A stretch of DNA of 64,000 nucleotides from Acinetobacter suaedae. GTDB lineage: Bacteria > Pseudomonadota > Gammaproteobacteria > Pseudomonadales > Moraxellaceae. Both the position numbers and the translations under genes were made by a program. How positions within the stretch are numbered: position 1 is the first letter of the stretch; every line of letters starts with the position of its first letter. Below are positions 1 to 64,000 of this stretch, in pieces. The DNA lies in NCBI RefSeq assembly GCF_008630915.1, contig NZ_CP043909.1:434001-498000 (forward strand), written 5' to 3'. The notes below the pieces were generated by a model. The model made no database searches and was not told the DNA's origin. It saw only the letters and a program-made list of their open reading frames with translations.

Positions 1-129
1 GAAGTGAAGCATCTATCCTTCTATTATCGTTTCGAGCGTTGGATATTGCCATTGTTGGTCATGGTTCCTGCGATCCTGATTGTTGCGTATGTCCCTTATT
101 ACTTTAAGTTATTTGGTTGGTACCAATAA
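1..129 (+). CDS. C-terminal end of a membrane protein (5' truncated by window)
   Basis: An open frame runs from the first base to a TAA at 127-129, giving 42 residues. They contain one hydrophobic segment (ILPLLVMVPAILIVAYV) followed by an aromatic tail ending FGWYQ, so this is the last membrane helix of an inner-membrane protein. A strong terminator follows 15 bases after the stop, which supports a real gene end. The family cannot be told from this fragment. Confidence 0.6.
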   Translation, partial: EVKHLSFYYRFERWILPLLVMVPAILIVAYVPYYFKLFGWYQ

Positions 130-138
130 GCAGTCAAT

Positions 139-166
139 AAAAAAGCACCTTCGGGTGCTTTTTTAT
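139..166 (+). terminator. Intrinsic terminator
   Basis: The hairpin AAGCACC-TTC-GGGTGCTT with an A-tract before it and a T-tract after it lies just after the truncated membrane gene. It could work in both directions, but the convergent gene stops about 70 bases away. Confidence 0.85.
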
Positions 167-236
167 TGCGTGTCGTTAAACTCTAAGAATTGGTAAGTTT
201 GACTTTTGATCAAAATGTAATGGTTTTATGAGCACA

Positions 237-1106
237 TTATTTCGTTTTTTGCATAAATGGACTACATAAAAAGATCGCAAGCAAAATAAATCCAAAACCA
301 ATAAGACTATGTACGTCGGGTAATTCGTTCCAAAGTAAAAAGCCCCAAATTCCCGCAAAAATAATTGCAACATAGTTGATTGGTGCGATCTGACCTGCAG
401 GTGCTAGACGATATGCATGTGACATAAATAGTTGACTAACATTTGCGAGTAAGCCTGCTGCAATCAGAAAGAATAACTCCTCCAATTTATAGGGTCTCCA
501 AACCCAGAGCATTGGAATACCAGAGAGGAATGCACCGATTAAACAAAAATAAAATACGATACGCTCAGGTGGTTCGGTTTGAGTGAGTGCACGTACAGTC
601 ACAAATGCCATGGCTGCACATAAACTAGATACAATTCCTACTACTGACATTAAATTCAGGAGTCCTTGATCAGGCTTTGCAACGAAGAATACCCCAATGA
701 AACCAAGTGCAGCTGCACAAAGCATTAACATGCTGATACGTTCTTTGAGAAATAGCCATGCAATAAAAGGAATAAAAATTGGGGAGGAGTAGGTAAAAAC
801 CATTGCATTGGATAATTCAAGATGGGCAATGGCATAGAAAAAACCGTACATTGCTGCCAATCCAATGACACTTCGCCAAGTATGCATCCAAATTTTATCT
901 GTTTTAACGAAATCAATACCTTGTCTAAAAATAAAAGGTAAAAAGAGTATCAAGCCGACCCAGTTTCTGAAAAAAACAATCGTATAATTATCGACACTAT
1001 GCGATGCGTATCGAATGCATATTCCCATGAGTGAGAATAAAAATGCCGAAAATGTTAGGCATGCAATTGCAAGGACAATAGGGTGACGCTGGCCGACGAT
1101 AGGCAT
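237..1106 (-). CDS. EamA/DMT-superfamily transporter
   Basis: The 289-residue protein is built of about ten hydrophobic segments in two similar halves, the typical layout of the drug/metabolite (EamA, RhaT/RarD-like) family of inner-membrane exporters. An internal EamA hallmark is the first-half end around residues 105-140 (SPIFIPFIAWLFLKERIS), with the matching second-half stretch at 240-275 (APINYVAIIFAGIWGFLLWNE). The substrate cannot be told. It lies downstream of the prlC operon on the same strand, separated by a terminator-like hairpin, so it probably has its own promoter. The start at 1106 gives a normal family length. Confidence 0.85.
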   Translation of the reverse strand: MPIVGQRHPIVLAIACLTFSAFLFSLMGICIRYASHSVDNYTIVFFRNWVGLILFLPFIFRQGIDFVKTDKIWMHTWRSVIGLAAMYGFFYAIAHLELSNAMVFTYSSPIFIPFIAWLFLKERISMLMLCAAALGFIGVFFVAKPDQGLLNLMSVVGIVSSLCAAMAFVTVRALTQTEPPERIVFYFCLIGAFLSGIPMLWVWRPYKLEELFFLIAAGLLANVSQLFMSHAYRLAPAGQIAPINYVAIIFAGIWGFLLWNELPDVHSLIGFGFILLAIFLCSPFMQKTK

Positions 1107-1111
1107 AAAAT

Positions 1112-1144
1112 AAAAATGCTAGAAGGGAGTTCCACATTCTAGCA
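1112..1144 (-). terminator. Terminator of the prlC-yheV-coiled-coil operon
   Basis: On the minus strand an 8-bp stem (TGCTAGAA / TTCTAGCA, 11-base loop) is followed by a T-rich stretch. It lies 25 bases past the stop of the coiled-coil gene and just before the EamA gene. Confidence 0.6.
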
Positions 1145-1168
1145 AAACGAGCCGATGAAAAATCTATT

Positions 1169-1618
1169 TTATGATGATTGAGCTTGAAGCAGTTGGGCTT
1201 CTAATAACTTGATTTGTTCTTCTTTGAGTTTTATTAAGCTGTCAGCATCATTATGTTGGGCTTGCAGTTCTTGTTTCTGATCTTGGAGTTGGAGCTGGAT
1301 ATCATCCAATTTAGCAATTTCTTCTTTTGCTAAACTTTCATTCTGTGGTACCGCTGTTTGAAGTATAGATTCCTCGATTAAGAGAATAGGTGCCGTTTGA
1401 TCTTCATTAGGTACAGTATCGATATTAGTTGAACTGTACGTTTCCTTATGTACTGAGGAAGTAGAAGTCGTCTCTACTTGAGTAACGACTCTTTCAGCAA
1501 TTATTGGTTGATTGGATAAAAGCCATTGCACGCTGAAAAGTATAAGCACAATGATGCTAATACCGCCAATAATCATCCATAATAATTTGGAATTGGCAGT
1601 TTGAACTGTTGACGTCAT
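1169..1618 (-). CDS. Membrane-anchored coiled-coil protein of unknown function
   Basis: The 149-residue protein has one membrane helix at about residues 12-34 near the N-terminus, a Ser/Thr-rich linker (about 40-70), and a Gln/Glu/Leu-rich coiled coil from about 95 to the end. This is the layout of a small inner-membrane protein with a periplasmic coiled-coil domain. It lies 12 bases downstream of the yheV-like gene and is probably cotranscribed with it and prlC. No family is recognised. A structural or scaffold role is a guess. Confidence 0.6.
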   Translation of the reverse strand: MTSTVQTANSKLLWMIIGGISIIVLILFSVQWLLSNQPIIAERVVTQVETTSTSSVHKETYSSTNIDTVPNEDQTAPILLIEESILQTAVPQNESLAKEEIAKLDDIQLQLQDQKQELQAQHNDADSLIKLKEEQIKLLEAQLLQAQSS

Positions 1619-1630
1619 TTTTTTAACCTT

Positions 1631-1837
1631 CTAGTCAAAATGACGAGGTTTGAACTGTATCACCCCAATTTCATCTGGCTCAGCGGATTGCGACTCTTCC
1701 ACATGGGTCGGACGTTTTTCGCTATAAGCACATTCGATACATTCAATCCACTCGTCATCCACAGTAGTGATCTTAACTACACGATCTAACGCTCCACATT
1801 TAGGGCATTTTGCACCCGCGATGAATTGTCTTTTCAT
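1631..1837 (-). CDS. yheV: YheV-family small zinc-ribbon protein
   Basis: The 68-residue protein carries two CxxC pairs (CPKC near residue 11 and CIEC near 33), a zinc ribbon, then an acidic linker and a C-terminal PRHFD. The MKRQFIAGAKCPKCG opening matches the YheV family, which is why the ATG at 1837 is chosen over a GTG at 1852. The gene follows prlC by 38 bases on the same strand. In several gammaproteobacteria a YheV-like gene also sits beside prlC, from memory of the family. The biochemical role is unknown. Confidence 0.75.
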   Translation of the reverse strand: MKRQFIAGAKCPKCGALDRVVKITTVDDEWIECIECAYSEKRPTHVEESQSAEPDEIGVIQFKPRHFD

Positions 1838-1875
1838 GTCAGTTAATACCACCCTATGAACAATAATGACTTAGT

Positions 1876-3915
1876 TTAAGCGGTTTTATCTGTCTTCGTC
1901 CAACCTTGATGACGTAATAATGCATCTATTTTTGGTTCTCTTTTTCTGAAATTGCGAAATGCATCAAGCGCTGTATCTTTTCCGCCAACTGCTAGAATAA
2001 ACTGCCTAAATTCCTTTCCAGTTTCAGTATTAAAAATACCTTCATTTTCGAAGCGATCAAAGGCATCACTGGCTAAAACTTCAGCCCATTTGTAGGAGTA
2101 ATACCCTGCTGCGTAGCCACCTGCGAAGATATGGCTGAAACTATGCTGAAAACGATTGTAAGGAACGGTTGGAGCAACAGAAAATTTATTGCGAATTTCA
2201 TCTAAAGTTGCCTGAATTTGCTGGCTGTTTAAGGCAGGTGTTTGACGGTGAATCGTTAAATCAAACAGAGCAAATTCGATCTGACGCAGTGTTTGCATAC
2301 CTGATTGGAAGAAACGTGCGTTTAATAAAGCCGACAAGAGTTCTTGCGGCAAGGTTTGCTTGGTTTCAATATGTTCACTGAGTACGTCTAAGCTTTCATT
2401 GTCCCACGCCCAAAACTCCATGAACTGGCTTGGTAACTCGACTGCATCCCATGCAACGCCGTGTGTGCCTGCAACCGAGATATTATCTACTTCGGTGAGC
2501 ATGTGATGTAAGCCATGACCAAATTCATGGAATAGTGTAATCACTTCATCATGCGTCAGTAGGGCAGGCTGATCGCCAATCGGTGGTGTAAAGTTACACA
2601 CCATATAGCAAATTGGTTTTTGCAGACCATTTGTGGTTTGTACGCGGGAACGGAAGCCGCTCATCCATGCGCCACCACGTTTGCCATTGCGGGCATATAA
2701 ATCGAAGTAGAAACCTCCGACCACTTGACCTTGATCTTCAATTTCAAAATAACGTACATCGTTTTGCCAAACTGGGGCTTTACGTTCAATGATCTGAATG
2801 CCATAGAGACGTTGTACGATTTGGAATAAACCATTCACCACTTTTGGTGCAGGGAAATACGGTTTAAGCGCTTCTTGAGATAAATTGAATTGTTGTTGTT
2901 TTAACTTTTCAGAGTAATAGGTCGCATCCCACGGTTTGAGCTCCTCGATGCCATCTTGTTGTGCAATGGTCTTGAGTTCTGCAATTTCAGCTAGTGCTGG
3001 AGTGCGCGCATGCTCTGCCAAATCTACTAGGAATTTATCGACGGTTTCGACGTTAGGCGCCATTTTGCTGGCCAGTGAATACTCCGCAAAATTGTTAAAG
3101 CCAAGCAGTTGTGCCATTTCCTGACGTAAGGTCAGTATCTCTTCCATTACAGGTGTGTTATCAAACTCGGTCTTGTCAGACTGTTCTGATGCACGAGTCA
3201 CGTAGGCTTTATATAGTTCTTCTCTTAATTCACGATCATCAGCATAAGTCATGATCGCAAAATAGGCAGGGAAGTCCAGTGTCGCCACTGCTTGTTCAAG
3301 CTCACGTTGTTGCCCATATTGTTTGAGTAATTCAACATTGCTGTGTGGTAAACCTTTGAGTTGTGCTTCTGTTAATGGTTTGAAGTAAGCTTGGGTTGCA
3401 TCGAGTACATGGTTCGAAAAGTCTGAGGACAGTTGAGATAAACGTGCAGAAATTTCTGCATAACGTTTTTTGGCTTCACCTTCGAGTGCAACCCCTGAAA
3501 GTTTAAAATCGCGTAAAGCGAGTTTAATTGCACTTTGCTGTGCTTCGCTCAGTGTTTGAAATACTGTGCTGTCATGAATGTGTTGATAGGTTTGATACAA
3601 CGCCGTATGTTGTCCAAGCTGAGTGTAGTATTCACTCAAGCTAGGTAACAGTGATTGATAGACTTCACGTGTTTCGGCATTGTTCATTACGGCATTCAAG
3701 TGTGACAAGATGCCCCATGATTCACTCATGTTATTTTCAAGTTGGTCGACTTCAGTCAGCGTTGCAAGTTGGGCTTCAGTGCTTTGAGGAACTTCATTGA
3801 GTTGATTTAAGAAAGTTTGACCGTTTTGAATGGTGCTTTCAATCTGTTGTTTTAAGTCGGCAAGTTCAATCTGATCAAACTGTGGAACTGGAAGAGTTGC
3901 TTGCTGTAGTGTCAT
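1876..3915 (-). CDS. prlC: Oligopeptidase A (M3 family zinc metallopeptidase)
   Basis: This cytoplasmic peptidase degrades short peptides, including cleaved signal peptides. The 679-residue length matches E. coli OpdA/PrlC. The zinc-binding signature HEFGHGLHH sits around residues 463-471: two His ligands and the catalytic Glu, with the third ligand, a Glu, about 25 residues later. Upstream is the all-helical M3 N-domain, and the C-terminal region has the GGYAAGYYSYKWAE stretch typical of the family. It is the first gene of an apparent operon with the zinc-ribbon and coiled-coil genes. Confidence 0.95.
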   Translation of the reverse strand: MTLQQATLPVPQFDQIELADLKQQIESTIQNGQTFLNQLNEVPQSTEAQLATLTEVDQLENNMSESWGILSHLNAVMNNAETREVYQSLLPSLSEYYTQLGQHTALYQTYQHIHDSTVFQTLSEAQQSAIKLALRDFKLSGVALEGEAKKRYAEISARLSQLSSDFSNHVLDATQAYFKPLTEAQLKGLPHSNVELLKQYGQQRELEQAVATLDFPAYFAIMTYADDRELREELYKAYVTRASEQSDKTEFDNTPVMEEILTLRQEMAQLLGFNNFAEYSLASKMAPNVETVDKFLVDLAEHARTPALAEIAELKTIAQQDGIEELKPWDATYYSEKLKQQQFNLSQEALKPYFPAPKVVNGLFQIVQRLYGIQIIERKAPVWQNDVRYFEIEDQGQVVGGFYFDLYARNGKRGGAWMSGFRSRVQTTNGLQKPICYMVCNFTPPIGDQPALLTHDEVITLFHEFGHGLHHMLTEVDNISVAGTHGVAWDAVELPSQFMEFWAWDNESLDVLSEHIETKQTLPQELLSALLNARFFQSGMQTLRQIEFALFDLTIHRQTPALNSQQIQATLDEIRNKFSVAPTVPYNRFQHSFSHIFAGGYAAGYYSYKWAEVLASDAFDRFENEGIFNTETGKEFRQFILAVGGKDTALDAFRNFRKREPKIDALLRHQGWTKTDKTA

Positions 3916-4070
3916 TGTATTTTTGCCATATCATCTTTAAACATAGCTATAGATGTAAGGCTTGCAAGCACGGAAATCAAGGTTGATTCATGATTTATTA
4001 GATGGTTGTTTTGTTGTTAATTCAATTTTGTTTATTGATATAGATAGCGAGCACATTCTTTAAATCGAAA

Positions 4071-4098
4071 AAAAATAAGAGAGCCGAAGCTCCCTTAT
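4071..4098 (-). terminator. Terminator of rnr
   Basis: On the minus strand a 10-bp stem with one mismatch (ATAAGGGAGC / GCTCTCTTAT, TTCG loop) is followed by a run of T, directly after the rnr stop. Confidence 0.75.
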
Positions 4099-4108
4099 CT
4101 TTTATTAA

Positions 4109-6532
4109 TTACTCAGCCTTTGCTTTCGCATTCGACTTTTTCTTTTTCACTTTCTTTTTTGCCTTTTCTTTACTTTCAGGCTTAGCAGAAGTTTTTTTAC
4201 TTGGTTTTTTGGTATAAGAACTTGGTTTGCTCTTATCCTTTTTCTTACGCACGGGTTTTTCACCATCCTCACTCACTTTCGCCACCGTGGTTGGCTTGCT
4301 GAATACCTCTTCAGTGGTCTGGGCGCGATTCGATGTGGTGGTACGTGGTGCTTTTTGGCGGATGACACGACCTAAATGGGTGAGTTGTTGTACCAATTGG
4401 AAGTCGATTTTACGTTCTTCAAGATTCACACCTGCTACTTGAATCTTGACTTCGTCTCCAAGGCTAAACGATTGTCCACGATTCTGTCCGATTAAACTTT
4501 GGCTCGCCTGATCATAGAGGAAAAAGTCTTCACCTAGTTGGCTCACATGAATCATGCCATCGACATACAGATCTTTCAGGGTAACAAATAGACCAAATTC
4601 AGTCACGGCACTGATCACACCCACGAACTCATCGCCTAGATGTTGCTGCATGTAGTGACATTTTAACCAAGTCGTTACACTACGCGAAGCTTCGTCAGCA
4701 CGGCGTTCGGTTTGTGAGAAATGCTCGCCTGCATCATCAAGCGCAGCACCTGATAGTGGATAAACTTTTTTATCAAGATAAGCCTTGATGGCACGGTGTA
4801 ATAATAAGTCTGGATAACGACGAATTGGCGAAGTGAAGTGCGTATATGCCTCGTAAGCAAGACCGTAATGTCCTGAGTTCTTCGCACCATAATAGGCTTG
4901 CATCATTGAGCGTAACAAAACGGCATGGACACTTGGCGCATCTAGACGGTCTTTCGTTGCTTCAATGACAGCTTGGTAATCCGCTTGTGTTGGTTGCTCA
5001 GGGAACGGTAAACCAAGCAATTTCACAAAATCACGAACTTTTTGAATACGAGAAAACTCTGGTGCTTCATGTACACGATACAACATCGGAATATCATGTT
5101 CTAAGCAATACTCTGCAGCCGCAACGTTAGCCAATAACATACATTCTTCAATGAGTTTATGTGCATCGTTACGTGTGCGTGGCAAGATTTCCTTGATTCC
5201 ACCTAACTCGTCAAAAGTCATGTAGGTTTCAATGGTTTCAAATTCCATTGCATGACGTTCAGCTCGTAGGCCTTTAAGTGTTTGATAGAGTTGGAATAGT
5301 GTGTTTAGTGATTTATGAATGGTCTTGTCTTCAGGGATCGCATCTGTTGCACCTTCAAAATATTGACCAACTTGGGTGTAGGTCAAACGTGCTTTGGAAT
5401 GCATCACCGCAGGATAGAACTCATAACCTGTCACTTTGCCCGCACGTGATAGTTTTAAATCACAAACCATACATAAACGGTCTACATGCGGATTTAGAGA
5501 ACACAATCCATTCGACAAGGCTTCTGGCAACATTGGCAGGACGAAGTGCGGGAAATAAACCGATGTGCCACGATCTTCTGCTTCTTCGTTTAACGGCGAA
5601 TCTAAACGAACATAATGGCTTACATCTGCGATTGCCACCACAACACGGTAACCGCCTCCTGGTCGCTTCTCCGCATACACGGCATCATCAAAGTCACGGG
5701 CATCTTCACCATCAATGGTGACGAGTGGTAGATCCCGTAAATCGACACGACCTTTTATATCTTGTTCAGAAGGTTCTTTAAAACTTTCCGCTTCTTTAAT
5801 AACTGCTTCTGGAAACTCATAAGGCAAACCAAACTCTAAGATGGTTTGTGGAATGATAATCTCTGTATCTGCTTTGTCTGCCATGGATTGAACCACATGA
5901 CCAGTTGCAAGTTCCTCACGAGTTGGATAATCATCAATCGCAACACGCAACATATCACCCACTTTGGCATTGGCATGTTCAATCAACTCTTTTTCTAAGG
6001 TAATTGGTTGATGCTGATTTGGATTACTTGGTTGAATAAAGTATTCACCTTGATGTTCAGCAACTTTACCAATAATTTGTTTCACACGACGCTGTACCAC
6101 TTCGGTAATAAAGCCCCAAGCTTTGCCTTTGCGATCAACTGAAGTCTGACGGACTTTAACGCGGTCACCATTAAAAACAAGGCGCAATTCACGTTCAGGT
6201 AAGAGTACATCATCTTGTCCCGCGATATTTGCAGTCCCTAGACCTTTACTGTTGATATAAACCGTTGCTTCGTAGCTTGGTGCATCTGTAGCGGGTTGGT
6301 ATTTAAAACCATCCTTCATCAGTTGACCATCGCGAACCATTGCACTTAGACGGTGATTTAAGGCATCAATACTTTTTTGATCAGGGATATTAAAATGATC
6401 TACAAGTTCTGCGTGGGATTGCGCAGTTTTTAATTGTTCTAATGTAGTGAGAATAAGAGTTCGGCTCGGAATAGGATTATCGTAACGTTCAGCTTCTGCT
6501 TTTGCTTCGGGGTCAACCCAATTTGTAGTCAT
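4109..6532 (-). CDS. rnr: Ribonuclease R
   Basis: This processive 3'-5' exoribonuclease of the RNB/RNase II family degrades structured RNA and takes part in rRNA and tmRNA-linked quality control. The 807-residue protein shows an N-terminal winged-helix region (about 20-90), cold-shock-like RNA-binding domains, and the catalytic RNB core with the DGEDARDFDDAV acidic cluster at about residues 272-283. A C-terminal S1 domain (about 645-725) precedes a long Lys/Ser-rich basic tail (about 745-807) typical of RNase R and absent from RNase II. It is monocistronic, and the gene ends at its own terminator. Confidence 0.95.
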   Translation of the reverse strand: MTTNWVDPEAKAEAERYDNPIPSRTLILTTLEQLKTAQSHAELVDHFNIPDQKSIDALNHRLSAMVRDGQLMKDGFKYQPATDAPSYEATVYINSKGLGTANIAGQDDVLLPERELRLVFNGDRVKVRQTSVDRKGKAWGFITEVVQRRVKQIIGKVAEHQGEYFIQPSNPNQHQPITLEKELIEHANAKVGDMLRVAIDDYPTREELATGHVVQSMADKADTEIIIPQTILEFGLPYEFPEAVIKEAESFKEPSEQDIKGRVDLRDLPLVTIDGEDARDFDDAVYAEKRPGGGYRVVVAIADVSHYVRLDSPLNEEAEDRGTSVYFPHFVLPMLPEALSNGLCSLNPHVDRLCMVCDLKLSRAGKVTGYEFYPAVMHSKARLTYTQVGQYFEGATDAIPEDKTIHKSLNTLFQLYQTLKGLRAERHAMEFETIETYMTFDELGGIKEILPRTRNDAHKLIEECMLLANVAAAEYCLEHDIPMLYRVHEAPEFSRIQKVRDFVKLLGLPFPEQPTQADYQAVIEATKDRLDAPSVHAVLLRSMMQAYYGAKNSGHYGLAYEAYTHFTSPIRRYPDLLLHRAIKAYLDKKVYPLSGAALDDAGEHFSQTERRADEASRSVTTWLKCHYMQQHLGDEFVGVISAVTEFGLFVTLKDLYVDGMIHVSQLGEDFFLYDQASQSLIGQNRGQSFSLGDEVKIQVAGVNLEERKIDFQLVQQLTHLGRVIRQKAPRTTTSNRAQTTEEVFSKPTTVAKVSEDGEKPVRKKKDKSKPSSYTKKPSKKTSAKPESKEKAKKKVKKKKSNAKAKAE

Positions 6533-6746
6533 ATCGTTTCATTTCACATCTGGCAGATCACTTTAGCATAAGACATTCAAACTTAGACTGCACGTCAAAG
6601 ATTGCAAGATTCTGTTTATGACTTGGATCTGTAAAAAAGAGATACCTATATTAACAAGCACGGAGCTAAAAAAGCCGAAAAAATGCGAAAATTGTTTAAA
6701 AAATATTTGATTGATTTAAAAAAACAGAAAAAATAAGGTTCTTCAC

Positions 6747-6775
6747 TTGTATAAAGAGCTTTTAGTTTGTATTAT
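6747..6775 (+). promoter_or_regulatory. Probable promoter of the tRNA-Ser/tRNA-Arg cluster
   Basis: A -35-like TTGTAT and a -10-like TATTAT are separated by 17 bases. They are followed by a GC-rich discriminator (GCGCTCG), as expected for stable-RNA promoters, 14 bases before tRNA-Ser. Confidence 0.5.
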
Positions 6776-6789
6776 TGCGCTCGTGTTAC

Positions 6790-6879
6790 GGTGAGATGGG
6801 TGAGTGGCTGAAACCACATCCCTGCTAAGGATGCATACGGGCAACTGTATCGAGGGTTCGAATCCCTCTCTCACCGCCA
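6790..6879 (+). tRNA. tRNA-Ser (anticodon GCU)
   Basis: The sequence is 90 nt with encoded CCA. The acceptor arm pairs GGTGAGA with TCTCACC, the anticodon GCT is at 6824-6826, there is a long variable arm typical of class II serine tRNA, and the T-arm is GAGGGTTCGAATCCCTC. It reads AGC/AGU codons. It is first in a cluster with two tRNA-Arg genes. Confidence 0.95.
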
Positions 6880-6890
6880 CTTTACTTAAA

Positions 6891-6967
6891 GCGCTCATAG
6901 CTCAGCTGGATAGAGCACTTGGCTACGAACTAAGGGGTCGGGAGTTCGAATCTCTCTGAGCGCACCA
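6891..6967 (+). tRNA. tRNA-Arg (anticodon ACG), copy 1
   Basis: The sequence is 77 nt with encoded CCA. The acceptor pairs GCGCTCA with TGAGCGC and the anticodon ACG is at 6925-6927 (read as ICG after deamination). It starts 11 bases after tRNA-Ser and is probably cotranscribed. It is identical to the copies at 7020 and 23589. Confidence 0.95.
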
Positions 6968-7019
6968 AGTAAAGATTGAAAGTAACACATACCAACTTTT
7001 AGTTGGAAACCTAAGTAAT

Positions 7020-7096
7020 GCGCTCATAGCTCAGCTGGATAGAGCACTTGGCTACGAACTAAGGGGTCGGGAGTTCGAATCTCTCTGAGCGCACCA
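7020..7096 (+). tRNA. tRNA-Arg (anticodon ACG), copy 2
   Basis: An exact repeat of copy 1, with encoded CCA, followed by the transcription terminator of the cluster. Together with the copy at 23589 it brackets the 16.5-kb block that holds the uptake locus and the giant repeat genes. Confidence 0.95.
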
Positions 7097-7108
7097 ACTT
7101 AATGAAAT

Positions 7109-7132
7109 AAACCGCTTAATTGCGGTTTTTTT
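7109..7132 (+). terminator. Terminator of the tRNA cluster
   Basis: The stem AACCGC / GCGGTT with a TTAATT loop is followed by seven T. A near-identical terminator follows the third tRNA-Arg at 23678. Confidence 0.85.
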
Positions 7133-7487
7133 GTGTCTGGATTTTTTGAGAAATTATTTTTAACTCACCGAAGTTTGATTCAAATATTTCTTTAACATAT
7201 TGAAAAATGATTACCTTGACGGAATCTTACCGAGTTTTTATTCAATTTTAGGGTAAGCTCTCAGTTGGACTTACTGTTGTTTCGGCATGAGGAGCAATGG
7301 TAACTATCTTGCGCAGCTATCACTGCTCATTACACGTTGACCTAATGAGTCGCAGAAACAATATTTATTAATGAAGTCCTGTCTCGAACAGTTGTGGATG
7401 ACGTATCCGAATATCGTATTTTTTGTCGAGCTTGGGTTGGCTAGAGTAGTTCTTTAAATTGAATATTTTAAGAAATATAAAAAATGA
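7133..7487. other. Gene-free stretch after the tRNA cluster
   Basis: There is no convincing reading frame on either strand. The only structure seen is a weak inverted repeat (GAGCA at 7292 with TGCTC at 7324). If the adjacent block is an island, its left junction would lie here or within the tRNA, but no integrase fragment or clear attachment core is visible. Confidence 0.4.
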
Positions 7488-8537
7488 TCATTGGTTCAAT
7501 TTCTTCTGAAGGATTTTATCGAAGAAGAGATATAAGTATCCAACTGTCCCTAAAACGCCAACCATACGAACCACATGAAATGCAGTTACGATTGGAACGC
7601 CGAGTTGGAGGACGTTTGCAGTAATGGTCATTTCTGCAACACCACCAGGTGCAAGTCCTAAGCCAAGAGTTGCAATTGGAATGTTGCTCCAAAGCATCAG
7701 TGCGTAAGCTAATAGCCCTGTTAAGAATAATGCGCCGAGATTGTAAAGCGCGACAATACTGAGGTAATGCGGTGCTGTTTTGAAAAAACCGGGCTTAAAT
7801 TTGTTGCCCAATGACCAGCCGAGTAAGACTTGTCCTAGATGGAGGATTGGGGTTGGAATTGCGGATAGATGAATATTTTGTGCAGTAAAGAAGATGGCAA
7901 CCAATAAGGCACCAAAGGTCCATGGGTTTGGGAGTTTCAAGTGAGCAAAGGTGCGACTGGCGATATAAGCGATCAGCACTAAGGTGGAAAAACCAAGCCA
8001 ATTGACTTCCATATTTCTTGCGATGTGATCTGTATCAAAACCATGCCATCCCATAAATTGATAAAAGAAAGGGACAATCACTACGACCATTAATACACGT
8101 AATGTATGTGCAGAGGCAACTTGATCAACGCGAGCGTGATGATGTTCTGCGAGGTGAGACATTTCATTTGCACCGCCAATAGCAGAAGCAAACCATGCGG
8201 TTTTAAAGTCAACTTTTGCCCAGCGGTGTAATATAAAGGCGCCTATTGTGCCGAGTAATAGAGCAAAGAGTAGACCAATCAATAACACAAGCCAATGCGA
8301 AGCGATGAGATGAATCATCTCTGGTGTGAAATATAAACCGAGTGTAAGTCCGATAATGGATAGTCCAATACTCCGTGCAGAACTATGGCATTCGATTGGG
8401 GCATGATTGATTTTAAGGAGAGCGGTAATAAATAATGGCCCAAGCAGCCATGGAATAGGCAAGTGTAGCCACTGTGCAAGGAGTGCACCTAAAAATGCAA
8501 GGCTTAGACTCAGAGCATACTTTAGATACAACTGCAT
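7488..8537 (-). CDS. AbrB-family membrane permease
   Basis: The 349-residue, very hydrophobic protein has about ten membrane segments in two homologous halves. Each half has a Gly/Pro-rich core (LHLPIPWLLGPLFITALL early, and GLAPGGVAEMTITANVLQLG near 310). This is the AbrB/AbrB_dup family, often misnamed ammonia monooxygenase. Members are frequently found beside tripartite tricarboxylate transporter genes, as here, where it follows tctA. The start at 8537 is preferred because the longer TTG frame would begin inside a terminator-like hairpin. The substrate is unknown. Confidence 0.8.
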   Translation of the reverse strand: MQLYLKYALSLSLAFLGALLAQWLHLPIPWLLGPLFITALLKINHAPIECHSSARSIGLSIIGLTLGLYFTPEMIHLIASHWLVLLIGLLFALLLGTIGAFILHRWAKVDFKTAWFASAIGGANEMSHLAEHHHARVDQVASAHTLRVLMVVVIVPFFYQFMGWHGFDTDHIARNMEVNWLGFSTLVLIAYIASRTFAHLKLPNPWTFGALLVAIFFTAQNIHLSAIPTPILHLGQVLLGWSLGNKFKPGFFKTAPHYLSIVALYNLGALFLTGLLAYALMLWSNIPIATLGLGLAPGGVAEMTITANVLQLGVPIVTAFHVVRMVGVLGTVGYLYLFFDKILQKKLNQ

Positions 8538-8566
8538 AAATAGAATCGCATAAATAAAAGTTAAAT

Positions 8567-8592
8567 GACCGATAGGTTTTCTACTATCGGTC
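8567..8592 (-). terminator. Hairpin between tctA and the AbrB-family gene
   Basis: A perfect 9-bp stem (GACCGATAG / CTATCGGTC) with an 8-base loop lies 9 bases past the tctA stop, followed on the minus strand by an imperfect T-rich run. It is probably a terminator or attenuating hairpin for the tctCBA transcript. Confidence 0.55.
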
Positions 8593-8600
8593 AATATTTT

Positions 8601-10097
8601 TTAAATTGCTCTGTGACGATTACGTAACCAGCGGATCAGAGGGAGTACGATCATGATACCCGCTAGAATCCATAATACTTTGGTGATATAGCCATCGAAC
8701 AAGATTGATAATTCGCCTTGTGAAATAGATAGTGCACGACGTAAGCTTGATTCCATAAGCTCACCTAATACAAAGCCTAAAATCAAAGCGGATAGTGGGA
8801 AGTTGAGTTTACGTAAAATATAACCAAAAATTCCTAATCCCACCATGAGAACCAAATCGAATACTGTGCTATGTATTGCATACACACCAACGAAGCTGAC
8901 TGCAGCGATTGCTGGAAGGAGGATGAAATTTGGAACGCTCAAAAGCTTGGCAAAGAAGCGTACCAGTGAAATATTCATGATTAGTAATAATGCACTAGCA
9001 ATGAATAATGATGCAATAAGTCCCCAAACAATCGTCGGTTGTTCAGTGAATAACTGTGGGCCTGGGGTGATATTGTAAAGCGTTAAAGCACCTAACATCA
9101 CGGCTGTGGTACCGGAACCGGGGACACCTAAGGTTAACATTGGGATAAATGAGCCACATGCTGAGGCATTATTTGCCGCTTCAGGTGCTGCGATACCTCG
9201 TAAGTCACCTTCACCAAACTTTCCATCTTTTCCGGCGAGTTTTCGTTCACTGGTATATGACATTGCACTGGCAATTGTTGCACCCGCGCCCGGTAGAATA
9301 CCGACAATGAAACCTAGGAGTGAACTACGAATTGTGGTTTTTAATGTAAAGAAAAACTCTTTAAGGTTGAAAAGACTACGCTTACCTTGTCCTAAAGCTT
9401 TTTGTCCAATCGCTGTTTTTTCCAACATAATCAGGATTTCACTGATACTGAAAAAACCGATTACGATGGTAGTGAACTGAACACCATCACTTAGGTTGAC
9501 TGAGTCAAATGTAAAGCGATATACACCAGTTACAGCATCAACACCAACGGTGGCAAATAGTAGGCCAATTAAAGCTGCGACAGCTGTTTTGATTGGTTGA
9601 TCGCCAACGAGACCGCTTAAGCAGGTGAGAGCGAATACCATTAATACGAAATATTCAGCTGGCCCGAAAACAATGGCCCATTTTGCCAAAAGTGGTGCGA
9701 ATAAGACGATCCCGATAATTGCAATTAAACTACCAATAAATGAGCTCATTGCAGAGAGGGAAAGCGCAATTCCAGCTTTACCTTGTTTGGCAAGTGGGTA
9801 GCCATCCATGGTGGACATAATTGCTGCTGCATCTCCAGGGACATTGATTAAAATGGCGGAAATTCGTCCACCATATTCACATCCTAGGTATACAGCTGCC
9901 AATAAGATCAATGCGCTTTCTGGGGGGAGTCCTAAGGCATAAGCAAAGGGAAGTAATAACGCAACACCATTAATAGGGCCGAGACCTGGTAATAATCCGA
10001 CAATGGTACCGATGAATGCGCCAATGAGTGCGATAAATAGGTTTTGTGGAGTTAATGCGACTTGAAAGCCGTACATCAAATATTCAAAAACGTCCAT
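8601..10097 (-). CDS. tctA: Tripartite tricarboxylate transporter, large membrane subunit TctA
   Basis: This is the twelve-helix channel subunit of a TTT-family, ion-driven, binding-protein-dependent uptake system. The 498-residue length is normal for TctA. Both TctA repeat signatures are visible: GLLPGLGPINGVALLLPFA at about residues 34-52 and GILPGAGATIASAMSY at about 264-279. It lies 14 bases downstream of tctB in the order tctC-tctB-tctA. The substrate class is tricarboxylates or related carboxylates. Citrate is possible, but the sequence does not decide it. Confidence 0.92.
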   Translation of the reverse strand: MDVFEYLMYGFQVALTPQNLFIALIGAFIGTIVGLLPGLGPINGVALLLPFAYALGLPPESALILLAAVYLGCEYGGRISAILINVPGDAAAIMSTMDGYPLAKQGKAGIALSLSAMSSFIGSLIAIIGIVLFAPLLAKWAIVFGPAEYFVLMVFALTCLSGLVGDQPIKTAVAALIGLLFATVGVDAVTGVYRFTFDSVNLSDGVQFTTIVIGFFSISEILIMLEKTAIGQKALGQGKRSLFNLKEFFFTLKTTIRSSLLGFIVGILPGAGATIASAMSYTSERKLAGKDGKFGEGDLRGIAAPEAANNASACGSFIPMLTLGVPGSGTTAVMLGALTLYNITPGPQLFTEQPTIVWGLIASLFIASALLLIMNISLVRFFAKLLSVPNFILLPAIAAVSFVGVYAIHSTVFDLVLMVGLGIFGYILRKLNFPLSALILGFVLGELMESSLRRALSISQGELSILFDGYITKVLWILAGIMIVLPLIRWLRNRHRAI

Positions 10098-10111
10098 GAA
10101 TTCTTCCTTGA

Positions 10112-10555
10112 TTAACTAAAAAATCCTAATGGCAGCGGTACATCTAATATGTAGTCAAATAGTCCATATAAGAGGCAGCCAAAAACAATGCCAGTGATTA
10201 ATGATGCTTTTACACTTCCTCCGAAGAGGGTGCCGACAAGGAAAAACATGATGGCTGTTGCAATAGGGAAACCTAAGAATTCAAACGTAACGGCATAAAT
10301 CAGCAAGAACAGCATTAATAAACCGATTTTTTTCAAGACCGAAGGGGTGTAGCCTAGATCTATAAATTCAGCAAGCTTTTGAGGTCTAAAGGTGAGATAT
10401 AAACAAGATGAAATTAAAAGTAATAATAGGAGTACAGGGTAAGGGCGGGGTCCTAATGGGTCGTATGCAATAGGTGCAACGTAACCCCAAGCTAAGTATA
10501 GTAAACCTAGGCTGACAAGTCCTAAAGTCCCTGAAAAAATCCTTTCTGCGGACAT
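10112..10555 (-). CDS. tctB: Tripartite tricarboxylate transporter, small membrane subunit TctB
   Basis: The 147-residue protein has four predicted membrane helices, the size and layout of TctB, the small and poorly conserved partner of TctA. The ATG at 10555 is chosen because AAGGAATT lies about seven bases upstream. It sits between tctC and tctA in the usual order. The weak family signature means the call rests partly on context. Confidence 0.85.
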   Translation of the reverse strand: MSAERIFSGTLGLVSLGLLYLAWGYVAPIAYDPLGPRPYPVLLLLLLISSCLYLTFRPQKLAEFIDLGYTPSVLKKIGLLMLFLLIYAVTFEFLGFPIATAIMFFLVGTLFGGSVKASLITGIVFGCLLYGLFDYILDVPLPLGFFS

Positions 10556-10584
10556 AAATAATTCCTTTTGCATTAAAATTGCAG

Positions 10585-10633
10585 GAGCATTTCAATTCTG
10601 AGTTATTTTTTTAAATCAGAGATTGAAATGCTC
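10585..10633 (-). terminator. Intercistronic hairpin between tctC and tctB
   Basis: A perfect 12-bp stem (GAGCATTTCAAT / ATTGAAATGCTC) spans the gap after the tctC stop. There is no strong T-tract, so it more likely causes partial termination or protects the 3' end of the tctC message than stops transcription fully. Confidence 0.6.
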
Positions 10634-10648
10634 TTTTGGTTTTAAAGG

Positions 10649-11644
10649 TTATTTTGTAACGAGATCGAACTCTTTTGACAACGCTCTCAATTGATCGGTT
10701 TGTTGGATCACAAATTGATCTAATTCTTCACCTGTCATGGAGAGAGGGAGTAATTCAAATTGTTGACGTGATTGTTCAAATTTTGGATCTTGCATCATTT
10801 TTTCAAATGAAGTTTTCCACCATTGGTAAGCTTCATCACTGACTTTAGGACCAACGTAATAACCACGCACAACTGGCCATTGAATATCGTAACCCTGTTC
10901 TTTTGCGGTCGGAATGTCTGCTAACTCATTTGGTAGGCGTTCAGGTGAAAATACAGCGAGCGCACGTAATTTTCCTGATTTGACATGAGGAATGACTTCA
11001 GCAATTCCTGCACTAACGACTTGGATGTGATTACCGAGAACAGATGTCACTGCTTCACCACCACCTTCTAAGGCAATGTAGGTCATTTCTTTTGGATTTA
11101 CACCTGCAGCTTTAGCAAGCATAGCTGTCTGCATCCAGTCCTGACCTCCAACACTACCGCCAGCGCCAAAACTAACTGATTTAGGGTTTTTCTTGAGCGC
11201 TGCAACTAGGTCATTTAGGTTTTTATATGGAGATTCTGCATTGACAGCAACTACGCCATAATCTGTACCGACAATCGCTAACCATCGAACATCTTTTTCC
11301 GTGTATTGACCAAATTTTCCTTGGGCAAGATTGAGCAGAGAGCCTGTAGAGAAGGCAACAATCGCATTAGCATTGGCTGGATCATTGGCAACAATTTTAT
11401 TGTATGCAACAGCGCCTACACCACCAGGCATATAGGTTACACGCATAGGAGAGTTTAAGAGTTTGGTTTCTTTGAAAGCATTTTGTGCCAGTTTACATGT
11501 GAGGTCGAAACCGCCGCCTGGTTTTGCTGGGGCGATACATTCAGGGCGTTTGGGTTCTCCAACTTCGCCTTTATTTTTTCCACATGCTGTTAAACCGAAT
11601 CCTAAGGTCACTAAAGTGCTGGTTAATATAATTCCTCTTAACAT
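10649..11644 (-). CDS. tctC: TctC/Bug-family solute-binding lipoprotein
   Basis: This is the substrate receptor of the TTT system. The 331-residue protein starts at 11644, giving a lipoprotein signal peptide ending LGFGLTAC. Cys at about residue 21 would be lipidated, and the next residues GKNKGE point to outer-membrane sorting or simple membrane anchoring. A longer frame to 11683 would bury the signal behind 13 polar residues. The mature part has the Bug fold features PGGGFD near the start and the GGxGGQDW-like stretch near residue 160. It is the first gene of the tctCBA operon. Confidence 0.9.
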   Translation of the reverse strand: MLRGIILTSTLVTLGFGLTACGKNKGEVGEPKRPECIAPAKPGGGFDLTCKLAQNAFKETKLLNSPMRVTYMPGGVGAVAYNKIVANDPANANAIVAFSTGSLLNLAQGKFGQYTEKDVRWLAIVGTDYGVVAVNAESPYKNLNDLVAALKKNPKSVSFGAGGSVGGQDWMQTAMLAKAAGVNPKEMTYIALEGGGEAVTSVLGNHIQVVSAGIAEVIPHVKSGKLRALAVFSPERLPNELADIPTAKEQGYDIQWPVVRGYYVGPKVSDEAYQWWKTSFEKMMQDPKFEQSRQQFELLPLSMTGEELDQFVIQQTDQLRALSKEFDLVTK

Positions 11645-12116
11645 CTTAAATGTTTCTCCATAAACGATTATATTGATATGCAAAACAATAGTGCATATTT
11701 ATACAGGCTTCTTTGCCTTGAATTTGGTTAAAGCTAGATGCGTAAAGCCAAGCATTATTCTTTTGGAATCTTGGGTGCTTGCTATTGCATTCTCATCACT
11801 TTAGATAAACGTGTTTATCATAAAATTAAACAGAAAGAGCATAACATTATCTTATATCACGTGATGATTCATTTTTTAAATACAAAATCTTTGATGATTT
11901 ATTTATAAAATGTATTGTGTTAAATATATAAAATTAAAAATATTTTTTATTTGCGGTTTTATTTTGGTATACGGGTGTGGTGAATAAAAAATCATTTTAT
12001 TTATTTTTTCTAATTTATTTTGACTGATTTCTATTCATTTTGTTTATATGCTTTTGTTTTAATTTTGACCTAGGTTATATCAACCATAAGTGTGGTTTGG
12101 GGAAAGGTTGGGTATA
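11645..12116. other. Upstream region of the tct operon
   Basis: AT-rich, with no supported coding sequence. It must carry the tctC promoter. No adjacent tctDE two-component genes are present, so control would come from elsewhere. Confidence 0.5.
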
Positions 12117-12148
12117 AAAAAGCCAGAATAAGGTGTATTCTGGCTTTT
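12117..12148 (-). terminator. Terminator of the porin gene
   Basis: A 10-bp stem (AGCCAGAATA / TATTCTGGCT) is flanked by A- and T-tracts 25 bases past the porin stop. Confidence 0.8.
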
Positions 12149-12173
12149 AATATATTATTTAAAGTTAAATTGT

Positions 12174-13283
12174 CTAAAATTTAAATTCTAGCCCTGCGCC
12201 TACGACTGGTTGTTTGTCTTTAGCATCAGCTTGTTTGAATGTTGCATAGCCTGTATATCCATAGGCTTTGACTTGTTTATTAAAAGAATAATCTACACCT
12301 GCCATAATTTGCTGTGCATCATAGTCAGCATCATTGTTCTTGAAGCTCGTTGTATTTTGACTATATTGTGCTTTAAGGTTCCATTTGTCATGGTTTGGGA
12401 TGCGATATTCTGCACCGACTAACCAGCCAATCGAGTCATCAATGTTGGCTGCATTTGCAGGATTGCCTTTGGCCTCCTCGATTTCAGATTTTTGGATTAA
12501 CGCTTTTAATGCAAGTGCTTCAATTGGTTTGATGCGAGCTGTTAATCGTAGCGTATTGGCTGCAGCAAAAACTTTATCAACATCGATATGAGTATCTGAG
12601 GCATTGAGAAAGCCACGACCCAGTAGGTTACTTGGAATAGCCTTATCATAAGCAATTGCTGTTAAGAACATTGGGTCTGAATAGGTGATGGAGGTTGACC
12701 AAGCATCGCCTAATCCTCCACCATCAACAGTTACGCCGCCTTGATTGCTCTTGATACCTTGTGCTTCGCCTGTTGCTAATAATGCGCTAAATTCAAGATT
12801 TCCTTGTTCTCCAATTGAAAACTTAGGTGAATCATATACAACGGAGTTATTAATGCGATTTTCACCAGGCATGATACTGGTAATGTCTGCAGTGTTACGG
12901 ACATAGTTATTAAAACTATCGACGGCAGTTGATAGTTTTTTTAATGGAGAATTATTCTTACCGATTTTTACAGTCCCTAATTTTTGATCTTTTAATCCTA
13001 TAAAACGATCACGTTGAGACCAATCTGTACCATCGCCGTCAGCATTAAATGACCATTCAATTTGATAGATGGCGCTAAGACGTTCTGTTAATTTTTCTTC
13101 ACCCTTAATACCGAGAAATGAGCTATTACTGTTAACTTTCCACACATCACGATCTGACTTAGATGCATTATTTTCAGGTAGATAGTCGAGACTAGCATCA
13201 ATCTCGCCGTAGAATTTTGGGGCAGCAATTGCTGAACTGGTAATAACCGTTAATATACTGGCAATTAAAAAATTAACTTTCAT
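12174..13283 (-). CDS. General porin (Gram-negative porin, trimeric type)
   Basis: This is an outer-membrane beta-barrel channel of 369 residues. The signal peptide spans residues 1-21 (cleavage after AIAA). The mature protein begins KFYGEIDASLDYL, and repeated amphipathic strands include FLGIKGEEKL and the DRFIGLKDQKLGTVKIGKNNSP stretch at about 88-109 characteristic of this porin family. It ends with the C-terminal Phe required for barrel assembly (GLEFKF). Its position just upstream of tctCBA on the same strand suggests that it admits the same carboxylate substrate, which is inferred from context only. Confidence 0.85.
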   Translation of the reverse strand: MKVNFLIASILTVITSSAIAAPKFYGEIDASLDYLPENNASKSDRDVWKVNSNSSFLGIKGEEKLTERLSAIYQIEWSFNADGDGTDWSQRDRFIGLKDQKLGTVKIGKNNSPLKKLSTAVDSFNNYVRNTADITSIMPGENRINNSVVYDSPKFSIGEQGNLEFSALLATGEAQGIKSNQGGVTVDGGGLGDAWSTSITYSDPMFLTAIAYDKAIPSNLLGRGFLNASDTHIDVDKVFAAANTLRLTARIKPIEALALKALIQKSEIEEAKGNPANAANIDDSIGWLVGAEYRIPNHDKWNLKAQYSQNTTSFKNNDADYDAQQIMAGVDYSFNKQVKAYGYTGYATFKQADAKDKQPVVGAGLEFKF

Positions 13284-13760
13284 TTATGTCATCCTAACAA
13301 TTTAAAATTATGAATAAGCAACCATCATTTCATTTGAGTAAATGAAATATAAAATAGGCCATGCGCTTGAAATAAAATATATTTCTTAACTGTGAGTGAT
13401 ATAAATTAATTGAGCATCAGCCTTAAGCTGTATTTTCATAATTAAATACCTCAACTTAAGTACTAAGTTTAAGTATTTAAGCAATCCTTCGCTAAAGAAT
13501 AGATTTAATACACAAGACGTGGCCTGTGAACTTATTCAGTGGTGATTTTATGGCATTTAAATTGTTGTAGGTATTTAATTTAATTATAAGTTTTTTTATG
13601 GTATTTAGTTTAATTATAAGAGGTTTCATATATATTATTATCTTGCTCTGGGTAATTAGACTTTAGTCTAAATTTAGTGATGCTAATATAGAATATTTAA
13701 ATGATTTATAGAGGCTGATTAGAAAAAGAAGACGTTAATACCAAAAATGTTCTCTTTAAT
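13284..13760. other. Porin upstream region with nested inverted and direct repeats
   Basis: No gene is seen. At 13444-13478 a nested inverted repeat pairs AAATAC with GTATTT and, inside it, AACTTA with TAAGTT around AGTAC. At 13571-13590 and 13601-13620 a 20-bp direct repeat with one mismatch (GTATTTAATTTAATTATAAG) occurs with 30-bp spacing. These could be regulator sites for the porin but match no site I recognise. Confidence 0.4.
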
Positions 13761-13762
13761 AA

Positions 13763-13793
13763 AAAAACCGCTGATCATATCAGCGGTTTTATA
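13763..13793 (-). terminator. Terminator of the 1002-residue repeat protein gene
   Basis: The stem AACCGCTGA / TCAGCGGTT with a TCATA loop is flanked by A- and T-tracts. It is essentially the same as the terminator at 17339 after the larger paralogue. Confidence 0.85.
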
Positions 13794-13806
13794 TGGTTTT
13801 AAAAGG

Positions 13807-16800
13807 TTAGAACAAGCTTGTGCTTTCGAATAGCTGCTCAGACAAGTTCAAGCTAGGAATAGATAAATTGTCTGTGAAGTTTGTTGTTGATCCACTTGCT
13901 GAGAAGATTTGAGATGAAGACGCAGCACCGAGAACAGAGTCTAGAATATTGTCTACGCCACCATTCGAGCTGGTGCAACCACAGTTATCACCAACATTGA
14001 TTGAAAGTAGACCACCAAGATTACCGAGGATGTCCCCACCAAGGATACCTGTGATTGGGCTTAATAAGCCGCCATCACCGCCACCGATACCACCGCCGAT
14101 GCTTCCAAGGATACCACCACCAAGAAGATCATCACCGATGATGTGTTGGATGATATCAGCAGCAGTTGAACCATTATTGATCAGTGTGCCAATCACGCCA
14201 GTTGCATTGCCAAGCGCACCGCCAAAGTCAGCACCAGCTAGATCAGAGATTGCTTCAAGTGTACCGTTGACAGTATCACGAGAAGTTTCAAAGGTAAGCG
14301 TACCGAGATTTGCTAGATCGCTGATTGGGTGTTCACCTTGAGGGAAGACACCAAGGATTGCATCAGCCACGGTATTGATACCAGTATTGATGAGATCCGT
14401 TTTAAGGCTCTCAACGCCTTGAAGGATATCGATACCTGTTTGAATTACACCCGTGATTGGATTATTACCCAGATCACCGCCACCGATACCACCAATAATA
14501 CCTGTCAAGATATCCAGAGGGCTACCGCCATCACCACCGCCGATACCGCCAATGATGCCTGTGATCAGATCAAGCGGACTACCGTCACCGCCAATGCCAC
14601 CGATACCGCCAATGATGCCAGTGATCAGGTCAAGAGGGCTACCATCACCGCCAATGCCACCGATACCACCAATGATGCCAGTGATCAGGTCAAGAGGGCT
14701 ACCATCACCGCCAATACCACCGATGCTTCCAAGGATACCACCACCAAGAAGATCATCACCGATGATGTGTTGGATGATACCTGCGGCAGTTGAACCATTA
14801 TTGATCAGTGTACCGATCACGCCAGTTGCATTGCCAAGCGCACCGCCAAAGTCAGCACCAGCTAGATCAGAGATTGCTTCAAGTGTACCGTTGACAGTAT
14901 CACGAGAAGTTTCAAAGGTAAGCGTACCGAGATTTGCCAGATCGCTGATCGGATGTTCACCTTGAGGGAAGACACCAAGGATTGCATCAGCCACGGTATT
15001 GATACCAGTATTGATGAGATCAGTTTTAAGGCTCTCAACGCCTTGAAGGATATCGATACCTGTTTGAATTACACCCGTGATTGGATTATTACCCAGATCA
15101 CCGCCACCGATACCACCAATAATACCTGTCAAGATATCCAGAGGGCTACCGCCATCACCACCGCCGATACCACCAATGATGCCAGTGATCAGGTCAAGTG
15201 GACTACCATCACCGCCAATGCCACCGATACCACCAATAATGCCAGTGATCAGGTCAAGTGGACTACCATCACCGCCAATGCCACCGATACCACCAATAAT
15301 GCCAGTGATCAGGTCAAGAGGGCTGCCATCGCCGCCAATGCCACCGATACCACCAATGATGCCAGTGATCAGGTCAAGTGGGCTACCATCGCCGCCAATG
15401 CCACCGATGCTTCCAAGGATACCACCACCAAGAAGATCATCACCGATGATGTGTTGGATGATACCTGCGGCAGTTGAACCATTATTGATCAGTGTACCAA
15501 TCACGCCAGTTGCATTGCTAAGCGCGCCGCCAAAGTCAGCACCAGCTAGATCAGAGATTGCTTCAAGTGTACCGTTGACAGTATCACGAGAAGTTTCGAA
15601 AGTAAGCGTACCAAGATTTGCCAGATCGCCGACAGGATGTTCGGCTGGAGGGAAGGCACCAATGATTGTACCAGCAATAGTATTGATGCCAGTATTGATA
15701 AGGTCTGTTTTAAGGCTCTCAACGCCTTGAAGGATGTCGATACCTGTTTGAATTACACCCGTAACAGGATTGTTACCCAGATCACCGCCAATGATGCCAG
15801 TGATTAGATCAAGAGGGCTGCCATCGCCGCCAATACCACCGATGATGCCAGTGATTAGGTCAAGTGGGCTACCATCGCCGCCAATACCACCGATACCGCC
15901 AATGATGCCAGTGATTAGGTCAAGTGGACTACCATCGCCGCCAATACCACCGATACCACCAATGATGCCAGTGATCAGGTCAAGAGGGCTGCCATCGCCG
16001 CCAATACCACCGATACCGCCGATGATGCCAGTGATCAGGTCAAGTGGACTACCATCGCCGCCAATACCACCGATACCACCAATGATACCGCCACCAATAA
16101 AGTCTTCGCCAATAACATGCTGGATAATATTTGCAGCAGTTGAGCCGTTATTGATCAGTGTGCCAATCACGCCAGTTGCATTGCCAAGCGCGCTGCCAAA
16201 GTCAGCACCAGCTAGATCAGAGATTGCTTCAAGTGTCCCGTTGACGGTATCACGAGAAGTTTCAAAGGTAAGCGTACCAAGATTTGCCAGATCGCCGACA
16301 GGATGTTCGGCTGGAGGGAAGGCGCCGATGATTGTACCAGCCACGGTATTGATACCAGTATTGATGAGGTCGGTTTTAAGGCTTTCAGCACCTTGAAGGA
16401 TATCGATGCCAGTCTGTATTACACCTGTAACAGGATTGTTCCCCAGGTCGCCGCCACCGATACCACCAATGATGCCAGTGATAGGGCTTAATAAGCCACC
16501 GCCACCACCAATAATACCTGTGATGGGACTGAATAAGCCTCCATCACCGCCACCGATACCGCCAATAATGCCTGTAACAGGGCTTAATAATCCACCACCG
16601 CCAACAATACTTGTTACAGTATTTAAAGGGTTGCTGTCGACATCACTGCTTGTAATATTTGTAATGGTATTCGTGATCGTAGTTGGAGAAAGAATGTTGG
16701 TAATTGTTGAAAGAGAAAGGGGAGCGAGAGTAGAACTGCTCGCGGATGATGTATTACTTTCAACTAAATTGGAGGTAATACTTTTAATGGGTGATAGAAG

Positions 16801-16815
16801 ACTTTTGAAGAGCAT
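13807..16815 (-). CDS. Giant glycine-rich repeat protein with four copies of a 120-residue module
   Basis: The 1002-residue protein is of unknown function. Residues 1-70 are Ser/Thr/Ile-rich and begin MLFKSLLSPI, with no clear Sec signal. From about 70 on it alternates GGIGGGDGG-type linkers carrying LLSPITGIIGG with a 120-residue module beginning DLGNNP. Modules start near residues 123, 346, 570 and 779. Each has two amphipathic helical stretches (GVIQTGIDILQGVESLK; DTVNGTLEAISDLAGADFG). Between modules are arrays of a 20-residue repeat with core GGDGSPLDLITGIIGGI (twelve standard plus two SPLDILTG variants). The last 66 residues (GDNCGCTSSNGG to ESTSLF) are nearly identical to those of the downstream paralogue at 17385. 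Lys is rare and almost the only Cys are the CGC pair. A surface, matrix or self-assembling role is plausible but unproven. AGGTA upstream of the ATG is the likely ribosome site. Confidence 0.75.
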   Translation of the reverse strand: MLFKSLLSPIKSITSNLVESNTSSASSSTLAPLSLSTITNILSPTTITNTITNITSSDVDSNPLNTVTSIVGGGGLLSPVTGIIGGIGGGDGGLFSPITGIIGGGGGLLSPITGIIGGIGGGDLGNNPVTGVIQTGIDILQGAESLKTDLINTGINTVAGTIIGAFPPAEHPVGDLANLGTLTFETSRDTVNGTLEAISDLAGADFGSALGNATGVIGTLINNGSTAANIIQHVIGEDFIGGGIIGGIGGIGGDGSPLDLITGIIGGIGGIGGDGSPLDLITGIIGGIGGIGGDGSPLDLITGIIGGIGGIGGDGSPLDLITGIIGGIGGDGSPLDLITGIIGGDLGNNPVTGVIQTGIDILQGVESLKTDLINTGINTIAGTIIGAFPPAEHPVGDLANLGTLTFETSRDTVNGTLEAISDLAGADFGGALSNATGVIGTLINNGSTAAGIIQHIIGDDLLGGGILGSIGGIGGDGSPLDLITGIIGGIGGIGGDGSPLDLITGIIGGIGGIGGDGSPLDLITGIIGGIGGIGGDGSPLDLITGIIGGIGGGDGGSPLDILTGIIGGIGGGDLGNNPITGVIQTGIDILQGVESLKTDLINTGINTVADAILGVFPQGEHPISDLANLGTLTFETSRDTVNGTLEAISDLAGADFGGALGNATGVIGTLINNGSTAAGIIQHIIGDDLLGGGILGSIGGIGGDGSPLDLITGIIGGIGGIGGDGSPLDLITGIIGGIGGIGGDGSPLDLITGIIGGIGGGDGGSPLDILTGIIGGIGGGDLGNNPITGVIQTGIDILQGVESLKTDLINTGINTVADAILGVFPQGEHPISDLANLGTLTFETSRDTVNGTLEAISDLAGADFGGALGNATGVIGTLINNGSTAADIIQHIIGDDLLGGGILGSIGGGIGGGDGGLLSPITGILGGDILGNLGGLLSINVGDNCGCTSSNGGVDNILDSVLGAASSSQIFSASGSTTNFTDNLSIPSLNLSEQLFESTSLF
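14100..14490 (-). repeat. 120-residue DLGNNP module, copy 4 of the smaller protein
   Basis: Coding repeat, nearly base-identical to 14730-15115 and 17735-18120. The high identity at silent positions points to recent duplication or gene conversion. Confidence 0.85.
14490..14735 (-). repeat. 60-bp tandem repeats (three standard plus one variant unit)
   Basis: In-frame units coding GGDGSPLDLITGIIGGI between module copies 3 and 4. Confidence 0.85.
14730..15115 (-). repeat. 120-residue DLGNNP module, copy 3
   Basis: Same module as at 14100-14490, nearly base-identical, including the HPISDLANLG and GVFPQGE variants. Confidence 0.85.
15115..15415 (-). repeat. 60-bp tandem repeats (four standard plus one variant unit)
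   Basis: In-frame units with exact 60-base phase, differing only at a few silent positions. Confidence 0.85.
15410..15785 (-). repeat. 120-residue DLGNNP module, copy 2
   Basis: Same module. Together with copy 1 it forms a subtype carrying GAFPPAEHPVGDL in place of GVFPQGEHPISDL. Confidence 0.85.
15786..16090 (-). repeat. 60-bp tandem repeats (five units)
   Basis: Five in-frame units of the GGDGSPLDLITGIIGGI type. The unit nearest module copy 2 is shortened. Confidence 0.85.
16090..16450 (-). repeat. 120-residue DLGNNP module, copy 1
   Basis: The most diverged copy (GEDFIGGG at its end rather than GDDLLGGG), followed toward the N-terminus by LLSPITGIIGG linkers. Confidence 0.85.
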
Positions 16816-17338
16816 AATTTTACCTATATTTTTAAAGTTGTGCGTTTTGACTCAATTATTTAATGATTACGTGTATTTTGTGATTTGTATCGCATTAGTC
16901 TTATTTAGTGTTGTTCTTTTCAATAATTTTGTCAATCTATGTGAAAATTAGCACTTAATTGTTAAATATGGTTTAATATTTCATAAGTTGTTGTATTTAA
17001 TTAATAAATGAATTTATTTTTGTCGGTCTTCATATCTCGCTATATTGGATTGATCGCTAATTTGTATAATAAATAATCTTTATTTAGCCTTATAAATCAA
17101 AATATTGCGGTGTTTTTCACAAAGTCTTCTGAGTTTATGTCCTAGCTGAATGCTCCAATTTATTAAATTTGTTATTTGTTTGAAAATAAATATTTCATTT
17201 AAAAGTTGTTTTATTTTATTTATATATATTAATTACTTATATTTTGTTTGAGATTGGAGGCTGTGTTACTTTTGGCTTTTATTCAGGTTTTGTTAATAAA
17301 ACTTACTAATTTGAACAGAGTTTTAATTCTAGAACAAT
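16816..17338. other. Gene-free, very AT-rich region upstream of the smaller repeat gene
   Basis: About 520 bases with no supported frame. It should hold the promoter of the 1002-residue gene. No recognisable operator is seen. Confidence 0.5.
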
Positions 17339-17371
17339 AAAAAAACCGCTGATCATATCAGCGGTTTTTTA
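17339..17371 (-). terminator. Terminator of the 1903-residue repeat protein gene
   Basis: The same stem as at 13763 (ACCGCTGA / TCAGCGGT), with A- and T-tracts, 14 bases past the stop. Confidence 0.9.
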
Positions 17372-17384
17372 TGGTTTTAAAAGG

Positions 17385-20300
17385 TTAGAACAAGCTTGTG
17401 CTTTCGAATAGCTGCTCAGACAAGTTCAAGCTAGGAATAGATAAATTGTCTGTGAAGTTTGTTGCTGATCCACTTGCTGAGAAGATTTGAGATGACGACG
17501 CAGCACCAAGAACAGAGTCTAGAATATTGTCTACGCCACCATTTGAGCTGGTGCAACCACAATTATCACCAACATTGATTGCCAGCAAGCCAGCAAGATT
17601 ACCAACAATATCTCCACTGAGAATACCTGTGATAGGCGCTAATACGCCACCATCACCACCACCTATTCCACCAATAATGCCAGTAATTGGGCTTAATAAG
17701 CCGCCATCACCGCCACCGATACCACCGCCGATGCTTCCAAGGATACCACCACCAAGAAGATCATCACCGATGATGTGTTGGATGATACCTGCGGCAGTTG
17801 AACCATTATTGATCAGTGTACCAATCACGCCAGTTGCATTGCCAAGCGCACCGCCAAAGTCAGCACCAGCTAGATCAGAGATTGCTTCAAGTGTACCGTT
17901 GACAGTATCACGAGAAGTTTCAAAGGTAAGCGTACCGAGATTTGCTAGATCGCTGATCGGATGTTCACCTTGAGGGAAGACACCAAGGATTGCATCAGCC
18001 ACGGTATTGATACCAGTATTGATGAGATCAGTTTTAAGGCTCTCAACGCCTTGAAGGATATCGATACCTGTTTGAATTACACCCGTGATTGGATTATTAC
18101 CCAGATCACCGCCACCGATACCACCAATAATACCTGTCAAGATATCCAGAGGGCTACCGCCATCACCACCACCGATACCACCAATGATGCCAGTGATCAG
18201 GTCAAGTGGGCTACCATCACCGCCAATACCACCGATACCGTCAATGATGCCAGTGATCAGGTCAAGAGGGCTGCCATCGCCGCCAATACCACCGATACCA
18301 CCAATGATGCCAGTGATCAGGTCAAGTGGGCTACCATCACCGCCAATACCACCGATACCGCCAATGATGCCAGTGATCAGGTCAAGAGGGCTGCCATCGC
18401 CGCCAATACCACCGATACCACCAATGATGCCAGTGATTAGGTCAAGTGGACTACCATCGCCGCCAATGCCACCGATACCACCAATGATGCCAGTGATCAG
18501 GTCAAGTGGGCTACCATCACCGCCAATGCCACCGATACCACCAATGATGCCAGTGATCAGGTCAAGTGGACTAGCATCGCCGCCAATGCCACCGATACCA
18601 CCAATGATGCCAGTGATCAGGTCAAGTGGACTACCATCACCGCCAATACCACCGATACCGCCAATGATGCCAGTGATCAGGTCAAGAGGGCTACCATCGC
18701 CGCCAATGCCACCGATACCACCAATGATGCCCGTGATCAGGTCAAGTGGACTACCATCACCGCCAATGCCACCGATACCACCAATAATGCCAGTGATCAG
18801 GTCAAGCGGACTACCATCGCCGCCAATGCCACCGATACCGCCAATAATGCCAGTGATCAGGTCAAGTGGACTGCCACCATCACCACCACCAATAATACCA
18901 GTAAGACCACCAATGACATTTGTGATTGGGTTGAGTAAGCCTCCACCTACACTAGGATCTCCGATAATGCCACCAGCAATACCTGTAATTGTGCCGACGA
19001 GACCCGTACCACCATTACCATCCCCAGCAATAATACCGACGATATTGGTAACTGGGCTAAGTATGTCTCCTTCACTGAGACTATTCAGATCTAATACTGA
19101 AATTGCATTACCTGTGAAGTTAATTGGAATTGTGATTGGTGCAACGACACTTGCATCATCTCCGTTACCATTCCCAATACCGTAATTGTGTTCACCATTG
19201 CCGGCACCAATGCCATTGAGTAAGCCACCTAATAGGCCAGCACCTGTACCGAAGCCGTTTCCAGCGCCATTACTGTTATTAGTTGTGTCATTATCTTCGA
19301 CATGATTGTTGGTTGTAGTTGAAGAGTCATTGGTTGAGTTTGATGTTGCAGTGCCAAAGACTGAGACAGCATTTCCAGAGAGGTTAATTGGAATTGCGAT
19401 TGGCATGACAATGCTCGCATCGTCACCATTTCCATTACCGATACCGTAATTATGCTCACCATTGCCGGCACCAATGCCATTCAGCAAACCACCTAGACCG
19501 AGTAAGCCGCCACCAGAACCACCGCCTGTTCCGTTACCGCCTCCATTGCTGTTGTCGGTTGTATCATTGTCTTGAACATAGTTGTTGGTTGTGGTTGAGG
19601 AGTTATTGGTTGAGTTTGACGTTGCATTCCCAAAAATTGAGAAGGCATTACCATTAGCACTAATAGGTACAGTAATTGGCGCAACGATGCTTGCATCATC
19701 AGCAATACCATTACCGATACCATAGTTGTGTTCACCATTACCGGCAGCAATACCGTTACCTATGCCGCCACCAGTACCATTACCTGACCCATCACCAGTG
19801 CCATTACCGCCACTATTGCTGTTATTGATGGTGTCATTGTCTTGGAAATAGTTTGAGGTTGTGGTTGATGAGTCGTTAACGGAGTTAGAGGTGGCGTTGC
19901 CAAAGATCGAGAAAGCATTACCGTTGGCACTGATTGGTGTTGTAATTGGCATAACGACAGCAGCGTCGTCAGCAATCCCATTCCCAATACCGTAGTTGTG
20001 TTCACCATTACCTGCGCCAATACCATTGAGTAAGCCACCTAAGCCATTGCCAGATGAACCACCAACACCACCGCCGCTGTTACTGTTGTCGATAGTGTCG
20101 TTATCTTGGAAATAGTTTGAGGTTGTGGTTGATGAGTCATTTACGGAATTTGAGGTTGCATCACCAAAAATTGAGAAGGCATTACCGTTGGCACTGATCG
20201 GGGTTGTGATTGGTGCGACTACAGCTGCGTCATTGGCAATCCCATTCCCAATACCATAGTTTTTGTCACCATTACCTGCGGCTGCACCGTTGCCCCAGCC

Positions 20301-23096
20301 ACCAATACCATTGCCAGCACTGCCATCACCAACTAAGCCTGTACCGCTGTTGCTATTATTGGTTGTGTCGTTATCTTCAAAGTGGTTGACTGCTGTCGTA
20401 GATGAGTCATTGACAGAGTTGGAGGTTGAGTTTCCGAAGATTGAGAAGGAGTTACCTAAAGCATTTACTGGGCTAGTAATTGGCATAACCACACTCGCAT
20501 CGTCGCCATTACCATTGCCGATACCATAGTTTTGTTCGCCATTACCGGCACCAATACCATTAAGTAAGCCGCCAATACCATTGCCTGAAGCGCCACCTAC
20601 ACCTGTACCACTGTTACTATTGTCAGTGCTGTCATTATCTTCAATATAGTTAATGGTCGTGGTTGAGCCATTATTAACGGAGTCGTTGGTCGAATCACCG
20701 AAGACTGCAAAGGAGTTGCCTAGACCGTTGATTGGCATTGTGATCGGTGCTACGACGCTCGCATCGTCACCATTTCCATTCCCAATACCGTAGTTATGTT
20801 CTCCATTACCCGCACTAATCCCATTGAGAATGCCACCGATACCATTACCTGAAGTACCACCTACACCTGTACCGCTGTTACTGTTGTCTGTGGTGTCATT
20901 ATCAAATACATAGTTTGAGGTTGTTGTCGATGCATCATTGGTTGAAGCATTGTGTGAGTTGCCAAAGAATGAGAAATCATTTCCTAGGCCATTTAATGGA
21001 GTGGTGATTGGCATTACGATACCTACGTCATCGCCATTACCATTGCCAATACCATAATTTTGCTCACCATTGCCAGATGCTGCACCGTTAAGTAAACCAC
21101 CAAGACCATTGCCTGCACTACCTGTGCCGCTATTACTATTGTTGACCGTATCATTGTCTTCAACAATATTGGTGGTGTTGGTAGATGCAATATTGGTCGA
21201 GGTGTTAGTTGGTTGATCTGGATCTGAATTACCAAACCAAGAAACATTATTCCCCATTACATTCACTGGTGTAACAATTGGTGAGGTCCAGTCTGCATCA
21301 GTACCATTGCCGTTACCAATACCGTAGTTTTTGTCCCCATTACCTGCACTGATACCATTTAATAGTCCACCAATACCGTTACCAGTTGCACCATCAACGC
21401 CAGTGCCGTTATTGCTATTATTGGTGGTATCGTTATCTTGGACATGGTTCAGTGTGTTGGTAGGTGCTGTATTTGTCGATGAAACACCACCACCGCCTGT
21501 ACCACCAAATGAGTTGCCTAGAACGTTGAATGGTGTTGTGACTGGTACCGTAATACCAACATCATCGCCATTTCCGTTACCAATGCCGTAGTTTTGTTCA
21601 CCATTACCTGATGCTGGTCCATTGCCCCAGCCACCAATACCATTGCCCGTACTGCCATCTGCACCAATACCATTATTGCTATTATTGGTGGTGTCATTGT
21701 CTTGGACGATATTTGAGGTTGTGGTTGGAGCTGTATTGACCGAGTTTACTTCACCGCCGCCAATTCCTGCGAATGAATTACCTAGTACTTGAAATGGTGT
21801 TGTCCATGGCGCAACAATACTTGCGTCATCACCGTTACCATTACCGATACCATAATTGTGTTCACCATTTCCAGCAGACACGCCATTTAACAAGCCACCA
21901 GCATTGCCATTACCAGCAGCTCCGACACCATTGTTACTGTTGTTGATGGTATCGTTGTCTTCGATCACATTGGAGGTTGTAGTTGGTGCAGTATTTACTG
22001 AGTTTACGTCACCACCACCGATGCCTGCGACTGAGTTACCCAAAGCTTGAAATGGTGCTGTGACAGGCATAGTGATATCAGCATCATCACCGTTACCATT
22101 ACCAATCCCATAGTTTTGTTCACCGTTGCCAGCACCAATACCATTTAACCAGCCACCGCCATTACCATTACCTGCAGTACCAGTTCCGTTATTATTGTTA
22201 TTGGTGGTGTCATTGTCTTGAATATGAGTGGATGAAGTGGTTGGTGCAGTGTTGATTGAATTTACGTCACCGCCGCCAATCCCAGCGATTGAATTACCCA
22301 CGGCTTGAACAGGCGTTGTCCAAGGCACAGTGACATTTACATCATCACCGTTACCATTACCAATCCCATAATTATGCTCGCCATTACCTGCAGCCACGCC
22401 ATTGAGTAGACCGCCACCATTACCGTTTCCTGCAGCACCAACGCCGCTGTTACTGTTGTTGATGGTATCGTTATCTTCAATTACCGTGGTGGAGCTGGTT
22501 GGGGTGGTGTTAATTGAGTTGACATCTCCACCACCAATTGCAGCGAAAGAGTTGCCTAAAGATTCAAATGGCACAGTGACGGGTGTAGTGACATTGACGT
22601 CATCACCATTGCCATTACCGATTCCGTAATTATGTTCACCATTGCCAGCTGCAACACCATTTAGGAAGCCACCATTACTGCCATTGCCTGCAGAGATGCC
22701 TAAATTGCTATTGTCTGTGGTGTCATTGTCTTGAATATGGACGGAGGATGAAGTTGTTGAAGTGTTAATAGAGTTGACTGGTGATGCTTCACCAAGCCAT
22801 GAGTAAGAATTTCCAAGTGAATGAAAAGCCGTTGTGAAAGGGTAAGTGAAGTTTAAACCATCACCATTGCCTACACCAACACCGTAGTTTTGATCGCCAT
22901 TACCAGCTGCAATTCCATTGAATAAACCATCATCAGTCTGAGTACCACTATTACTATTGTTTGTCGTCGTACTTTCTTCGACATGAACATGTTTTATAGT
23001 CGATACTGTATTGACAGAAGATGATGTTCCTTGGCTATTGCTGCTTGCAAGAGACAGAATGCCTGTAATGGGTGATAGAATATTTTTAAATAACAT
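17385..23096 (-). CDS. Giant Asn/Gly-rich protein with 15 chaplin-like repeats
   Basis: The 1903-residue protein is of unknown function. It begins MLFKNILSPITGILSLASS without a clear Sec signal. Residues about 35-1340 hold 15 degenerate repeats averaging 88 residues. Each has an acidic/Asn stretch (EDNDTTNNSNSGTG type), a Gly spacer, a GNGEHNYGIGNGNGDD stretch, and a segment such as SIVMPIAIPINLSGNAVSVF. That last segment resembles the chaplin motif V-x-V-P-V-x-V-P-V-N-x-x-G-N-x-V-x-V-x-G but has no Cys. Residues about 1400-1657 are twelve 20-residue GGDGSPLDLITGIIGGI repeats plus a variant unit. One 120-residue DLGNNP module follows (about 1662-1785), and the C-terminal 66 residues are shared with the paralogue at 13807. 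Amyloid-like or adhesive surface material is an inference. No dedicated secretion genes are adjacent. Confidence 0.75.
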   Translation of the reverse strand: MLFKNILSPITGILSLASSNSQGTSSSVNTVSTIKHVHVEESTTTNNSNSGTQTDDGLFNGIAAGNGDQNYGVGVGNGDGLNFTYPFTTAFHSLGNSYSWLGEASPVNSINTSTTSSSVHIQDNDTTDNSNLGISAGNGSNGGFLNGVAAGNGEHNYGIGNGNGDDVNVTTPVTVPFESLGNSFAAIGGGDVNSINTTPTSSTTVIEDNDTINNSNSGVGAAGNGNGGGLLNGVAAGNGEHNYGIGNGNGDDVNVTVPWTTPVQAVGNSIAGIGGGDVNSINTAPTTSSTHIQDNDTTNNNNNGTGTAGNGNGGGWLNGIGAGNGEQNYGIGNGNGDDADITMPVTAPFQALGNSVAGIGGGDVNSVNTAPTTTSNVIEDNDTINNSNNGVGAAGNGNAGGLLNGVSAGNGEHNYGIGNGNGDDASIVAPWTTPFQVLGNSFAGIGGGEVNSVNTAPTTTSNIVQDNDTTNNSNNGIGADGSTGNGIGGWGNGPASGNGEQNYGIGNGNGDDVGITVPVTTPFNVLGNSFGGTGGGGVSSTNTAPTNTLNHVQDNDTTNNSNNGTGVDGATGNGIGGLLNGISAGNGDKNYGIGNGNGTDADWTSPIVTPVNVMGNNVSWFGNSDPDQPTNTSTNIASTNTTNIVEDNDTVNNSNSGTGSAGNGLGGLLNGAASGNGEQNYGIGNGNGDDVGIVMPITTPLNGLGNDFSFFGNSHNASTNDASTTTSNYVFDNDTTDNSNSGTGVGGTSGNGIGGILNGISAGNGEHNYGIGNGNGDDASVVAPITMPINGLGNSFAVFGDSTNDSVNNGSTTTINYIEDNDSTDNSNSGTGVGGASGNGIGGLLNGIGAGNGEQNYGIGNGNGDDASVVMPITSPVNALGNSFSIFGNSTSNSVNDSSTTAVNHFEDNDTTNNSNSGTGLVGDGSAGNGIGGWGNGAAAGNGDKNYGIGNGIANDAAVVAPITTPISANGNAFSIFGDATSNSVNDSSTTTSNYFQDNDTIDNSNSGGGVGGSSGNGLGGLLNGIGAGNGEHNYGIGNGIADDAAVVMPITTPISANGNAFSIFGNATSNSVNDSSTTTSNYFQDNDTINNSNSGGNGTGDGSGNGTGGGIGNGIAAGNGEHNYGIGNGIADDASIVAPITVPISANGNAFSIFGNATSNSTNNSSTTTNNYVQDNDTTDNSNGGGNGTGGGSGGGLLGLGGLLNGIGAGNGEHNYGIGNGNGDDASIVMPIAIPINLSGNAVSVFGTATSNSTNDSSTTTNNHVEDNDTTNNSNGAGNGFGTGAGLLGGLLNGIGAGNGEHNYGIGNGNGDDASVVAPITIPINFTGNAISVLDLNSLSEGDILSPVTNIVGIIAGDGNGGTGLVGTITGIAGGIIGDPSVGGGLLNPITNVIGGLTGIIGGGDGGSPLDLITGIIGGIGGIGGDGSPLDLITGIIGGIGGIGGDGSPLDLITGIIGGIGGIGGDGSPLDLITGIIGGIGGIGGDGSPLDLITGIIGGIGGIGGDASPLDLITGIIGGIGGIGGDGSPLDLITGIIGGIGGIGGDGSPLDLITGIIGGIGGIGGDGSPLDLITGIIGGIGGIGGDGSPLDLITGIIGGIGGIGGDGSPLDLITGIIDGIGGIGGDGSPLDLITGIIGGIGGGDGGSPLDILTGIIGGIGGGDLGNNPITGVIQTGIDILQGVESLKTDLINTGINTVADAILGVFPQGEHPISDLANLGTLTFETSRDTVNGTLEAISDLAGADFGGALGNATGVIGTLINNGSTAAGIIQHIIGDDLLGGGILGSIGGGIGGGDGGLLSPITGIIGGIGGGDGGVLAPITGILSGDIVGNLAGLLAINVGDNCGCTSSNGGVDNILDSVLGAASSSQIFSASGSATNFTDNLSIPSLNLSEQLFESTSLF
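17735..18120 (-). repeat. 120-residue DLGNNP module of the larger protein
   Basis: The single copy in this gene. It is almost base-identical to copies 3 and 4 of the smaller gene, so sequence has been exchanged or recently duplicated between the paralogues. Confidence 0.85.
18121..18890 (-). repeat. 60-bp tandem array, twelve standard units and one variant
   Basis: Exact 60-base periodicity, coding GGDGSPLDLITGIIGGI. Units differ by a few bases, mostly silent, with single replacements GDASPLD in one unit and IIDGIGG in another. Copy number is likely to vary between strains. Confidence 0.9.
19080..22930 (-). repeat. Fifteen degenerate chaplin-like coding repeats (about 265 bp each)
   Basis: Repeats can be anchored on NYG in GNGEHNYGIGNGNG-type stretches. 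They are diverged at DNA level, unlike the 60-bp array. Neighbouring units fall into subtypes: units 2-6 end in a GGG(D/E)VNS-like linker and units 8-14 in an FGNS/FGNA linker. This implies local duplication over time. Confidence 0.85.
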
Positions 23097-23544
23097 GTCG
23101 ATATACCTATAATTATTGGAGTTTTGTTTTATTTACCTTAATAATTATGTGACTCCTGTCTCATAATCTATATGATAGTATTTATTGGTTTACTTTGTAA
23201 TGTCAATATTGTTATGTGTATCATATTTTTAATGCAAATAAATTTTATATAAATCAGTAAAGTAGAATGCAGTATTGAAAATTTATTGGGATTTGTACAT
23301 ATAATTAATGAATCAACCTAAACTATTTATGATAATTAAATAATGTTTAAGCTGTGTTGATGACAGTACAATATAGTTATTAAAGATAATATTAAGAATA
23401 ATTTTATTAAGATTAAATTAAAAATACATATAGTTTGGCTAAAAATATGATGGGTCGATAGAGTGAAAAGTGTTTTAAAAAGAGGTAGGGGCTTATAGAA
23501 AGAGCAATCTATAGCCAGTTGATCAGGATATTGTGAAAAATAGC
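23097..23544. other. Gene-free AT-rich region upstream of the larger repeat gene
   Basis: Very AT-rich, with no supported frame. It carries the promoter of the 1903-residue gene on the minus strand and, at its right end, the promoter of tRNA-Arg copy 3 on the plus strand. Confidence 0.5.
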
Positions 23545-23572
23545 TTATCAAGTCAGGAAAAATACGTATAAT
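23545..23572 (+). promoter_or_regulatory. Promoter of tRNA-Arg copy 3
   Basis: A perfect -10 TATAAT lies 16 bases after TTATCA as a -35. It is followed by the GC-rich GCCC, 16 bases before the tRNA. This copy therefore has its own promoter. Confidence 0.6.
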
Positions 23573-23588
23573 GCCCAACATCAAATAT

Positions 23589-23665
23589 GCGCTCATAGCT
23601 CAGCTGGATAGAGCACTTGGCTACGAACTAAGGGGTCGGGAGTTCGAATCTCTCTGAGCGCACCA
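23589..23665 (+). tRNA. tRNA-Arg (anticodon ACG), copy 3
   Basis: Identical over all 77 bases to the copies at 6891 and 7020, with encoded CCA. It stands alone 16.5 kb from the cluster with its own promoter and a near-copy of the cluster terminator. Confidence 0.95.
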
Positions 23666-23677
23666 ATTTGAAAAAAG

Positions 23678-23701
23678 AAACCGCTTAAATGCGGTTTTTT
23701 T
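23678..23701 (+). terminator. Terminator of tRNA-Arg copy 3
   Basis: The stem AACCGC / GCGGTT with TTAAAT loop and T-tract differs by one base in the loop from the terminator at 7109. Confidence 0.8.
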
Positions 23702-23714
23702 GTGCCTATGACTT

Positions 23715-25010
23715 TCAGAGCTTGGTCCGTATTTTTTGTACAAACACGGTATTCCCACCAACCGCTGGTAAAGTATCGTGATAAGGAAGGCTGCGCATTG
23801 CTCTTAATAAAAATGGTGCTTTTTCATCAATTTTCATCGCGGTGGTTATTTTAAATAAAGATCCTTGATGGCTGGTATCTATATTCATTTTCCCTTTGAT
23901 ATATCTTAAATCTCCACCATTGGCATGAAAGTTATTTTCGGTGGTCTGTGGGTAGTTAAACTGCAATTTAAAGGCGAAAGGAATGTTAATTACTCCTAAG
24001 CCAACATTGACCTGAATATCTGCATCCTGGCTTTGATTTTGAATAGGTGTGGTGCTTACTTTTTTAATTTGACGTGGAAATAACTCTTTATAGGTCACTG
24101 GTACAAGCCATTTTTGTAGTTGTTGAGGTGATTGCTTGTAAAACTGGTAGGTTGTGGTAAAGCGCATTGACTCCCGACCATGTGTATAAGCGATCGTGGT
24201 TGGGTAATGTAGAAAACTTACAGGTTGTTGAGCCGCTTGACTTAGTTGAGCAATTTTTGCGAGTTGAGCAGGTGTGAGTTGTGGAGATGGTGTCTGACCA
24301 GCAGGAAGCGCAATAGGTGCGAGTGCGTTAAAACGCTTCCTTAATGATTCTAAGATAAAAGCATTACCGCTGCTGGGAATGCCAAGTTTTACTTCTGGAA
24401 TCGCAGCTAGAATTTTTTTAACTAAAAAACCTTGAGGCTGATTTAGGTCACCCCATTGGGTTAGCGTGATTAAGGTTCGATTTTCATCTAAAGCAAACCA
24501 TTCAAATTTACCGACACCATAGGGTATAGGGGCATCAATCACCAAGGTTGAAATACTATTTTCAGCCAATTGGTGTTGCATGATGACATTTTCATTAAAG
24601 TTTAAAACAGGGATGGGGGTTGGTATCGAAACACGATACTTCATCTGTGTGATATTGCCTGATTTGGTCAATGTTTTCGCAGATTTCAGTGTAGGGAAAA
24701 GACCAACATATTGATTAAAGTCGGTCAGTGTTTTTTCAACCTGTTGTGCATTCACAGGAACAATCATCGCAGCTGTCGTAAAGTTTGCGGTTGGCTGGGG
24801 ATTATTTTTGGGGGTAGGGACAGCAGTTTTTACGGCTGGATGTCCGTAGATAAAAATGTCATTTTGCGTATAACTTGCCAGAATTTTTGGCTGATTTTGA
24901 AATGGTTGTACAGCACTCGGAATATTATCCGACCATGTAATGATCTGAGCAAAGCTGTACTGTGTTGAACAACACAAAAAAATTGTAAAAAGGGTAATAA
25001 AACGAGACAT
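23715..25010 (-). CDS. Exported SRPBCC/START-like domain protein
   Basis: The 431-residue protein has a Sec signal peptide (MSRFITLFTIFLCCSTQYSFA). The ATG at 25010 is chosen because AAGGA lies about eight bases upstream and the signal begins there. The middle (about 75-200) reads like a polyketide-cyclase/START fold: VNAQQVEKTLTDFNQYVGLFPTLKSA, then MKYRVSIPTPIPVLNFNE. Such folds bind hydrophobic ligands. The second half repeats a similar beta pattern and may be a second related domain. Ligand and role are unknown. It runs toward tRNA-Arg copy 3. Confidence 0.65.
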   Translation of the reverse strand: MSRFITLFTIFLCCSTQYSFAQIITWSDNIPSAVQPFQNQPKILASYTQNDIFIYGHPAVKTAVPTPKNNPQPTANFTTAAMIVPVNAQQVEKTLTDFNQYVGLFPTLKSAKTLTKSGNITQMKYRVSIPTPIPVLNFNENVIMQHQLAENSISTLVIDAPIPYGVGKFEWFALDENRTLITLTQWGDLNQPQGFLVKKILAAIPEVKLGIPSSGNAFILESLRKRFNALAPIALPAGQTPSPQLTPAQLAKIAQLSQAAQQPVSFLHYPTTIAYTHGRESMRFTTTYQFYKQSPQQLQKWLVPVTYKELFPRQIKKVSTTPIQNQSQDADIQVNVGLGVINIPFAFKLQFNYPQTTENNFHANGGDLRYIKGKMNIDTSHQGSLFKITTAMKIDEKAPFLLRAMRSLPYHDTLPAVGGNTVFVQKIRTKL

Positions 25011-25165
25011 CACATTCCTTTGATTTTCTTCTGGTGATTCCAATCACAACAATTTATAACTGTTTTCTGCTGAGAAAATAGCCCTATTATGTAAAACGAG
25101 TCTGAATGATGACAAACTGGTGTAATATCTATGCCTGTCTATGATCACCCGAATTGAAGTGTTAT

Positions 25166-25663
25166 ATGTCTGAACAGCGTCCAACCATATCCGCACGTTA
25201 TTATCTTAATCTGGAAGAATCTCAAGATGGCTTTGCTTTAGTCACTTTTGGCAAAAAACCGATTACTCGTTTTCTAACCCCTGCAATTAGTATCGCAATT
25301 ATCCTTTGGGGAATTTATTTGGGTTTCACCGGAGTTGGTCGTTACTATGTGGCACTCGGTGTTTTCTTCTTGATCATGCAAGCGATCATGCGCTTTTGGT
25401 TATTGCCGCTGTTGTTTAAACGTCAATTTGTGCGCTATCAATTTGGGAAAAGTGAACAAGGTATTGACCTATATCAAGACTACTTTGAGTTATATGCTGC
25501 AGGGAAGAAACAAAAAGCACAATATAGTGAAGTTCAATCTTTCGTAATTGGCAAATTGACTTATATGTTGGAACTTAAAAACCAAACAGTCGTGATCGTA
25601 CCCAAACGTGTTTTTACCAATCAAGCAGATCAAAATAAATTTGAAAATAGTTTTAAAAAATAG
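25166..25663 (+). CDS. YcxB-like membrane protein
   Basis: The 165-residue protein has two adjacent membrane helices (about 32-75), then a soluble C-terminal domain with the pattern GIDLYQDYFELY, YSEVQSFV, MLELKNQTVVIVPKRVF. This matches the YcxB-like family (small membrane proteins with a PH-like C-terminal domain). The function of the family is unknown. The ATG at 25166 is preferred to an in-frame TTG four codons earlier. The next gene follows after 41 bases and may be cotranscribed. Confidence 0.65.
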   Translation: MSEQRPTISARYYLNLEESQDGFALVTFGKKPITRFLTPAISIAIILWGIYLGFTGVGRYYVALGVFFLIMQAIMRFWLLPLLFKRQFVRYQFGKSEQGIDLYQDYFELYAAGKKQKAQYSEVQSFVIGKLTYMLELKNQTVVIVPKRVFTNQADQNKFENSFKK

Positions 25664-25704
25664 TTGTAAAAATAAATAACGGTTCAAAACAACAAGGAGT
25701 TTTC

Positions 25705-26346
25705 ATGAGTACGCAGCCTTCAAAAATTGTTTGTGTGGGTAGAAATTATGCTGAGCACGCGAAAGAGTTGGGGAATGCTGTCCCAGATCGTCCGATTTTA
25801 TTTATGAAACCACCAAGTAGCCTTGCTACGTTAGCACAAGGTGTCGCTTGGAATCAGGCCTTAGGCGAGTGTCATTATGAATGTGAAATTTGTTTGCAAA
25901 TTGCACATCCTTTATCGCAAGAAACTGATAAGAACAAAGCATTAGAAGCAATTGGTGCGATTACGTTAGGTTTGGATTTAACTTTGCGTGATTTGCAAAG
26001 TGAATTGAAAAACAAAGGACAGCCTTGGGAGCGAGCAAAAGCGTTCGATGGTGCTTGTATATTGGCAGATTGGGTTGAAGCAGATGAAATCGGTGATTTA
26101 CAAGAATTAGAATTGGTTTTAATGATCAATGGCGAACAGCGTCAGCATGGTTTTAGTCGGGATATGTTGTTTGATATCGGAGCGCTATTGGTCGAAATTA
26201 ATCTGTCATTTAGTTTACAAGCAGGTGATGTGATTATGACAGGTACACCTGCTGGAGTAGGTGCTTTAAATCCAAATGATCAACTTACGATGAAATTAAT
26301 TACTCAGTCTGGGGAATATGATTGGGATACCTTTGTTAAAGCATAA
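25705..26346 (+). CDS. Fumarylacetoacetate hydrolase-family protein
   Basis: The 213-residue cytoplasmic enzyme is of the FAH fold (YcgM-like acylpyruvase/oxaloacetate decarboxylase subgroup). Features include IVCVGRNYAEHAKELGN at the start, the metal-binding Glu pair in HYECEICLQIA (about residues 55-65), a later metal Asp in LGLDLTLRDLQ, and MTGTPAGVGAL near 185. These act on 2-oxo diacids with Mg2+. The exact substrate cannot be read. AAGGAG lies about six bases before the ATG. Confidence 0.9.
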   Translation: MSTQPSKIVCVGRNYAEHAKELGNAVPDRPILFMKPPSSLATLAQGVAWNQALGECHYECEICLQIAHPLSQETDKNKALEAIGAITLGLDLTLRDLQSELKNKGQPWERAKAFDGACILADWVEADEIGDLQELELVLMINGEQRQHGFSRDMLFDIGALLVEINLSFSLQAGDVIMTGTPAGVGALNPNDQLTMKLITQSGEYDWDTFVKA

Positions 26347-26361
26347 GAATGAGTGATATGG

Positions 26362-26389
26362 CGCTGGTATCTAGGTATCAGCGTTTTTT
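26362..26389 (+). terminator. Terminator after the FAH-family gene
   Basis: Inverted GCGCTGGTAT...GTATCAGCG followed by seven T, about 15 bases past the stop. Confidence 0.65.
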
Positions 26390-26415
26390 TATGGAAAAGA
26401 AATGAGAAAAATAGA

Positions 26416-27312
26416 ATGAAAATAGGGCTATACCTGACACTGTTTTTGATCACCAGTTTCGTTCATGCGAAGCAGTTGGCGTTGAGTTTCGATGATGGGG
26501 TAAATCCTGATTTAAATGTTCAAGCCTTAACGATTAATCAGCATATTTTAGAGCAACTTCATCAACATCGAATCAAAAGTATTATTTACCCGAGTGTAAT
26601 CAAGATTGGTGATTATGCAGGTGTACAGTTGGTTGCTGAATGGGGGAAACAAGGTCATCAAATTGGTAACCATAGTGAGCTTCATCTTAACTTAAATAAA
26701 GACAGCATCAGTAGCCAACAATACATTGATGGAATTCGACGAGCAGAACAAGTATTTCAACCGTTACAGGGCTGGGTTGCAAGATATCGTTATCCTTTTT
26801 TGAAAGAAGGGAATACCCAAGAAAAAAGAGATGCGGTTGTTGGGTATCTTAAACAGCATGACTATCAGTCGGGCGCAGTGAGTATTGATGCCAGTGATTG
26901 GTTTTATAACCAAAAATACTTGTCTTATCAAAAGCATCATCAGAGTGATCAGCTTGAGAAATTAAAGCAAGCATACATTTATCATTTGCTAGATCGAGCC
27001 GATTATTATGATCAGCTTGCAATAGATACAATTGGTTATTCACCAAAACATGTACTGTTATTACATGTAAATGCAATTAATGCGGCTTTTTTGGATGACG
27101 TGGTTCTTGCATTTCAACAACAGGGATGGCAGTTGATTGATAGTGACAAGGCGTATACCGATCCACTGTATCAGCTATCGTCAACGGTTTTACCTGCTGG
27201 AGAAAGCATTATTTGGTCCTTGGCCAAACAGCAAGGACATGCGGACTTACGTTATCCAGCTGAAGATGCACCTTATGAGCAGGAAAATTTAAAACGGTTT
27301 GGCTTATTGTAG
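26416..27312 (+). CDS. Exported polysaccharide deacetylase-family protein
   Basis: The 298-residue protein has a Sec signal (MKIGLYLTLFLITSFVHA) and a NodB-type deacetylase core. Motif 1 is LALSFDDG with the catalytic Asp and metal Asp (about residues 20-28). Motif 2 is GNHSELH with both metal His. Motif 3 is RYRYPFLKEG. The family removes N-acetyl groups from chitin-like, peptidoglycan or exopolysaccharide chains. The target here is unknown. The ATG at 26416 is chosen because the signal peptide starts there. The 3' end overlaps the convergent AraC gene by nine bases. Confidence 0.85.
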   Translation: MKIGLYLTLFLITSFVHAKQLALSFDDGVNPDLNVQALTINQHILEQLHQHRIKSIIYPSVIKIGDYAGVQLVAEWGKQGHQIGNHSELHLNLNKDSISSQQYIDGIRRAEQVFQPLQGWVARYRYPFLKEGNTQEKRDAVVGYLKQHDYQSGAVSIDASDWFYNQKYLSYQKHHQSDQLEKLKQAYIYHLLDRADYYDQLAIDTIGYSPKHVLLLHVNAINAAFLDDVVLAFQQQGWQLIDSDKAYTDPLYQLSSTVLPAGESIIWSLAKQQGHADLRYPAEDAPYEQENLKRFGLL

Positions 27313-28113
27313 AGAACTGCCTTGATATAATTTTCGAAATTGATCTGGGGTAAAGTGCATCCAACGTTTAAACATATAAATAAAGGCGGAAGAACTCGCA
27401 TAACCCAAATCTAATGCAATATTTTCAATGGTTTTCCCTTGATTGAGCATCGACATCGCTTTCATCACCTTGAGACGTTGTCGCCATTCATGTAACGACA
27501 TGCCAAGCTCCTTTTGACTATAACGAGCCAAGGTTCTTTCGGTCATATTTATCATTTCCGCAAGCTGCTGCAGGGTACTATTATCCGCTGGATATGCATG
27601 TAAGCGGCTTAATATTTTTGATAAGGCAGGATGTTGTGTGGTAGGTAAATAACTTCCTACCAATTCAGCATGTGTGAGTGCATCTAATAATACTTGTAGT
27701 AAGCGTAAATATTCTGGATCTTGTTCTGAAAATGGGTGTTTACGAATGTGCTCAAGCAACGCTGGAACCAATGGTGCAGTCAGTAAAATACCCGCTTGTT
27801 GTGGCATCTGCTGACACAAAGATTCATGGACATACAGCGAACTGTAAGTGACATCATTTCGATTAATGCCACTGTGCTGCATATGTGGCGGTAACCAAAT
27901 GCCGTAAGGTGGTGGTGTTAAATAATGGATTTGCTCAATACTCACTTCTAAAACACCATCAAAAGCGTAAATAAATTCTCCCCAAGCATGTGCATGTTCA
28001 GGATAAATTGTTGCGGCAGGTGCATCTCGAACTCTTAACCATAACGGGGCAGGAATATCTTTGATGGCAGGAATCTTTTGAAAATCCTGAATTCTTTGTG
28101 CTGTTTTTTTCAT
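27304..28113 (-). CDS. AraC-family regulator with cupin-like sensor domain
   Basis: The 269-residue protein has an N-terminal AraC-type beta-barrel (HAHAWGEFIYAFDG, PPPYGIWLPPHMQH) and a C-terminal double helix-turn-helix (about residues 175-265; MINMTERTLARYSQKELGMS and ENIALDLGYASSSAFIYMFKRW). It is transcribed divergently from an EamA exporter across a perfect inverted repeat (28146-28179), so it probably controls that exporter. The start is uncertain: a GTG at 28137 in the same frame would place a partial operator half-site inside the gene, so the ATG at 28113 is preferred. Confidence 0.85.
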   Translation of the reverse strand: MKKTAQRIQDFQKIPAIKDIPAPLWLRVRDAPAATIYPEHAHAWGEFIYAFDGVLEVSIEQIHYLTPPPYGIWLPPHMQHSGINRNDVTYSSLYVHESLCQQMPQQAGILLTAPLVPALLEHIRKHPFSEQDPEYLRLLQVLLDALTHAELVGSYLPTTQHPALSKILSRLHAYPADNSTLQQLAEMINMTERTLARYSQKELGMSLHEWRQRLKVMKAMSMLNQGKTIENIALDLGYASSSAFIYMFKRWMHFTPDQFRKLYQGSSLQ

Positions 28114-28145
28114 GGATTGAGAATTGTCAGAAAACACACATGTAT

Positions 28146-28179
28146 TGTCAGATTTTCACTATATCATGAAAATCTGACA
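28146..28179. promoter_or_regulatory. Probable operator of the AraC-type regulator
   Basis: The perfect 12-bp inverted repeat TGTCAGATTTTC / GAAAATCTGACA with a 10-base spacer lies in the divergent region. A further partial half-site TGTCAGAAAA lies at 28125-28134. Confidence 0.65.
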
Positions 28180-28220
28180 GGTTTATATTGGCTTTCTATT
28201 ATGAAAATTGGGAGCTGGCA

Positions 28221-29129
28221 ATGGATGAGCGTAAAACATTAGATGCACGAGCATCTGGTCTTATGATCGGACTCTGCATGATTTGGGGATTACAACAAGT
28301 CATTCTAAAAATGGCAGCTCCTGATATTTCTCCTCTTATGCAAATCGCGCTACGTTCGGGCTTGGCAGCAATTTTGTTATTGCCTTTATTGTATTTAGAT
28401 AAAGCCGCTGAATTATTCAATCGCCAAAATCTTCAAGCGGGTGCTTTGGTTGCCTTTTTATTCTCTTTAGAATTCTTTTTGTTGGCGCAAGCATTGCAAT
28501 GGACTTCTGCTTCACATGCAGTGGTATTGCTATATACCGCACCAATTTTTGTGGCGTTGGGTTTGCATTGGAAGTTACCTTCTGAGCGTTTAAGCTGGCT
28601 GCAATGGAGTGGTATTGCTCTGGCTTTTATTGGCATAGTGGTGACATTTATCCGAGGGCAATCAGGGACGGTTTCTGCGATTGAGCAACAAATGCTGTGG
28701 GGCGATTTGTTGGCATTGGCTGCTGGTATTGCTTGGGCAGCAACCACAATTACCGTACGCTTATCTTCATTGGCACAAGCTGCGGTGACACAGACTTTAT
28801 TCTATCAATTGGCAGGTAGCTTTATTTTATTGTTTGGCTTGGCTGTGTTTTTGGGGCAGGCAAGTATTCATTTTACCCCATTGGTGATTGGCAGTTTGGC
28901 ATTCCATACCCTCGTGGTGTCTTTTGCGAGCTTTCTAGCTTGGTTTTGGTTGCTTAGAAATTATTTAGCTTCGCGCTTAGGCGTATTCTCTTTTTTAACC
29001 CCATTGTTTGGGATCATTTTCGGAGTATGGTTGCTCGATGAGAGAATTGAACCAAACTTCATTCTCGGTTCAATTCTGGTGTTAGCAGGGATTGTGGTGG
29101 TGAGTTTACAAGGTTGGTTAAGGAAATAA
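28221..29129 (+). CDS. EamA/DMT-family transporter
   Basis: The 302-residue inner-membrane protein has ten helices in two EamA repeats. The first half ends LYTAPIFVALGLHWKLPSER and the second ends LTPLFGIIFGVWLLDERI, the usual paired signatures. The start at 28221 is supported by GGGAG seven bases upstream; the longer frame begins with TTG. It is divergent from the AraC regulator and is its likely target. The substrate is unknown (amino acid or drug export is typical). Confidence 0.88.
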   Translation: MDERKTLDARASGLMIGLCMIWGLQQVILKMAAPDISPLMQIALRSGLAAILLLPLLYLDKAAELFNRQNLQAGALVAFLFSLEFFLLAQALQWTSASHAVVLLYTAPIFVALGLHWKLPSERLSWLQWSGIALAFIGIVVTFIRGQSGTVSAIEQQMLWGDLLALAAGIAWAATTITVRLSSLAQAAVTQTLFYQLAGSFILLFGLAVFLGQASIHFTPLVIGSLAFHTLVVSFASFLAWFWLLRNYLASRLGVFSFLTPLFGIIFGVWLLDERIEPNFILGSILVLAGIVVVSLQGWLRK

Positions 29130-29154
29130 AAAAGACCTCAATACGAGGTCTTCT
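29130..29154. terminator. Bidirectional terminator
   Basis: The stem AAGACCTC / GAGGTCTT with A- and T-tracts lies between the convergent exporter and yihY-like genes. Confidence 0.8.
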
Positions 29155-29156
29155 TG

Positions 29157-30407
29157 CTACTTCTGTTCAAAAATAGTGGATAACGGAATAGAAAGTTTAG
29201 CCGCTAAATAATCATTGCTTTCAATCAAGGCGGGTCCGATTTTTTCCATCCATTCATCATCGGCATGAACATTGACAACATCATCTCGTAGTGGAAGCGG
29301 ATATGGGAGTGCGGTAAAGAAACTCCAAAAATCAACCTGTGCTAAATTGCGAACCAAGACATACTCATCATTGTCTGTACGTTTAATCAGATTTTGTGCT
29401 TCTAATTGCAGAATATATGAGGGTAAACGCCCCAGCTCACCACGACCTACGATATCAAGTAGCTCATGCTCACTTACACTATTTCCAACTTGTTGCTTCT
29501 TATAAAATAACTCTAAAATATCTAATAACATCATGATTGGATGGCGTTTTTGTTCCTTACCTGAATGAAATGCGGTAAGTGCATAACTGATTTCCACACC
29601 GAGTAAAATAATATTCCATGACAAGAAAATCCAAAGCAGAAAAATAGGAACCGCAGCAAAAGCACCATAAACGATTTCATAGCTGGTAAAGTTGCTCATA
29701 ATCCAGCCAAAGAAACGTTTTAAGACCTCAAACACTGTCGCACTAAAACATGCTGCGATCATGGCTGAGTACATGGGAACATTGCGATTCGGTATGGTCC
29801 AATACAAAATGAAAAAACCAATAATGGTTAATAAAAATGAAATTAACCATAAAAGAAAAGCGCCGTTTAGCTGATAACCTGCGAAGTTATTGCTTAAGAT
29901 ATTCATTGAGGCAACTGTAGAGGAGAGTACGAATGCGCTCCCTAATAAAATCGGACCCAAAGAAATAATGGTCCAATAACGCATAAAACCGACCAAGCCC
30001 GTACGCGTTTCTTTGACACGCCAAATACGATTAAAAACATTCTCAATCGATGACAGCATTAATACCGTTGTGACAAATAGGAACAAGATACCAATAATGG
30101 TTAGGTTGCTCGATTTATCGGTAAAGGCACTTAAGGCTTTATCAAATGCAATGGTACTTTTAGGTAAAAAATTACTATAAATCAATTGCTGTAATTGTTG
30201 TCGTGCTGGTTCTAATGCTTTGATGGAGGAAATAATGACCAAAAATACAGTCAGCATTGGGACAACTGCAAAGAGCGTTGTATAGGTCAAGGAACCTGCT
30301 TGTTCTCGGCAACGGTCAGCCTCGAAGCGACGCAACACAAATAAGATAAATTGAAACCATGTTTTCTCTAAAAAAGACAATTTTTTTAGATAACGGTTTA
30401 AGATCAT
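29157..30407 (-). CDS. YihY/BrkB-family inner-membrane protein
   Basis: The 416-residue protein has six membrane helices in the first 290 residues with the family signature FEADRCREQAGSLTYTTLFAVVPM (split here as ADRCREQAGSLTY, about 30-42) and a cytoplasmic winged-helix-like tail. It was formerly called virulence factor BrkB or, wrongly, ribonuclease BN. The role is not established. AGGA precedes the ATG by nine bases. It is convergent with the EamA gene and divergent from wrbA. Confidence 0.88.
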   Translation of the reverse strand: MILNRYLKKLSFLEKTWFQFILFVLRRFEADRCREQAGSLTYTTLFAVVPMLTVFLVIISSIKALEPARQQLQQLIYSNFLPKSTIAFDKALSAFTDKSSNLTIIGILFLFVTTVLMLSSIENVFNRIWRVKETRTGLVGFMRYWTIISLGPILLGSAFVLSSTVASMNILSNNFAGYQLNGAFLLWLISFLLTIIGFFILYWTIPNRNVPMYSAMIAACFSATVFEVLKRFFGWIMSNFTSYEIVYGAFAAVPIFLLWIFLSWNIILLGVEISYALTAFHSGKEQKRHPIMMLLDILELFYKKQQVGNSVSEHELLDIVGRGELGRLPSYILQLEAQNLIKRTDNDEYVLVRNLAQVDFWSFFTALPYPLPLRDDVVNVHADDEWMEKIGPALIESNDYLAAKLSIPLSTIFEQK

Positions 30408-30522
30408 GGAGGTATCCTAGTTATTTTTAATCAAGATCTTGGAGAGTTCACAAGATCAACAACAGCTCAAAAAGGTAAAAATGTCGTATAGTGTTATTAA
30501 CTTAGCAAAATTTTGAAAAGTG

Positions 30523-31113
30523 ATGCAACCTTACGTTCTTGTACTGTATTACAGCAAATATGGTTCTACTCGGCAAATGGCTCATTTAATTGCTGATGGA
30601 GTCGAGTCAGCAGGGGTAAATGCTCGGATTCGAACAGTACCGAATCTTGCAACTGTTGTAACAGAGGCACAACCGAGTATACCGACAGATGGCGATATAT
30701 ATTGTAGCCTAGATGATCTGACTCATTGTTCTGGTTTAGCTTTGGGTTCACCCACTCGATTTGGCAATATGGCCAGCGAGATGAAATATTTTTGGGATCA
30801 AACGACGAGCCTATGGCTGAATGGTGCTTTACACAATAAACCAGCATGTGTCTTTACTTCATCAGGTTCGATGCATGGTGGGCAAGAAAGTACATTATTG
30901 ACGATGTTACCACCGCTATTTCACCATGGCATGATGATTTTAGGTCTGCCAAACTCGATTCCTGCACTATCGAATACCAAAACAGGGGGAACACCTTATG
31001 GTGCAAGCCATGTTAGTGGACCACGCCATGATCAGAGTCTAAGCCAAGAGGAAAAGATCCTATGTGAAGCCCAAGGTAAACGCTTAGGTGAACTGGTTAA
31101 AAAGCTCATTTAA
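30523..31113 (+). CDS. wrbA: NAD(P)H:quinone oxidoreductase WrbA
   Basis: This flavodoxin-like FMN enzyme reduces quinones by two electrons and so limits redox cycling. The 196-residue length is typical. The FMN phosphate loop is YYSKYGSTRQMA (about 9-20), followed by SPTRFGNMASEMKYFWDQT (about 84-102) and GTPYGASHVSG (about 160-170), all WrbA hallmarks. GTG at 30520 is directly followed by the ATG used here. Confidence 0.93.
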   Translation: MQPYVLVLYYSKYGSTRQMAHLIADGVESAGVNARIRTVPNLATVVTEAQPSIPTDGDIYCSLDDLTHCSGLALGSPTRFGNMASEMKYFWDQTTSLWLNGALHNKPACVFTSSGSMHGGQESTLLTMLPPLFHHGMMILGLPNSIPALSNTKTGGTPYGASHVSGPRHDQSLSQEEKILCEAQGKRLGELVKKLI

Positions 31114-31114
31114 A

Positions 31115-31148
31115 CTAAAAAAATGGGAGCGCATGCTCCCGTTTTTTA
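31115..31148. terminator. Bidirectional terminator between wrbA and lgt
   Basis: The stem GGGAGC / GCTCCC with GCAT loop is flanked by seven A and six T, between convergent stops. Confidence 0.85.
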
Positions 31149-31151
31149 TTT

Positions 31152-31964
31152 TTATCTTTTCAATTGCCAATCATAGATGTTTTTACGATAAGCATACCAA
31201 ATCATCCAAAGACCAATGATGATCATTGGGAAGCTTAGAATTTGTCCTTTGGTCATCCAACCAAATAAGATGAATCCTTGATCTGCATCAGGTTGGCGGA
31301 AGAATTCCATAAAGAAACGTGCTACGCCATATCCAACTAAGAATACTGCTGAAACGGCCATACGTGGTCGAGGTTTTGAGCTAAACCACCATAAAATGAT
31401 GAAGAGTAATAAACCTTCACACAATGCTTGATAGATTTGTGATGGATGGCGTACCAGCCCCAAAGGGTCTGTTGGGAAAATCATACCAAATGGATAACTC
31501 GGGTCTTGAACTTGACGACCATACAGTTCACCACCAATGAAATTACCAATACGACCAAACATTAAACCTGTCGGTACGCAAGGTGCAATAAAGTCCAATG
31601 TCTGGAACCATGTTTTTTGATATTTTTTGCACCAAAATAACATGGCAATCATTACGCCAAGAAAACCACCATGAAAACTCATGCCGCCTGTCCAAACTTG
31701 GAATAGCCATAGTGGATTTTCTAAGAATTTTCCAAATTCGTAAAACAGGACGTACCCCACACGACCACCAAGTACAACACCCAGTGCACCGTAAAAAACG
31801 AGATCTGAAACCATGTCTCCTGTCCAGCCATCACGCTGCTTAGCACGATAAGAGGCAAGGCCCCATGCACATAAAAATGCCAATAGGTACATAAGTCCAT
31901 ACCAATGCACTTGTACTGGTCCCAAGCTCAGTGCAACTGGGTCTATATTTGGATAGGTCAGCAT
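31152..31964 (-). CDS. lgt: Phosphatidylglycerol--prolipoprotein diacylglyceryl transferase
   Basis: This inner-membrane enzyme transfers diacylglycerol to the lipobox Cys of prolipoproteins, the first step of lipoprotein maturation. The 270-residue protein has seven membrane helices, the essential signature GRIGNFIGGELYGR (about 137-150) and HPSQIYQ (about 175-181), with the conserved YGLMYLLAF near the N-terminus. Substrates in this window would include TctC, the DUF2846-type lipoprotein and probably PhoX. Confidence 0.95.
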   Translation of the reverse strand: MLTYPNIDPVALSLGPVQVHWYGLMYLLAFLCAWGLASYRAKQRDGWTGDMVSDLVFYGALGVVLGGRVGYVLFYEFGKFLENPLWLFQVWTGGMSFHGGFLGVMIAMLFWCKKYQKTWFQTLDFIAPCVPTGLMFGRIGNFIGGELYGRQVQDPSYPFGMIFPTDPLGLVRHPSQIYQALCEGLLLFIILWWFSSKPRPRMAVSAVFLVGYGVARFFMEFFRQPDADQGFILFGWMTKGQILSFPMIIIGLWMIWYAYRKNIYDWQLKR

Positions 31965-32070
31965 TGCTGTTCCTCAATTTAGAATTTGAAATTAAGTTTT
32001 GAACAGATTTTAACGGATTGAGATGAAAAATGTTGTACATTCAATGTGTAAAGATGTGAGAACAAAATCA

Positions 32071-32853
32071 ATGTGTATTGTCGCTTTTGCATGGCATGTT
32101 CTTGAGGAGATGCCACTTTGCTTAATTTCAAATCGAGATGAGTTTTATCATCGCCCGAGTATCCGCCTACATACTTGGGAAAATAGCAGCATTATTGCTG
32201 GACAGGATTTACAGTCGGGTGGGACATGGATGGGAGTAACTGCATCTGGACGCTGGGCGATTGTAACTAACTTTCGTAATGGTCGAGATAAAAATCAATA
32301 TCAAACCTCAAGAGGTCATTTGGTACAGACCTTTTTAGAAAGTGAACTAACCCCCATTCGTTTTGCACAGCAATTAGAGTTAAAACAACAAGAATACGCG
32401 GGCTTTAACTTATTTGTAGGTGATCGTGAACAAGCTGTTTATATGAGTAATCAAGGTGAAGCACCTCAAGTTCTCGCCAATGGTGTTTATGTTGTGTCTA
32501 ATGGTTTGATGTCTGAAGATTGGGAAAAAACTAAACATTTACGTAAACGCTTTACTCAAGAGTTTTTACCGATGTTACAACAGCCGAATATGACTGAAGC
32601 AGCGCTGTACTATGCGGTTTGGGATATTTTGGAAGATGAGCGTAAAGTCATACCCGATTTGCTCCCTGATACAGGAATTAATCCCGAGATGGAGGCTTTA
32701 TTGTCCTCGACATTTATTCAAAGTCCAATCTACGGAACACGATGTTCTAACTTTTTACGTATGAGTCAGCAACAATGGCTATGGGCAGAGAAAGCGCAAC
32801 AAGGAGAGCAACAGGGAGAGGTTGTGGAGCAAAAAGTGGACTTGTTGAAATAA
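32071..32853 (+). CDS. NRDE-family (TANGO2-like) protein
   Basis: The 260-residue protein begins MCIVAFAW, with Cys2 as in the family, and carries the name-giving NRDE motif at about residues 21-24 followed by FYHRPS. GGTWMGVTASGRWAIVTNFR near 50-70 is also typical. TANGO2-like proteins are widespread, and haem or lipid roles have been proposed. The bacterial function is unclear. The start at 32071 is chosen by family N-terminus; the upstream in-frame ATG adds 16 unrelated residues. Confidence 0.88.
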   Translation: MCIVAFAWHVLEEMPLCLISNRDEFYHRPSIRLHTWENSSIIAGQDLQSGGTWMGVTASGRWAIVTNFRNGRDKNQYQTSRGHLVQTFLESELTPIRFAQQLELKQQEYAGFNLFVGDREQAVYMSNQGEAPQVLANGVYVVSNGLMSEDWEKTKHLRKRFTQEFLPMLQQPNMTEAALYYAVWDILEDERKVIPDLLPDTGINPEMEALLSSTFIQSPIYGTRCSNFLRMSQQQWLWAEKAQQGEQQGEVVEQKVDLLK

Positions 32854-32855
32854 AA

Positions 32856-32885
32856 AAGCCATGCTATTCGAAAATAGCATGGCTT
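32856..32885. terminator. Bidirectional terminator between the NRDE gene and phoX
   Basis: A perfect 13-bp stem (AAGCCATGCTATT / AATAGCATGGCTT) with CGAA loop, flanked by an A-tract on the left. Confidence 0.8.
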
Positions 32886-32911
32886 AAGTGAGCTTTTAAG
32901 TTTGGCGGTTA

Positions 32912-35110
32912 TTAACCAACAATTGCACCACCATCTTTACGTGTGATCACCACTGTTGCAGAGCGTGGGCGAGATGTTGTGTTATTTGGATTGGTTTGCG
33001 TTGCAGGCCAATGGCTAGTTGGGGCGTCGTAAGTTTTTGAGTCTTCACCTGGGTGCTGTACATTGATGAAAATCGCTTTATAGTCTGGCGTCATCGTTAC
33101 GCCTGTGATCTCACATTCTTTTGGACCTGTGAGGAAGCGACGCAGGTTTTCATCATTCACTTTTGCGCCAACGATGGTTTCAGTTCCGTTTGATGTTGTT
33201 GCCTTGTTCCCATCGCTGACTTGGCCTGGTAATGCTGCAAGCATCATACAGTTCGTAACATCCGTATATGCACCGTCGTCAGTTTGAATCCACAATACAC
33301 CGCGTGGGTCAAACCACATGCCATCTGGTGATGAGAAGTCATTATTATCTGTTAGACCAGAAAGGTTAATGTTTGATGCCATTGCTGCTTCAGCACCAAA
33401 TAAGTAGATATCCCATTTGAAGCTTTCAGCTGTGGTTTTATCTTCAGTCTCGCGGAAGCGAATGATGTGTCCATTCACATTACCTTTTTGGACTTTTTCA
33501 TTATTTTTCAGATCTTCATAATTTCGAGGGTTCGCTGCATCTGTTGGATAGCTTGAACCACGATTCGAGTTATTGGTGAGGGTGACATAGACTTCGCCAT
33601 TGACAGGATTGACTGCACACCATTCAGGACGATCCATTTTTGTTGCACCAACAGAATCTGCTGCTAAGCGTGCAAATGTAACAACTTCTGCTTGTGATTT
33701 GAAAGGATAGACAGGATTGCTGTCAGTCAGACCATTTTTACCGTAGCTCAATTCTACCCATTGACCAGTACCGTCAGCATTGAATTTGGCAACATAAAGT
33801 TTGCCTGCATTCATATATTTATCACCTGCACGATAACCGCCATTTACATCTTTTGGATCCCATTTTGCATCGGATACAAATTTATAGATATACTCGCCAC
33901 GTGAGTCATCACCCATATAGAATGCTAAGTTTTCACCTTCAATGGCACGACTAGTACGACAGTCTTCATGAGCGAAACGTCCAAGTGCAGTACGTTTTAC
34001 AGGTGCTTGACGACTATCAAATGGATCGATTTCAACCATCCAACCAAAGGTATTTGGCGCATTGCGGTAATCTTGCCCTGCTTGCTCTGCTTTTACATCT
34101 GCATTCCAGCGATCATAAAGATCTTGTGATTCAACTTGTCCAATTGCTGTTTCCCAGCCATAGCGAGTACTAGAGCCTTGTTTTAAACCATAACGTTGCA
34201 GTGCCACAATTTCTTCAGGACGACGTGCTGCATCATCGGTCGCACTTCGCGCAAAATAGCCAATAAAGTTTTCTTCAGTAGTGAGGTAAGTTCCCCATGG
34301 CGTGTAGCCATTTCCACAGTTGTTATGTGTACCACGGGTTTGTACACCCGATGGTGAGAACTTGGTGGCAAGTAATGCATGACCTGCTGCAGGGCCTGCA
34401 AACTCCATCAAAGTTGAACCAGTGATACGACGGTTATAAACAGAGTTTTTGACCAATTCAACTTTTTGAGTTTTGGTATCTTTCTTCACATGAATGATCG
34501 AAACACCATGAGCATTTACTTCGCGAATCACTTCATCTTCTGGGCGACGACCATCGACTTTACTTGGTCCTTTTGGATGCAAGAACGTTGGATTGATATA
34601 TTCATGGTTTAGAACCAATAAACCATCATTTGATTGCTGTTCATCATAGCGACCTGTTGCAGTATTGAGACCAAAATAGCTCATGCCATCATGGCAGTCA
34701 CCTGAACGGAATTGAAAGCTTGGGCCTGATGGAACATTGTTGTCATCCCATTCTGCATATGTTGGATTAATTGAGTCTCCTAAAGCATATAGAACGTTGG
34801 CTTCATAACCTTCTGGTACAGTGACAATATCATCTAAATTTTTTGGAACTGCTGTGAAGTCTAATTTTTCAGGTTTTTTATTGGAATCAACAGGAGGCTT
34901 AGTTCCACCATTGTTGTTATTCGATTTATTATCGTTGTCATTACAGCCTGTTAACGTTGATGCCAAGGTGAGTGCAACAGCACCGCTTGCAGTTTTTGTG
35001 ATAAGGCTACGGCGGTTAATATGTTGTTCTAAAATGTCACGGAAATGAACATTTGTAGACGTGTTATTATCCAGTTCTTGGTCTTCATGATATGGCGTTG
35101 GCTGTGTCAT
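32912..35110 (-). CDS. phoX: PhoX-family alkaline phosphatase (Tat-exported)
   Basis: The 732-residue protein is a Ca/Fe-dependent phosphomonoesterase family member (DUF839) that releases phosphate from organic esters outside the cytoplasm. The signal is a twin-arginine type: NRRSLITK at about 32-39, then a moderately hydrophobic ASGAVALTLASTLTGC, whose final LTGC also fits a lipobox at about residue 55. The mature part contains the conserved ATGRYDEQ, LVLNHEYINP and GPKECEITG stretches of PhoX. A Pho box lies upstream, and tatABC, needed for export, is the next locus upstream on the same strand. Confidence 0.92.
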   Translation of the reverse strand: MTQPTPYHEDQELDNNTSTNVHFRDILEQHINRRSLITKTASGAVALTLASTLTGCNDNDNKSNNNNGGTKPPVDSNKKPEKLDFTAVPKNLDDIVTVPEGYEANVLYALGDSINPTYAEWDDNNVPSGPSFQFRSGDCHDGMSYFGLNTATGRYDEQQSNDGLLVLNHEYINPTFLHPKGPSKVDGRRPEDEVIREVNAHGVSIIHVKKDTKTQKVELVKNSVYNRRITGSTLMEFAGPAAGHALLATKFSPSGVQTRGTHNNCGNGYTPWGTYLTTEENFIGYFARSATDDAARRPEEIVALQRYGLKQGSSTRYGWETAIGQVESQDLYDRWNADVKAEQAGQDYRNAPNTFGWMVEIDPFDSRQAPVKRTALGRFAHEDCRTSRAIEGENLAFYMGDDSRGEYIYKFVSDAKWDPKDVNGGYRAGDKYMNAGKLYVAKFNADGTGQWVELSYGKNGLTDSNPVYPFKSQAEVVTFARLAADSVGATKMDRPEWCAVNPVNGEVYVTLTNNSNRGSSYPTDAANPRNYEDLKNNEKVQKGNVNGHIIRFRETEDKTTAESFKWDIYLFGAEAAMASNINLSGLTDNNDFSSPDGMWFDPRGVLWIQTDDGAYTDVTNCMMLAALPGQVSDGNKATTSNGTETIVGAKVNDENLRRFLTGPKECEITGVTMTPDYKAIFINVQHPGEDSKTYDAPTSHWPATQTNPNNTTSRPRSATVVITRKDGGAIVG

Positions 35111-35167
35111 GGAATCATCCTAAGTTTATATGTGCGATAAAAAATTTCCCGCCTTTAACTTAGTTTT

Positions 35168-35200
35168 TAATTGTGACGCTGCCTTGACAGTTATGTGACA
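35168..35200 (-). promoter_or_regulatory. Pho box (PhoB-binding site) upstream of phoX
   Basis: On the minus strand three contiguous 11-bp units read TGTCACATAAC, TGTCAAGGCAG and CGTCACAATTA. The first two match the Pho-box direct repeat CTGTCAT-n4-CTGTCAT closely. The site ends about 58 bases before the phoX ATG. Confidence 0.75.
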
Positions 35201-35241
35201 AATACATTAAAAATCAATAAATAATAAAACGTTTAGTCAAA

Positions 35242-35264
35242 AAAACAGGTGCTAGACCTGTTCT
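35242..35264 (-). terminator. Terminator of tatABC
   Basis: The stem AACAGGT / ACCTGTT with CTAGC-type loop is followed by T on the minus strand, about 20 bases after the tatC stop. Confidence 0.65.
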
Positions 35265-35283
35265 AAAATTGGATCATTTAAGT

Positions 35284-36072
35284 CTAAGCTGTTGCTTTTG
35301 ATTTTTCTAGAACTTTGCCTAATAAGAGACCAAGTTCAAACAATAACCACATTGGAACGGCGAGCATAATCATTGAAATAGCGTCAGGTGGGGTAACAAA
35401 CATCGAAATGAAAAAACATCCCACGATAATAAATCGTCTTTTTTCAACTAAACTTTGCGTGCTGACAACACCGATTAAGATCAGTAACAAGGTAACGACT
35501 GGAATCTCAAAGGTCAGACCGAAGACTAAGAAAAGTTTTAAGCAGAAAGCCAAATAACTATTAATATCGGTCATTGGTGCCACTGTTTCGGGTGAGACAC
35601 TAATGAAAAAATGTAAAATTGAAGGTAAAGCAATAAAATAAGCAAATGCAATACCCAAATAAAACAAGCAAATACTACTCACTAAGATCGGGAGAGCTAA
35701 AGATTTCTCTTTTTCATATAGGGCAGGTTTAGCGAAAGACCAAATCTGATAAATGATATAAGGCATAACCAGCATTAATGCCACGAAGAAATTTAGTTTG
35801 AAAGGTGCCATAAATGTTGCCGTAACATCCGTTGCAATCATGGATGAACTTACAGGCAACTGAGCTCGTAACGGTTCAGAGAGTATTTGATAAGTACGAT
35901 TGGCAAAGGGTAATAAACAGAAAAAAAGTAATAGAATGGCAGCGACGATTTTAAATAAATGTTGTCGCAGAATCATCAAATGCTTGGTGATTGGCATTTC
36001 CTCAAGCTTAACATCTTGTTCTTGCTCACCCAAAGAAGACTGAGGGAGTTGAGAGCTAGAGGGTGAATTCAT
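35284..36072 (-). CDS. tatC: Twin-arginine translocase subunit TatC
   Basis: This six-helix inner-membrane core of the Tat export machine binds twin-arginine signals. The 262-residue protein starts at 36072, where ATGA overlaps the tatB stop. An acidic N-terminus precedes MPITKHLMILRQHL and the conserved periplasmic-facing FMAPFKLNFFVALMLVMPYIIYQ (about 80-102; key residues F, P, Y). FVTPPDAISM near 230 is another hallmark. A longer frame to 36213 would overlap most of the tatB tail and is not used. Confidence 0.93.
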   Translation of the reverse strand: MNSPSSSQLPQSSLGEQEQDVKLEEMPITKHLMILRQHLFKIVAAILLLFFCLLPFANRTYQILSEPLRAQLPVSSSMIATDVTATFMAPFKLNFFVALMLVMPYIIYQIWSFAKPALYEKEKSLALPILVSSICLFYLGIAFAYFIALPSILHFFISVSPETVAPMTDINSYLAFCLKLFLVFGLTFEIPVVTLLLILIGVVSTQSLVEKRRFIIVGCFFISMFVTPPDAISMIMLAVPMWLLFELGLLLGKVLEKSKATA

Positions 36073-36518
36073 ACTGCTACCTTTAATTCTGGAACCGAAG
36101 TTGTTTGTTCTAATGATGAAGTTGATACTGATGCACGCAATAGGGCAAATTTCGGAAGGTAAATCATAGACAATGGTTGATAAATATAGTGGTAGACCAC
36201 CTGAATCTGACATTTTTGCGTGGCAGCTTTTTGGGGATCTTCTTGAAGTGAAACCTTTTGCTGTTCAAATGCTGTCATCTGCGCCTGCATTTTTTGTTCA
36301 AGTTCTGCGATGCGTTGCATTTCTTGCTGCATTTGTTCTCGTAGTTCGGACAGACGTAATTCGCGGTCTATGTCATTTTGAACATTACTGACCGTACGTT
36401 TAATTTTTGCGTACCATTTCCCTACGAATCGGGCAGCTTCAGGTAATTTATCAGGCCCTAATACAAGTAAGGCGATAATGCCGAACGCTAGGAGTTCGGA
36501 CATTCCCAAATTCAGCAT
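36069..36518 (-). CDS. tatB: Twin-arginine translocase subunit TatB
   Basis: The 149-residue protein has one N-terminal helix (SELLAFGIIALLVLGPDKLPEA, first 28 residues) with the conserved Glu and LGPDKLP hinge, then an amphipathic helix and a Glu/Gln-rich coiled tail, the TatB layout. It couples substrate-bound TatC to TatA. It lies 12 bases after tatA and overlaps tatC by four bases. Translation may instead begin at the second Met (MSELLAFG). Confidence 0.9.
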   Translation of the reverse strand: MLNLGMSELLAFGIIALLVLGPDKLPEAARFVGKWYAKIKRTVSNVQNDIDRELRLSELREQMQQEMQRIAELEQKMQAQMTAFEQQKVSLQEDPQKAATQKCQIQVVYHYIYQPLSMIYLPKFALLRASVSTSSLEQTTSVPELKVAV

Positions 36519-36530
36519 AATGGTGCTCGC

Positions 36531-36749
36531 TTAGCTTTTTATTGAGCTTTCAGAATTTTTTACTTGAGCGTCGATAGTACGTGGTTCATTTAAAGAAGCT
36601 GTGGTTTCGTCTTCATCTTTCATCGACTTTTTGAAATCTTTAACGGCACCACCAACATCTTTACCCAGATTTTTTAGTTTTGATGTACCGAATAGTAAAA
36701 TAACCACGATTGCAAAAATGAGCACGTGCCAAATAGATAAACCTGCCAT
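36531..36749 (-). CDS. tatA: Twin-arginine translocase pore subunit TatA
   Basis: The 72-residue protein has the classic form: a short hydrophobic helix ([18 protein letters not shown]), the hinge [24 protein letters not shown] and an acidic tail. The start at 36749 is supported by GAGGAA about eight bases upstream; an in-frame ATG two codons earlier is also possible. First gene of tatABC. Confidence 0.92.
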
Positions 36750-36864
36750 AATCATATTCCTCTTAAAATTTAGCTCTATCTCAACAGGTTGGCATGACAA
36801 AGATGTGACATTTATATTGCAATTTTAAGACAATGAGGATGGGAGATGGTTTTGCAAAAGGGGG

Positions 36865-36893
36865 AGAAACCTGAATAGATGCTTCAGGTTTCT
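36865..36893 (-). terminator. Terminator of rdgB
   Basis: An 11-bp stem (AGAAACCTGAA / TTCAGGTTTCT) with 7-base loop, just past the rdgB stop. Confidence 0.65.
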
Positions 36894-36900
36894 ATAAATA

Positions 36901-37524
36901 TTAACTTAGACTTGCTTTAAAAAGTTGCATCGCTTGACCACGATGGCTGATTTTATTTTTATCTGTTTTGCTTAATTCGGCACTGGATAGATTAAGTTCT
37001 GGCAGCCAAAATAGTGGATCGTAACCAAAACCATTTTCACCACGCGCAGCTGCTAAAATCTCACCTTTCCATATGCCTTGGAAAATCTGCGGCAGAGGGT
37101 CTTCTGCATGTGTCACAAGTGCAAGTACGCACACGAACATACCTTCTATGCTTTCGCCATTTTTGCGGAAGGGAATGAGATCAGCCAAAAGCTTTTCATT
37201 GTTCGCTGTATCATTGCCATGTTCACCGGCATATCGTGCAGAATAGATCCCAGGTGCACCACTTAAAATTGGGACGCATAGACCTGAGTCATCCGCAATC
37301 GCTGGTTTTCCTGAAAGTTTAGATGCATGGCGGGCTTTGATAATCGCATTTTCAACAAAACTTAGACCATCTTCGATGGCATCTTCAATATCCAGTTTGC
37401 CTTGAGGAATGATCTCGATAGGTAGATTGAGCTGTTGAAATAGGTGTTCAAATTCTGCAATTTTACCTTTGTTGTTGCTTGCAAGTACAAGCTTGCCTTG
37501 GGTGAGCCATGAGGGAGTAGACAT
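36901..37524 (-). CDS. rdgB: XTP/dITP diphosphatase (Ham1/RdgB family)
   Basis: This house-cleaning enzyme hydrolyses deaminated purine nucleotides (ITP, dITP, XTP) to monophosphates. The 207-residue protein shows LVLASNNKGKIAEFEHLF (substrate/phosphate loop, about 12-29), the catalytic ADDSGLCVPILSGAPGIYSARYAG (about 76-99; Asp for metal), ENGFGYDPLFWLPE (about 160-173) and KISHRGQAM near the end. All key motifs are intact. It may be cotranscribed with the unknown gene 61 bases upstream. Confidence 0.95.
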   Translation of the reverse strand: MSTPSWLTQGKLVLASNNKGKIAEFEHLFQQLNLPIEIIPQGKLDIEDAIEDGLSFVENAIIKARHASKLSGKPAIADDSGLCVPILSGAPGIYSARYAGEHGNDTANNEKLLADLIPFRKNGESIEGMFVCVLALVTHAEDPLPQIFQGIWKGEILAAARGENGFGYDPLFWLPELNLSSAELSKTDKNKISHRGQAMQLFKASLS

Positions 37525-37585
37525 ATGAATTTTAGATCAGCTTTGATTGAGTGAAATTTTAGAGTGTTTTGCATAAAGAGAATAG

Positions 37586-38077
37586 TCAAAAATTATTGCT
37601 TGATTCTTGATTTGATGTCTCTGAACAAAAGGTTTCTAAATCAGCCAATAGCTCCTGAAATACAACCTCTGGCTCAGAAGGTGCGTAGCCCTCTAAGGAG
37701 GAGTATAGATTAAGATCGTAAAAATTAAGCATTTCGGCAAGATTGCTAATGCTTAAAAATTTGGAAAAAATCAAAATTTTTTGCAGAAATGGAAATAGAT
37801 CATTTTGAACTTTCACTAAATTTAACTTCTTTAACATGTAGTCCACTAATAAGTGTTTAATTGTAGTTTCTGTTAGATATGTATAAATTTCAGTTTGGGA
37901 TAATTGCTTAAAATAGCTGACAACTTGCTCTGGCGTTGAGAGAAAGCATATTTCTAAAGCTAAATCATTAGACGGATTTTTTTCTAGTGTTTCAATTGCC
38001 CACCTTTGGATTTCTTCTGGTGTTATTGTTTCTAATTCTAGTTTTGCTTTGAATATCGCTTTTTCTATATCGCTCAT
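37586..38077 (-). CDS. Hypothetical protein, helical, unknown family
   Basis: The 163-residue, probably cytoplasmic and mainly helical protein is rich in Leu, Glu and Phe, without signal or membrane segment. Segments such as ITPEEIQRWAIETLEKNP and TEIYTYLTETTIKHLLVDYML suggest an alpha-helical bundle. I do not recognise the family. Its DNA is visibly more AT-rich than rdgB and metW, and it sits between housekeeping genes, so it may be an accessory insertion. An immunity-type role is possible but unsupported. Confidence 0.6.
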   Translation of the reverse strand: MSDIEKAIFKAKLELETITPEEIQRWAIETLEKNPSNDLALEICFLSTPEQVVSYFKQLSQTEIYTYLTETTIKHLLVDYMLKKLNLVKVQNDLFPFLQKILIFSKFLSISNLAEMLNFYDLNLYSSLEGYAPSEPEVVFQELLADLETFCSETSNQESSNNF

Positions 38078-38118
38078 TTAGTACAGTTAATATAAGAATG
38101 AATGCTATAACTATAATG

Positions 38119-38147
38119 AAAAAACCGACTCTCACAAGTCGGTTTTT
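38119..38147 (-). terminator. Terminator of the Sel1-repeat gene
   Basis: The stem AAAACCGACT / AGTCGGTTTT with flanking A- and T-tracts, about 25 bases past the stop. Confidence 0.8.
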
Positions 38148-38172
38148 ATATTTTCGCTAAATCTAAATAAGA

Positions 38173-38760
38173 TTATTGTGCTTGAATCCATTTATCCGCA
38201 CGGTCACGTGCAGTACGGATTTGCTCTTGAGTTAAGTTTGCAGCCAAAGCGGTTTTCTTACCTTCTGACAAGCTAATCACTTTAGTATCAAGCATGCCAT
38301 CACGTGTTGAAAGCTCATACCATTGATAAGCGCCAATATAGTTTTTCTTTTGTTCTTCCATCACAGCAAGGTTAAAGCTGGCACGGTTATCACCATTACT
38401 TGCCGCTTTTTCAAAATACTTGCGCGCTAACACTTCATCCTTTTTAGTGCCAATGCCATCGGCATACATACGACCAACATTGAGCTGTGCAGCGGAAATA
38501 CCTTTGTCTGCGGCAGCTTTAAATAAAGCAAACGCTTGTTTCTCATCTTTTGCAACGTCCTTACCATGTTGGTAACGAGTTGCTAAATAAAACTGTGCCC
38601 CAGCCTGACCTGCTTTTGCAGCGTTTTGCAATTCACCAATACTCATCACTGAATATCGTGCTGCTTGTGCAGCAACGGATTGCGGTTGAGCAACATAGTC
38701 TGCATGCGCTTGTATGCTGATCAGACCAAATAAAAATGTGCTGATTAATGTCTTTTTCAT
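38173..38760 (-). CDS. Exported Sel1-like repeat protein
   Basis: The 195-residue protein has a Sec signal (MKKTLISTFLFGLISIQAHA) and three Sel1-type helical repeats: AGAQFYLATRYQHGKDVAKD, SAAQLNVGRMYADGIGTKKD and a shorter third (NRASFNLAVMEEQK). Sel1 repeats are TPR-like protein-interaction surfaces. It probably acts in the periplasm with an unknown partner. The ATG overlaps the metW stop by four bases, so it is translationally coupled to metXW. Confidence 0.82.
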   Translation of the reverse strand: MKKTLISTFLFGLISIQAHADYVAQPQSVAAQAARYSVMSIGELQNAAKAGQAGAQFYLATRYQHGKDVAKDEKQAFALFKAAADKGISAAQLNVGRMYADGIGTKKDEVLARKYFEKAASNGDNRASFNLAVMEEQKKNYIGAYQWYELSTRDGMLDTKVISLSEGKKTALAANLTQEQIRTARDRADKWIQAQ

Positions 38761-39350
38761 AGAGCGCTCACTCGATAAATTGCGACTTCACCAAATAGGT
38801 TCGGCATATGCTTACTGAGCAAACTACCTTGTTGGTCACCATTAACGGCAAGTCGATTAATAATTTTAATCCGATTCTCAGCACATAAGGCTTCAAAGTC
38901 ACGGAATGTACATAAATGAATATTCGGAGTGTTATACCACATATAAGGTAAAGCCTCCGAAACAGGCATTTTCCCTTTTAATGCAAGAAAAGAACGCGTC
39001 TTCCAATATGCAAAATTTGGAAAAGTAATAATTGCTTGCTTACCAACACGCACCATATCACGAAGTAATACATCAGGTGCATCTACAGCTTGCAAAGCTT
39101 GTGCCATCACCACAGAGTCAAAAGATTGATCGGCAAAGCGGCTTAAACCTAAGTTTAAGTCCTGTTGGATAATATTTAACCCCCGACTGATGGCAATTGC
39201 AATCTTTTCTTGATCAATTTCTAAGCCATAAGCACGAATATTGTGCTGTTTGCTCATATGAGCCAATAATTCGCCATCGCCACAACCTAAGTCTAGCACG
39301 CTAGAATTTGGATTAATCCATTTTTCGGCGAGTCGTTGATCTATACGCAT
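38757..39350 (-). CDS. metW: Methionine biosynthesis protein MetW
   Basis: The 197-residue methyltransferase-fold protein works with MetX in homoserine acylation in many proteobacteria; its exact role is unclear. The SAM-binding-like motif VLDLGCGDGELLAHM is at about 18-32, followed by YGLEIDQEKI and the MetW-typical DVLLRDMVRVGKQAIITFPNF stretch (split about 90-110). It directly abuts metX, the usual metXW pair. Confidence 0.93.
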   Translation of the reverse strand: MRIDQRLAEKWINPNSSVLDLGCGDGELLAHMSKQHNIRAYGLEIDQEKIAIAISRGLNIIQQDLNLGLSRFADQSFDSVVMAQALQAVDAPDVLLRDMVRVGKQAIITFPNFAYWKTRSFLALKGKMPVSEALPYMWYNTPNIHLCTFRDFEALCAENRIKIINRLAVNGDQQGSLLSKHMPNLFGEVAIYRVSAL

Positions 39351-40510
39351 TAGTTCAGCTCCTGCGATGTCGATTGCAACTGTTGTTCTCCACCTAAAAA
39401 TGCACGTAAGGATTTTACATACAGCGGAATTGGGAACAAGAAAGAGTCATGGCCCTGTTCAGCATCAATTTCCAAGTAACTCACAGGTTTATGATTATCA
39501 ATCAAAGCATCAACCAATTCCTGTGAACGGCTTGGACTAAAACGCCAGTCTGTGGTGAATGAAATTACCAAAAATTGACATTTCGGTTGACTCATTGCTT
39601 TGGTCAATGAATGCTCATACTCACGAGAGGGGTCAAAATAATCCAAAGCCTTGGTCATAATCAAGTAAGTATTTGCATCAAAATTACGGCTAAATTGTTC
39701 ACCTTGGTAACGCAAATAGCTTTCAACTTGGAACTCGACATCAAAACCATACATAAACTTGCCAGATTTTAGATCTCGTCCAAATTTTTGTTTCATGGCT
39801 TCTTCTGAGAGGTAAGTGATATGACCAACCATTCGCGCCAAAATCAAGCCCCGTTTTGGATAGCTATCATTCTCTAAATAACGTCCATGATGAAAGTCTG
39901 GATCGGACAGAATAGATTGGCGTGCGACTTCATTGAACGCAATATTTTGAGCAGAAAGCTTTGGTGCACTCGCAATAATCGCACATTTCTTTAAACGATC
40001 TGGATAATCCAATGACCATTGCAAAGCTTGCATGCCTCCCAATGAACCGCCGATGACAGCGTACCATACATCAATACCAAGACGATCAGAAAGCATGGCT
40101 TGGGTCTTTACCCAGTCTCGTACAGTCACGAGAGGGAAGTCAGGGCCATAGGGACGATTTTCATTTTCAGGATTGGGTGAGATTGGTCCTGTAGAGCCAC
40201 TACAACCACCGATATTATTCAGTGCAACTACGAAAAAGTGATTGGTATCAATTGCTTTGCCAGGACCGATACAACTGTCCCACCAACCTGCTTTTTTATC
40301 ATCTTCATGATGATAACCTGCGGCATGATGGTGACCTGATAGGGCATGACAAATTAAGATGGCATTGGAATGATCTGCGTTGAGTGTTCCATAGGTTTCA
40401 ACCATTAAATCAAAGCGAGGTAATACCCTCCCACACTCAAGTTCTAATGGTGCTTCAAATGAAAATTTTTGTGGTGTGACTAAACCCACTGAATCCGATG
40501 GAAAAGACAC
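39350..40510 (-). CDS. metX: Homoserine O-acyltransferase MetX
   Basis: This alpha/beta-hydrolase-fold enzyme acylates homoserine in methionine synthesis. The 386-residue protein has the nucleophile elbow [12 protein letters not shown] (about 152-163, Ser catalytic), the catalytic Asp in [10 protein letters not shown] and His in EQGHDSFL, and the N-terminal [14 protein letters not shown] oxyanion region. Whether the donor is acetyl- or succinyl-CoA cannot be decided by name alone, since MetX enzymes of both kinds exist. The start is GTG at 40510. Its stop overlaps the metW start by one base. Confidence 0.93.
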
Positions 40511-40546
40511 TGGAATCGTTCGTCCTATAAATCTTTTATCAATAAT

Positions 40547-40576
40547 AAAAAGGATACCAACTCTGGTATCCTTTTT
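40547..40576 (-). terminator. Terminator of leuA
   Basis: A perfect 13-bp stem (AAAAAGGATACCA / TGGTATCCTTTTT) with ACTC-type loop, 15 bases past the leuA stop and before metX. Confidence 0.88.
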
Positions 40577-40591
40577 AAACGATTGTTTTTG

Positions 40592-42286
40592 TTAAACTGC
40601 AGCGGCAACCACTTGATCCGTTGTTAACACACCTTGTTCAATCAATCGGTTGGTACATGCAATAATGGCTTCGATTGATGACGTAACGATGTTGTCATGT
40701 ACGCCTGCACCAAATGCGCTTTTGCCTGTGCCTTTCACTTGGAGTTCAATTAAAGCAAGGGCTTTGGCATTTGCACCAGAACTAATACTACGTTCTTCAT
40801 AGTTCACAACATCGATTGGCAACTGTAAAGCATTCAACATTGCAGAGATTGGGCCATTACCTTCACCACGTAAACGTTGAATTTCGCCTTCAATTTCAAT
40901 ATCTAATTCAATGATTTGTGTGCCATTGATATCAGACAACTGATAGTGTTTAGTTTGATAATGGTGGTTTTTGATATCCACATAAGTCTTTTCGAACAAT
41001 GTCCAAATCTCATGCGCACTGATTTCTGTACCATTTTCATCAGTATGTTGTTGAACGATCTGACTAAACTCAATCTGAACACGACGTGGTAAGGCAACGT
41101 TGTAATTCGATTCTAATAAGTATGCAATACCGCCTTTACCTGATTGGCTATTCACACGAATTACCGCATCGTAGTCACGCCCCAAGTCTTTCGGGTCGAT
41201 TGGCAAGTAAGGCATATCCCAAATTTCTTCATTTTTCTGGAATTCAAAGCCTTTTTTAATTGCATCTTGGTGAGAACCAGAAAATGCAGTAAAGACTAAA
41301 TCACCTGCGTATGGATGACGAGGATGAACAGGCAAGCCTGTACATTCTTCAACTGTAGCGATGATTTCATTGATGTTCGAGAAATCCAAATTCGGTGCAA
41401 CACCTTGGGTGTACATATTCAAAGCGATTGCTGCAACGTCAACGTTACCCGTACGTTCGCCATTTCCAAATACACAGCCTTCAACGCGGTCAGCACCAGC
41501 CATAATCGCCAATTCAGATGCTGCGATACCACATCCACGGTCATTATGACAGTGAACAGAAATGATCACGCCATCACGACGTGCCAAGTTGCGATGCATC
41601 CATTCGATTTGATCGGCATAAACATTTGGCGTTGACACTTCGACAGTTGCAGGTAAGTTCAAAATCACTTTATTGGTTGGCGATGCTTCCCAAATTTCTG
41701 TGACTGCATCACATACATCCTTGGCAACTTCTAATTCTGTTGCAGTGAAACATTCAGGACTGTATTGAAATACCCATTCAGTTTCAGGATATTGTGCTGC
41801 ATATTCTTTGACTTTATTGGCTGCATTGATGGCAAGTTGTTTCGCACCATTGACATCGACATTCAAGACTTTTTGACGGAATGTTGGTGAGTTTGAATTA
41901 TAGATATGCACGATTGCACGCTTTGCGCCCACTAAGGATTCAAAAGTACGTTCAATCAAATGATCACGTGCTTGCACTAAGACTTCAATGTAGACATCTT
42001 CTGGGATCAAATCTCCTTCGATCAATTTGCGAGCAAAGTCAAAGTCGATTTGTGATGCAGATGGAAAGCCAATTTCAATATGTTTAAAACCAATTTTTAC
42101 CAACATATGGAACATTTTTAATTTTTGTTCCATATTCATCGGTTCAAAAATCGCTTGGTTACCGTCACGAAGATCGGTACTCATCCAAATTGGCGCTTGG
42201 TTAATTTCATTATTTGGCCATTGACGGTTTGGTAAATCCACACGTTGGTACATACGGCGGTATTTTTTACTTGGATCTGCCAACAT
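40592..42286 (-). CDS. leuA: 2-isopropylmalate synthase
   Basis: This enzyme condenses acetyl-CoA with 2-oxoisovalerate in the first committed step of leucine synthesis. The 564-residue protein has the TIM-barrel signature STDLRDGNQAIFEPM (about 36-50) and HCHNDRGCGIAASELA (about 245-260), followed by the C-terminal LeuA regulatory domain that gives leucine feedback inhibition. The length and N-terminal extension match the longer type-2 LeuA. SD AAGGAG lies about nine bases upstream. A leucine-rich leader peptide and a hairpin precede it. Confidence 0.94.
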   Translation of the reverse strand: MLADPSKKYRRMYQRVDLPNRQWPNNEINQAPIWMSTDLRDGNQAIFEPMNMEQKLKMFHMLVKIGFKHIEIGFPSASQIDFDFARKLIEGDLIPEDVYIEVLVQARDHLIERTFESLVGAKRAIVHIYNSNSPTFRQKVLNVDVNGAKQLAINAANKVKEYAAQYPETEWVFQYSPECFTATELEVAKDVCDAVTEIWEASPTNKVILNLPATVEVSTPNVYADQIEWMHRNLARRDGVIISVHCHNDRGCGIAASELAIMAGADRVEGCVFGNGERTGNVDVAAIALNMYTQGVAPNLDFSNINEIIATVEECTGLPVHPRHPYAGDLVFTAFSGSHQDAIKKGFEFQKNEEIWDMPYLPIDPKDLGRDYDAVIRVNSQSGKGGIAYLLESNYNVALPRRVQIEFSQIVQQHTDENGTEISAHEIWTLFEKTYVDIKNHHYQTKHYQLSDINGTQIIELDIEIEGEIQRLRGEGNGPISAMLNALQLPIDVVNYEERSISSGANAKALALIELQVKGTGKSAFGAGVHDNIVTSSIEAIIACTNRLIEQGVLTTDQVVAAAV

Positions 42287-42304
42287 TTTGCTAACTCCTT
42301 GTCA

Positions 42305-42343
42305 TAGCAGGGGTTGCAAACTCAGCGTAAATGCAACGTGCTA
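42305..42343 (-). promoter_or_regulatory. Hairpin just upstream of the leuA ribosome site
   Basis: An inner stem GTTGCA / TGCAAC and an outer stem TAGCA / TGCTA nest around a 13-base loop, ending about seven bases before the AAGGAG of leuA. It could modulate leuA translation or act in attenuation. Confidence 0.45.
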
Positions 42344-42394
42344 CTTTATATATGGTGTCTATTCGAAATAATTTAAAGAGAATCTGTGTCGAGT

Positions 42395-42410
42395 ACCTAA
42401 AAATTTAGGT
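42395..42410 (-). promoter_or_regulatory. Palindrome after the leuA leader peptide
   Basis: A perfect 7-bp stem (ACCTAAA / TTTAGGT, 2-base loop) starts nine bases after the leader stop codon. It lacks a T-tract, so it is not a plain terminator. It may pair alternatively in a leader-controlled switch. Confidence 0.45.
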
Positions 42411-42418
42411 CAAAAAAG

Positions 42419-42505
42419 TTATATGCGCGCGAGGCGCAGCATCAGGAGAGCAGCGAGATGTTTTTTATGAGACGGATGGATAAAGCCGCAATTTGTTTTC
42501 ATCAT
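42419..42505 (-). CDS. Probable leucine-rich leader peptide of leuA
   Basis: A 28-codon frame on the minus strand ends HLAALLMLRLARI then TAA, 132 bases before leuA. Five of the last twelve codons are Leu (CTC, CTC, CTG, CTG, CTC), the hallmark of a ribosome-mediated attenuation leader. Two adjacent ATG codons (42505, 42502) can start it; the ribosome site is weak. Its GC-rich end stands out from the AT-rich surroundings, consistent with constrained coding. An overlapping plus-strand frame is treated as its shadow. Confidence 0.6.
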   Translation of the reverse strand: MMKTNCGFIHPSHKKHLAALLMLRLARI

Positions 42506-42680
42506 CTACCATTCAACGCAGTTATTAGGTTGTGTTGCTATATTAATCACGTAATAGAAAACAGTCTAGGTGAAAATACAGGCAACTGCAAAGGTCTATC
42601 TAAATCTATAAAGCATTTTAATTTGTATGAACAAGAAATAATTTCCTATTTTTGCGCTAAATAGAAAAATAATGAAAATA

Positions 42681-42710
42681 TTTACCGAGATATTGGCTAA
42701 TCTCGGTAAA
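42681..42710 (-). terminator. Orphan terminator of the dehydrogenase remnant
   Basis: A perfect 10-bp stem (TTTACCGAGA / TCTCGGTAAA) with 10-base loop overlaps the stop codon of the remnant below. It is the preserved transcript end of a lost gene. Confidence 0.7.
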
Positions 42711-42783
42711 TAAAATCTTGGTTAATCTCATCTATGCTCGCTGTTCCCATCAGTGCCATGGTAATTTTTAATTCTTCTTTTAA
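42697..42783 (-). pseudogene. Remnant of an FMN-dependent alpha-hydroxy-acid dehydrogenase (LldD-like) gene
   Basis: The minus strand encodes LKEELKITMALMGTASIDEI and a short tail, then TAG. This matches the form of the extreme C-terminus of the LldD/glycolate oxidase family (E-L-x-x-x-M-x-L-x-G-x-x-S-I-x-E-I). No start codon or upstream 330 residues are present: the frame runs into the terminator of the neighbouring TonB receptor. The gene was deleted except for about 28 codons and its terminator. Confidence 0.6.
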
Positions 42784-42788
42784 AATTT

Positions 42789-42846
42789 AAAACCCTTTTG
42801 AGGGTGTTGGAGTTTTTGAACTCATCCAAATCCCCAAAAGGGTTTT
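42789..42846 (-). terminator. Long nested terminator of the TonB receptor gene
   Basis: A perfect 12-bp outer stem (AAAACCCTTTTG / CAAAAGGGTTTT) encloses a second small hairpin (GAGTT / AACTC). It lies about 30 bases past the receptor stop. Confidence 0.7.
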
Positions 42847-42878
42847 ATCCGAAGCTGAATCTTTACAACGTGACTGAA

Positions 42879-45068
42879 TTAGAAATCATAAGATATAGAT
42901 AACCAATAGTTACGACCTGATAGGTAGGTGCCTGACATACTTGAGCTGATTTGCATGTAGTCATAATAAGAGGCAGGATTACCCTGAGCATCTATGTATG
43001 AACCATTACTGCTAAAGTCTTTGTCGAGTAAGTTGTTGACAGAACCATTAAAACGTAATTGATCATTAACGCTGTAACTAGCACCTAAGTTGAATAAATT
43101 ATAGCCTTTTAGTTTGTTATTGGTTGCATTGTAAATAATAGCGGCATCGCCGGTAGTTTGCTCAGTATCGTAACGCTTACGATCTGACTTGTATTCATGC
43201 TGCAACCATAAATCAAATGCATCATTGATATGCCAAGTTGAGGTCATATTAAAGGCATTCTTGGGTACGTTACTTAGGTATGAACCTTTGTTTTTACCTT
43301 TGGTAATTTCTGATTCCATGTAGGTATATGCAGCTTTAATGTCCCATTCTGGAATAATGCTATATTTGAGGCTAAGTTCAATACCTTTGGTTTCTGCTTC
43401 ATCCGCATTGATTTTTTGGTTAAAGCTATTTTGGGTAATATGTGAACCATAACTCACACAACCTGGTTGATTTGGATTTGTTGCAGAAGAACAATTTAAT
43501 AATTCTGGCCCATCTGTAATCAGGTTCTTAATCTTATTAAAGAACGCTGTCGTAGTAAGGTCTAAGTTGCCATTATTATAATTAAACCCAAGCTCATAGT
43601 TGGTTGATTCTTCTGGTTTTAAGTTTGGGGACCCCACATTAAAAGAGGTTCCTTGTCCAGTGATACTGATAATACCATTGTGAAGATCTTTGGCTGAAGG
43701 TGCCTTGTAACCTGTGCTGACCCCACCTTTTAGTGTCAAGTTGTCATTTGTGTTCCAGACTAGGTAAGCACGTGGGCTAAATTGACCACCGAAACCAGAG
43801 TGATCTTCATAACGTCCACCAAGAGTGAAACCGAGATTTTCGAGAATGCGCCATTCATCTTCAGCATAGACAGAGAAAGAGTCTTTTTTGAATGTAGAGC
43901 CAAAGCCAGCTATATCATCTGCAATTTTAGCCTCTTTATATTCAGCGCCAACAGTTAGCTTATGATCAGCAATGGGTAAAACCACATGCGAGTCGGCAAC
44001 AAAATCAGTATTCTTTAATGTACGATCCTGACCTGCTGAGGCATTTCCTTGGAAAGTATTATGCGGGATCGTACGCCCAATCGTTTCAGTTTTGGTTTGA
44101 CTAAGGTAGGATGCCCATTGACCAAAACTATAGTCGCCGTCATGACCTAGAGCAATTTGATCACGTTTAAACTCTAATTTATCTTTATAGCCTGTAGCAC
44201 CAAGTTCGGTTGCGCCTCTCGGTATGGTCGTCCAATCTTGTGTACCTAAACGGCTATCATCATTTTTATAAGTTTGACTTGAGTGAAATCCATCTATCCA
44301 AAAGCTATTTTGATCATTGAATTTGAATGATAATTTTCCACCGATATCATAGATATCTGCTTCACTTGGACGTGGGTCACGACCAGACGTGCCTGGAATA
44401 CGTTCTGACTTTTTGCGATCTAAATAAGACCCACGTAGTTGTACGCCAAGTTTATCCTGAATAATAGGACCATTGACGACTAAGCTGGTTTTCCAGGAGT
44501 CGGCTTCACCTCCATGTTCCATCACATTGCCACTTACTGTGACATTGCCATTCCATTCATTGCTAATCTTCTTGGTAATAATGTTAATTACACCGCCCAT
44601 TGCTTCTGAACCATAGCGTGTCGCCATTGGACCACGAATTACTTCAATGCGTTCAATAGAAGCCAGTGGGGGAAGAAAGCCATTCGCTGATTCGCCAAAA
44701 CCATTTGGTGTCACGTCTGTAGAGGTAGTTTGGCGACGACCATCAATCAGAATCAGACTGTATTCATTGTCCAAGCCACGCATTTTAATATTTAAGCCTG
44801 AAGTTTTACCAATACCATCGCGGATATCGATACCAGGAATATCTGCAAGTAGATCTGCAATGCTAGTCGCATTTTTCTTTTCGATATCTTCTTTTGTTAC
44901 GACACTAATAGAAGCAGGTGCATTTTTAATATCTTGCTCATAACCTGCTGCAGAGACCACAATTGTTGATAACTGATGGATGGTTGGCTCATTGTTGTTG
45001 GCATATACTGTACTTGATGCAAGTGCGAGCAGAGCGGCAGAGAGAGGGTGAGGATTGAACCTTGCCAT
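42879..45068 (-). CDS. TonB-dependent siderophore receptor (FepA/PirA-like)
   Basis: This 729-residue outer-membrane receptor takes up ferric siderophores using TonB energy. The signal peptide is MARFNPHPLSAALLALASSTVYA, so the ATG at 45068 is chosen over a longer frame. The TonB box lies near LSTIVVSA. A plug domain follows with IPGIDIRDG, MRGLDNEYSLILIDGRR and RIEVIRGPMATRYGSEAMGG, close to the catecholate (enterobactin-type) receptors. A disulfide loop pair (NCSSATNPNQPGC) and the C-terminal SISYDF strand are typical. A Fur box lies upstream. Confidence 0.92.
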   Translation of the reverse strand: MARFNPHPLSAALLALASSTVYANNNEPTIHQLSTIVVSAAGYEQDIKNAPASISVVTKEDIEKKNATSIADLLADIPGIDIRDGIGKTSGLNIKMRGLDNEYSLILIDGRRQTTSTDVTPNGFGESANGFLPPLASIERIEVIRGPMATRYGSEAMGGVINIITKKISNEWNGNVTVSGNVMEHGGEADSWKTSLVVNGPIIQDKLGVQLRGSYLDRKKSERIPGTSGRDPRPSEADIYDIGGKLSFKFNDQNSFWIDGFHSSQTYKNDDSRLGTQDWTTIPRGATELGATGYKDKLEFKRDQIALGHDGDYSFGQWASYLSQTKTETIGRTIPHNTFQGNASAGQDRTLKNTDFVADSHVVLPIADHKLTVGAEYKEAKIADDIAGFGSTFKKDSFSVYAEDEWRILENLGFTLGGRYEDHSGFGGQFSPRAYLVWNTNDNLTLKGGVSTGYKAPSAKDLHNGIISITGQGTSFNVGSPNLKPEESTNYELGFNYNNGNLDLTTTAFFNKIKNLITDGPELLNCSSATNPNQPGCVSYGSHITQNSFNQKINADEAETKGIELSLKYSIIPEWDIKAAYTYMESEITKGKNKGSYLSNVPKNAFNMTSTWHINDAFDLWLQHEYKSDRKRYDTEQTTGDAAIIYNATNNKLKGYNLFNLGASYSVNDQLRFNGSVNNLLDKDFSSNGSYIDAQGNPASYYDYMQISSSMSGTYLSGRNYWLSISYDF

Positions 45069-45137
45069 AATTAAAAATATCCCTAAACAAAAATAAAAAT
45101 CACGAGAATGTGGGTGATATACAGACATAGTAATGAT

Positions 45138-45156
45138 AATGATAAAACTTATCATT
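45138..45156 (-). promoter_or_regulatory. Fur box upstream of the TonB receptor
   Basis: The 19-bp palindrome AATGATAA-AAC-TTATCATT, preceded by a further AATGAT hexamer at 45132, matches the Fur consensus of repeated GATAAT. It lies 70 bases before the receptor ATG, as expected for iron repression. Confidence 0.8.
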
Positions 45157-45260
45157 AACAACAAAAAGCAACATTAGTTTAAGTTTTATTTAAGAATCTT
45201 ATTAAATGAGTGTTAATGAAGAGAAAAAAGAAGATAAAGAGACTTTTTTATCATCTAATT

Positions 45261-45288
45261 TTGTATATCTGAAAAGTTGTCATATAAT
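45261..45288 (+). promoter_or_regulatory. Probable promoter of tig
   Basis: TTGTAT and a perfect TATAAT are separated by 16 bases, about 48 bases before the tig ATG. Confidence 0.55.
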
Positions 45289-45335
45289 GTGGCACTTTAA
45301 AAAATTGTTACTACTAACTAAATATCGAGGAAGCC

Positions 45336-46667
45336 ATGCAAGTAACGACTGAAGCGGTTTCGGGCGTTGCCCGTCGTTTAAATGTTTCTGTACCGACGAG
45401 CCGTGTTAACGAGCAATTTGAAGCTCGCTTAAAACGCACTGCCAAAACTGTGAAGATCAACGGCTTCCGTCCAGGTAAGGTGCCTTTAAATGTTGTTCGC
45501 CGTGAATATGGTGCAAGCATTTATCAAGAAGTTGTAAATGACATCATCCGTGACACTGTTTTCGAAGCAATTCAACAAGAGAAAATCAATGCTGTTGGCA
45601 TGCCGAACATTGAGAAAGTGGAAAACAAAGATGATGCTTTAGTTTATGAAGCAACTGTTGAAGTTTATCCAGAAGTAGAAGTGAAAGCTTTTGCAGACTT
45701 AGAAGTTGAGCGTAAGTCATCAGAAATCAATGATAAAGATGTTGATGTCATGATTGAAAACTTACAAAAGCAACGTGCTTCTTGGACTGAAACTAAAGGC
45801 ATGGCGAAAAAAGACATGCAAGTGACTTTCGATTTTGAAGGCACTGTTGATGGTGAGAAGTTTGAAGGCGGTACTGCTGAAGACTTTAAACTTGTTCTTG
45901 GTTCAGGTCGTATGATTCCAGGTTTTGAAGATGGCATCATCGGTATGAAAAAAGGCGAAGAGAAAGTTATTGATGTAACTTTCCCTGAAGACTATCAGGC
46001 TGAAAACTTGGCTGGTAAAGCAGCTCAATTCAAAATCACTGTAAAGCTTGTTGAAAAACAAAAACTTCCAGAGATTGACGCTGAGTTCTTGAAAATCTTT
46101 GGTTTAACTGAAGAAGAAGGCTTAGACAAGTTAAAAGCTGATGTTCGTAAGAATATGGAACGTGAAGTTCGCAATGGTCTTCGTAACCAAGTGAAACAAG
46201 CTGCATTTGATGCACTTGTTGCTGCTAACGAAATCGAAGTTCCAGCTTCTATGGTTGCTCAAGAAATTGACCGTCAACGTCAACAAATGATCCAACAATT
46301 CACTCAGCAGTTTGGTGCTCAAGGTGCAGGTGCATTTGATAGCAGCATGCTTCCTGATGAATTGTTCAAAGAGCAAGCTGAGAAGTCAGTTAAGCTTGGT
46401 GTATTGGTAAGCAAAGTATTGGCTGATGCTAAACTTGAAGTTGACCAAGCACGTGTTGATGCTTATATCGATGATATGGCTTCTTCTTATGAAGACCCAA
46501 CTGAGGTTGTTGAATACTTCAAAAATGACAAACAACAACGTGCTCAAATTGAAGCTGTTGTGTTAGAAGATCAAGTTGTTGATCACATCCTAGCAGCTGC
46601 TAAAGTAACTGATGTTGCGATCAGCTATGAAGACTTGTTGAAAGAACAACAAGCTCGTCGTGGTTAA
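45336..46667 (+). CDS. tig: Trigger factor
   Basis: This is the ribosome-bound chaperone and peptidyl-prolyl isomerase that meets nascent chains. The 443-residue length is normal. The ribosome-binding signature is at [18 protein letters not shown] (about 42-59). The FKBP-like PPIase domain runs about 150-245 ([30 protein letters not shown]), and a helical C-terminal chaperone domain follows. GAGGAAG precedes the ATG. It heads the conserved tig-clpP-clpX cluster. Confidence 0.97.
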
Positions 46668-46687
46668 TCTTTCAAAAGTTCTGAAGA

Positions 46688-46710
46688 AAGGCGCGTAAGC
46701 GCCTTTTTTT
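46688..46710 (+). terminator. Terminator of tig
   Basis: The stem AAGGCGC / GCGCCTT with GTAA loop and seven T, 20 bases past the tig stop. Confidence 0.88.
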
Positions 46711-46800
46711 ATCTGTCTTTGTATCTGTTATGAATGTGTTAATTTGTCGAAAAATTGCCAAAATTAGGCTGAAATAATCGAATAATTCAGAGTGAACCTT

Positions 46801-46829
46801 TTGCAATTTCATCGATTATCCCTCATATT
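46801..46829 (+). promoter_or_regulatory. Possible promoter of clpP
   Basis: TTGCAA and CATATT are spaced by 17 bases about 45 bases before the clpP ATG. The match to sigma-70 is moderate. Confidence 0.35.
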
Positions 46830-46873
46830 GTTGGCATAGACCGAGTCACAATAATTTAGGAATAAATAAACGT

Positions 46874-47479
46874 ATGTATGTTCCAACAATTGAAAATGCT
46901 TTAGTTCCTGTTGTCGTTGAGCAATCATCTCGTGGTGAACGTTCATTTGATATTTTTTCACGTTTATTACGTGAGCGCGTTATTTTCTTAACGGGTGAAG
47001 TTGAAGATAACATGGCCAACTTAATTGTTGCGCAGATGCTGTTCTTGGAGGCAGAAAATCCAGAAAAGGATATTCACCTTTATATTAATTCACCAGGCGG
47101 CTCAGTCACTGCAGGTATGGCGATTTATGACACTATGCAGTTTATTAAACCTGATGTTGTGACATATTGTATGGGACAAGCAGCATCTATGGGTGCATTC
47201 TTGTTAAATGCTGGTGCAAAAGGCAAGCGTTATTGTCTTGAAAATGCACGTGTCATGATTCACCAACCATTAGGTGGCTTCCGTGGCCAAGCTTCTGATA
47301 TTGAAATCCATGCGCGTGAGATTTTATTTATTAAAGAGCGTTTGAATCGTTTGATGGCTGAACATAGTGGACAAGACTATGAGACAGTTGCCCGTGATAC
47401 CGATCGTGATAATTTCATGACCGCACAAGCGGCGAAAGAATATGGTTTAGTTGATCAAGTATTAAGTAAGCGTCCGTAA
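46874..47479 (+). CDS. clpP: ATP-dependent Clp protease proteolytic subunit
   Basis: This 201-residue serine protease forms the double-ring chamber that partners ClpX. The catalytic Ser is in [14 protein letters not shown] (about 96-109), His in [15 protein letters not shown] (about 118-132), and the Asp about 50 residues later in DTDRDNFM. The [11 protein letters not shown] oxyanion region is present. It is 27 bases upstream of clpX. Confidence 0.97.
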
Positions 47480-47506
47480 TTTTAAAGATTTAGAATTGGA
47501 GTAAAT

Positions 47507-48817
47507 ATGTCCGAACATCCTCAAGGACAAAAACATTGTTCATTTTGCGGTAAAACGCAGTCTGAAGTCGGGAAACTGATTGCAGGTGAGGACGCATATA
47601 TTTGTAATGAGTGTGTGGATGTCTGCTTGGACTTGGTACAAACGAGTCAACAAGTTGAAGCAGGTGATTGGGCGAGTAAACCTTTGCCTAAGCCACATGA
47701 GATACGTGCTGCCTTGGATCAGTATGTTATTGGACAAGATATCGCTAAAAAAACCTTATCTGTTGCAGTGTACAACCACTACAAGCGTTTAAAAGCAGGG
47801 CAGTCAGGTCATACACACAAAGAGATTGAGATTGCGAAAAGTAATATTTTGCTGATTGGACCTACAGGTTCAGGTAAAACTTTACTTGCACAAACTCTTG
47901 CGCGTTTACTTGATGTTCCTTTTGCAATGGCTGATGCAACTACATTAACTGAAGCAGGCTATGTAGGGGAAGATGTTGAGAACATTGTACAAAAGCTTTT
48001 ACAGAAAGCTGATTACGATGTTGATAAAGCGCAAAAAGGCATCATTTATATCGATGAGATTGATAAGATTACGCGTAAATCTGAAAATCCATCGATTACC
48101 CGTGATGTGTCTGGGGAGGGCGTACAACAAGCATTATTAAAAATGATTGAAGGTACGGTTGCTTCTATTCCTCCACAAGGTGGTCGTAAGCATCCTCAGC
48201 AAGAATTCATTCAGATTGATACTGCAAATATCTTATTTATTTGTGGTGGTGCGTTTTCTGGTTTGGAAAAAATTGTCCAACAGCGACAAGAAAAAGGTGG
48301 AATCGGTTTCACTGCTGATGTGAAGAACAAAGATGACAGTAAAAAAGTCTCTGAATTATTCCGTCAGGTGGAAGCGACAGATCTTGTGAAGTTTGGTTTG
48401 ATTCCAGAGTTCATTGGTCGTTTGCCTGTGATTGCAACGCTAGAAGAACTCGATGAAGAAGCATTAATGCAGATTTTGACAGAGCCGAAAAATGCGTTAA
48501 CGCGTCAGTATCAGTACTTGTTTACGATGGAAGATGTGGATTTAGTCTTCGAGGAATCTGCTTTGCGAGCGGTGGCGAAGAAAGCATTAGAGCGCAATAC
48601 CGGTGCTCGTGGTCTGCGTTCTATCTTGGAAAATGTACTGCTTGAAACGATGTATGATTTACCGAGCCGTACTGATGTCGGAACAGTGATTGTTGATGAA
48701 GCTGTGATCAATGGAACAGCGAAGCCGAAGTTTAAGACAGAACGTTTACCTCAAACGACCAGTACAGAAACAGTTGAAAAGAAAGACTTAAAGGTGATTG
48801 ATTCCAAATCAGCGTAA
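47507..48817 (+). CDS. clpX: ATP-dependent Clp protease ATP-binding subunit ClpX
   Basis: This AAA+ unfoldase feeds proteins to ClpP. The 436-residue protein begins with the zinc-binding domain (CSFCGKTQ and CNECVDVC, about 11-38). Walker A is [16 protein letters not shown] (about 120-135) and Walker [11 protein letters not shown] (about 180-189), followed by the pore-loop GYVGEDVE and IGF-loop-like RQEKGGIGF, then sensor 2 (NTGARGLRS). Probably cotranscribed with clpP. Confidence 0.97.
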
Positions 48818-48840
48818 TCCTGATCTGGTATCATTCATCT

Positions 48841-48878
48841 AAAAAGCATGAAAGGCCTCGCTTTTCATGCTTTTTTTA
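48841..48878 (+). terminator. Terminator of clpX
   Basis: The stem AAAAAGCATGAAA / TTTCATGCTTTTT with an 8-base loop and a T-run, about 25 bases past clpX. Confidence 0.85.
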
Positions 48879-48978
48879 TTTGCAATTAGACGTTGAGGTG
48901 TTAATCTTAAAAAATTGAAAAATCCGCATAGTATTGCGTAGTTAAAAATAAATCCAAGAAAACGCCTTGAGGGATGTC

Positions 48979-49695
48979 ATGCGTTATTTAATATTGTCAT
49001 TGTGTTGTGCAGGGGTGTTGGCTGGCTGTCAAAGTCATAAGACAGTTGAAGAAAAAACAACGACACTGACTGCGACATTACCATCTATTGACACCGAGAA
49101 AGAACCAGGTCTATTTGATCAATACCATGTTGGTGGTTTCACAGTGGGTGGTTGGGTAAATCAAAAATTAGGTCAGCATTTCAGTCCGATTAAACCGCAA
49201 AATGAGCAGGCTGCTGTGGTCTACTTATATCGTCCTGATACACGTTGGAATCGCCAAGAGATCGCCGCTGCAAATTTGTTTATCAATGGGCATCGCATTC
49301 CAAGCTTATTGCATAATCACTATTATTGGCTTGAATTGCCTGCTGGCACTTATCGTTTAAGTGTGAGTCGTCCTTTGGTTGGATTACATTTTCAAAAACC
49401 GAAGTACATCGATTTTAGCGTGGACGCAGGGCAGACCTATTTTATTAAGTATGACGAAGAGAACAAAGTCGAGCGAAGTGTGCGTTCAGGTCCATTTATG
49501 CCAACGCCTGATAAAGTTGCTCGTCAGGAAATCGCATTTACCCGTTTAAAATCGTCTAGTTATAATTTTGTGGCGCAAGAAGAATCGGGGAAAGTACGTT
49601 CCAAACCACAAGAGCTTAAACCTGAAAAATATGATGCTAAATCAGAAGTGCATCTCGTGAAGCCATTTAAATTATGGAATCCTTTGACGTGGTAA
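48979..49695 (+). CDS. DUF2846-type lipoprotein
   Basis: The 238-residue predicted lipoprotein has signal MRYLILSLCCAGVLAGC with lipobox LAGC (Cys at about 17). The core resembles the DUF2846 pattern: AAVVYLYRPDTRWNRQEI, ANLFINGHRIPSLLHNHYYW, LPAGTYRLSVSR, then DAGQTYFIKYD. Such proteins are small beta-rich envelope lipoproteins of unknown role. The ATG at 48979 has GAGGG about seven bases upstream. It stands alone after clpX. Confidence 0.78.
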   Translation: MRYLILSLCCAGVLAGCQSHKTVEEKTTTLTATLPSIDTEKEPGLFDQYHVGGFTVGGWVNQKLGQHFSPIKPQNEQAAVVYLYRPDTRWNRQEIAAANLFINGHRIPSLLHNHYYWLELPAGTYRLSVSRPLVGLHFQKPKYIDFSVDAGQTYFIKYDEENKVERSVRSGPFMPTPDKVARQEIAFTRLKSSSYNFVAQEESGKVRSKPQELKPEKYDAKSEVHLVKPFKLWNPLTW

Positions 49696-49710
49696 TATGC
49701 CATGATGATC

Positions 49711-49749
49711 TATGTAGAAAGGCGCAATCTAGTTTTGCCTTTCTACATA
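49711..49749. terminator. Bidirectional terminator-like hairpin
   Basis: A perfect 13-bp stem (TATGTAGAAAGGC / GCCTTTCTACATA) lies between convergent lipoprotein and porin genes. Confidence 0.65.
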
Positions 49750-49763
49750 TAGGTAATTAAAGC

Positions 49764-51020
49764 TTAGAAATAGTAACCTAAGTTAATATTAAAACGTTGT
49801 TCAGTTTTAGAACTATCACCTGCAACGCTTCCTCCGATGAAAGGTTGATTTTTTGCGTTCACAAAGTCGATATAGCTAAAGAAATTACCCGCAGAAACCG
49901 CAACACCTGTCGTGTTCATGATAGTATCGCGGCTATTGTCAGATTTATCGTAAATCATCCCGTAATCATTATAAAATTGTAGTTGCGAAATTGGCCCTAG
50001 AGAAACGGGTAATGTATAAGCAATATTTGCACTTAATGACTTGGCCTGAGCTGCTATAGAATCATAAAAACCGTACGCACCTACAATCATGCGATCTGCA
50101 TTGTTGTTGACATTGTAGTCATATTGGCTGTGCTGTAATTGGAAGTTCCAGCGCTGATAATTACTATTGAGATGAACCGCCCATGCGTGGTAATTTCCGA
50201 CACGGTTTTGGTTGTCATGTAATCCACCATAAAGGGCCGATGTACCTATTTCACTGATAGCCCCACCGATATCAAATTGATAACCTAAACGACCTGAAAG
50301 CGTATTGTATTCACCAATTTTTTGTGTGGGCTCAGCATAAATATCCTCACCTTTAGTTCGTACGCCAACTACATCGTATGAGTAGCGTTTACTACGATCA
50401 TCAACATAACCATCAACACCGCCTAATTCATCATTTTTATAGAAGCCTAAATCCAGTCGCCAATTATCTTTCATTTGACGTGAAATTAAGATCCCAAGAT
50501 CAAAGTCATCTTCTAGACCAATATAATAATTAGGGCTGAAATAATAGCTGTGAGAGTTGTAGGGCTGATTACCAAAGCGGACAGGGGTAATACCGGCTTT
50601 AACTTCCCAATTCGGTAAGAATTCATAACCTAACCACGCATATTTGACTGTCGTCATGTAGTCATAAAAACGTAGTTCTGCACCGAGCAGGATGTCATCG
50701 ACATTGCCATTAAACTTCAGTGCGATCATATCGAAATCAAAATCGCCATGACGGTCTTTATTGCCTTTTTCGTATGAGTTGATGCCTAAATTGGCACGAA
50801 CTGCTCCTCCGACCTCGACTTTACTTTTTTTAGCCTCAGTGTGGGTGGTCTCTGTTTTCTCGTCTAATGCTTTGGCTTGTTGTTGGTGTAGTTTGGTTTC
50901 GAGTGCAGCAAGTTGTTGTTTTAAATTGTTGATCTGTTGCTGTAAGTCAGGTTCACTTTGAGCATAGCTGCTAGAACAAATAGCAAATGTGGATAGAAGT
51001 AAGAATCTTTGATAAAGCAT
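49764..51020 (-). CDS. Coiled-coil outer-membrane porin (DcaP/OprO-like)
   Basis: The 418-residue protein has a Sec signal (cleavage near SSSYA), an N-terminal coiled coil (DLQQQINNLKQQLAALETKL, about 25-45) and a beta-barrel rich in aromatic strands (FDFDMIALKFNG, GAELRFYDYMTTVKYAWLGY), ending in NLGYYF with C-terminal Phe. A coiled-coil stalk plus barrel is the build of trimeric Acinetobacter DcaP and phosphate-selective OprO/P-type porins. The substrate is not clear. It precedes no obvious transporter. Confidence 0.72.
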   Translation of the reverse strand: MLYQRFLLLSTFAICSSSYAQSEPDLQQQINNLKQQLAALETKLHQQQAKALDEKTETTHTEAKKSKVEVGGAVRANLGINSYEKGNKDRHGDFDFDMIALKFNGNVDDILLGAELRFYDYMTTVKYAWLGYEFLPNWEVKAGITPVRFGNQPYNSHSYYFSPNYYIGLEDDFDLGILISRQMKDNWRLDLGFYKNDELGGVDGYVDDRSKRYSYDVVGVRTKGEDIYAEPTQKIGEYNTLSGRLGYQFDIGGAISEIGTSALYGGLHDNQNRVGNYHAWAVHLNSNYQRWNFQLQHSQYDYNVNNNADRMIVGAYGFYDSIAAQAKSLSANIAYTLPVSLGPISQLQFYNDYGMIYDKSDNSRDTIMNTTGVAVSAGNFFSYIDFVNAKNQPFIGGSVAGDSSKTEQRFNINLGYYF

Positions 51021-51099
51021 AATATTGAGAGCCCTCCCTTGTTAATGTTTAAGCAGTGTAATAGAGGTTTCATCGTATTATCAAATTTCAAGCAGTTAA

Positions 51100-51129
51100 A
51101 AAGGCATTGAGGATAACCTCAATGCCTTT
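51100..51129 (-). terminator. Terminator of fumA
   Basis: A perfect 13-bp stem (AAAGGCATTGAGG / CCTCAATGCCTTT) with a 4-base loop and T-run on the minus strand. Confidence 0.88.
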
Positions 51130-51170
51130 AAAGTGAATATTACTTATATTTTGTTGATATACACGGAAGC

Positions 51171-52697
51171 TTAAGCTTGTGCAGCATCAACCACTGGAAT
51201 TTTTCCAATTTTTGCTTGCCAGATTTTTGGAGCAGTTGCGTGGATAGAAGTACCATTGACATCAACGGCAACGGACACAGGCATATCTTCAACCACAAAT
51301 TTGTAGATTGCTTCCATACCTAGGTCAGCAAATGCAACGACTTCCGCTTCACGTACAGCTTTCGAAACGAGATAAGCAGCACCACCAACAGCCATCAAGT
51401 AAGTTGCTTTATTGTCTTTGATTGCTTCAACGGCTGCAGGACCACGATCCGCTTTACCGATCATGCCGAATAAGCCGGTTGCTTCTAAGACTTGACGTGT
51501 AAATTTGTCCATACGTGTTGCAGTTGTAGGGCCAGCAGGACCAACCACTTCATCACCTACTGGATCAACAGGACCGACGTAGTAAATAAATTTACCTTTT
51601 AAGTCGACTGGAAGTTCTTCACCATTATTTAACATGTCGACCATGCGCTTGTGTGCTGCATCACGACCTGTATAAATGGTACCGTTAAGAAGTAAGGTAT
51701 CTCCCGGTTTCCAAGAGTCCATTTCTTCTTGTGTAATGGTATCAAGGTTTACACGTTTTGATTGAGAAGAATCCCAAGTCACAGCAGGGTAGTCTTCAAG
51801 TTTAGGCGCTTGAATGTGTGCAACACCTGTACCATCTAACTGGAAGTGTGCGTGACGAGTTGCAGCACAGTTTGGAATCATACCGACTGGCTTACCTGCA
51901 GCATGACATGGGTAATCTTTGATTTTAATATCAAGAACAGTCGTCAAACCACCAAGGCCTTGAGCACCAATACCCAACGCATTTACTTTTTCGAAGATCT
52001 CGATACGGAGTTCTTCCATCTTGTTTTGTGGACCGCGACGAAGTAATTCGTCCATGTTGATTTCTTCCATGAGCGCTTCTTTCGCAAGCATCATGGCTTT
52101 TTCAGCAGTACCACCGATACCAATACCGAGCATACCCGGTGGACACCAACCTGCACCCATCGTTGGAACGGTTTTGAGTACCCAATCCACGATCGAATCA
52201 GATGGGTTAAGCATCGCAAGTTTAGATTTATTTTCTGAACCGCCACCTTTTGCTGCAACGGTAATATCGACTTTATTCCCGGGTACGAGTTTGTAGTGAA
52301 TGACCGCAGGGGTATTGTCTTTGGTATTTTTACGACCAAAAGCTGGATCAGCAAGAACTGAAGCACGAAGTACGTTTGAATTTTCTAAGTAACCTTGGCG
52401 TACACCTTCGTTCACTGCATCATCTAAGCTCATGGTTAAATCAAATTTAACGTCTAAGCCAACTTCAAGGAAAACGTTAACGATCCCTGTATCTTGACAG
52501 ATTGGTCGGTGACCTTCAGCACACATACGTGAGTTGATGAGGATCTGTGCAATAGCATCTTTTGCAGCTTTGTTCTCTTCACGATCATACGCACGGCTCA
52601 TCGCTTGGATGAAGTCTTGTGGGTGATAGTAAGAAATAAACTGGAGGGCATCCTTGATTGATGTAATCAAGTCATCTTGTTTGATGATCGTTGTCAT
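51171..52697 (-). CDS. fumA: Class I fumarate hydratase (iron-sulfur)
   Basis: This TCA-cycle enzyme interconverts fumarate and malate using an oxygen-sensitive 4Fe-4S cluster. The 508-residue protein shows the first cluster Cys and motif RPICQDTGIVNVF (about 64-76), then GAGWCPPGMLGIGIGG (about 176-191) and KPVGMIPNCAATRHAHF (about 262-278), and a C-terminal beta domain (GPAGPTTATRMDKF). All cluster cysteines are present. It is monocistronic. Confidence 0.94.
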   Translation of the reverse strand: MTTIIKQDDLITSIKDALQFISYYHPQDFIQAMSRAYDREENKAAKDAIAQILINSRMCAEGHRPICQDTGIVNVFLEVGLDVKFDLTMSLDDAVNEGVRQGYLENSNVLRASVLADPAFGRKNTKDNTPAVIHYKLVPGNKVDITVAAKGGGSENKSKLAMLNPSDSIVDWVLKTVPTMGAGWCPPGMLGIGIGGTAEKAMMLAKEALMEEINMDELLRRGPQNKMEELRIEIFEKVNALGIGAQGLGGLTTVLDIKIKDYPCHAAGKPVGMIPNCAATRHAHFQLDGTGVAHIQAPKLEDYPAVTWDSSQSKRVNLDTITQEEMDSWKPGDTLLLNGTIYTGRDAAHKRMVDMLNNGEELPVDLKGKFIYYVGPVDPVGDEVVGPAGPTTATRMDKFTRQVLEATGLFGMIGKADRGPAAVEAIKDNKATYLMAVGGAAYLVSKAVREAEVVAFADLGMEAIYKFVVEDMPVSVAVDVNGTSIHATAPKIWQAKIGKIPVVDAAQA

Positions 52698-52875
52698 ATC
52701 AAAATTCTCTTGAGCGGGCGATTAGCTGGCGGGCTAAATTATATGACAAAAAGCTCGGATTGTGGGAGTTTTAAACGACTTTTGACTAAAGGTCTAAAGA
52801 TTTGACTCCTTTCTCAATGATCTAATCCTTATTGGTTTTTTAAATTCAAATAATATAAGAGACTTAATAATGAAC

Positions 52876-53736
52876 TTACTTCATGCGCATTTGAGAGGGA
52901 GAATAACCAAAATATTTTTTAAATCGATTACTAAAATGACTGCTAGAACTAAAACCATATTGCGCAGAAATTTCGGTTAAATTGAGATTGGTTTGCTGTA
53001 ATGCTTGATGTGCTTGCTCTAAGCGGCGTTGCATTACATATTGGTGAGGTGGCATACGCATCGATTGCTTAAACATATGGGCAAAATGATACTCACTCAG
53101 TTGAGCTTGCTGTGCCAAGTCAGAGAGTGTCAAACTGAGATGGAGATTGTGATCAATCCACTGCAATAATTGTTTCAACACATACGGTGATAATCCCCCT
53201 TTAACTTCCGGTGCTTGCCATTGGGCGTGGCTATAATTTTTAATTAAATGGTTGAGTAAGAGTGTGGTTGCGGTACTCATTTGTAAGTGATTTTCACGAT
53301 TTTGCCATGCACCATTGAGTAAAAAATGTCGGTAAATCATGGCAATGTGTGGATCAGCAACAAAAGTCTGTGGATTTAAAATAATTTGGTTGGGTTCACG
53401 ATCCCAAACTTGTTCTGCGACACGTTGTAAATGTTGTTGGGTGTAATAGAGATGGACAAAAGTGAGTGAGTCACGAAGATCCCATGTTGATTCAAAATCT
53501 TGGGGCATCAAGCACATATGATCAGGGCCACCACCATTATGCCAACCTTGAGCAGTTTTTTGATAGCTTTGATATCCGCCTTGAATGTACATACTTAGTG
53601 TATGGTGATTGCTGCAAACATTGACGCGATCTTGATTGTTTTGCCACATCGCGAGTTGCATACCTGAACCCAGTTCTACTGAGTCAAGCAATTCAGCTTT
53701 ATATTGTTGTAATTGATCTAGAATCTGATATTTCAT
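52876..53736 (-). CDS. AraC-family transcriptional regulator
   Basis: The 286-residue protein has a variable sensor domain in the first 170 residues and a C-terminal AraC DNA-binding pair of helix-turn-helices (LTLSDLAQQAQLSEYHFAHM and LTEISAQYGFSSSSHFSNRF), ending FKKYFGYSPSQMRMK. It is divergent from an EamA transporter and may control it. A small GATGAT-A-ATCATC palindrome lies between. Confidence 0.88.
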   Translation of the reverse strand: MKYQILDQLQQYKAELLDSVELGSGMQLAMWQNNQDRVNVCSNHHTLSMYIQGGYQSYQKTAQGWHNGGGPDHMCLMPQDFESTWDLRDSLTFVHLYYTQQHLQRVAEQVWDREPNQIILNPQTFVADPHIAMIYRHFLLNGAWQNRENHLQMSTATTLLLNHLIKNYSHAQWQAPEVKGGLSPYVLKQLLQWIDHNLHLSLTLSDLAQQAQLSEYHFAHMFKQSMRMPPHQYVMQRRLEQAHQALQQTNLNLTEISAQYGFSSSSHFSNRFKKYFGYSPSQMRMK

Positions 53737-53827
53737 CTTCTACTCAAAGGTTTAAATATGTGACTAGTGTAGCGATTTTTGATTGCGTTTGTCATTAGTA
53801 AGGATGATGTAAATATAATCGCAATTT

Positions 53828-53840
53828 GATGATAATCATC
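53828..53840. promoter_or_regulatory. Small palindrome in the AraC/EamA divergent region
   Basis: GATGAT-A-ATCATC is centred about 80 bases from the exporter ATG and flanked by GCAA on both sides. It is a possible regulator site. Confidence 0.35.
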
Positions 53841-53913
53841 GCAAGAACATGCAAGAGAAAAAGATCTGAAACATCGCAAAATAGCAGCTATGTAAATGAT
53901 CTGGTTAAATGAG

Positions 53914-54822
53914 ATGAATGCGCTGTTATATGCTTTGGTTGTGTTGATTTGGGGAACCACATGGATTGCGATTAGTTTGCAACAACAAAGTGGAATCTCA
54001 GCAAATGTTGCAGTGTTTTGGCGTTTCTTTATTTCAGCGATTGTTCTCTTTGTCTTTATTGCGCTCACCAAGAAATTACAGAAACTTGCATTAAAAGATC
54101 ATCTGTTTTGTGTATTACAGGGGCTATGTGTTTTTGGCTTAAATTTCGTCTGTTTTTATTATGCTGTGCAATATATTAGCAGTGGGTTGGAAGCAGTGAT
54201 CTTTTCTATGGCCATGATTTTCAATGTAATCAATGCTAAATTCTTTTTTGATCAAGAGATTTCATCACGCTTTTATCCAGCAGCTTTGATGGGACTTTTG
54301 GGTATGCTGGCATTATTTTGGCATGATGTCTTTGGTACAACATTGAACTATCAGACATTGATTGGGATCGGATTGTGTGTATTGGGTACGTATGGTTTCT
54401 CACTGGGCAATATGATTAGTACCCGACATCAAAAACATGGATTAGATATTTTTAGTACCAATGCTTATGGCATGTTATATGGTGCGATCTTGATGGCATT
54501 GATTTCGGGGATTAAGCAAGACAACTTCTTTCCGAGTATGCAGTTCAGTGCGTTGAGTGCCTTATTGTATTTAGCGCTTTTTGGGTCAGTGATTGGATTT
54601 ACTGCCTATTTCTATCTGATTGGACGGATTGGTGCGGCCAAGGCAGCTTATAGTACGTTATTATTTCCATTGGTGGCTTTAGTTGTGGCGACAATTTGGG
54701 AAGGTTATCAATGGCAGCTTAACGCTGTGATTGGGGTGGTCTTAATTCTTGGTGGAAATGCTATTTTCTTTATCAAAATGCCAAGAATCCAAACGATATT
54801 TACGTCTTCTAAGCAACTCTGA
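53914..54822 (+). CDS. EamA/DMT-family transporter
   Basis: The 302-residue protein has ten membrane helices and two EamA repeats (LYALVVLIWGTTWIAISLQ at the start, then VIFSMAMIFNVINAKFFFDQE; second half LFPLVALVVATIWEGYQWQ). The substrate is unknown. The ATG at 53914 (MNALLYAL) is preferred to 53896 because the helix begins there, but this is not certain. The stop abuts the next gene's frame, and the methyltransferase downstream may be cotranscribed. Confidence 0.85.
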   Translation: MNALLYALVVLIWGTTWIAISLQQQSGISANVAVFWRFFISAIVLFVFIALTKKLQKLALKDHLFCVLQGLCVFGLNFVCFYYAVQYISSGLEAVIFSMAMIFNVINAKFFFDQEISSRFYPAALMGLLGMLALFWHDVFGTTLNYQTLIGIGLCVLGTYGFSLGNMISTRHQKHGLDIFSTNAYGMLYGAILMALISGIKQDNFFPSMQFSALSALLYLALFGSVIGFTAYFYLIGRIGAAKAAYSTLLFPLVALVVATIWEGYQWQLNAVIGVVLILGGNAIFFIKMPRIQTIFTSSKQL

Positions 54823-54852
54823 ATGAGCTTGCCATATTTAAGGAAGAGAAAA

Positions 54853-55458
54853 ATGCAGGCGCATTTGGCAAATCAGATTATCGATATCTATAAGAAATAT
54901 GGACGTTTATGGACCGAACGTCGTGGAACCTATTTGTATGAAAAAGTTTGGTTGGATCGATTTTTATCTTTAATCCCTGTTCCATCCAAAATTCTAGATT
55001 TGGGCTGTGGTTCAGCCAAGCCAATTGCGGCATATTTGATTGAGCATGGTCATGAGGTAACGGGTGTGGACGCTTCGGATGTCATGATTGAAATGGCTCA
55101 GCAAAATTTTCCTGAACAGCACTGGATACAGCAAGATTTTCGTACTTTTCAATCAGATCAAAAGTTTCAAGGGATTTTAGCTTGGGACAGTTTTTTTCAT
55201 TTGACACATGATGATCAAAGAAAAATGTTTGGGTTATTTTCAGATCATGCTGTGGCGGGTGCCGTATTAATGTTTACCAGTGGGCCTGCACATGGGGAGG
55301 CGATTGGCGAGATGTTTGGTGAACCTTTGTACCATGCCAGTTTATCGGCAGATGAATATCGCCTTTTATTAAAGCAACATGGATTTGAAGTGATAAAAAT
55401 GATAGCAGAGGATTCTGAATGTGCAGGGCATACAGTGTGGTTGGCAAGATTTATTTGA
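54853..55458 (+). CDS. Class I SAM-dependent methyltransferase
   Basis: The 201-residue protein has the SAM-binding motif ILDLGCGSAKPIAAYLIEHG (motif I, about 45-64), GVDASDVMIEMAQ (motif II) and ILAWDSFFHLTHDDQ (motif IV region). The substrate is unknown. The ATG at 54853 is chosen because AAGGAAG lies seven bases upstream. An in-frame ATG at 54823 is weaker. It is likely cotranscribed with the exporter. Confidence 0.82.
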   Translation: MQAHLANQIIDIYKKYGRLWTERRGTYLYEKVWLDRFLSLIPVPSKILDLGCGSAKPIAAYLIEHGHEVTGVDASDVMIEMAQQNFPEQHWIQQDFRTFQSDQKFQGILAWDSFFHLTHDDQRKMFGLFSDHAVAGAVLMFTSGPAHGEAIGEMFGEPLYHASLSADEYRLLLKQHGFEVIKMIAEDSECAGHTVWLARFI

Positions 55459-55553
55459 AAATAGCGATTTAGTGAGATAGATGGATTTTTAATCACAAAA
55501 GCCAGTTTTAGTTTGTAGGTATTATTTTTTAGATTTAGTTTAATACAATATCG

Positions 55554-56873
55554 TTAACTCAATATTTTGGTTGTACCAATATCTTTCGAAAATGCTTTTG
55601 GATACATTCGGGAATAAGCACCGTGAATTTCGTTATCAGATAAAGATAATACCTGTCGGAGATTTGTACTCATAAAGGATAGCGTTGCTGCAATGATAAG
55701 AATCAGGCTGAGTAAAATCAAAGTTATATTTATGCCGAAGTTACTTATAAAAATACCTGTAATAACAACACCTATTGGGTTTGCGATACCTGTTCCAAAT
55801 GTGGATGAGGCGCTGACTCTATTTAGGAAGTTATGTGGTACTGCTGCGCTACGCATAAAACTGGTATTGGTTAGAGCAACCATTAAGCCACAGCCAGCTA
55901 CACACATGCTAAAACACATCAAACTAAAATAGCCAATGTGAAAAACGGATAAGACTTGGCTCATGAGCGCAAATATTAAAATACCTACACTTAACGCTAA
56001 ATATCCTGAGTATGTGGTTATTGCTCGACCAAACAAAGAATTGGCGAGAGTTGCGAGTTTTGTTGCGCCTAGAAACATGCCGATTGCAAATGATGTGTCA
56101 ACGATACCAAGTAGTAGAGGGGTCTTACTATAATTTTGATAAAAGTAAGTGGGTAGAGCGACACTGAAAAAAGGAAATAAGCCTAAATTTATAAAAAAAG
56201 TAATTTTAATTAAACTAATTTCTGGAGGGAGTTGTTTTAGGGTAGAAAAACCACTGCTCCACTTAGGACGTTTGAGCTTAGAGTTTATCTTCGAGCCGAC
56301 ATTTAAAATTTTTATTGAATTTAATAAAATGATTGAGAAAAGAATCAACCCGACGCTAAACCAAATCGTATTATGTGCACCGATGAGCGAAATTAATCCT
56401 GTTCCTAATATAGGTGAGCAAAAGGTCACAATTGTCATCGCTGCTGATCGCCACTGGATAGCACTGGAAAGTTGTTCTTTACTGATTTGAAATGGAACGA
56501 TACTACTTTGGAGTGGTTCACGAATACCAATGGCTAAACCACCTAAAGCTTGGCAAATAAAAAGTAAAATTGCTAGATAGGTCTGTGTCGTTGCTAACAA
56601 GGCGATGGTGATTGCTGAGATTAGACTCATCCAATAACATAATGAAATCAGTCGTTGTTTATCATAGGTATCACCGAGTGATCCAAATATTCCCCGTGCT
56701 AAGATGTCTGCTGCTGTGCCTATCGCAACAAAGATTACAAATGCTCTTGCATCACTGGTTATCGAAAGAACCCACCATGCAAGAGCTAGATGTATACAAC
56801 GTGAAGCAATACTATTCAGAATTGCGGAAAATTGAACAAAATAAAAACCTTTTCCAAAGGAGTATGGCGTCAA
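55554..56873 (-). CDS. Major facilitator superfamily transporter
   Basis: The 439-residue protein has twelve membrane helices, with an MFS cytoplasmic loop 2-3 motif present in degenerate form (GSLGDTYDKQRL, about 65-76). The family resembles MFS exporters with LALAWWVLSIT and LARGIFGSLGD near the N-terminus. The substrate is unknown. Its start lies 23 bases from the pta stop on the same strand. Confidence 0.82.
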   Translation of the reverse strand: MTPYSFGKGFYFVQFSAILNSIASRCIHLALAWWVLSITSDARAFVIFVAIGTAADILARGIFGSLGDTYDKQRLISLCYWMSLISAITIALLATTQTYLAILLFICQALGGLAIGIREPLQSSIVPFQISKEQLSSAIQWRSAAMTIVTFCSPILGTGLISLIGAHNTIWFSVGLILFSIILLNSIKILNVGSKINSKLKRPKWSSGFSTLKQLPPEISLIKITFFINLGLFPFFSVALPTYFYQNYSKTPLLLGIVDTSFAIGMFLGATKLATLANSLFGRAITTYSGYLALSVGILIFALMSQVLSVFHIGYFSLMCFSMCVAGCGLMVALTNTSFMRSAAVPHNFLNRVSASSTFGTGIANPIGVVITGIFISNFGINITLILLSLILIIAATLSFMSTNLRQVLSLSDNEIHGAYSRMYPKAFSKDIGTTKILS

Positions 56874-56896
56874 GCTTATTTACTCCTAGGCTAGGT

Positions 56897-59029
56897 TTAT
56901 TGTTGCGCTGCCTGGATCGCCGTTAACGCAATGGTAAACACGATATCATCGACCAAAGCACCACGAGATAAATCATTAACTGGTTTATTTAAACCTTGCA
57001 GCATTGGGCCGACACTCACCACATTGGCAGCACGTTGCACTGCTTTATAAGTGGTATTACCCGTATTTAAATCAGGGAATATGAATACATTGGCACGACC
57101 AGCCACTTGCGAATCAGGTGCCTTTTGGCGACCGACACTTTCTACTGAAGCCGCATCGTATTGTAAAGGTCCATCAATGAGGAGATCGGGACGGCGCTGT
57201 TGGGCGATTTGAGTTGCTTCAGCGACCTTTTCAACATCCGCACCTGTGCCAGAGGTTCCTGTTGAATAGCTGATCATCGCAATACGAGGGTCGAGACCAA
57301 ACGCTTTTGCAGAATCAGCAGATTGAATGGCAATCTCGGCCAATTGTTCTGCATTCGGATCTGGATTGATTGCACAATCACCATACACATAGACTTCATC
57401 TGGTAACAGCATAAAGAACACAGATGAAACTAACGAATAATTAGGCGCAGTCTTAATTAATTGGAAGGCTGGGCGGACTGTGTTGGCTGTCGTATGAATC
57501 GCACCAGAAACTAAGCCATCCACTTCATCTAAGGCTAACATCATCGTACCAAGAACAACGGTATCTTGAAGTTGTGCTTTGGCTTGTAAGGCATCTAACT
57601 TACCTTTGCGTAGTTCAACCATTGGATCGATGTAGCGATCACGGATAGTGTCAGGATCAATGATTTTTAAATCGCTTGGTAGTTGAATACCACGTGCTTT
57701 CGCAACTTCTGCAACAGATTCGGGTTTTGCCAATAAGATACATTGTGCGATACCACGATTCTGACAAATCACAGCCGCTTGTACGGTGCGAGGTTCGTCA
57801 CCTTCAGGTAGCACAATGCATTTTTTAGCAGTAATAGATTTTTGGACTAACTCATAACGGAATGCTGAAGGAGATAGGCGCGGGTGTAAATTGTTTTGGG
57901 TGTGTTGATCCAGCCATTGACTGTCAATATGGCTTGATACAAAGCGTGTAACTTGTTCCGCACGTTCAGTATCATCGATTGGAATTTCATTACCAAAACG
58001 ACTGAGTTTCTTCAATGCTTCTAAGGTTGTGAGAGGTGTGTGTAAGACTGGTAAACCTTGTTTGATTGCACTTTGGCAAAACTCAAGCACATTTGCTGCG
58101 GGTGGGGACGGTTCTGTGAGAACTAATCCTGCCAATGGTGTTCCATTACTGCTGGCAAGACTGGCAGCAAGTAAAATATCAGCGCGCTGAGATGCACCAA
58201 TAATTAGTTCACCTGGTACAAATTTGTGAAGTTCAGATTCAATATTAGATGCAATTAAACTGGTATGTAATATACGTCGATGTTTGGCTTCACCTTGATG
58301 TAACCACGTTCCATTAACAATCGGGGCAATGTCTAAACTTCGCGGAACGCTCAAAATATTACTAAAAGGCACTAAGCCAATAATAGGTAGGGCCTCGGTT
58401 CCGATATGGCGGTTATAGCGTTGTAACTCTACTGCATAACGATCTATCTTTTCACCTAAGCGTAAGCTTGGATCGAGTGTGACAGGGATTTGAGCCGTAC
58501 TTTCAGGCAAACCTTTGGTTCGCATAAATAGAATGCCAGTCGTACGTGCTGAAGCAGCGCCACCAAATTGTCTAAGATGTGCATCTATTCGTTCGGCGGT
58601 TTTGCGAGGATCTGACAAGTCTGCGGTACTGACCAAAACCACTTGAGCATCTAAAGCTTGTGCTAAGGCAGCATTGATTTCACTCACAAAATGGTCTTGG
58701 CCATTTGGAACAAGCCCTTCAACAATGATCACATCATGATGCGCCGCGATTTGGCGATGTAAAGCCACCGCTTCTTCAAGCAATTCATCTGTTTCACCGA
58801 GCGCAATCAACTGTGTTAATCGGTCATAGGTCATCGGTTCTACAGCATGATGCTGAAATAAATGGTGATATAAGGTTGTGGTGCGATCAACAGTTGCTTC
58901 AGCAATTTGAGAGAAGGGTTTTAAAAATCCTGCATTAATACCTTTACAGTCCAGCGCATAAATCATACCAAGACAGGCTGAGGTTAAACCTACACCTTCA
59001 CCAGTTGGAATAAGTAAAATTGTATTCAT
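56897..59029 (-). CDS. pta: Phosphate acetyltransferase
   Basis: This enzyme interconverts acetyl-CoA and acetyl phosphate. The 710-residue protein is the long form: an N-terminal DethioBiotin-synthase-like P-loop-type domain (LLIPTGEGVGLTSACLG, first 20 residues), a central DRTGG domain (about 210-320), and the catalytic PTA_PTB domain from about 390 (VLPEGDEPRTVQAA, GLVSGAIHTTANTVRPAFQ, SYSTGTSGTGADVEKV). It follows ackA by 26 bases and forms the acetate overflow/activation pair. Confidence 0.95.
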   Translation of the reverse strand: MNTILLIPTGEGVGLTSACLGMIYALDCKGINAGFLKPFSQIAEATVDRTTTLYHHLFQHHAVEPMTYDRLTQLIALGETDELLEEAVALHRQIAAHHDVIIVEGLVPNGQDHFVSEINAALAQALDAQVVLVSTADLSDPRKTAERIDAHLRQFGGAASARTTGILFMRTKGLPESTAQIPVTLDPSLRLGEKIDRYAVELQRYNRHIGTEALPIIGLVPFSNILSVPRSLDIAPIVNGTWLHQGEAKHRRILHTSLIASNIESELHKFVPGELIIGASQRADILLAASLASSNGTPLAGLVLTEPSPPAANVLEFCQSAIKQGLPVLHTPLTTLEALKKLSRFGNEIPIDDTERAEQVTRFVSSHIDSQWLDQHTQNNLHPRLSPSAFRYELVQKSITAKKCIVLPEGDEPRTVQAAVICQNRGIAQCILLAKPESVAEVAKARGIQLPSDLKIIDPDTIRDRYIDPMVELRKGKLDALQAKAQLQDTVVLGTMMLALDEVDGLVSGAIHTTANTVRPAFQLIKTAPNYSLVSSVFFMLLPDEVYVYGDCAINPDPNAEQLAEIAIQSADSAKAFGLDPRIAMISYSTGTSGTGADVEKVAEATQIAQQRRPDLLIDGPLQYDAASVESVGRQKAPDSQVAGRANVFIFPDLNTGNTTYKAVQRAANVVSVGPMLQGLNKPVNDLSRGALVDDIVFTIALTAIQAAQQ

Positions 59030-59055
59030 AATGACCTTAAAATTCGATTTATTGG

Positions 59056-60231
59056 TTAATTAAGTTGTCCAAGCACTTGGCGCGTTTCTTTGGCAATCCT
59101 TCCTTCTTCATCGGTTGGGATGACCCAGATTTGTGGACCTGTACCATGATCAATCCGACCTTCGGTACCACGTGCTAAGCTATTATTTTTTTCTACACTA
59201 AATTGCAAACCAAAGTGTGGTAGATAGGCTACGGTTTTCTCACGAATATTGGCAGCGTTCTCACCAATACCACCTGTAAAAATTAAACCATCTAAACTAG
59301 GGAGCCCACAACTTAAAGCTGATAAAGATTTAGCGAGACGATAGCAGAAGACTTCGATTGCGAGAGTTGCACCTTCATGCCCATTTTCTGAGGCTTCAAC
59401 TAGGGTTCGCATATCATTAGAAAGACCAGATAAACCCAGTAAGCCGCTTTCTTTATTCAACATATTGTCGATTTTCTGAATATCCCATCCTAGATTATTG
59501 GATAAGAACAAAGGGAGGCTTGGATCAACATCCCCACTTCGGGTGCCCATAACGACACCTTCTAGCGGTGTCATCCCCATAGAAGTATCAATACTTTCAC
59601 CATTCCAAATTGCACACGTTGAGCTACCATTACCAAGATGTGCACTGAGCCATCCACCTTGATCTTTTTGACCGGCTAATTCACTTGCTCGCTCTGAAAC
59701 ATAGGCATGACTCGTACCATGGAAGCCGTAACGGCGAACTTGATAATCTGAGTATAAAAATTGTGGTAGTGCATAACGATAAGCACGTTCAGGCATAGTT
59801 TGATGAAAAGCAGTATCAAAGACAGCGACTTGAGGTAAATGTGGAAATAGCGCTAAGGTGGCTTCAATACCAATCAAATTGGCTGGATTATGTAGTGGTG
59901 CTAGAGGAACCGCATGACGAATACGATCAATGGTGTCTTGTGTTAAACGTTCAGCATGTGTCATGGTTCCACCATGTACCACTCGATGTCCGATCGCTTG
60001 AGGATTATAATTTGCTAATCGAGCTAAGAGTGTTTCAAGGGCTTTGGCGTGATCTGCATAGGGAATGGATAGTTCGAGTGGTTCACCACCGATGGTAATG
60101 CCTTTAATCCGTGCATCGGCCGCGCCTAAATTCTCTGCCAAACCATAAATACGATCTTCACGACGTTCTGAGATCAGGGCGTATTTGATAGATGAAGAAC
60201 CACAATTAATTACTAAAACAGATATAGCCAC
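59056..60231 (-). CDS. ackA: Acetate kinase
   Basis: This enzyme phosphorylates acetate with ATP. The 391-residue protein has the ASKHA-type phosphate-1 motif [15 protein letters not shown] at the start, the signature [15 protein letters not shown] (about 165-179) and [19 protein letters not shown] near the C-terminus. Catalytic His and Arg residues are intact. GTG at 60231 is chosen, with AGGTG about nine bases upstream, matching the family's SVLVINCG opening; a longer ATG frame begins at 60249. First gene of ackA-pta. Confidence 0.93.
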
Positions 60232-60249
60232 GTTTGCACACCTAACCAA

Positions 60250-60472
60250 TTTTAAATTTTATGATAAGCATTTTGAGTTTACGATCATCGAAGAACAGTA
60301 AAAACAAGCGCAATGTTTTAACATGAGGTGTTGCATTGGCAAAATAGACTTTAGCCTATACAACTTTTTATAAATCAACGGAATTAATATTTTTCAGTAT
60401 AGTTTGTAAATAAGAAATACTTTTGATTAATCTGTTGGTTTTCACTGTTTTTTTGTATGAAAATATATAAAA
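60250..60472. other. AT-rich region upstream of ackA
   Basis: No gene is seen. It should carry the ackA promoter. Confidence 0.4.
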
Positions 60473-60508
60473 ACACGATAAAGATCAAATGAATGAACTT
60501 TATCGTGT
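60473..60508 (-). terminator. Terminator of proA
   Basis: An 11-bp stem (ACACGATAAAG / CTTTATCGTGT) with 14-base loop and T-run on the minus strand. Confidence 0.75.
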
Positions 60509-60533
60509 CTTGGTTTAACTAGATGAGTTTTAA

Positions 60534-61799
60534 TTATTGACGGATTTGACCATCACCAAAGACGATCCATTTCTGAGAGGTTAATCCCTCAAGGCCGACA
60601 GGACCGCGGGCATGAATTTTATCGGTAGAAATACCGATCTCAGCACCTAGGCCATATTCAAAACCATCTGCAAAACGAGTTGATGCGTTGATCATTACAG
60701 AGCTTGAGTCAACACGCGCTAAGAACTCTCGCGCTAGACTAAAGTTTTCCGTAATGATGGCATCTGTATGATGAGAGCCATATTTGTTGATATGTTCGAT
60801 TGCTTCATCCATGCCTGTAACCACTTTTACAGCAAGGATCGGCCCTAAATATTCGGTATACCAATCTTCTTCTGTGGCGGTTTTAACTGACACACCTAAG
60901 ATACGTTGTGTCTCTGGACAGCCACGTAATTCAACCTGTTTCTCGGCGTATAATTCGGCAATATGCGGTAAAAACTCTTCTGCAATTGCCTCATCGACCA
61001 AAAGCGTTTCCATTGCATTACATACACCATAGCGATGGGTTTTTGCATTTAATGCAATTGGAAGTGCTTTTTGCAAATCTGCTTGGGCTTCAACAAACAC
61101 ATGACAGTTACCATCTAAATGCTTAATGACAGGAATACGTGCTTCTTGGCTAATGCGTTCGATCAGGCTTTTTCCGCCACGTGGTACAATCACATCAACA
61201 TATTCAGTCATAGTAATCAGATGGCCGACTGCTGAACGGTCTGGCGTATCAATCACTTGTACGGCATGTTCTGGCAAACCTGAAATTTGCAAGCCATGTT
61301 GAATCGCGGTTGCAATCGCTTTATTTGATTCAATTGCTTCTGAACCCCCACGTAAAATAATGGCATTACCAGACTTTAAAGCCAAAGAAGCTGCCTCTAG
61401 TGTCACGTTGGGTCTAGATTCGTAGATCATGCCAATGACACCCAATGGAACACGCATTTTACCCAACTGAATACCTGATGGACGATAAGCGAGGTCGGTA
61501 ATCTCTCCAATAGGGTCAATCAGGGCGATGACATCTTTTAACCCCTGAAGCATTCCTTTAAAACGTGCGGGCGTAAGCTCTAAGCGATCTAGCAAAGCAG
61601 TGTCTAATTGTTTTTGACGACCATTTTGCATATCAATTTGATTGGCTGCTAGAATTTGTGCTTGGTTATTTTCCAGCGCTGTATAAATCGCAGATAAAGC
61701 ATGGTTTTTAAGATGAGTTGATGCACTCATTAAAACACGAGAAGCTTGGCGCGCTTGGATACCCACTTGTTGCATATAGTTTTCAATAGAATCTTGCAT
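60534..61799 (-). CDS. proA: Gamma-glutamyl phosphate reductase
   Basis: This enzyme reduces gamma-glutamyl phosphate to the semialdehyde in proline synthesis using NADPH. The 421-residue protein has the aldehyde-dehydrogenase-like fold with [17 protein letters not shown] (about 110-126), the catalytic Cys region [13 protein letters not shown] (about 263-275) and the [21 protein letters not shown] signature (split, about 370-390). proB is not adjacent. ATG at 61799. Confidence 0.94.
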
Positions 61800-62153
61800 A
61801 GCATTTTAAGGATTGCCTGTACTGATAATGATAGTAACAGTCAAATGCAGAACAATGAATAGGTGGAACTGACAATTCAAAAAAATTAAAAATGTTAATT
61901 GACGCAAATTTTTTTATTTTAATGCGATAGGGATATTGAATATAAAGTTGAGATTACATATTTTGCAAAAGATTATTGGATTAAACAAGATAAGTGGTTA
62001 AGGAAACGATTGCGTATAAAACGTGCATTTGTATAGAATGAAAAAGTATAGGATATATGTAATACAAATTTTATAAATTTGTTAACCTGCAAGTATAAAT
62101 CGCTAACAATGAGGTTCTTGCATCAAAAAAATAAACAAGGATGGAGGAAGGAC
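61800..62153. other. Divergent upstream region of proA and the hydrolase gene
   Basis: AT-rich, with no supported gene. It must contain promoters for both directions. An in-frame extension of the hydrolase gene into this region is not used. Confidence 0.4.
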
Positions 62154-63464
62154 ATGAATTCCATTATCCAAATGGACTCGGATATAAATCACACCTACAC
62201 AGGGTTTGGTTTTTTCGACATCTACAATAAAAACAGTTTTAAGCAACCAGCACGTACGACGTGGATAGATGGTTGGAAAATTGAATATATGGCGATTGCA
62301 GATCCTAAAACGATCTATAACACGCCGATTGTAATTGTCGGGGGCGCATTTCAAAATTTTAACTCTTATAAATATTGTGTTGAGCAACTTTTTGAGAGTG
62401 GTCCTGTTATTTTAATCGATTTACCATCCATGGGCGCAAATCAACAAATTCGTAATGTTGATACGGGGGAATCCGCTGGTATTTTAGAGTTACCAGATCT
62501 ATCCAAAATGCTTGGTCAATGGCTCGACATCGTTGGAATTAATAAAGTTTCTATGATGGGAATGTCTTTGGGATCCGTCGTTGCTTCCTCATTTGCACAT
62601 CAACGCCCAGAACTGATTGATCGTATGGTGTTGATGGGGGTGATGCAAAAGACGCGTAAAAGTTGGCGTATGCTACTCGAAGAGTCATTGCATCTTATGC
62701 GTGAGAATCGCATGGAGGAGTTTGGGCAAGCTGTTATCTTGTATTTGGTTAATCATGCCAAACTGGACAAAACACGTATGTCACCGACGGCAAAGCGTTT
62801 GTTTTTTAGACAGATGGCTGAGTTTAGTGCAACAGAGCGTGAACGTTACGAGATCAATTGCAATCGTTTGCTTCGTCTAAGTGATGTACCTGTACCGCAA
62901 TGTAAAACATTGGTTGCAGCAGGGCAGTACGATAGTTTTACTTTACCTCATGAAAATGCGGACTTTGCACTTCAATGCCAAGATATGCAGTTTGCTTTGA
63001 TTGCTAACGCAGATCATGTGCCACAATTACAACGCCGTAAAGAAACAATGAATTTGTTTACTTCATTCTTGAAAGGTGAATCCATCGATGACCTTGATGG
63101 CATTATTACCATGACACGTGAGGAAATGAAACAAATCGAACGTCGTGGTGAAGAACGTATTCCTGTCTTGCAACCAGAAACTAAACTAACACATCGTCAT
63201 TTAGATACTGAAGTTTTGGTTAAAGTTGTTGATATCACTTTCTTTGGTGTGTATTTAAAACTTGATGATTTAGAGCAGCTTAATTTTGTTAGCCAACATC
63301 CGCGTGATTTAGCATTGCATTTGGTTGATGAAGAAGGCGAATTTAAAATTGAATGTTTAACTTTTGATGCAACAGCGCAAGGGTTACGTATTTTGTTTAA
63401 ACATGGCAACTTTGACATAGCTGATCGTTTAACACGCTATATTCAACGTCAAAAACAGCAGTAA
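62154..63464 (+). CDS. Alpha/beta hydrolase with PilZ-like C-terminal domain
   Basis: The 436-residue cytoplasmic protein has an alpha/beta-hydrolase fold at about 30-310, with the oxyanion segment IVIVGGAFQNF (about 58-68), nucleophile elbow MMGMSLGS (Ser about 136-140), a later acid in AAGQYDS and His in ANADHVPQ. The tail after about 330 reads IERRGEERIPV then EVLVKVVDITFFGVYLKL. This resembles PilZ (RxxxR then D/NxSxxG), though the second motif is D-I-T-F-F-G rather than canonical. The ATG at 62154 has GGAGGAAG upstream. The substrate is unknown. Confidence 0.8.
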   Translation: MNSIIQMDSDINHTYTGFGFFDIYNKNSFKQPARTTWIDGWKIEYMAIADPKTIYNTPIVIVGGAFQNFNSYKYCVEQLFESGPVILIDLPSMGANQQIRNVDTGESAGILELPDLSKMLGQWLDIVGINKVSMMGMSLGSVVASSFAHQRPELIDRMVLMGVMQKTRKSWRMLLEESLHLMRENRMEEFGQAVILYLVNHAKLDKTRMSPTAKRLFFRQMAEFSATERERYEINCNRLLRLSDVPVPQCKTLVAAGQYDSFTLPHENADFALQCQDMQFALIANADHVPQLQRRKETMNLFTSFLKGESIDDLDGIITMTREEMKQIERRGEERIPVLQPETKLTHRHLDTEVLVKVVDITFFGVYLKLDDLEQLNFVSQHPRDLALHLVDEEGEFKIECLTFDATAQGLRILFKHGNFDIADRLTRYIQRQKQQ

Positions 63465-63484
63465 CTTCATTTTTTTAGTAGATG

Positions 63485-63524
63485 AAAGGGAAGTAGGCGA
63501 TTTATGACCACTTCTCTTTTTTAT
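63485..63524 (+). terminator. Terminator of the alpha/beta hydrolase gene
   Basis: The stem AAAGGGAAGT / ACTTCTCTTT with one wobble pair and T-run lies between convergent genes. Confidence 0.65.
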
Positions 63525-63532
63525 TGGGGTTA

Positions 63533-64000
63533 TTACTTACTGGCTTGAATGGTCCAGACGAGATCGCCTAAATGCTGTTGCTTATTTTTCAGCGGCTTTT
63601 GCTCGAAGAATTGTTTAGGTTGTAAGACCGTAACGTGTTTAAAACCAGCTTCATGGAAAAATTGTTCAACTTCTGTTGGTGTTTGAAAATGAAAACTAAA
63701 GGCGCTACGGGACATCCATTTAAGCAAGCGGCTGCTGTTCCAAATAATTGTTGCAAGTTTGTTTTGCGTTGGCTCTGGATAAAGATCGGTAAGATAATGA
63801 AGTGCTGTAAAACCTTCACCGTAAGTTGCAATAGATTGGATCAATTGTTGTAATAATGGCTTATCAAAATAGTTAATTAAACCTTCACTAATAATCACTA
63901 GCGGGCGTTTAGAATCAAACACAGCAAAGGCAGCTGCAAATGCCTCTGTAAATAAGTCTACCGATAAAACCTCTTCGACATTTTCTTCGATCTGTTGTAA
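63533..64000 (-). CDS. C-terminal part of a class I SAM methyltransferase (LCM/PPM-like), cut by window edge
   Basis: The minus-strand frame is open from the stop at 63533 to the last base, giving 155 residues of the C-terminal half. PLVIISEGLINYFDKPLLQQLIQSIA resembles the leucine carboxyl methyltransferase/PpmO-type family (ISEGLxxYL motif; here about 35 residues from the edge). The N-terminal SAM motif lies beyond the window. The substrate is unknown. Confidence 0.72.
   Translation of the reverse strand, partial: LQQIEENVEEVLSVDLFTEAFAAAFAVFDSKRPLVIISEGLINYFDKPLLQQLIQSIATYGEGFTALHYLTDLYPEPTQNKLATIIWNSSRLLKWMSRSAFSFHFQTPTEVEQFFHEAGFKHVTVLQPKQFFEQKPLKNKQQHLGDLVWTIQASK

Follow-up and report, generated by a model that had tools for sequence, protein, structure and literature searches.

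The window, by which we mean the whole stretch of 64,000 nucleotides of Acinetobacter suaedae DNA that was analysed, holds a giant open reading frame (ORF) for a repeat protein of 1903 residues, which is without annotation in Acinetobacter. From its N- to its C-terminus the protein comprises a short N-terminal stretch, 15 imperfect repeats, a Gly/Ile/Leu-rich part, a module of ~113 residues and a conserved C-terminus, which is a candidate export signal (Table 1). The only Cys residues in the whole protein are found at positions 1846 and 1848, and by eye a Sec signal was not evident in MLFKNILSPITGILSLASS. A hydrophobic surface layer, as originally proposed, is unsupported for the repeat region, which is Gly/Asn-rich and very acidic, with 2 Lys or Arg against 110 Asp or Glu across 1304 residues. 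The Gly/Ile/Leu-rich C-terminal part is the only portion hydrophobic in composition.

Table 1 Features of the repeat-protein locus, in window coordinates.
Feature	Position	Strand	Remarks
1903-residue repeat protein ORF	17385..23096	minus	stop codon included
Conserved N-terminal stretch, MLFKNILSPITGILSL	23049..23096	minus	also seen, in similar form, in family members whose repeats differ
Span of the 15 chaplin-like 40-residue cores	19068..22889	minus	one core per ~88-residue unit
Core 14 ("unit 14" of the original prediction)	19332..19451	minus	20.1 bits to chaplin HMM; closest to chaplins in the window
Core 15, PITIPINFTGNAISVL	19068..19187	minus	18.6 bits to chaplin HMM; second closest to chaplins in the window
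60-bp tandem array, 11.8 copies, encoding SPLDLITGIIGGIGGIGGDG repeats	18168..18876	minus	within the Gly/Ile/Leu-rich part
Conserved C-terminal module (NNPITGVIQTGIDILQ...TSRDTVNG...IIQHIIGDD), residues 1667-1779	17760..18098	minus	
Conserved extreme C-terminus, roughly LT[DE]xLF...F/V	17388..17447	minus	
Terminator-like hairpin, 14 pairs	17340..17370	scored on both strands	just 3' of the ORF
Promoter-like TTGACA-18-AATACT, 10/12	23177..23206	minus	5' of the ORF
1002-residue paralogue	13807..16815	minus	similar N-terminus, GGIGG repeats, C-terminal module and C-terminus; without chaplin-like repeats
442-residue conserved neighbour	23715..25043	minus	signal-peptide-like start by eye; present in 68/119 Acinetobacter genomes

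The terminator-like and promoter-like sites are of kinds that occur in the region at chance level (6 terminator-like sites against a shuffle mean of 7.7, i.e. not above chance, and 29 promoter-like sites against 26.6 by chance). Near-identical terminator-like hairpins (CCGCTGATCATATCAGCGG) stand 3' of both paralogous genes, at 13764-13790 and 17340-17370.

The protein family and its neighbours

The two window proteins belong to a family of Acinetobacter proteins that have conserved ends and a TSRD module in common and vary in their Gly-rich repeats (GGIGG, NPLEVVTDIIGGVTGG; 13807-16815 and 17388-19067). Neither has a Pfam family above its cut-off. The C-terminal module also occurs in other family members without chaplin-like repeats, and those at loci L022, L023, L026-L030 and L033, some of which are cut at one end, combine it with a similar N-terminal stretch, Gly-rich repeats and the conserved C-terminus. 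Long plus-strand frames run antisense to the Gly-rich repeats (14329-14793, 14953-15477, 17961-18440 and 18085-19185); they are Pro-rich or Thr/Asp-rich and seem to be a side effect of the repeats, not genes.

In 16/19 named relatives the array has the same three genes upstream (the 442-residue ORF plus those at 25154 and 25705), and 13 of these 16 loci also have a second family member downstream within the sequence examined. The scanned neighbour genes have other Pfam families or no match. The 442-residue protein weakly resembles polyketide-cyclase/SRPBCC proteins (E 0.0067, under the cut-off) and, among 119 Acinetobacter genomes, is found with or without the array; it was set aside as a dedicated partner, given its wide presence (Table 1) against an array in at least 18 genomes. 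Type I exporter genes were observed at L127:10926-15781, comprising an LssB-type ABC ORF with TolC-like and HlyD-like ORFs by eye, and a substrate gene is not evident among the ORFs listed there.

Fifteen repeats with a 20-residue core

The original prediction had described 15 units, each with a core segment that is preceded by a GNG-rich stretch and devoid of Cys. All of this was confirmed: 15 cores were located, at residues 70, 156, 242, 328, 414, 502, 590, 680, 768, 856, 946, 1034, 1124, 1216 and 1304, a GNG-rich stretch precedes each of them, and Cys is found in 0/15. The imperfect repeats are ~88 residues each, with a core-to-core spacing of 86-92 residues. Each unit is built from the GNG-rich stretch, an NYG(I/V)G motif, the ~20-residue core, which carries P...P and GN, and a tail rich in Ser, Thr and Asn, which continues into DND(T/S) in every unit but the last.

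Within the core, the first Pro, the GN pair, a hydrophobic residue following each of the Pro positions and another two residues past GN are each present in 15/15, and the second Pro in 14/15. The formula first given for the core was too strict, since PI..PIN..GNA occurs in 2/15 units and the Asn after the second Pro in 7/15, while a looser pattern, P...P-φ...GN.φ (φ, hydrophobic), fits 14/15 units, where 2000 residue shuffles of the repeat region averaged 0.003. The 40-residue cores extend over 19068-22889, compared with the span of 19080-22930 first proposed.

Distribution and conservation

A profile of the 85-residue repeat matched 8/149 genomes of the taxonomic family, all of the window's genus, and 1/369 genomes of the class, which was the window's own; within the genomes sampled, the repeat array is found in Acinetobacter only. 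A protein search of the 119 Acinetobacter genomes gave 31 that match some part of the protein, at least 18 of them in the repeat region. All 19 named loci are from Acinetobacter, including A. haemolyticus, A. venetianus RAG-1, A. dispersus, A. pittii and A. nosocomialis. For A. baumannii, five plasmid-collection records hold a relative at about 51% identity and a sixth has its best match confined to the C-terminal module; where the gene is listed, these relatives are called "hypothetical protein" (e.g. QBF38083.1). Protein searches among the candidates that share most words, which were likely swamped by low-complexity words and carry no weight for the distribution, gave 3 matches among 7990 for the whole protein and 0 among 7989 for the repeat region of a relative. 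A phage origin was set aside, as 0/86 pattern matches in viral contigs encode a relative.

The repeat protein is under strong purifying selection, with dN/dS about 0.03 over some 1340 residues. Comparison of the repeat region to five close relatives gave dN/dS of 0.031-0.037 at dS 0.70-1.34, and of three comparisons at greater distance two gave 0.074 and 0.117 and the third had a saturated dS. Each unit has its own counterpart in the relative L010 (15/15, identity 0.82-1.00; the average between units within the protein is 0.556), and this correspondence breaks down in part or entirely against three relatives that are further away. Among the close relatives, the array is old and kept constant rather than a recent expansion.

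Position-specific likeness to chaplins

Chaplins are amyloid coat proteins of Streptomyces, with a Sec signal peptide and a short form or a long form with a sortase tail, and their amyloid fibres lower surface tension on aerial structures. We compared the window cores, and the 193 distinct cores from the window and its relatives, to 120 chaplins (the best 120 listed of 2166 found) and to a chaplin HMM made from 108 distinct domain rows. The pattern P-φ-x-x-P-φ-x-x-x-G-N-x-φ-x-x-φ-G is present in 12/15 window units, 127/193 cores and 115/120 chaplins, and in 0/2000 shuffles of the repeat region. The order of Pro, hydrophobic residues and GN that had been proposed as common to both is borne out in the same register and ungapped in those 12 units. 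The cores follow the pattern and register of the chaplin core, VxVPVxVPVNxCGNxVxVxG, but without its Cys and with its Asn in only the seven cores noted above.

The 15 window cores scored a mean of 9.74 bits to the chaplin HMM (best 20.1, worst -0.9). When all 40 columns were permuted alike across the units (n=500), the mean fell to 0.68 +/- 1.09, with a highest mean of 6.85 and a top single score of 18.0, and the real mean or maximum was reached by 0/500. Permuting columns 11-40 only gave a highest mean of 8.17, and again 0/500 equalled the real value; for the 193 distinct cores, 0/100 matched the real score in either mode. Reversed cores scored a mean of 3.5 and a maximum of 13.8. The match to chaplins therefore reflects column order rather than composition, because none of the 500 column-permuted controls reaches the real score. 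We thus disfavour, as highly improbable, the reading that the likeness arose by chance in a Gly/Asn-rich, low-complexity protein without special structure: spurious families do score similarly (see below) and the confidence of the structure prediction is middling, but the permutations keep composition and conservation and lose the match, and the low dN/dS over the repeat region also speaks against it.

Alignment of the 15-core profile to the chaplin profile with hhalign covers 20 columns without gaps (probability 69.7, P 4.2e-5, score 24.0), whereas 200 column permutations scored 9.0 +/- 2.0 with a maximum of 16.0. The profile comparison suggested in the original prediction is favourable in this alignment; Pfam scores in Acinetobacter stay below the PF03777 (chaplin) cut-off. 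The alignment is one of the points in favour of the core being genuinely, if remotely, homologous to the chaplin domain, by descent or transfer, in which case it would have lost its Cys and multiplied into one chain. We regard such homology as unlikely. A chaplin without Cys and long chaplins with two domains in one chain do exist (ChpE being the former, according to PMC7766987), but with all 193 cores the hhalign probability drops to 45.8 and the match spans just 20 residues. The chaplin end LNPxFGN, in which L, N, P, F, G and N are invariant among 29 aligned chaplins, is missing: there is no LNP within residues 1-1343 and no NPxFGN anywhere in the protein. The two Cys per chaplin domain are likewise found in 0/15 cores.

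Specificity of the chaplin match

Eight of the 15 units were submitted to Pfam, where PF03777 has a gathering cut-off of 21 bits. It matched 3/8 units, as the sole match in two (E 0.0022, the unit of core 14 and below cut-off, and E 0.24) and behind an unrelated family in a third (E 0.89), with a best unit score of 18.3 bits; three of the other five had unrelated families alone (E 0.0065 to 0.1) and two had no match. The whole protein gave no match to Pfam or NCBIfam at E<=10, a blank that is uninformative since the search filter also hid PF03777 there and PF03777 does appear for single units. Across 61 four-unit segments, PF03777 was the most frequent of 7 families (9/61, best E 0.00032), which favours homology. 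A picornavirus coat family, however, reached E 0.00023 in 3/61 of the same segments, therefore E-values of such size can be false here.

In the window's own genome the best PF03777 score is 19.0 bits, and 3/4 matches at E<=10 fall inside the 1903-residue ORF, in favour of homology. Against it, the cut-off is passed by 0/119 Acinetobacter genomes, the best score being 20.5 bits. The 11 best matches in these genomes (18.8-20.5 bits) lie in ORFs of the repeat-protein family, but the frame with the 12th, at 19.0 bits, runs antisense to an ORF of 516 codons, which we take to be MurJ-like. Some PF03777 match at E<=1 occurs in 61/119 genomes, many in short frames outside the repeat-protein family. 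Frames antisense to the MurJ-like ORF at L041:1465-1629 and L043:1483-1752 encode VPIATPINP[SK]GNSVI, with PF03777 scores of 19.0 and 16.7 bits, and make a useful false positive for chaplin searches.

For the reverse search, an HMM of the 15 cores was run against eight chaplin-carrying actinobacterial plasmid records (14.2 Mb; 24 candidates scored, 28 chaplin places counted over the eight records). Seven of the records yielded 18 matches at E<=10, the best with E 0.0019, and 18/18 are in chaplins, as homology would predict; the eighth record gave no match despite the two chaplin places in it, and the forward and reverse searches are mutually dependent and do not count as two separate supports. 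Intermediates are also missing. Across the phylum, PF03777 matched 10/398 genomes at E<=0.01, with three above the cut-off, one in a 50-residue frame and two in frames with stops, and the P...P-φ...GN pattern is found in 0/9 of these matches outside the window's own genome; among the 369 genomes of the class, the repeats are confined to that genome.

Judged by sequence, the repeat protein is not a chaplin, and we do not file it as one because the Pfam cut-off, the cysteines and the LNPxFGN end all speak against it. The original interpretation is partly supported, and the cores have a position-specific likeness to chaplins that stops short of membership.

Predicted structure and a proposed layered architecture

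AlphaFold2 (AF2) predicts the same strands in every repeat, with floppy linkers between them; the confidence of this structure prediction, called for originally, is middling. AF2 on a chaplin returned a pLDDT of 44 and a pTM of 0.17, too low for the two cores to be compared structurally. The first PDB match in Foldseek was the amyloid FapC (9u4u), weak and not significant, and a match to the CsgA fold was also weak. Nothing in a viral fold library matched at E<=0.001, and FapC chains gave no match to the repeat profile at E<=10. The repeated strands in each imperfect repeat and the weak FapC and CsgA fold matches make an amyloid-like character plausible, as far as such models allow.

We propose, at about even chances, that the protein is an exported, very acidic, layered β-solenoid or functional-amyloid structural protein located at the cell surface or in the biofilm matrix of Acinetobacter. 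A single chain would fold as a stack of β layers, each ~88-residue repeat contributing one layer of about 40-50 residues from the chaplin-like core and the Ser/Thr/Asn segment that follows, while the GNG-rich stretch would loop out as a linker, like the linkers of the functional amyloid FapC. With fifteen layers, the solenoid would be long, stiff and amyloid-like. Both conserved ends of the protein and the Gly/Ile/Leu-rich part, which are common to family members without chaplin-like repeats, may serve in export and in anchoring or self-association. Substrates of type I secretion have an unprocessed C-terminal signal, an acidic character, few Cys and a cognate exporter, and export would most likely proceed by an LssB-type type I system encoded elsewhere in the genome.

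Alternatively, the repeats could form a non-amyloid β-solenoid that serves a large surface adhesin as stalk or spacer, merely holding a sticky end away from the cell, with P-φ-xx-P-φ...GN as a convergent turn motif. We consider this doubtful, though somewhat more credible than common descent with chaplins. No recognised adhesin or ligand-binding domain was found in Pfam or NCBIfam, and other family members have similar ends but other repeats, therefore a conserved head does not require this repeat as its spacer. Physically, moreover, a solenoid stalk may be one thing with a single-chain amyloid.

The papers found on "chaplin-like" proteins concern Gram-positive bacteria, by title, and among the matches listed no title or abstract opening names such a protein in Acinetobacter or another Gram-negative. 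In the accessible part of PMC13243610, from the Acinetobacter and amyloid literature, "amyloid" appears only in the reference list. The chaplin-type amyloid core has so far been described in Actinomycetota (PMC4255298). We tentatively suggest, as a possibility with the odds against it, that such a core also exists in a Gram-negative genus to which A. baumannii belongs, in single-chain "pre-stacked" amyloids of 8 to 18+ layers that act in a coat or matrix. If so, functional amyloids would have one more architecture, intermediate between chaplins, with one or two cores per chain, and FapC or curli, with linked imperfect repeats. If the repeats stack, this unannotated and strongly conserved structural protein could bear on Acinetobacter biofilms and survival of drying, and as a natural tandem chaplin core, with fifteen variants fused, it would make layer stacking testable in one polypeptide.

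Comparison with known systems

The Acinetobacter protein resembles chaplins in its 20-residue core, in the same ungapped register, and in having more than one core per chain, as in long chaplins. It differs in that its cores lack Cys, the SPGxxSGN lead-in and the LNPxFGN end and stay below the Pfam cut-off, and in that fifteen copies are carried by one acidic chain in a Gram-negative, with no Sec signal evident by eye.

FapC, encoded by the fapABCDEF operon, is a Greek-key β-solenoid with one layer per repeat. Its layers comprise residues 45-96, 110-161 and 173-234 (PDB 9u4u, PMC12392863), similar in size to the ordered part of the Acinetobacter unit. Both proteins have imperfect Gly/Asn-rich repeats and flexible linkers, and by eye NG[IV]AAGNGEHNYG resembles the FapC motif N-Psi-aaG-x-g-N-qQ-N-Psi. 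FapC, however, mostly has three repeats of 38-39 residues, against fifteen of about 88.

Unlike curli CsgA, the Acinetobacter protein has no curlin repeat match (whole-protein Pfam search, E<=10), and the curlin repeat is ~4x shorter. CsgG is absent from the window's own genome (0/1) and present in 4/14 controls. As far as the models tell, the architecture appears closer to that of FapC and curli, with layered imperfect repeats in one chain, than to that of a chaplin, and the layer of this FapC- or curli-like build contains a chaplin-like core.
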